DNA of 24,740 bases from a virus, in the IMG/VR virus record IMGVR_UViG_3300021964_000502, positions 1 to 24,740 of that record. One strand, given 5' to 3'. The position numbers were made by a program, and so were the translations under genes. The number at the start of each line of letters is the position of its first letter. Position 1 is the stretch's first letter. Positions 1-24,740 of this stretch are shown piece after piece. The notes below the pieces were generated by a model that was not told where the DNA came from, searched no databases, and saw nothing but the letters and a program-made list of their open reading frames with translations.

Positions 1-2092
1 TAGACCCTCTGACCGTCATGGTAGATTGATCTTCAACATGTGCCAAGAGACCGTATTGAGAGGTTAGGGTATTGCCAGCACCAGGATCCCTAACCATGTG
101 AGCATGTACGAAGTCTGCGTTAGAGCCCCCCGTTAAATACACAGAAGGTAGAAGTTTATCAGAATTGTCTGCCTTCCCAAAGCAACCGCTGGTGTAAACC
201 ATGCTAAATAGGCTAGGCATCGAGCTTGTGTATAAAGGTCTAATCGTAGAGTTTTCACAAGCTATATCTTGTCCGTTAGTGATGCACGCAATTTGAGACT
301 CTTTGAAATTTTCTACGTTCGCAGGAAGTGCTTGTAAGACGCTGGCGTATAGATTCTTATTGTATACTAAATCAGAGTTTGAAAGTTTTAAACCTGTAGA
401 TTGATTGAACCTAGCCGCAAAACTATCAAACTTAATATTAGAATTTATAGCATCCAACCCGAAGTAATTACCGTCTAGAAGAACTCTTCCGTCATAATCT
501 AAAACACTATTTTCAAGTCTGATCCCAGCTTCAGTATTAAGCTCAGAGAATATTTGAGTAGCGTCAAACCACCTCGCATTTCCGCCTCCTGTAGCAAAGC
601 CATTAAGCTCTGTTCTGCCTCCAGTAATTAGAGAATTTACAGCATGAATGCCGATATCATTCCTAGAGAAACAAGTTAACGACTCCTGAGAAGGCAATGG
701 AATAGAACTCCCAGCTAGGGTTGCTCGCAGTGCAACCAGGAAACCATTATACTCGGACACACTTCCAGAAGACTGTAGGGACTTTTCAATGTCTCTATCG
801 TATGTTGACTTGAAATTGATAGTAGAATTATCTGCGTAAATGCCCGCTCCATAAGAACTTTGGGAATCATAGGCTAATCTCTTTTCAGCAAATGGAACAC
901 CTGTTCTAACAGAATCAACTACCTCGTAATTTCTATAGGCAACGATTCCTCTAAGAATATTAACTTCCGAATTGCTGGCATACAATCCTGCTTTGTTGCA
1001 TCTAGAGACCGAACAACGCTCTAAATTAACTTGAGAGTTACTAATCTCTATACCCCTGTCGATAGTGTGCTGACCATCAACATTAAAGTTTCTGATGTAG
1101 ATGGGGCCATTACATTCGTTTATCTTAATATAGTCTAAGCTGTTAAAGTAAGAGAAGGACATGGCTCCATACCCAGGATCGTAACTCGCACCTTCATCAA
1201 CTGCGTTTCCCCAAGCTTCCTCAGAATTGCTAAGGTAGTTAAGGGTGCTCACATCATAAATAGCGTCGTTATTAGTTTTATCGAAAGCATCAAAAATAAG
1301 ACGAACAGTACCACTGACCTCAGAGGCAGCGGTATCCCAAGGTGTAGCAGTACTGCTTAAGCCAACCGAGAGTCTGTTATTTACTTGATCGTCACCTCTC
1401 TTGGCGAAGACATAAGGATTAGTAAATCTAGAATCATTAAGCCAATCTCCAACATTTACACCTGAAGCTACACGTATTTTACTACCATCATCATTCTTCT
1501 TATACATGTAAGAAAGAACGTGATCAGTAGCAGGGTTAGGACCAGCAAGGTTATTAAGAATACTAGCTCTAGGAATAATACCCGCAATCGACACAGCAGA
1601 AGCTAAAGCATAATCTGAAAAAGAAGTGTCGTACTCAAGCTTAGTGTATTGCTGTCTGGTAGTGTCAAGACTCCTGGGGTATGCAAAAGCACTGTTTCTA
1701 TTGATGATCTCAAGAGCACCATTAGGTCCAAAAGATTTGTTAGATAAATTAATACCACCAAGGTTACCAAAGCTTGCAACCTCAATAAGGATAGGACAAT
1801 TAATAACCTCAGGCAGCGCATCAATACAAGAGCTTAATGTTGTAAAGAAGAGAGGATTACATGACGATGTAGCATCAGCAGACACAATGAAGGACATACC
1901 CGTAAGGGCAGATGTAGGATGTCCTAACTTCTCCCACAGAAGGTGAGTTCGCTCGTCTAAATCGTGAAGAGGTAAGTTATCCTGTTCCCAATTGTAGAAA
2001 GAGCTAGCATCATACTTAGTAACCTTATCAGTCCAGCAGGCTAAAAGGTTGTTAGATCCACCTGATACGTATACGTCACTTGGGTTTAACAT
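1..2092 (-). CDS. Tail fibre / surface protein with parallel beta-helix repeats (partial, C-terminus off the left edge)
   Basis: My own translation from the ATG at 2092 stays open through 697 codons to base 1, so the gene is truncated by the window. The start lies one base after the stop of the upstream 201-residue gene; no clear Shine-Dalgarno is seen, so it is probably translationally coupled. Residues 1-320 are not recognised; they open with MLNPSDVYVSGGSNN and are mixed polar sequence. From about residue 325 the protein has the look of a right-handed beta-helix, with eight rungs carrying a pattern G-(I/L)-x-x-x-NS-x-(I/V/L), for example GIEISNSQVNL, GLYASNSEVNI and GIYADNSTINF. Such folds are common in phage adhesins and polysaccharide depolymerases. 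I see no catalytic signature in the visible part. As the last gene of the baseplate cluster it is most likely a host-contact fibre or tailspike. Its frame is certain; the role is inferred from fold and context. Confidence 0.85.
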   Translation of the reverse strand, partial: MLNPSDVYVSGGSNNLLACWTDKVTKYDASSFYNWEQDNLPLHDLDERTHLLWEKLGHPTSALTGMSFIVSADATSSCNPLFFTTLSSCIDALPEVINCPILIEVASFGNLGGINLSNKSFGPNGALEIINRNSAFAYPRSLDTTRQQYTKLEYDTSFSDYALASAVSIAGIIPRASILNNLAGPNPATDHVLSYMYKKNDDGSKIRVASGVNVGDWLNDSRFTNPYVFAKRGDDQVNNRLSVGLSSTATPWDTAASEVSGTVRLIFDAFDKTNNDAIYDVSTLNYLSNSEEAWGNAVDEGASYDPGYGAMSFSYFNSLDYIKINECNGPIYIRNFNVDGQHTIDRGIEISNSQVNLERCSVSRCNKAGLYASNSEVNILRGIVAYRNYEVVDSVRTGVPFAEKRLAYDSQSSYGAGIYADNSTINFKSTYDRDIEKSLQSSGSVSEYNGFLVALRATLAGSSIPLPSQESLTCFSRNDIGIHAVNSLITGGRTELNGFATGGGNARWFDATQIFSELNTEAGIRLENSVLDYDGRVLLDGNYFGLDAINSNIKFDSFAARFNQSTGLKLSNSDLVYNKNLYASVLQALPANVENFKESQIACITNGQDIACENSTIRPLYTSSMPSLFSMVYTSGCFGKADNSDKLLPSVYLTGGSNADFVHAHMVRDPGAGNTLTSQYGLLAHVEDQSTMTVRGS
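239..1054 (-). repeat. Eight degenerate beta-helix rungs with an Asn-Ser core (protein repeat)
   Basis: Residues 347 to 618 of the partial fibre contain eight irregularly spaced copies of a short motif, G-(I/L)-x-x-x-NS-x-(I/V/L). They read GIEISNSQVNL, GLYASNSEVNI, GIYADNSTINF, GIHAVNSLITG, GIRLENSVLDY, GLDAINSNIKF, GLKLSNSDLVY and a weaker last copy, DIACENSTIRP. The constant Asn-Ser would sit at a turn and could form an asparagine ladder, as in known parallel beta-helices. Spacing varies from about 25 to 70 residues, so the rungs carry loops of different sizes. The repeat is visible at protein level only; the DNA copies are diverged. Confidence 0.7.
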
Positions 2093-2093
2093 G

Positions 2094-2699
2094 TTATCCG
2101 AATGAGATTGTCCACCTGAACACTAGAGCAAAGTCCGATGTTTTTCTAATGTTACTAAAGTATCTATAAGCTGCGAGTACAGAAGTCTCGGTAGCGTTAG
2201 CTTTTGGATTCTTAATAAACAATCCAATTTCATTTAAACTTGCATCGTTGGGAAGATTGTTGCATGAATCCTCGTCAACAAATATGGTGTATCTGACCGT
2301 CCGGTCATCTACCTTAGTAACCTTACTAAAAGGAATCTTAGCGAACCACTCACCTGTGGTTGTGGCTACATCGTTAGCCCAGCGATAACCTGATACGACA
2401 TCTAAATTACTATCTCCCGTCCCAACATAGCTAGCTAAGGAACTAAGAGCCCCTGAAAGGTCTGTCGTGCTGCTAACCTGAAGTTCTGAGCCGCCACTAA
2501 CACCAAGCTTAAACCTATCAATCTGATAGTCTGTGATTGTTTCCGACCCGACCTTACCATAAAGGTGAGCTAAAGCCCAACCAAAGCCAGACACAATGAC
2601 GTTATCTTCGTCATACACAAGCTCTTCCTGACCATCAACGACCTTGTGAACCGTTAAGTGTCCTTTTATACCTAATTGACTTGTCAGTGATTTAATCAT
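2094..2699 (-). CDS. Virion structural protein, tail-fibre-associated (201 aa)
   Basis: An unrecognised protein that by position belongs to the tail tip. Its start overlaps the stop of the 345-residue gene by four bases (ATGA), and its stop is one base before the fibre start. The N-terminal part (about residues 8-45) looks like short beta strands with a DEDN turn. The C-terminal 50 residues contain LNEIGLFIKNP, LAAYRYFSNIRKTSDFA and end in LVFRWTISFG. A closing strand of the type FRWxIxF is familiar from small phage fibre or baseplate proteins, but I cannot name a family. No signal peptide, membrane segment or enzyme motif is seen. It may link the partial beta-helix fibre to the baseplate; this is inference from gene order. 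Confidence 0.75.
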   Translation of the reverse strand: MIKSLTSQLGIKGHLTVHKVVDGQEELVYDEDNVIVSGFGWALAHLYGKVGSETITDYQIDRFKLGVSGGSELQVSSTTDLSGALSSLASYVGTGDSNLDVVSGYRWANDVATTTGEWFAKIPFSKVTKVDDRTVRYTIFVDEDSCNNLPNDASLNEIGLFIKNPKANATETSVLAAYRYFSNIRKTSDFALVFRWTISFG

Positions 2700-3733
2700 T
2701 TAAAATCGAAAGTTAAATTAATGTTAGGGCCTCCATAGGTAAACCCGGTTCCAACGTTTTGATTTAACACCGTTTGGAAGCCAGAATAACCAAGAGCAGC
2801 AAAGTCCCTATGGAATAAAATGTCATCTAAAGTAGTTACTGTAGCCACCAGTTTATATTTCCTAGTATTATTTAGTGCATCCCAATCATATGGAGGTAAT
2901 AAGCCAGAGGACAATAAGGAAGCTAAATCTAGGCAGTAAATGCCAACGTGCTTCACCCCTCCAAAAGCTGCTAATGTGCAAGCGTCACCGTCTTGCAATA
3001 CAATCGAAACAGATACTCGACCAGAGGACACAGGAACAGAGGTCGATGATACTAGCAGAGCACCCCCAGATGCCTCAGTGCCGCGAGCAGTAGCAGGTTG
3101 AATAGACTTAGGGTTGAAAGTTAAATAACCATTTTTATCCATAAGCCCATTAGCGTTAAAGTAACTGCTAACCTGACCACTAAAGGTGAAAGAGCTAGTA
3201 TTATCGTAGAAGTAATAATCACTAGCATCTGACGGTGGGAAACCTCCTACCTTATTCCATATTGAACTTAGTTGGCTATCTAATGCAGGATTAGAGTAAT
3301 GCCCTAAATCAGGCAACGCGCTAGTATATTGGTAATTAGAAAGGTTCGTAGATATTGTGGAACCACGTTCTAACCTGTCGTCTAAAGGTGAAGGATCATT
3401 TGGTACCGAGTTATAGGTTGAAGAAAACTGTAAATAGTATGCTGAAGTTACGTATGAAGAGGCACCGTTAGCAAGATTGGATCCATAATTTATGATTGTG
3501 AAAATACCAGAATCATAAGAGCTTGCACCTGAAGCCTCCACACCATCAACATATTGAGTTGAGGATACTACGTGAGAGTGGTTCGTAAATCCTTGAGAAT
3601 CTTTACCAAAAGTGACCGCTTGAAAAGTATAGTTAGAGGTATCTAGAATAGAGCTAGCTGTCGGTAAGTCGGCCAGAGCCGGGTTTACCGTCATTACACT
3701 TGTCAGTATATCTCCAAACCCTTTTAGTAGCAT
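2696..3733 (-). CDS. Baseplate-proximal virion structural protein (345 aa), possible gp8-position protein
   Basis: The gene follows the gp7/gpI-like wedge gene with a one-base overlap (TAATG), as T4 gene 8 follows gene 7. Its length (345) is close to T4 gp8 (334), but I see no convincing sequence match, so only the position argues for gp8. It is rich in Ser, Tyr, Asn and Gly, especially over residues 50-200, as in beta-rich phage structural proteins. The more ordered C-terminal third includes GIYCLDLASLLSSGLLPPYD and NNTRKYKLVATVTTLDDILF and ends in a strand INLTFDFK. A similar ending (TITFDI) closes the gene before it. No catalytic motif, signal peptide or membrane span is visible. The start has no Shine-Dalgarno and is set by the stop/start overlap. 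Confidence 0.75.
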   Translation of the reverse strand: MLLKGFGDILTSVMTVNPALADLPTASSILDTSNYTFQAVTFGKDSQGFTNHSHVVSSTQYVDGVEASGASSYDSGIFTIINYGSNLANGASSYVTSAYYLQFSSTYNSVPNDPSPLDDRLERGSTISTNLSNYQYTSALPDLGHYSNPALDSQLSSIWNKVGGFPPSDASDYYFYDNTSSFTFSGQVSSYFNANGLMDKNGYLTFNPKSIQPATARGTEASGGALLVSSTSVPVSSGRVSVSIVLQDGDACTLAAFGGVKHVGIYCLDLASLLSSGLLPPYDWDALNNTRKYKLVATVTTLDDILFHRDFAALGYSGFQTVLNQNVGTGFTYGGPNINLTFDFK

Positions 3734-6700
3734 TATATATCAAAAGTTATTGTGTTTATTCCGAGATTTAATGTTACATAAACGATATCCGCTAATTCGT
3801 TTACGTAACGATAATCAATCCTAGAGCCACCCTCAGATTCCATTATAGTCTGAGTCTTATCTTTGTCTCGGCTAGCATATGCAGTAGCAGTATTCTTACC
3901 TGCGATATTGTTAAAGTGTTTAAAGATATCAAACAAGTCTTGCTTTGTAAGCTCTACACGATACTCTAAGCAACCCCGTTTGAGATCATCGAGAACACAT
4001 AGAGGATCACTCTTAGTCCCAGCAGCAAAGATCTCAGAGAGTCTCTTCATGGTAAGGTCTTGAATTTCAACCTTATCAAGAATCATGTAGGTATCTGGTT
4101 GACCTCCTGGGGATGTAAAGATTTCAACCACATACTCTTGATCCTGACGGTGCAGTTGACCGTAAGATTCTAAGTAATTATTTGGTAGCCTGATATCTCT
4201 GTTCCGAGTATCGAAATTGACTTGGAAGTTCTTAAAGTCGTCTTCGGTTATACCGATCAAAGGAGACGGACTAACATTACTGTTACTTGGAAGATTAGTA
4301 AGCTGATCTATGCACTCTAAGTTCCTGTTACTAAAAGTAAGATTTATCCCGTTAGATGTTGGTGGGCTAAACTGAGGCTCTCTAGTTTCTACAGGTAAGA
4401 ACTTAGAATGCGAGTATTTTTGAATAACATCCTGCCTCGAAAGTAATTGAGTATGTTGAACCCAATCCCCCTCAGAGTTAAATGACCACATCTTCCCATC
4501 TTCAGGCTTTGTATGAATCCAAACATTAACACTCCTACCACCAAAGATAGTTCGAGCATCGTTAGATATTAACGAATCAAAGTTTAAACTGTAAGTATGG
4601 TTAGGGAGCAAGAAGTTATTAGATATTGGATGGTTAGAGGGAGCGGAGTATTTAGAAATGTCGAATCTAAATCTTGTAGCAGCACCGACACCAGACCTCA
4701 TCATAATGAACGTTCTGTCATACAAGAAAGGATCTTCATATTGAGATCTTTCTGTCCCAGGAACTTTTACAATAGAAAAAGAACTATCGTCCTCAGTGCC
4801 AGAAGTTAGCACTAACTCCACGTTATCTACAATACCAGAGGCTACCCTCTCAAACGTGTCTAGGTACATGCTGCTGGCTGCTGAGGCTACGAAAGCGGTA
4901 ACCCCTGTGAAAGCAGTGCCCGTAACAGTTAGACGCTCAGGATCCGTTAGAGACGTTGTAACGTAGGTATCATCTAAGATATTTTCAAAGCCATGATTGT
5001 ATAATAAAGGACCATAAGCGTGTGAGAAAATATTAGCTCCATCCTGCATTTGAATATCAGGACTCAAACGATGCCAGTAGAAACTTTCCTTATAGATGTT
5101 GAAAAGCCTATGAAGATCTCTGCCGAATTCGAAGTTGTAGTAATCACTGGTGCCGTTTGGGAAAGTATATCCGGCACTCCCATCATTGGTTGCACTTGTC
5201 GCATAGGACAAGGTAACGCCGCTAGTCCAAGAAACTATTTTATCCTCGGTAGCTGATAATGAGCTAGCTGCTGCATTAGAATTCTGTAAAGTAATTAAAT
5301 CTTGTTGAAGAGCATCAATACCAACCTGAAGTTCTGCTCTCAAATACTTCTCCCTTTCAGAAACTCTATGCATAGCGGCATAAATGCCTGGAAGCTGACC
5401 TCTATCCGTTGTCCTATCTGTGTTAGCCTGGAAGTTAGCGTTAAGACCTCTTGTAACTTGAGTATTGCTTACATCATATTCATAATATGAATTGTTTGAA
5501 CTTAGGTTCTCACACTGAGACCATATGCTAGGGAGATTAATATGATCTGTAACCGGAGCATATGTTAATGAACTAGGTATCAACCCTAATGGAATCCCAC
5601 TAAGCCCAGAAGCCATATCAAACCCAACAGGCATATTAAAGCCAGTCCTGTCGTAGTAGCCGTTAAAAGGCATTATCTTTTCATAAGACCTTCTTCTGGA
5701 CGTATTCCTGGGAACACTACCGATGCTAGAGACGTTAACTAATTCAGGAGATACTAAGGATTGAGTAGCAGACTTTCCAATTACATTACCTCCTGTGTTT
5801 ATACCTCTCTTATAAGTGTTAAGATATATGCCGGATGCAAAAGTATTGTTACCAGCGGCAACATCAATCTCCTCCCTATCCAGGTAGACATGGGGAAGAC
5901 AACTACCTTCAATACTTAGAGTTTCAGGAGGCCCCGACACCTCTAAAGATACCAAAGGTATGGAGTGTGCAGGAGCCATCTTGTTGATAGACTGAGCAAC
6001 AAAATCTAAAGCGTCTCCATTACCTATTTCATCTAAACCATTCTTAGTGAAATCAAACTCGCTAGCCTGTAGAACTAGTTTAAAGTGAGACGACTTACCG
6101 GACCATAACGAAGCGTAATCGAATCTATTGTCATTCAGATTTCTAATTAAATTATCTAAGTTTGGAGGAGAGTTATAGCCTGAAGTAAAAATTAACCAAG
6201 AACCTGTTCTTGGTTCGTCATCGTCTGTTATCGCATTAGAAGTGATATAAGAGCTAACGTCTATGGCAAATTGCTGGCGGACTCCAAAACAAGCCAAGCG
6301 ATCCGCTATGAAGGTAATCTGGGGATCTCCTAGTTCAGTATTTACGTAGTAAGGATACTCCTCAAAGGGAGGAATTGGATACTCTCTCCCTCTGTAATTG
6401 AAGACAGGGACTTCATTTGTTAACCACTCCGTAAGTGGGAATTGATCTGGGAATTGCCTGACTGTATCTAAAATAATCTTATCCACCGCAAGACGAATAT
6501 TATCATCCATGCTGGAGGTAGAGTACTTTTCGATCCCCATCTCTGAAGCTATACTCGGAGTCCAGCTTTGAAAGCTCTTGAAGTATTCCGATTCTGTTGC
6601 CAATGCATAGTATATTAAATAAGGAATGTAGGATTCCCACAACTCAGTTATCCTACCTTCAATAGGGAATTGATCTTTAGGGAAGACAGTATTAATAGTG

Positions 6701-7764
6701 CTCTGAACTGATTTTTTAGTACCTACGGATTTGTAAATAGAGACAGCATTCCTAAGCTGAAGACGCCATCTAGAAGGATCATTTCCGAATAAGTCCCACC
6801 CAATCAACTGAGCTATTAATGGGAGATAATCATCAGGACAATCATCAATATCATAGAGAGTTGATATCTCTTCTGTGTCGTTATTAATATCAAACGCAAA
6901 GAATGATAAAGCCCTGATAAGCCTTGCAAAAGGACCGCTTTCAACTTTTTCAGAAGACTTAAGATTGCTGTCTATGTATGTTTCAAACTTATCTTTTACC
7001 CTAAAGTCTGAACCATCCGCGAACAATGGAGAATAAATTACATCATTCCATGTTTTAAGTTTTTCTAATTGCTGAGTTCCGCTAAGGTCAGATCGAGTTC
7101 CACTTGCAAATGTGGCAGAAGGATAATACGAAGTTAAATTATTTCTCCAAACATACTCAGATAACCCTTTAATACCGTCATTAAGATTTACAGGAGTTCC
7201 TGAGTAGAGATTTTTAACTATTAAATCTTTTACATAAGAAGAAGGGTCGTAAGATGAACCCGATGTATTAAGGAAATACATCCACGAAAGGTTCGCTATG
7301 AGATAATTATGTATTGCAGAAGAATCGCCAATGCTAGAAAATAAAGAAGAATCAGGATTGTTTAAATTAATAGCAGAAATAACAGTATCCTGAACATACG
7401 TTGAAAATTGAGTTTCGTTTTCAAAGTCTTTGAACTTCTTGTCAAAGTAGGATAGAATGTTATCTTCAAAACTCTGTGTGGTAATATTCGTTAGGTTATT
7501 TTGTTTTACAAAATAAGGAGTTATGCCTTCTAAGGTATTTATAGAACTGAATGCAGAATTGCTTACGGCGCTTACGTTTAGGATAGACGAGAAGTTATCA
7601 GCAATGTCTATGTGGCTGTTAATAATTGTATCAATTAAATCGTCTTCTTTAGGAGTTTCAGATATATCATCCTCATAAAGGTATGCAGGGAGAATATACT
7701 TTAAAGCCTTAAAGTAATTTCTCTTAAAGAAGTTAGGATTTCTTAAATAAGCCTTACTGGACAT
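3733..7764 (-). CDS. Giant baseplate wedge protein, gp7 / phage tail protein I-like (1343 aa)
   Basis: Likely the wedge protein that pairs with gp6 to form the inner baseplate ring. The diagnostic stretch is residues 307-360: DDCPDDYLPLIAQLIGWDLF followed by an Arg-rich helix (SRWRLQLRNAVSIYKSVGTK). This is the usual tail protein I pattern of a Leu-Pro-Leu-(I/L)-A helix, a Trp/Arg helix and a closing Lys-Gly/Val-Gly-Thr turn. The gene sits directly after gp6, as gpI follows gpJ in P2 and gene 7 follows gene 6 in T4. At 1343 residues it is larger than T4 gp7 (1032) and far larger than P2 gpI. Residues 550-1200 look like several beta-sandwich modules, with a short helical segment at about 820-870. 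The end is TITFDI. It overlaps both neighbours by one base. Identification as gp7/gpI is fairly safe; the modules beyond residue 500 are not assigned. Confidence 0.88.
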   Translation of the reverse strand: MSSKAYLRNPNFFKRNYFKALKYILPAYLYEDDISETPKEDDLIDTIINSHIDIADNFSSILNVSAVSNSAFSSINTLEGITPYFVKQNNLTNITTQSFEDNILSYFDKKFKDFENETQFSTYVQDTVISAINLNNPDSSLFSSIGDSSAIHNYLIANLSWMYFLNTSGSSYDPSSYVKDLIVKNLYSGTPVNLNDGIKGLSEYVWRNNLTSYYPSATFASGTRSDLSGTQQLEKLKTWNDVIYSPLFADGSDFRVKDKFETYIDSNLKSSEKVESGPFARLIRALSFFAFDINNDTEEISTLYDIDDCPDDYLPLIAQLIGWDLFGNDPSRWRLQLRNAVSIYKSVGTKKSVQSTINTVFPKDQFPIEGRITELWESYIPYLIYYALATESEYFKSFQSWTPSIASEMGIEKYSTSSMDDNIRLAVDKIILDTVRQFPDQFPLTEWLTNEVPVFNYRGREYPIPPFEEYPYYVNTELGDPQITFIADRLACFGVRQQFAIDVSSYITSNAITDDDEPRTGSWLIFTSGYNSPPNLDNLIRNLNDNRFDYASLWSGKSSHFKLVLQASEFDFTKNGLDEIGNGDALDFVAQSINKMAPAHSIPLVSLEVSGPPETLSIEGSCLPHVYLDREEIDVAAGNNTFASGIYLNTYKRGINTGGNVIGKSATQSLVSPELVNVSSIGSVPRNTSRRRSYEKIMPFNGYYDRTGFNMPVGFDMASGLSGIPLGLIPSSLTYAPVTDHINLPSIWSQCENLSSNNSYYEYDVSNTQVTRGLNANFQANTDRTTDRGQLPGIYAAMHRVSEREKYLRAELQVGIDALQQDLITLQNSNAAASSLSATEDKIVSWTSGVTLSYATSATNDGSAGYTFPNGTSDYYNFEFGRDLHRLFNIYKESFYWHRLSPDIQMQDGANIFSHAYGPLLYNHGFENILDDTYVTTSLTDPERLTVTGTAFTGVTAFVASAASSMYLDTFERVASGIVDNVELVLTSGTEDDSSFSIVKVPGTERSQYEDPFLYDRTFIMMRSGVGAATRFRFDISKYSAPSNHPISNNFLLPNHTYSLNFDSLISNDARTIFGGRSVNVWIHTKPEDGKMWSFNSEGDWVQHTQLLSRQDVIQKYSHSKFLPVETREPQFSPPTSNGINLTFSNRNLECIDQLTNLPSNSNVSPSPLIGITEDDFKNFQVNFDTRNRDIRLPNNYLESYGQLHRQDQEYVVEIFTSPGGQPDTYMILDKVEIQDLTMKRLSEIFAAGTKSDPLCVLDDLKRGCLEYRVELTKQDLFDIFKHFNNIAGKNTATAYASRDKDKTQTIMESEGGSRIDYRYVNELADIVYVTLNLGINTITFDI

Positions 7765-9365
7765 TATACATACTCTGTTCGAATGGCTAAGTTATTTAAT
7801 TGAATTATCTCATTAAATCCAACTTTAATGGGCTTATCAACATTGGTAACTTCTGCATACCTGATATTAGTTTCGTCACTCAATAGAACTCTAATTAAAT
7901 CCTGTGGTACAAACGGCTCTTGGAAATCAGTGTTATCAATATTCATGTAATTTAGAATAGATCTACGGGCTGACTGAACAAGCTGGCCTTCACTCCTCCT
8001 AAACTTTTCATCTAATGTTATAGTGACGACAAGGTCTAAAGTCCTTATCAGACCATCTACAACTACAACCTCATCGGTTAACATCTTCTTCGACTCCATG
8101 GCCTCTAGAAGCTGTCTCTTGTATTCCTGAGTCGCTCTCCTAAGTTGACTATCAGAAGCTCTCTCTAACACAAACAAATCAATTATGTTAGCAGATGAGA
8201 ATGCTCTCCGTACTGTCGCAGTAGCTTTTCCAGTAGATCCATAGTTGGAAGCAAAAGAGTTTGCGAATGCTTTAAAGTCTTGTAGGGTTACAAGACGATT
8301 CTGAGTTCTAAAGTATAACGGAGCATATCTTTTTGCTTGAGCCACAGACTCGGCGTCTCGACCACCCGTCGCCTGACTAGTATTCTCAATAGTTAAAGTC
8401 ACCTCCTCAGAAGTTGCTCCTTGAGAAATGCCCTCAGATTGAGCATTAATAACACTATTTGCTATATTGCCTCGTGTACCACCACCTACACGATAGGTTA
8501 CAACATAATTATCACCTATTGAAGGAGATCTACCAATCGTGTCGTCACCAAACAAAATAGAAGCCCTAAACTGCTCATCGGTAGTTACCTGGAATACTTT
8601 ATCACCCTGACCGGATGCAAAATAAATATTATCTTCCTCTTTGTAAATACCTTCGGTTGTAGAATCTCCTGTTAAGTATACCTGAGCACTTTTCTCAACA
8701 TAAGGAAATTGAGAAAGATTTATTGTTTTTATTGCTTCTGGTGACGCGAATGTTCCTGTCTCGACAACTAAAGCGCCTTCAAGTAGCACAGCGTCTGTAA
8801 CAGTAACCGTCCCTCCCGAAGAGCTAACACTAAAATCTAAGTCTTCACTCGCATCAGTAAGATCTACAGTCCCGTTACTGTTAACTTTATACAGGGTGTA
8901 GGTCAATGTACCCCCATCTTCAGGGGAAGTAATGGTAACTACTCGATTAGCTGCGGAAACAGTTAAAGAAGAAGGACTTGCCTCAGTATTAGTTGTATAA
9001 GTGATTGAAGCATTAGCAGCAGCAGATATAGGACCCTTTAATCTGACGCCAATAACCTCTAATAACCTCTTAACACTATCACGACTTCTAGCTGTTCCTA
9101 TGTAATTCTCATTAGCAAGATAATCAGATTTGTTAGACTGGATGTGCCCAACTGCTGCCATCATCTCTAACAGGAGGACACCAAAGTCTGAGCTTTCAAA
9201 GTTGTTGTAGTCTAAAGGGAAGTTAGCTCTTACATATTTAATTAATGTTTGACGTAGTGTCTCAAAGTCGGAGGCGCTATAATCAATAAGCTTTTGCTTA
9301 TTATCAAGCTCTGAAGGTAATAACTTTAAAAAGTCCGAATCAACTGTTCCTGAAAAAACTACCAT
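7764..9365 (-). CDS. 6: Baseplate wedge protein gp6 / baseplate J-like
   Basis: This protein forms, with gp7 and gp25, the wedge core that transmits the contraction signal. The N-terminus has the typical gp6/gpJ entry: DYSASDFETLRQTLIKYVRA (28-47), then FESSDFGVLLLEMMAAVGHI (56-75) and ANENYIGTARSRDSVKRL (84-101). The middle (about 110-330) is beta-rich and matches the J-like insertion. The C-terminal half has the R-x-Q-x-RLVT-x-xDF pattern typical of baseplate J at about residue 355-370, and a helical end. At 533 residues it is shorter than T4 gp6 (660) and longer than P2 gpJ (about 300). It lies between gp25 and the gp7-like gene, with one-base overlaps on both sides. A GGAG about nine bases before the ATG supports the start. 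Confidence 0.92.
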   Translation of the reverse strand: MVVFSGTVDSDFLKLLPSELDNKQKLIDYSASDFETLRQTLIKYVRANFPLDYNNFESSDFGVLLLEMMAAVGHIQSNKSDYLANENYIGTARSRDSVKRLLEVIGVRLKGPISAAANASITYTTNTEASPSSLTVSAANRVVTITSPEDGGTLTYTLYKVNSNGTVDLTDASEDLDFSVSSSGGTVTVTDAVLLEGALVVETGTFASPEAIKTINLSQFPYVEKSAQVYLTGDSTTEGIYKEEDNIYFASGQGDKVFQVTTDEQFRASILFGDDTIGRSPSIGDNYVVTYRVGGGTRGNIANSVINAQSEGISQGATSEEVTLTIENTSQATGGRDAESVAQAKRYAPLYFRTQNRLVTLQDFKAFANSFASNYGSTGKATATVRRAFSSANIIDLFVLERASDSQLRRATQEYKRQLLEAMESKKMLTDEVVVVDGLIRTLDLVVTITLDEKFRRSEGQLVQSARRSILNYMNIDNTDFQEPFVPQDLIRVLLSDETNIRYAEVTNVDKPIKVGFNEIIQLNNLAIRTEYV

Positions 9366-9808
9366 TATACTCTAACTCCGATATTGAAGGCACTGGAAAT
9401 AGCATCCTTAACAGAACAGTAAAGATTAACCTTTAATTGACCACTTCTAGTTTCAAAGACTTGAATCTTTCCGACTGAAACTGTGCTAAGGTATCTACGT
9501 ATTGATGTTACAACCTCCTCTTTTATCAAGGAAAAAGTAATCTCATCTAAGGGCTCCATTAAAAACTTTCTAAGGTTACAACCATAATCTGGCCTCATAA
9601 ATCTCTCACCTCTCTCAGTCTTTATTAAAGAAGAAAGATTTGATTTAACTAAATCTAAATTAGTGGATTTACTAAAATATCCATTCTTAGGGTTTTTTGG
9701 TATGGGGTAGTTAAGCCCTTGCAATCTTGGATCTTTTAATACTGTAGCTTTCTGAATTACAGAAGGAGCTACTGTGCCGTAAGTTGTAACGTTATTTGAG
9801 ATAGCCAT
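9365..9808 (-). CDS. 25: Baseplate wedge protein gp25 / GPW family
   Basis: A small wedge protein at the sheath-baseplate interface, related to TssE of type VI secretion. Residues 57-86 carry the family core: a helix SSLIKTERGERFMRPDYGCN followed by LRKFLMEP. A conserved acidic helix (LDEITFSLIKEEVVTSIRRY) follows. At the place where the family usually has the Glu-Pro-Arg-Ile turn, this protein reads S-V-G-K-I (111-115), so that motif is not kept. The length (147) is near T4 gp25 (132), with a longer N-terminus of about 40 residues. It starts one base after the stop of the 1328-residue gene and overlaps gp6 by one base (TAATG). The order gp25-gp6-gp7 is standard for contractile tails. Confidence 0.92.
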   Translation of the reverse strand: MAISNNVTTYGTVAPSVIQKATVLKDPRLQGLNYPIPKNPKNGYFSKSTNLDLVKSNLSSLIKTERGERFMRPDYGCNLRKFLMEPLDEITFSLIKEEVVTSIRRYLSTVSVGKIQVFETRSGQLKVNLYCSVKDAISSAFNIGVRV

Positions 9809-9809
9809 T

Positions 9810-12800
9810 TTAAGTTGTCTTGAATACTATTCCTGCACTAGAACCATCTACGGAGTCTGGATCTGTTACACTATTTGTACCACTAAGGGGTTCATACCAA
9901 GCCACCCAATCGTCAACGTTATTACTAGTTAAAAACGTAGGAGGATTCTGATTAATTTTCATATTTGTAATAGTAATATCTTCAGGTCTATTTGTTGGTT
10001 GATTGGGGTGCTGAGTGCTAAGTCTTGTAGCAGACAACCCAATAATACAGGAAGACATTTGGAGAGATGAAGCTTCGTTAGCACTAGGAGATATGTTAAT
10101 ATTTGTTAAATTAATATTTTCATAGAATCCGCCTGGAGGAATCTGAGATGCTGCTGGGCCTCCAGGTCTTAACATGTTACCCCATCTAAATATGCTGTGA
10201 TATACGGGATGGTCTTGACCTCCACGTATATCAACATCTGAAATTAGAGCATTAACATTACCCCTCACGAAAGAATCAGATACATTCTCAGAACTATAGA
10301 ATGTAAATATGCCTTGTCTTCCAAACGAATTAGTTAGAGGATTCGGTTTTGTAGGAGGGGCATTGTAACATAAAACATCAGTATCCTTTACCACACTCCA
10401 ATACGCGCTACTTGCGCTGTTAGTGAATGAGAAGAAGGGCGTTGTCCTCATACACCCTAAGATATTATTCCTGAATAAAACTTCATTGTTCCAATTACTG
10501 CCAAAAGGATTAATCTGGTCATCCCCACAAACATGAACTGAGTTCTTAACGCTAATTCTATCTCCTGTTTTTGAGCTTCCTGGCTTAAAGCCATCAGCAT
10601 TAAACGACCAAGGTATTAGTGCTTTGCAGTGATTGAAAGTATCAAATAAATTTCTACCTATTACAAAAAATCCCCAATTAGTTATAGTGATTCCCTCCAG
10701 GGTCATATTAGGAAGTCCAATGTTGTTTCTATATGTCGAAGCATACTCATTCATGGATGACCATGACGTTCCTAAAGGGCCGTAGAAACTCGGAGCTTCT
10801 TCAAATAAACTCTTTACACCTTGTTGAGTGTCTTGGTCAAATAAGAACGATCTAGGGTATAGCTCGCCTGGGGAGAATACTCCTCTACCTATAACCTTAC
10901 TGTTGTGAGCACTAGCACAATCAAACCCACCAATAATATATGCGTTAGCGTCTATGTAGAACGTAGAGTTAGATGATATAGGTAGTCCGGCACTGACATA
11001 GTGAATACCTGGGCCGAAGTAAGTTCCTGGTTGTAGACTACTAAATACTGTAGGGTTCCCTGGGGATGCCCAATTAATTGTAGTATATGCGTCTGACGGG
11101 CTGGATGTTAGGTTAGGTGTAGTTTGAGGATTGGCAGCGTCAGGATCAATCTCTAGGTGATCTAACCTATTCTCCCCAGCGTAGCTTTGAAGGCCAGCAG
11201 GTATCGGAGGTTTGAACGGATCTCCAAACAGGAATAAAGGAGTGCTCGGAGCTAAATTATCATTAGTAAACTCCAGCCATAACTTGTCACCAATGTAAAC
11301 CTCTCCCTCAAAAGTGTCATCAGTAGGGTTGTGTGTAAAAGATCTAGTCTTATTACTTCTCTTAGGGAATACATAAAGAGATGTACTAGCAGGGAATCCA
11401 CCGTCTAATGCACGTATCTTAACTTTTGCTAAACCACTTAATCCAAAAGTTGTAAAGTTCATAGTGGGGTGAGAACCATGAGGGCACCAGTAAGCACTAA
11501 GGCTTTCGTAAATCCCTCCGGGCTTTACTGCGTCTGTTAGCTGTCTAGGGTTCCCGACTCCAGAGGCTTGAAACACAAAACTAGAAAGCCAGCTTGAAGA
11601 CTCAGCATCATAAACGTCAACTTCAAAGTAAGGAGACTTTAAAGAAGATAAGCTCCCTGGCATGTATTCAGGACTTCCACTTACTTCAGATGAATAAACC
11701 TCAACAGCACTTAACGAAGACGACTGAAACGATATCTCATTAAGGAAAGAATCACTAACAATTTTAAAATTAGAGTTCGTCTCCCCTTCTCGATAAATCC
11801 ACATCAAACACTTTTTCAGTTGAGCGCATAATTCAGAATAGAAGTTATCGTAATAGGTTGAAAAATGTGAACCACTATCGGCGCTTCCATAAATGGAATC
11901 CCCATACTGATAAGTCCTTGTTGAAGAAAAATCAGTGATGCCATTAGTCGTTGGATTTCTCTTCACATAACGATAAGTATCATCTATATCGCTAATCAGA
12001 TCTATTAACTCTTCACGTTCATAGTGAGGTATCGGGTTAGGGTCGTATACACTATTCCTTAACTCGGCATACCCAACTGAGTTTGAGTCATAATCAATAA
12101 TAAATTTAGATAATGACTTTAGGAATTCATTCCTGATAGTCATTGTTTTATTTATAACTTGCCACTCATCGCCTCCTGTAGAGAAAGTGTATGAGGAAAT
12201 TGCAGGAAAGTAGTCTCCAAAGTTGTATAATATTCTTAGATTCTCTTCTAAATTATTCCTATGAAGAGAGGAGGTCATTAAATTATACTCAACGGAGTCA
12301 TTGTATTCAGAACTATAAGGGGCTCTAAATGTTTTAGAACCTTCACCAGTCTTACCTATAACTGCCTTGAGTGAATCTCCAGAGTTAACATAAAAATCTT
12401 TTAAGTGCTCCCAATCAGTTTTATTTGCAGAGACATAAACGTTGTCCTTAAAAGATTCTAACTCTACAGGAACGCCTGAGAAAAACCCTGCTGATACATT
12501 TGTTGGGTCAGTAGATTTAGTTTTTAATCTACCATACTTCGTTAACTGTTTTCTATTATACCAATTAACACTGGAAGCTTCGGAGAGCACAGAGCTTGCA
12601 AGATTTAAATCTTTATATTGACCATCCCAATAGATATTTCCAAACTTTTCTCTAGACTTTCCAAAACTAAAGACACTATCTACAATACCAATATCATTAA
12701 AATACCCAACTGAGCTTGAGTTAAGTAAATCTACAGTAGAATTAAAATTCTGACCCAATTCAGGATCGTAGGCTGCATAAACCATAAACGGTTTAGATAT

Positions 12801-13796
12801 ACCACCTACTGCTGCGCCACTAATTGCTCCATTTAAGTATCTCTTAAAAGCATAATCATTATTTGCAATGAAAGGCACTGATACAAAATCAATTATACCG
12901 GAGAAATCTTGAATGTCTCTAATTTCGTAAGACCCACTAGGTCCAATCCCTTTACCATTGTCCAAATAACCTGTGTCGTTGAATATGTTGATACCGTTCT
13001 TAAAAGAAATAGTATACTTAATGTCCGTTGAAGATAAGCTTTGATTTAAAGTGTTGTGTGACGATAACACTAAGTTTTTATATGTTGGCATCACTGGTTT
13101 ATTACACAAATCAAAACACCACATTGACTGGTAAGAAGAGACAGACTCTGCTAACGCTTCTAAGTAAGGTGTGGACGAAGCTTGTACAAAACTATTAGCT
13201 CCTCCCCAAGATCCAACTCTAGCTAGGAAAGGATTTCTAGGATGCTCAACGGCTAACTCTCTACCGAGATCAGGCTGCGTCCAATCTTCTTGTTCAGTGT
13301 ATTTCTTATCTTCGCTGTATAGTGTGGCGTCACTATAATCAGCATCCCACAGTATAAACTGAACTCTAATTTTATGACGATCACAGATAGCAAGAAAACT
13401 TTTTACATTTTTTAAATAATTGTCAGGATCGTGCTCATAAGCTGCGAAACTTAATGGAGTTCTAACACAATTGATTCCTAACTTTTTAAGATTCTTTACA
13501 GAGTCTTCGTGATCACTTTCATTGTAGTAGTGCCATATTGAAGCACTGTTGGCACCTGTGAATATCTCTTTACCTAACCTAGCCATAGTAAGTAAAAGAG
13601 AAACGCCCTCCGAAAGATTAATTTTACCGTCAGCCACCGCAGCACTAATTAAGCTAAAGGCACTTTCGTAATCTAATCTTGGGAGATATCCAGACTTCTC
13701 CCATTCAGTCTTCATACTAGGGAGGTAATAAACGCCCCTAGCATTAGAGAAGTATTGAACAGAATTGGCGGGGATATCTGGATTGATTTTAGGCAT
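9810..13796 (-). CDS. Two-module carbohydrate-active virion protein: degenerate TIM-barrel glycosidase plus GH28/GH49-like beta-helix (1328 aa)
   Basis: Residues 80-350 resemble a cellulase-superfamily (beta/alpha)8 barrel: LKKLGINCVRTPLSF (103-117), then FLAICDRHKIRVQFILWDAD (134-153), then WCFDLCNKPV (226-235), then a final strand KPFMVYAAYDPELG (335-348). The acid/base site, normally Asn-Glu-Pro, is Asn-Lys-Pro (Lys233, codon AAA at 13098-13100), and the second catalytic Glu position reads Ala-Ala. Residues 420-700 are not recognised. Residues 765-865 look like the beta-sandwich that precedes GH49 helices. Residues 920-1285 form a beta-helix with YFGPGIHYVSAGLPISSN, FNADGFKPG (Asp1068) and VCGDDQINPFG (Asp1092-Asp1093). 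This matches the Asp / Asp-Asp catalytic set of clan GH-N (polygalacturonase, dextranase). A surface polysaccharide depolymerase is likely. It overlaps the lectin gene before it by one base. Fold assignments are from motifs only; substrate unknown. Confidence 0.85.
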   Translation of the reverse strand: MPKINPDIPANSVQYFSNARGVYYLPSMKTEWEKSGYLPRLDYESAFSLISAAVADGKINLSEGVSLLLTMARLGKEIFTGANSASIWHYYNESDHEDSVKNLKKLGINCVRTPLSFAAYEHDPDNYLKNVKSFLAICDRHKIRVQFILWDADYSDATLYSEDKKYTEQEDWTQPDLGRELAVEHPRNPFLARVGSWGGANSFVQASSTPYLEALAESVSSYQSMWCFDLCNKPVMPTYKNLVLSSHNTLNQSLSSTDIKYTISFKNGINIFNDTGYLDNGKGIGPSGSYEIRDIQDFSGIIDFVSVPFIANNDYAFKRYLNGAISGAAVGGISKPFMVYAAYDPELGQNFNSTVDLLNSSSVGYFNDIGIVDSVFSFGKSREKFGNIYWDGQYKDLNLASSVLSEASSVNWYNRKQLTKYGRLKTKSTDPTNVSAGFFSGVPVELESFKDNVYVSANKTDWEHLKDFYVNSGDSLKAVIGKTGEGSKTFRAPYSSEYNDSVEYNLMTSSLHRNNLEENLRILYNFGDYFPAISSYTFSTGGDEWQVINKTMTIRNEFLKSLSKFIIDYDSNSVGYAELRNSVYDPNPIPHYEREELIDLISDIDDTYRYVKRNPTTNGITDFSSTRTYQYGDSIYGSADSGSHFSTYYDNFYSELCAQLKKCLMWIYREGETNSNFKIVSDSFLNEISFQSSSLSAVEVYSSEVSGSPEYMPGSLSSLKSPYFEVDVYDAESSSWLSSFVFQASGVGNPRQLTDAVKPGGIYESLSAYWCPHGSHPTMNFTTFGLSGLAKVKIRALDGGFPASTSLYVFPKRSNKTRSFTHNPTDDTFEGEVYIGDKLWLEFTNDNLAPSTPLFLFGDPFKPPIPAGLQSYAGENRLDHLEIDPDAANPQTTPNLTSSPSDAYTTINWASPGNPTVFSSLQPGTYFGPGIHYVSAGLPISSNSTFYIDANAYIIGGFDCASAHNSKVIGRGVFSPGELYPRSFLFDQDTQQGVKSLFEEAPSFYGPLGTSWSSMNEYASTYRNNIGLPNMTLEGITITNWGFFVIGRNLFDTFNHCKALIPWSFNADGFKPGSSKTGDRISVKNSVHVCGDDQINPFGSNWNNEVLFRNNILGCMRTTPFFSFTNSASSAYWSVVKDTDVLCYNAPPTKPNPLTNSFGRQGIFTFYSSENVSDSFVRGNVNALISDVDIRGGQDHPVYHSIFRWGNMLRPGGPAASQIPPGGFYENINLTNINISPSANEASSLQMSSCIIGLSATRLSTQHPNQPTNRPEDITITNMKINQNPPTFLTSNNVDDWVAWYEPLSGTNSVTDPDSVDGSSAGIVFKTT

Positions 13797-16423
13797 TATG
13801 GTATTTCAAGAGGTTCCCAAAGTGAGTTCGGAACTTCAACATTATCAAAGAAGTTCTGAGTTGCTTTATAGTTATTTAGTACTTCAGCATCACTAAGCGG
13901 CTTTGAATAGAATCTAGTACAACCTAAGTAACCTCTAAGACCACTAACCTTACCACCATACTCACCACCCATGAAGTTACCGCCAGAGAAGCCGTCAGTA
14001 TATCCACCCCCGAGAATCCAGGGAGTGAAATAAGTATCGAGTGAAGGGCCACCAGAATACTCAAAAGAATTGTTTTGTTTAATTGAAGGAGCCTTGTATG
14101 TCTCCCCTATGCGTGTGGTTCCGAAAGTGTTTTGGTAACTCGATGTAGAAAGTTTAACACCATCAAGGTACACTCTAACCTGATCTTTTTGTGGGTCAAT
14201 GGCTACAGACAACTGAGCAAATGAATTTCCACAAGAGGATAATGATTTACCGTTTAGTGTTTCAAACACAGGAACTGCCATCCCGTAATACGAGTCTTTA
14301 TTACAGTTAACTTGCCTGTTGGCAATGAAGCCTGCACTAGAAGAATCGTAAGACTGTGTCGGAGCAAGGACTAAGACAAGATCATCAACAGAGTTATCCA
14401 CTTCGTTATTGCTAGGATCGAGGCCAAGAGTAAATCTCCTATCTCTAGTAAACCCTAAGATGGCACCCCTCACTAATCCTGTCCCAGAGTCTAACCGCAT
14501 GTTGTTAATATCTGCCTGAGGACTTCTAGAGTCAGAGATACCTACGTTCTCATTTGCAAGTATAAGCCTGTATAATCCAAGAGTGCTATTATCGTGAAGG
14601 TTATAGCCGTTAGTAACACCATCTAAATCAGGCATATGAATCCAAGTTTCAAATGTGCCGCCCGCTGTGTTGTAGAGGAAATCTTGAAACTCCCTGGTCT
14701 CAGGAAGTTTGACGTAGCTTCCCATAGATTCGATCTCAGACGACCCTGAGGCCGGGAAAGCAACTCCACTAAGGAAAGGTATGCCTAAGCCCTTATCGAA
14801 GACGCTAGAGGCCACTCCGACCATCTGAGAGTTAGTCCCTACTCCAAGCTTACTAGAGTTGTGAACACCAAACTTAGGTCCAGATGGATCAGATTCAGTC
14901 TCTACTGTCAGGTAGTTATAGAGAGCAAACAAACCATCTTCTGATATACGAGTATTGATTTGAAGGCTCTGAGCAGATGGTTCAATAGGACTCGCAACAG
15001 TCTCACCCTTTGCTACATTCGCAAGTAAAATGTGATCAAGGAATACTGAATCATTGGTTTCAATCTTTTCAGTGTACTTAACTTCCAATGGAAGAACAAC
15101 ACCCGTCACATCAGCTTGATCAAGGACAATACTTCTCTGAGCTTCTAAATCTAAAAGGAAGTTCGAACCTGCCATGTAAGAGAAGTCATTGATTGGGACA
15201 TTCCCATAAGTGTATTGTGGACCTTTACCTAAGAAGGCAGGAACCTTAACGGCCAACTCTATTTGCTTTTTACGCTTGTTAATCCTATCCTGAAACTGAG
15301 CAGTCTCAGAAATCATAACTTGGCGCATGTTATCAATGACAGCTTGCGAAGCTTCATCGTCAATCAACTCTTGAAGCTCAGAGGATACATCAAAAACTCT
15401 CCTATCCTTCTGACCTTCAAGTGTTAGGAGAAGTTCATCCTGATCATAGAACTTTGTAATCGCAGGTGAATTGTCTAAGATATTAGGATCAAGAATATTA
15501 TTAAAGTAATACTTAAGATCCTTTGTAGTCGTTGGAATACCCCGACCACCAAGACTCGGATCGAACTCTAACTTCCAAAGGTCACCGTTGTAGAAACCAC
15601 CCTCTTCAAACTTAAGATCCTCATCACGTTGAGCTAACTCAAGAAGAGCAGGCTCTATACCGCTAACCTGTGAGTCATAGTAAAGGCCATCAACAGATAA
15701 TACAAACTTACCAGACCTAGATTTTGGAGGACCAGCCTCAAGACGGAATACAGACTCAGTAACTTCAGCAGCAACGAACTCTGGATCCCTGGTCGGGTCT
15801 TGAGCACGCGCAGATAACTCCGCATCAATGGCGAGTAATTGAGCGGTACATTCCTCTACAAATTCAATGGCAGCTTCTTGTTGTTGAAGGTTGACTGAGA
15901 AGTCATTGAGAATTAAATTCTCAGCTTCCACAGGATCTAATGCGGCTAATTCCTCACGACGTTTTGAGGCAGCACCGTTTTGATAATCTAGGAAAGTTTT
16001 GTAGCTCTCCATGCATTCTTTAGCCGCTGCGAATTTGTTGGAAAGGTCATTCGCTGCCTGAGCAGCACCAGCCGCAAACCCTATAAATGTCCCTAAAACT
16101 TCAGTAACTCCACTAATAATATCTATCCCAAATCGAGAATATTCAGAAAAGTATCCAAAGAAACCATCACGATCAGGGAATAATGATATGCCAAGAAGAT
16201 CTCTAATAGACGAGTTTATCTTCTTTATAGCAGCGTCTGCAAGTGTTCGGCCCGCAGCTATAGACTGCCGCATAGCTATAAGGATTGGAGTTGGTATCAG
16301 TCCCAATACGTCAGAAGCTAACCCCAACATACAGCTAGGAACTCCAAAAGAACTTCCTAATGCCTGTGTTACACTAGTGCCTTGAGATGCCTGTGATAGG
16401 AATGTCCTTGCGTCAAATGCCAT
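13796..16423 (-). CDS. Virion protein with C-terminal ConA-like lectin (laminin-G type) domain (875 aa)
   Basis: The C-terminal third (about 545-858) reads as a concanavalin A-like lectin/glucanase sandwich. It has GGTFETWIHMPDLDG (588-602), YRLILANENVG (618-628), the strand pair LSVAIDPQKDQVRVYLDGVK (738-757) and the typical closing GYLGCTRFYSKPLSDAEVLN (831-850). Such domains bind glycans. The N-terminal 130 residues are Ala/Gly-rich and hydrophobic, with possible buried or membrane-like helices at about 33-55 and 103-125. Residues 130-230 and 345-395 are charged and helical, probably coiled coil. The start is set by a one-base overlap with the spike gene (TAATG) and a GGAG eight to nine bases before. 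Lying between spike and gp25, it is probably a baseplate-attached host-binding protein; whether it forms fibres is unknown. Confidence 0.82.
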   Translation of the reverse strand: MAFDARTFLSQASQGTSVTQALGSSFGVPSCMLGLASDVLGLIPTPILIAMRQSIAAGRTLADAAIKKINSSIRDLLGISLFPDRDGFFGYFSEYSRFGIDIISGVTEVLGTFIGFAAGAAQAANDLSNKFAAAKECMESYKTFLDYQNGAASKRREELAALDPVEAENLILNDFSVNLQQQEAAIEFVEECTAQLLAIDAELSARAQDPTRDPEFVAAEVTESVFRLEAGPPKSRSGKFVLSVDGLYYDSQVSGIEPALLELAQRDEDLKFEEGGFYNGDLWKLEFDPSLGGRGIPTTTKDLKYYFNNILDPNILDNSPAITKFYDQDELLLTLEGQKDRRVFDVSSELQELIDDEASQAVIDNMRQVMISETAQFQDRINKRKKQIELAVKVPAFLGKGPQYTYGNVPINDFSYMAGSNFLLDLEAQRSIVLDQADVTGVVLPLEVKYTEKIETNDSVFLDHILLANVAKGETVASPIEPSAQSLQINTRISEDGLFALYNYLTVETESDPSGPKFGVHNSSKLGVGTNSQMVGVASSVFDKGLGIPFLSGVAFPASGSSEIESMGSYVKLPETREFQDFLYNTAGGTFETWIHMPDLDGVTNGYNLHDNSTLGLYRLILANENVGISDSRSPQADINNMRLDSGTGLVRGAILGFTRDRRFTLGLDPSNNEVDNSVDDLVLVLAPTQSYDSSSAGFIANRQVNCNKDSYYGMAVPVFETLNGKSLSSCGNSFAQLSVAIDPQKDQVRVYLDGVKLSTSSYQNTFGTTRIGETYKAPSIKQNNSFEYSGGPSLDTYFTPWILGGGYTDGFSGGNFMGGEYGGKVSGLRGYLGCTRFYSKPLSDAEVLNNYKATQNFFDNVEVPNSLWEPLEIP

Positions 16424-17544
16424 TATGCTGCTCCAATTGGGTCGTTGTAATCATTAGGAACTATTACAGGTGGCACGGCGGGAATAGCAGCTTGACCCTC
16501 TATTGGGGTAGAGGTGCAAGCAGCCCCTGAGTCGCTAGGAACTCCCACACCCGGTGGTCCTGCATTGAACGCAAGTGCTTGATTGTTGACAAATACAGTA
16601 GGAGCATTTACTTGTGCTGCTCCTGTTTGAGACCCGATCTGAGCCCCAAGATTACCAACTATGTTTACACTTCCTCCTGCTGTCATGTTAATATCCTGAG
16701 CAGCGTTAAAATCAATACTGCCTATTGTTTCAATCTTCACTGCGCCCGTGCCGTCCACCTGTATCCTAGCGCCTTGAGTAATTATATTTACATTACTAGT
16801 AGGAGCAAGGGCTGCTAAGTCGATATTTCTGTATCTGCTCTTAAGGCGAATGTTACCCCACCACTTACCGGAAATAGAAAACAGTCCCGTAGAATTATTC
16901 TCTATGAGATAGTCGCCTCCGTCTACAATCCTGTGCCTAATATCAGAGTTTAGGCATTTGTATTCTTGAAGAGATCTTGTTTCGATAGATAAGGTTCTGC
17001 CTGAGTGAGTGTCATTAGATTCAGCACCAGTTAGACAAATATGGTCACCTTCAGAGGTAGTTAATTGAATGCCTAAAGAACCAACATTCACCTCATCCCC
17101 ACTCTCAGCCTTTAAAGTAACATTATTACTAATCTTAGTGTCCGAGTAATCTCTCTGAATGTAGAGACCAGCACCAAAAGTATTAGTAAAGGTTTGTGTT
17201 ACGGGCTTCTCTTCCTCTCCATATATTTGAGCTTTGGTATCGTTACTCCTTAAAGGTTTGAAATCTTTTCTTACGGTCGGGTTACCCGTTACTAAATCAG
17301 TTTTAATAACAGTTGAGTGGTAGTATAACGGCCTCTCTTTGCTTGTGGGATTCTCATTATATAAAGCAATAATCTGATCTCCAACCTCAGGGACAGCTAT
17401 AAAGCCACCCGCATTCGCCTTGCAAAAAGGAGATGTGTAAGTTACTCGCTGAGGTTTATTGTTATCTAACTTTGGAAACTTAGCTATAAACTCACCACTC
17501 TCTGTTGAGTCAATTACCGATTCTACTTCTCCAATATAAAACAT
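16423..17544 (-). CDS. 5: Baseplate central spike, gp5 / gpV-like, without lysozyme domain (373 aa)
   Basis: This trimeric spike closes the tail tube and pierces the outer membrane. Residues 1-85 match the OB-fold of gp5/gpV/VgrG: MFYIGEVESVIDS, a KFPKLD strand and GGFIAVPEVGDQIIALYNEN (46-65). Residues 120-325 are short alternating strands of the spike beta-prism type, clearest at KIETIGSIDFNAAQDINMT (270-288) and GSVNIVGNLGAQIG (291-304). There is no lysozyme domain between the two, unlike T4 gp5 (575 residues). The C-terminus is Pro/Ala-rich and shows no His-x-His iron site as in P2 gpV. The hub gene upstream and gp25/gp6 downstream fit the role. The gene is separated from the hub by 20 bases, the widest gap in the operon. 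Confidence 0.9.
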   Translation of the reverse strand: MFYIGEVESVIDSTESGEFIAKFPKLDNNKPQRVTYTSPFCKANAGGFIAVPEVGDQIIALYNENPTSKERPLYYHSTVIKTDLVTGNPTVRKDFKPLRSNDTKAQIYGEEEKPVTQTFTNTFGAGLYIQRDYSDTKISNNVTLKAESGDEVNVGSLGIQLTTSEGDHICLTGAESNDTHSGRTLSIETRSLQEYKCLNSDIRHRIVDGGDYLIENNSTGLFSISGKWWGNIRLKSRYRNIDLAALAPTSNVNIITQGARIQVDGTGAVKIETIGSIDFNAAQDINMTAGGSVNIVGNLGAQIGSQTGAAQVNAPTVFVNNQALAFNAGPPGVGVPSDSGAACTSTPIEGQAAIPAVPPVIVPNDYNDPIGAA

Positions 17545-17558
17545 AATCTATAATACCT

Positions 17559-17566
17559 TATTTATT
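17559..17566 (-). promoter_or_regulatory. Possible weak late promoter (AATAAATA) before the spike gene
   Basis: The minus strand reads AATAAATA across the stop of the hub gene, in the only junction of the operon wider than two bases. This fits the relaxed NATAAATA late consensus known from T4-like phages. Against it, transcription would start only about nine bases before the ATG, which would leave the AAGG just downstream of the box outside the message. The same bases could simply be an A-rich ribosome binding region. Confidence 0.3.
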
Positions 17567-20261
17567 ATCTAGGGGGTAGCTGGCGCGGGGTTGTCACGCC
17601 ATCCTTCTTCTCTTCCTCTGGCTTTAATTGCTCAGTTTCAACCTCAAAATACTCACCCACTGTTATATTCAGGTTTGCTATTGGATTGTAACCATCTTGG
17701 AACAGGGTGAACTGAGAGTATGCCTCTGTAGGAGTTATTACATGCTTGTATCCAAATATCTTATATTTGTTAGAAAATATAGAAGGAGGAGGCAAGCTAC
17801 CGGCAAAGCGATTTGTCCCTATTATTTTGTTTGGCGCTCCCATCAATATACAATTCCTTTCTAAATAATAGGATGTATTGAAGAAAGGAAGAGTTTTTAT
17901 GTTAACTTCGATAACATACTTATTAACTCTCCTGATAATATCAGCTTCGTCTCTAAGCTTGTTTCCCTTACCAGGAACGAAGTCCTTGTAAACATCCTCA
18001 GTGGTGTCACGGAGCTTACTCTTAAAGAGTATCAAATCTAAAAAGTCTATTAATCTCATTTCAGAAACTTTAGGACTGTCTTTAACTACCTTAAGAAAGA
18101 CTTCGTCTCCTCTTAGACTTTCTAAAACATTCCCAGGCAGTATGGCTTCCTTATCTCCTCTGATAGAATTTGCAACTAAGTCATCTACAAACTGCTTAAT
18201 CTCTTCAACATCAGTAGTTTGATCGAGAATGACTTGATCACCGTCGATAGCTTGATCCAGTAGGTTGTATGTAGATTCATTTGCTATTGTTAAAAGCTCT
18301 GCTTTGTAAGGACTACTATCGAAGCTCACATCAAGCACATTTGAGTTTTTAAAATTATGCATGAAGACCATAGTGTCCGGCGTCACAAGATCCAAATACT
18401 TAGGATAAGGTCCGAAATCTATTGCCTCCCCAAAAGAAGAAGTTAATCCTGTTTTTCTACCCCTACGATCTCTGAAAAGAATACCTGCTTCTTTCTTGTA
18501 ATCTGCCCACTTTTTCTGCAAGACATCTCGATCCTCACTCAGGCTAAATGTAGCCCCTTGTGCCTTTGCAGGTAGCTCAGTACTTTGACTGTAAACTAAA
18601 CTTCGTATGAGATTGTAATCCCCCACAAAGACGACCGAACTGTCTGCACTTTCTATAATCCCATACTCATATAGTAACTTCGTGATTCTAAGATCATTCT
18701 CTTCGAAAACCACAGGATCAATGAACTGACCAGTTTTAGATTTAAGAGTTCTAAAGAATTTGTATATTGGCCTGAGAACCTCTAAGATATTACCATCAGA
18801 ATCGTCTGTCTTAAGCTCATTGAGGATATATAACGTCACCTTTTCTATCTGCTGTCGTTGATCCTCCGAAAGTAATTTCACACCGTTAGTCAGCTTGGCT
18901 TTTCTTACTTGACGGCCCAGAGTTTGATTATCTACGAAGCCTGCTGCGGGGCCGGTGTTAGCTCTATCAACTCTGGCTTGCCTAGTCCTAGCGTCTTTCA
19001 GTTCCTGTCTAAGTCTTTTAGCAGTCGCTTGTTCATCTGCCGATAACTTACTTCTACCACCGAGTCGGTTTTCTTTATCAATAAGGGGTCTAAGCTCATT
19101 AAAGATCCTCGCGATATTCTGCTTAATGGTTTGATTGCTCCAAGTTGCTGTTGCTGAGGGGTCCGTTATCGCTTCAGGATCTATAGGGTCAAGTGTTGAA
19201 ATACCTATCCCATATTCCCAAAGAATACTACGATATAGAGAAATGATATCTTGGTTTCTCTTTCCAATGGTTGCGAGGCTGTTAATGTTTATAGGACTTT
19301 TACTATCAGCGGCGGGCCGATCTAAATCCTGAGGGAACAAGACAAGAACATTACCGTTCGGAACTGATTGAAATCTGTCTCCTACAAATTTTTGAAGGAG
19401 TGACCTAATTGCATAATTCCACCTATCATCACTATTGTTTAGAGTTGAAAGTCGCTGAGGAACAAATGATTCAAGTCTTCTTCGCTTATTAAGATATTCG
19501 TTAGCTATCTTACCCGACATGTTCGCGTTCGGTGGTCTAGTAAGTAACTCTTGAGCCTCTGCTGACATTACACCTTTACCAAGCTGCTCTACCCTATCTA
19601 TCACCTCGACTCTAAATGTCTTTTCAGATGCAATTTTAAGATCTTCAGAATAAGCAGCATTACTATCAAAAGGCGTTGTAAGATCTCTGTCTAAGAATAT
19701 CTTATTTGTAAATACTTTAAGTGACTCAATAGTTGGAGTAAATCCTAATTCAAGCTCACGTATCCCATCAGATCTAAGTGTTAGATTCGCATCAATTAAG
19801 TCGAGAGTGAACGGCCCAGCCCAAGTGCTAATATCATCTCCAATCCCAAAAGAGATATAGTATCTGGGTCGGATGGCTCGCATAGCAGCCAAAGTATCAG
19901 AATCAATAGTTCTCAGATCTTTTACTTTCTTTCTAAACTTGTTTGCAATAGAGAGCGTCACACCATCAGATGGGATTACAAACTTCTCAAGAATACGTTG
20001 AGTCTCCACTAACCTAAGAGTCGTGAATTTAGCGTTGCCAGCACCGGGTAAATCAGTCTCAAAACTTATAAACTCGTCATTATTGAAAGGACTAATAAGA
20101 ATGTCCTCTTTAAACTTATTATCTAATTTTTGAAAAGAAGATATAAAAGATTTACGCAATCTAATCCTTCCTGCTTTCTGTTGAATGTCATCGAAGAACA
20201 ATTTCTCTATTGCTTCCGAAGATCTGCTTACGACAATATTATAAGTGAACGACCTACTCAT
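17565..20261 (-). CDS. Baseplate hub protein, gp27 / gpD-like, enlarged (898 aa)
   Basis: Probably the hub that joins tail tube to spike. It lies between the gp53-like LysM protein and the spike, where gpD/gp27 genes sit. Residues 75-185 look like a tube-type beta domain: RPRYYISFGIGDDISTWAGP (131-150) and FTLDLIDANLTLRSDGIREL (151-170), then a strand leading to a linker. The C-terminal part holds KYVIEVNIKTLPFFNTSYY (781-799), CILMGAP (804-810) and a strand/turn series to about 872, as expected of a second hub barrel. Between them are about 450 residues that are mostly charged helix, including a likely coiled coil at 395-435. Hub proteins of T4 and P2 are under 400 residues, so this is more than twice the usual size. 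It overlaps gp53 by one base (TGATG). The last 25 residues are acidic and Pro-rich. Confidence 0.72.
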   Translation of the reverse strand: MSRSFTYNIVVSRSSEAIEKLFFDDIQQKAGRIRLRKSFISSFQKLDNKFKEDILISPFNNDEFISFETDLPGAGNAKFTTLRLVETQRILEKFVIPSDGVTLSIANKFRKKVKDLRTIDSDTLAAMRAIRPRYYISFGIGDDISTWAGPFTLDLIDANLTLRSDGIRELELGFTPTIESLKVFTNKIFLDRDLTTPFDSNAAYSEDLKIASEKTFRVEVIDRVEQLGKGVMSAEAQELLTRPPNANMSGKIANEYLNKRRRLESFVPQRLSTLNNSDDRWNYAIRSLLQKFVGDRFQSVPNGNVLVLFPQDLDRPAADSKSPININSLATIGKRNQDIISLYRSILWEYGIGISTLDPIDPEAITDPSATATWSNQTIKQNIARIFNELRPLIDKENRLGGRSKLSADEQATAKRLRQELKDARTRQARVDRANTGPAAGFVDNQTLGRQVRKAKLTNGVKLLSEDQRQQIEKVTLYILNELKTDDSDGNILEVLRPIYKFFRTLKSKTGQFIDPVVFEENDLRITKLLYEYGIIESADSSVVFVGDYNLIRSLVYSQSTELPAKAQGATFSLSEDRDVLQKKWADYKKEAGILFRDRRGRKTGLTSSFGEAIDFGPYPKYLDLVTPDTMVFMHNFKNSNVLDVSFDSSPYKAELLTIANESTYNLLDQAIDGDQVILDQTTDVEEIKQFVDDLVANSIRGDKEAILPGNVLESLRGDEVFLKVVKDSPKVSEMRLIDFLDLILFKSKLRDTTEDVYKDFVPGKGNKLRDEADIIRRVNKYVIEVNIKTLPFFNTSYYLERNCILMGAPNKIIGTNRFAGSLPPPSIFSNKYKIFGYKHVITPTEAYSQFTLFQDGYNPIANLNITVGEYFEVETEQLKPEEEKKDGVTTPRQLPPR

Positions 20262-20548
20262 CAGGCTAAAATCCTTATCCTATCCCCGACGTTGAGTTGT
20301 TGAAAAGGGTCAGAGACATTGTTAGTCCAGCAGACTAACCAATCAAGCTCTGGGCTCTCGTAGAACAGATCGGCAATCCTATCTGCTCGGTGCTCATACC
20401 CTGGTGGGATAACCACTACCTTGTATCGGCTTTGATTAATAGAGTCTATAAACCTAGAAAGGTCTTTTGAATTAAGACTCGTTGCTACCTTTTTATTCTT
20501 ATGGGTAACTATATTAGGATTCAAGCTCAAGTGGTTTCTATATTTCAT
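20261..20548 (-). CDS. 53: Baseplate wedge protein gp53-like, LysM-type (95 aa)
   Basis: The C-terminal half carries the LysM-like pattern of gp53 and P2-type tail protein X: VIPPGYEHRADRIADLFYES (47-66), then a Leu-Asp-Trp-Leu-Val-Cys-Trp strand, NVSDPFQQLNVGDRIRIL (77-94). The Tyr-x-x-Arg-x-Asp-x-(I/L)-A-x-x-x-Tyr helix, the Trp pair and the closing (L/V)-x-(V/P)-G-x-x-(I/L)-x-(I/V) strand are all present. These proteins hold the wedge core to the tube. The N-terminal 40 residues are basic. At 95 residues it is shorter than T4 gp53 (196). Start and stop are fixed by a four-base overlap (ATGA) with the gene before and TGATG with the hub after it. Confidence 0.8.
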   Translation of the reverse strand: MKYRNHLSLNPNIVTHKNKKVATSLNSKDLSRFIDSINQSRYKVVVIPPGYEHRADRIADLFYESPELDWLVCWTNNVSDPFQQLNVGDRIRILA

Positions 20549-21642
20549 AGCTTAACACCCCTGTAAGAGGAATCTCCACCTATAAACCCGTTGTAGGGGT
20601 CGATATCATTATTCTCTATAATAGACTCCCAACCAGTCAGGTTATCTCCATCTGGGTTTGTAGTGGGCTGATACGATCCGAAGTTGCCGGTTCGGGATTC
20701 AACAAGATTAAGGGTTACCTCTAATCTCTTAGGAGTGAGAGTATGTAAATCATACCCCGCCTCATCAAGAATTTTAATTGAGTAATCTTCCACCAAACAT
20801 GGGACCGCATTATACATTGGTCCATGAGTTAGCCTTACAATAGGGGGGCCGTAAATAGTGCTACGGGAATTATTCAGAATAGAACTTCTGATTAAGTTTA
20901 TCCAGCAAAGAACAAGATTGATAACTCTATTAACATCTTTATATCTCTGACTCAGAGTAGCAATCCCTTCGCCACTGAGGAGACCAGCAGTCCAACTCTC
21001 AGCCTCTTGATTTTCTAACTGTTCCCCGGTAAGTTCTCCAATCTTTTGTAAGTAGTAGTCTCTATGAATTTGAGCGTGGTCCCTATCCACACCCTTACCA
21101 ACACTCAGGTTATCTTTAAAGGAAGAGTTTATAGAAGCATTGTATGCTTCTTCAAAAGCGTAATCAGGATTCTCCTGCGCGATATAGCCTCCTTTGTCAA
21201 TTCTTACACTATCCATATCAGCAGCCTGTATTTCTGCTCTTGTGCCAGCAATTTCCGCGTTTGCAAAAGCATCTAAAGCAGCTTCTCTTTCACTGAAAAA
21301 GACCTTGAAGTTTCTTTGAAAGTAATCAGCAATCCCTTCCTTCGCATCCATCTCAATCACATGCAGGAGACTAATGTTGAAGGTGAGATTCAAACGTCTA
21401 GATTCAGCACCGCCGTAAGAGAATAACTGACCCGCTCTACCAATAAGATCATATGCATTGAGTCTGGCTTTACCCCTCTCACTTATCTGAGCATTCTCTA
21501 GAAACGGAATATAGATCCTAACATACCGACCGTTGGGCTGAGGAAACTCCATACCTAAATGAGACCTTTCGTGTAAAAACCTCTTAGTTACTTTAGAGTT
21601 CTTACCAAAGTCTTTAAACTGATCTTTTAGAAATGTAACCAT
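20545..21642 (-). CDS. Baseplate tube-initiator / tube cap protein, gp48/gp54-like (365 aa)
   Basis: Residues 35-95 contain PNGRYVRIYIPFLENAQISE and GAESRRLNLTFNISLLHVIE; residues 263-320 contain YGPPIVRLTHGPMYNAVPCL, VEDYSIKILDEAGYDLHTLT and PKRLEVTLNLVESRTGNFG. This two-part beta domain, with a strand pair from each side of a helical insertion (100-250), resembles tube-like proteins that cap the baseplate and start tube growth. T4 gp48 and gp54 are 364 and 320 residues long. Position supports it: after the tape measure and before gp53 and hub. The weak AGG before the ATG lies in the last codon of the tape-measure gene, two bases away. The identification is moderate; it could be another tube-fold hub component. 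Confidence 0.65.
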   Translation of the reverse strand: MVTFLKDQFKDFGKNSKVTKRFLHERSHLGMEFPQPNGRYVRIYIPFLENAQISERGKARLNAYDLIGRAGQLFSYGGAESRRLNLTFNISLLHVIEMDAKEGIADYFQRNFKVFFSEREAALDAFANAEIAGTRAEIQAADMDSVRIDKGGYIAQENPDYAFEEAYNASINSSFKDNLSVGKGVDRDHAQIHRDYYLQKIGELTGEQLENQEAESWTAGLLSGEGIATLSQRYKDVNRVINLVLCWINLIRSSILNNSRSTIYGPPIVRLTHGPMYNAVPCLVEDYSIKILDEAGYDLHTLTPKRLEVTLNLVESRTGNFGSYQPTTNPDGDNLTGWESIIENNDIDPYNGFIGGDSSYRGVKL

Positions 21643-21644
21643 AA

Positions 21645-23294
21645 TTACCTAGTTCTGCTTGCAGAAGTTCTGGAGCTTCTCATCTCCTCAGCCTGTTGCT
21701 TGTTAACCTTGTAAAGCCTTTCAAGGTGAGGTATAATTTCTTTACCAAGTGTTAAGTCAGTTCTGGCTCGAATATATCCAGTAAGGAAGTTGATTCTTTC
21801 GATCTCTTTAGCAGCAAGCCTCAGCCTTTCTTCCTTTCTTTTATCCTCTTCAATCTGAGCACTCTTCTGAGTAGCTTCTGCTGTTTTCTTGCTGCTATCC
21901 ATGATAGATTCAAATATGCCAAACAACAGACCGCCCGCTCCACCTATAAGCGCACCTGGGATGCCACCGCCGACAATTGCACCTAATGATGCTCCAGTCG
22001 CAGCCTTCTCAAGTACCCCCATTGCTGACTTTGCGAATCCTTCCTCTTCAGGAGCGAGTTTGTTTAGTGCAAACGCAGCGCCTCCAGCGGTAGCGCCAAA
22101 AGCGAGTCGGCCACCGATTTGGCCCAAACCTGCCAGAGCACCCTTAAAGCCGCCACCTCCAGTGGGTTTGAAACCTTGAGCCATACCTAAGCCAAGACTA
22201 GCGTTTATTGCTAAACCAATAAGGGCAGCGTCGATAGTGCCCAACTTACTCAACATCTCAACGGCTGTGTTATCGTAGAAGTTTCGTGCTCGATCATTGA
22301 TGTTTCCAATATTATTGAGTAACTCATCATTAGTCTTCTTTTGATCTTCGCTCAGAGCGTAACTTTTGGTGAGTTGATTATTGAGATTGACCAATTGAAC
22401 AACCTGCTCTCTGCTAAGTCCAGTTCGCATGGCAGCGATGTCGGCTCCAAGGGCAAGGTTGCCCCCACCAGACTCCATCGCAATCCTAGCGACTTGAGCT
22501 AAGATAGGTTCAATATCACCCATAGACACTGCCTGACCAGCAGAGATTCTCGAACGAAGCCCTCCAGCACCCGTTCTCAGGGCTGTTGAGAGGTTGCCTA
22601 AGCCTCCGGTACCTAAACCTAGAAGCGTCCTGATAGCGCCTTCTACATTCTTACCACCAGTCCTAGCCTTAAGTTCCTTAGTCAGTATCTCAAGGGAGGC
22701 TGTAGTTTCACCACCAAAGAAAGAAGCTTCCTCGAAAGTTTGCTTCAGAGAGTTAACGGAGTCAATAAGCTTTTGATTAGAGACTCCATACTTGTCACTT
22801 ATATCTTTGTTGGCTTTATTCGTATCCTGCATCACTCTGATGTTATCACCAGTGAACAGCAGGAGGTCAGAGTTCATCTCTCTAAGACCCTGAACGTTTT
22901 GACCCGTCGCAATCATCTCTTCGGTTAGATCGCCGAGAGCACCTCCTTGAACTCGAATACCTGCTTCGAAGTTGTTGACAATGGCATCTACGAGTTTCTG
23001 GTAGCCGACATTACCTCTCTGCAAAATATCAGAGTTCTTGGATACGGTCTTTTCAAGCTTAGAGGTAGTGGTTCCTAATGCTAAGGCGGCTCTGTTGGTC
23101 TGATCTAATCTGGTGATCGAGTCCTGTAGTCTCGTCACAGGGTTCACAAAGCTGTTAAACGAAGCTTGAAGGCCCCTGATGCTTTGCTTTATGCTACCAT
23201 TTAAATCCCTAGTAGCTTTAGCAAGCTCTCTTTGGATCTGTAGTTGCTCCTGAGCAAACTGATCACCTACATTTGGGATGTTAGTATTACTCAC
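21645..23294 (-). CDS. Tape measure protein (549 aa)
   Basis: This protein would fill the tail tube lumen, fix tail length and be released ahead of the DNA. Residues 10-110 and 150-210 are Gln/Lys/Glu-rich and helical with heptad-like spacing. Glycine- and alanine-rich hydrophobic segments lie at about 355-372, 393-411 and 433-462 (GASLGAIVGGGIPGALIGGA), the usual membrane-active part of tape measures. Residues 470-545 are a basic helical tail ending in SRTSASRTR. The length is close to T4 gp29 (590). At about 0.15 nm per residue it predicts a tail near 82 nm. The start is GTG, overlapping the stop of the 129-residue gene by eight bases and preceded by a good AAGGTGA site. The position before tube initiator and hub fits. 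Confidence 0.82.
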   Translation of the reverse strand: MSNTNIPNVGDQFAQEQLQIQRELAKATRDLNGSIKQSIRGLQASFNSFVNPVTRLQDSITRLDQTNRAALALGTTTSKLEKTVSKNSDILQRGNVGYQKLVDAIVNNFEAGIRVQGGALGDLTEEMIATGQNVQGLREMNSDLLLFTGDNIRVMQDTNKANKDISDKYGVSNQKLIDSVNSLKQTFEEASFFGGETTASLEILTKELKARTGGKNVEGAIRTLLGLGTGGLGNLSTALRTGAGGLRSRISAGQAVSMGDIEPILAQVARIAMESGGGNLALGADIAAMRTGLSREQVVQLVNLNNQLTKSYALSEDQKKTNDELLNNIGNINDRARNFYDNTAVEMLSKLGTIDAALIGLAINASLGLGMAQGFKPTGGGGFKGALAGLGQIGGRLAFGATAGGAAFALNKLAPEEEGFAKSAMGVLEKAATGASLGAIVGGGIPGALIGGAGGLLFGIFESIMDSSKKTAEATQKSAQIEEDKRKEERLRLAAKEIERINFLTGYIRARTDLTLGKEIIPHLERLYKVNKQQAEEMRSSRTSASRTR

Positions 23295-23676
23295 GTATGT
23301 TCACCTTAAGTATGTCTCGTATTTTAGCCACGTTTAAAGTTCTAAAGTTCTGCTTACCTAGAAAAGCACCAATGATTGCTGGGGAATGATAGTTACAAGC
23401 AACTTCATTGTTGTATAAGTTATTTACCATTAACGAGAACATTGCCTCGGATAAGCCCTTAACTATAACAAAGTTAAGGAGAGTGTTATTTCTGCCGGAT
23501 AGAAACATGCCGTCAGTTGTTCTTCTAGAGGATACTATCAGCCCGTATCTAGGGGATCCACCGTAAGATATATGAACCAAATCTCCAGGTCTAAGCCCTA
23601 AGTAGGATGTTTCAGAAAGCTGGTAGGAATACTGCGACAGATCCTGAATCAAACCCCGGTCAACTTCTCTTCTCAT
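23287..23676 (-). CDS. Small protein of unknown function, first gene of the tail operon (129 aa)
   Basis: I do not recognise this protein. It is the first gene after the late promoter and overlaps the tape measure by eight bases, so it is likely a tail or baseplate assembly factor, perhaps a tape-measure partner. Residues 24-75 look like a small beta barrel: LGLRPGDLVHISYGGSPRYG (27-46), LIVSSRRTTDGMFLSGRNN, LNFVIVKGL. A Gly-Gly turn with a Tyr-Gly pair is reminiscent of SH3-like folds, but that is only an impression. The C-terminal 50 residues look helical and end with ILKVNIRE. There is no Shine-Dalgarno before the ATG; the leader is AT-rich and unstructured next to the start. Confidence 0.75.
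   Translation of the reverse strand: MRREVDRGLIQDLSQYSYQLSETSYLGLRPGDLVHISYGGSPRYGLIVSSRRTTDGMFLSGRNNTLLNFVIVKGLSEAMFSLMVNNLYNNEVACNYHSPAIIGAFLGKQNFRTLNVAKIRDILKVNIRE
23301..23307 (-). promoter_or_regulatory. Ribosome binding site for the GTG-started tape measure gene
   Basis: The minus strand reads AAGGTGA six bases before the GTG at 23294. It is one of the clearest Shine-Dalgarno sequences in the window and decides the start of the tape measure gene, which has no upstream ATG and whose next in-frame ATG is far inside the protein. Confidence 0.7.
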
Positions 23677-23706
23677 TGTAATAATTTAGTAAATCTAAGA
23701 TATTTA

Positions 23707-23724
23707 GTGCTTTTCCCGAAGCAC
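23707..23724 (-). promoter_or_regulatory. 5' leader stem-loop of the late tail transcript
   Basis: A perfect six-base inverted repeat (GTGCTT / AAGCAC) with a six-base loop (CGGGAA in the minus-strand RNA). If transcription starts about six bases after the late promoter box, near 23732, the hairpin begins around base +9 of the message and ends about 30 bases before the start codon. It is not followed by a U-run in either direction, so a terminator is unlikely. A 5'-end stem that protects the mRNA is the best guess. Confidence 0.5.
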
Positions 23725-23737
23725 GCATCTCTATAAC

Positions 23738-23745
23738 TATTTATA
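23738..23745 (-). promoter_or_regulatory. T4-type late promoter (TATAAATA) for the tail operon
   Basis: The minus strand carries a perfect TATAAATA, the known late box of T4-like phages read by a gp55-type sigma factor with the sliding clamp. It lies in the only real intergenic space of the window, 62 bases before the ATG of the first tail gene and pointing into the 14-gene operon. No -35 element is needed for such promoters and none is seen. A chance match of this octamer is possible in AT-rich DNA, but the position is exactly right. Confidence 0.75.
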
Positions 23746-23749
23746 AGAT

Positions 23750-24040
23750 ATGAATACATTAGAAGAGGATTTAGTCGAGACTATTGATTTACTGAACTTT
23801 ACTTTCTCCAGTGACTTTGTAGATAAATGGAGTTTTAAATATGGAAAGAGATTACCTAGTCTCTATCAGCTTAGACTCCTTAAGTCTCTGGATACCCGTA
23901 AGCCCCTTAAGCTACAGACAATCTACAAGTTTCTGGTTGTTGACTCTGGCTTCAACGAAGAAGTTATTAAGTCCTTCTTAGAAGACATTGATTACGAAAT
24001 CTACTTCCCCATCATTAAGGGGAGGATCATCGACCTCTAG
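23750..24040 (+). CDS. Unknown small protein, only plus-strand gene (96 aa)
   Basis: I do not recognise it. It is a compact, mostly helical, soluble protein with no signal peptide, membrane span or Cys. Features are an acidic N-terminus (MNTLEEDLVETIDLLNFTF), a basic centre (KYGKRLPSLYQLRLLK, 30-45) and an acidic C-terminal helix (SFLEDIDYEIYFP). The pattern of acidic-basic-acidic helices would suit a small assembly factor or nucleic-acid-binding accessory protein. It is divergent from the tail operon and converges on the nuclease; the two stop codons overlap in CTAG. There is no Shine-Dalgarno and no good sigma70 promoter; a TATAAC sits too close to the start to be useful. Codon-level sequence looks like that of its neighbours. 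Confidence 0.7.
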   Translation: MNTLEEDLVETIDLLNFTFSSDFVDKWSFKYGKRLPSLYQLRLLKSLDTRKPLKLQTIYKFLVVDSGFNEEVIKSFLEDIDYEIYFPIIKGRIIDL

Positions 24041-24740
24041 ACTCTCTTCTCTTTTTTGAGAGCCTTCTGCTCGTCAATCCGTTTGCAGACAATCTCTTCC
24101 GAGTTGAATTTAGGACAAGCATCCTTATACTCACACCAGTCACAGAAGATGTTCTCCTGAGCCCAGAACTCATCCTTCTTCTTCTTGCGGATACGCCAGA
24201 CCTTCTCAGTCTGCATCTTCTTCCATCGTTCGATTTGGAACTTGGTAAACTTCACAGCTACGAAGTTACCAGTGACAGGATAGTAGTGAGCGCAGTAGAT
24301 CTTGTCATAAGGAACATCGTAGAGCATGTGGATAGCCCATGCGTAGCCCTTTAACTGATTATCGTCCATGAGGGTCTTCTTCTTTTTTTCCCTCTTGGAT
24401 GTCTTGTAATCCACTACCAGATACCCACCATCCTTACCCTTGATGACACGGTCAATAACACCAATGAAGTTGATGTCGTGCTTCTCATCAAGAGGGACAT
24501 TGACAGTCTGCTCTGTGGACATCGTCTCACCAAGACCGTTATTCCAGACAATGAAGTTCTCCAGGCAGGACTTCATTCTATCATTCTCATGGAAGGGAAC
24601 TTTGTAAGTTGAGCGTTCCTGTTCCGCGATCTTAAGCAAGGACTTCATGTCCTTCTCTTTATAGCCAAGCTCAAATATCTTGTGTATAAAGGATCCGAAG
24701 TTCAAAGCGTCTTCATTCTTCGAGCCGAATCCCGGCAGCT
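24037..24740 (-). CDS. PD-(D/E)XK nuclease, RecB/Cas4-like, with C-terminal cysteine cluster (partial, N-terminus off the right edge)
   Basis: The reading frame stays open to the right edge; the TTG at 24705 is internal, because the residues before it continue the family motif (ALNFGSFIHKIFELG). Counting from that TTG, visible motifs are the N-terminal helix GSFIHKIFE (4-12), the metal-binding Asp in FIGVIDRV (80-87), the core VVDYKTSK (97-104; Asp99, Lys101) and the helix QLKGYAWA (117-124; Gln117, Tyr121). A C-x2-C-x5-C cluster, FCDWCEYKDACPKF (Cys188, 191, 197), follows. This is the order seen in Cas4, AddB and Dna2-type iron-sulfur nucleases; the fourth Cys would be expected in the missing N-terminus. 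It probably acts in DNA recombination, repair or host DNA breakdown, and is not part of the tail. No other CRISPR component is seen. It ends at 24037, sharing CTAG with the plus-strand gene. Confidence 0.88.
   Translation of the reverse strand, partial: LPGFGSKNEDALNFGSFIHKIFELGYKEKDMKSLLKIAEQERSTYKVPFHENDRMKSCLENFIVWNNGLGETMSTEQTVNVPLDEKHDINFIGVIDRVIKGKDGGYLVVDYKTSKREKKKKTLMDDNQLKGYAWAIHMLYDVPYDKIYCAHYYPVTGNFVAVKFTKFQIERWKKMQTEKVWRIRKKKKDEFWAQENIFCDWCEYKDACPKFNSEEIVCKRIDEQKALKKEKRV

Follow-up and report, generated by a model that had tools for sequence, protein, structure and literature searches.

The window analysed here, a 24,740-nucleotide stretch of viral DNA, carries a contractile-tail baseplate locus in which gp25-like and gp6/J-like wedge genes lie adjacent to each other, as identified with Pfam and PHROGs. 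A gene for a 1328-residue protein lies between the gp25-like gene and a gene for a LamG-like protein. The following features of this region, all on the minus strand, are referred to below.

7764..9365 (-), gp6/J-like baseplate wedge protein (phrog_219, E 2e-39)
9365..9808 (-), gp25-like baseplate wedge protein (PF04965, E 5e-11; phrog_261), downstream border of the slot
9810..13796 (-), whole gene of 1328 aa: barrel, middle region and appended C-terminal module
9813..11756 (-), residues 681-1328, appended C-terminal module, absent from short forms
10518..10523 (-), Asp1092-Asp1093 in CGDD, candidate catalytic Asp pair, invariant in complete modules
10593..10595 (-), Asp1068 in FNADG, candidate catalytic Asp, invariant in complete modules
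11757..12521 (-), residues 426-680, middle region common to the short intact proteins (hhalign probability 97.3, E 1.6e-11)
12522..13775 (-), residues 8-425, predicted (beta/alpha)8 barrel, clan GH-A/GH5-like, without the catalytic pair (AlphaFold2, Foldseek, weak PF00150 match)
12774..12776 (-), Ala341 (GCA), nucleophile Glu position at the end of beta7 (alignment and model)
12873..12875 (-), Pro308 (CCT), position of the GH-A beta6 His of intact relatives (alignment)
13098..13100 (-), Lys233 (AAA), acid/base Glu position at the end of beta4; Glu in L025-L027, L088, L109, L110 and L123
13796..16423 (-), LamG-like protein of the baseplate region, bordering the exchange slot upstream

The position of its gene suggests that the 1328-residue protein is a baseplate-associated virion protein. 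Searches with phmmer against the PDB, PHROGs and NCBIfam returned no match for it, and tblastn against an annotated phage collection gave no significant match. Weak Pfam matches to Kelch, EarP and CoV_NSP15_M were taken as chance.

AlphaFold2 predicted residues 8-425 to fold as a (beta/alpha)8 barrel whose eight strands follow the order of such a barrel (mean pLDDT 76.8, pTM 0.85). This model was generated from a 21-sequence alignment that included distant homologues; a model built on only eight close homologues (pLDDT 43) was not used. When the barrel model was compared to the PDB using Foldseek, 169 matches were obtained at E<=0.001 (best E 2.7e-8), with GH5 mannanases and mannosidases as the top folds and other clan GH-A enzymes next, and a search against a viral library matched phage GH5 proteins, including one from an Erwinia phage. 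In Pfam, PF00150 (GH5) matched residues 84-235 below threshold (E 0.0011; 19-21 bits against a curated cut-off of 23.5). These model-based comparisons support the assignment of residues 8-425 as a former clan GH-A (GH5-like) glycosidase barrel. The initial annotation had proposed, from the letters of the sequence, a TIM barrel derived from a former glycosidase; the predicted fold and its best PDB matches to GH5 agree with this proposal, and the gene lies among baseplate genes.

The acid/base Glu of clan GH-A, which follows an Asn at the end of beta4, is absent from the window barrel. In the model, beta4 comprises residues 225-232, and the Asn is kept as Asn232 (AAT, 13101-13103) with Glu replaced by Lys233 directly after the strand. 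Likewise, beta7 (337-341) lacks the nucleophile Glu of GH-A and ends instead in Ala341, carried by the putative nucleophile strand KPFMVYAAYDPEL. As for the Arg of beta2 and the His of beta6, Arg112 is found in all aligned rows and the His is replaced in the long clade by Pro308, the last residue of beta6 (305-308). The loss of both catalytic Glu residues, noted initially from the AAA codon at 13098-13100 and the Ala-containing strand, was thus reproduced in the model. Glu346 (12759-12761), which had been raised as a shifted nucleophile, lies five residues past the expected nucleophile position and not at the end of beta7, and the model places no other Glu pair in the active site. Of the strand-end positions compared, 23/40 were invariant on the pocket side and 24/40 on the far side, so that conservation did not single out the old active site.

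Scans of viral contigs identified ten distinct, full-length long homologues that are 59-98% identical across the barrel (at least 47% in the best segment), and all ten have Lys/Pro/Ala at the three catalytic columns. Scanning with the barrel alignment and the neighbouring gp6-like protein also recovered seven short homologues of ~670-730 aa (L025, L026, L027, L088, L109, L110 and L123), in which the catalytic columns read Asn-Glu (beta4), His (beta6) and Glu (beta7), the standard set of GH-A. These intact barrels share about 26-30% identity with the window barrel, and hhalign showed the intact and dead barrels to be unequivocally homologous (E 6e-62). Close homologues read NKP and distant ones NE, so NEP is not common to all of them. 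A third class, with four aligned members (L061, L064, L104 and L117), has Asp at both Glu columns, lacks a residue at the His column and is also homologous to the intact barrels (hhalign E 1.4e-31). Lys/Ala is more than a chance state, as it is fixed in the ten long forms with Glu/His/Glu fixed at the same columns in the seven short ones. No relative of the long, intact or third-class proteins was found in the annotated phage collection or in genome contigs. Two long forms showed individual peculiarities: L020:5971-9894, from a backbone with 94-96% DNA identity to that of the window, alone lacks the beta4 Asn as well (SKP), and the gene at L035:2-2693 is split into two overlapping frames near 1626-1789, reflecting either a contig frameshift or a broken gene.

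Short forms comprise the barrel followed by a counterpart of window residues ~432-680, and they end at the equivalent of NFKIV. A C-terminal module of ~650 residues starts where the short proteins stop, and within the homologues it is found in the Lys/Ala form alone. From its motifs, this module is predicted to comprise an Ig-like domain followed by a right-handed beta-helix resembling those of GH49 and GH28. Comparison to a GH49 profile, using sequences taken from PDB entries, gave an hhalign probability of 64 (E 6.7e-5; control 0.3), and the VYxAxGAYxxG...GxGVxSGExY and TDG ... DD motifs of GH49 align with the module. At this same probability of 64, Asp1068, Asp1092 and Asp1093 align to the GH49 catalytic Asp motifs, and the module would probably carry catalysis through these candidate residues. 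PF17433 was matched in one long-form member below its curated threshold (E 0.0037), and PF03718 and PF00295 (GH49 and GH28 in Pfam) had no match in the window. Since curated family thresholds were not reached, membership of GH49 is not claimed. The last 20 residues of the protein (9813-9872 of the window), SVTDPDSVDGSSAGIVFKTT, are nearly invariant in all long proteins, among which the module preceding them drops to about 37% identity; SVTDPDSVDGSSAGIVFKTT may be a conserved end that serves docking or trimerisation.

The slot between the LamG-like and gp25-like genes was sampled in relatives using the gp6-like protein and was empty in most relatives whose contigs show both borders. In L025, L026, L088, L109 and L123, both borders are present with the barrel gene alone inside, the LamG-like gene of L088 being truncated by the contig end; the upstream border of L110 is a fragment, and L027 resembles L025. 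Comparison of slot contents with their surroundings revealed repeated disagreement. The window and L020 share 98% identity in gp6 but only 65% in the barrel, while L104 and L118 are 93% identical in the barrel with 64% in gp6 and 44% in gp25. Within the protein itself, the C-terminal module of the window is identical to that of L002 with the barrels at 65%, and 44% identical to that of L004 with the barrels at 99%. Barrel alleles that disagree in this way with their gp6 and gp25 backbones show that slot content is exchanged between phages, and such allele shuffling is typical of adsorption genes. In the third class, the Asp/Asp barrel gene is separated from gp25 by an opposite-strand gene that encodes ~700-800 residues and matched no family. 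It was located in L047, L067 and L078, and at the following positions.

L061:7161-9566 (-), opposite-strand gene
L104:7412-9487 (-), opposite-strand gene
L118:10037-12112 (-), opposite-strand gene

The barrel and opposite-strand gene form a cassette common to the diverged backbones of L104 and L118. An extra large module or gene thus accompanies both inactive classes and is absent from all five of the short intact loci with a complete slot (0/5).

In the barrel tree, the Lys/Ala and Asp/Asp clades each formed one group with 100/100 support on long stems of 2.3 and 2.9 changes per site, respectively. At such a stem length, the single base that separates AAA from GAA, to which the initial annotation had drawn attention, carries no weight. 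With Glu/His/Glu as the ancestral state, two changes account for all states, one loss to Lys/Ala and one to Asp/Asp; the tree is midpoint-rooted and contains long branches that meet, and the order of the losses is not read from it. As the independent losses number only two, the link between loss of catalysis and gain of a module is statistically weak. Pairwise dN/dS across the long-clade barrels was ~0.06-0.15 where synonymous sites were unsaturated, except for the very close pair L007/L008 (0.40). A dN/dS of ~0.1 indicates that the dead barrel is maintained under purifying selection, and, together with the presence of Lys/Ala in all ten long homologues, that this is a fixed, selected state and neither an error nor a pseudogene.

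Overall, the reading we favour, at a probability of roughly 0.55, is an adsorption protein with a pseudo-glycosidase barrel whose catalysis has probably shifted to the appended module. The ancestral slot protein would have been short, with Glu/His/Glu, and probably a surface-glycan hydrolase, a form kept in sister phages. In the lineage of the window, a GH49-like module of ~650 residues would have been added to the chain, and the barrel would have lost both Glu residues and the beta6 His once, ahead of the split of the known long members. Gain of the module and loss of catalysis may have been linked. The dead barrel, then kept under strong purifying selection, would most likely hold or position, itself not cutting, either the glycan of the host surface or the C-terminal module, and any cleaving would be performed by the C-terminal module. 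Conservation does not favour the old active-site ends of the strands over the others, and glycan binding by the barrel, the role put forward in the initial annotation, is suggested by analogy to other pseudo-glycosidases.

That same equal conservation at both strand ends would suit a barrel with a purely structural role, as a spacer or docking domain joining a C-terminal depolymerase to the baseplate, its old pocket having no ligand. Consistent with such a role, the first 35 residues rank among the most conserved of the protein (74-97% identity), and the barrel always precedes the appended module. However, barrel alleles have been swapped between nearly identical baseplates (window and L020), which is more like the behaviour of surface-recognition parts, and we consider a pure spacer possible though distinctly less probable than the adsorption protein proposed above. 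Purifying selection of this strength, with Asp344, Glu346 and Glu184 invariant in the long clade, would also suit a barrel that is still enzymatic through these or other residues, or through other chemistry. In the model, however, none of the three lies at the end of beta4 or beta7, and the beta6 His is gone too; we know of no clan GH-A family that uses such alternative residues, and continued activity of the barrel seems improbable. An ordinary active GH5 misread through an alignment or sequencing artefact, for which Glu346 might be cited as it lies five residues past the nucleophile position, can practically be dismissed given Lys/Ala in ten independent contigs, the placement of residues 233 and 341 at strand ends by the model, and the clear alignment of intact orthologues.

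Among related proteins, the short intact ones have a homologous barrel and middle region and mostly occupy the same slot, and differ by their Glu/His/Glu and the absence of the C-terminal module. The barrel also matched alpha-Klotho (PDB 5w21) in Foldseek, a GH1-like pseudo-glycosidase. Alpha-Klotho is a clan GH-A barrel without the catalytic Glu that serves binding; being an animal hormone co-receptor, its likeness to the window protein is one of principle only. For the C-terminal module, the known counterparts are GH49 dextranase and isopullulanase (PDB 1ogm, 1wmr, 6nzs), whose motifs align with it below curated cut-offs. Aspeborg et al. (2012) reported GH5 modules without catalytic function, including GH5_30, a whole subfamily without the machinery, Rsi24C-GH5 of Clostridium thermocellum, a cellulose sensor, and GH5-expansin fusions of Xanthomonas (PMC3526467). 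Like the window barrel, these are GH5-type barrels without the catalytic pair, some of them fused and some long-branched, and one bound cellulose; they differ in being cellular proteins, with neither an orthologous active allele in a shared exchange slot nor a GH49-like module added to the chain. The text of that study mentions no viruses or phages (PMC3526467), and pseudo-glycosidases as glycan binders have been reviewed (PMC7828330). In phages, gp095 of Erwinia phage S6 and its relatives also place a GH5 domain in a polysaccharide-recognising protein of a polymorphic adsorption region, but the catalytic Glu pair of gp095 is present, its activity was shown, and it belongs to a podophage without a gp25/gp6 baseplate (PMC9544554). 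Similarity between the window protein and the Erwinia phage GH5 proteins is limited to the fold.

GH5 modules without catalysis and GH5 enzymes of phages are thus each on record, and we found no description of their combination in a baseplate; within the open-licence literature, neither a dead GH-A barrel of a phage baseplate nor a single slot with both active and dead alleles was encountered, an absence that weighs little. The initial annotation had noted no counterpart among described phage baseplates; since the module type has precedents outside phages (PMC3526467), the novelty of the pseudo-glycosidase idea lies chiefly in its location. The appended GH49-like module and the intact relatives in the gene slot had been left out of that first reading.

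In phage tail enzymes, binding is generally attributed to the site that cuts. Here, we tentatively suggest, at odds clearly below even, that a receptor-cutting enzyme turned non-catalytic at least twice, once with a second depolymerase on the same chain, so that holding and cutting were separated into domains with active and dead alleles still in the slot. One orthologous slot with active-looking, dead and Asp-substituted barrels offers what looks like a before-and-after set across related phages, in which the shift from receptor cleaving to receptor holding, and the replacement activity, can be tested directly. For annotation, a fold or GH5 match in such contigs does not equate to a glycosidase.

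Elsewhere in the window, at 2-2092 (-), a further large tail protein of >697 aa is truncated by the window end and contains repeats suggestive of a parallel beta-helix.
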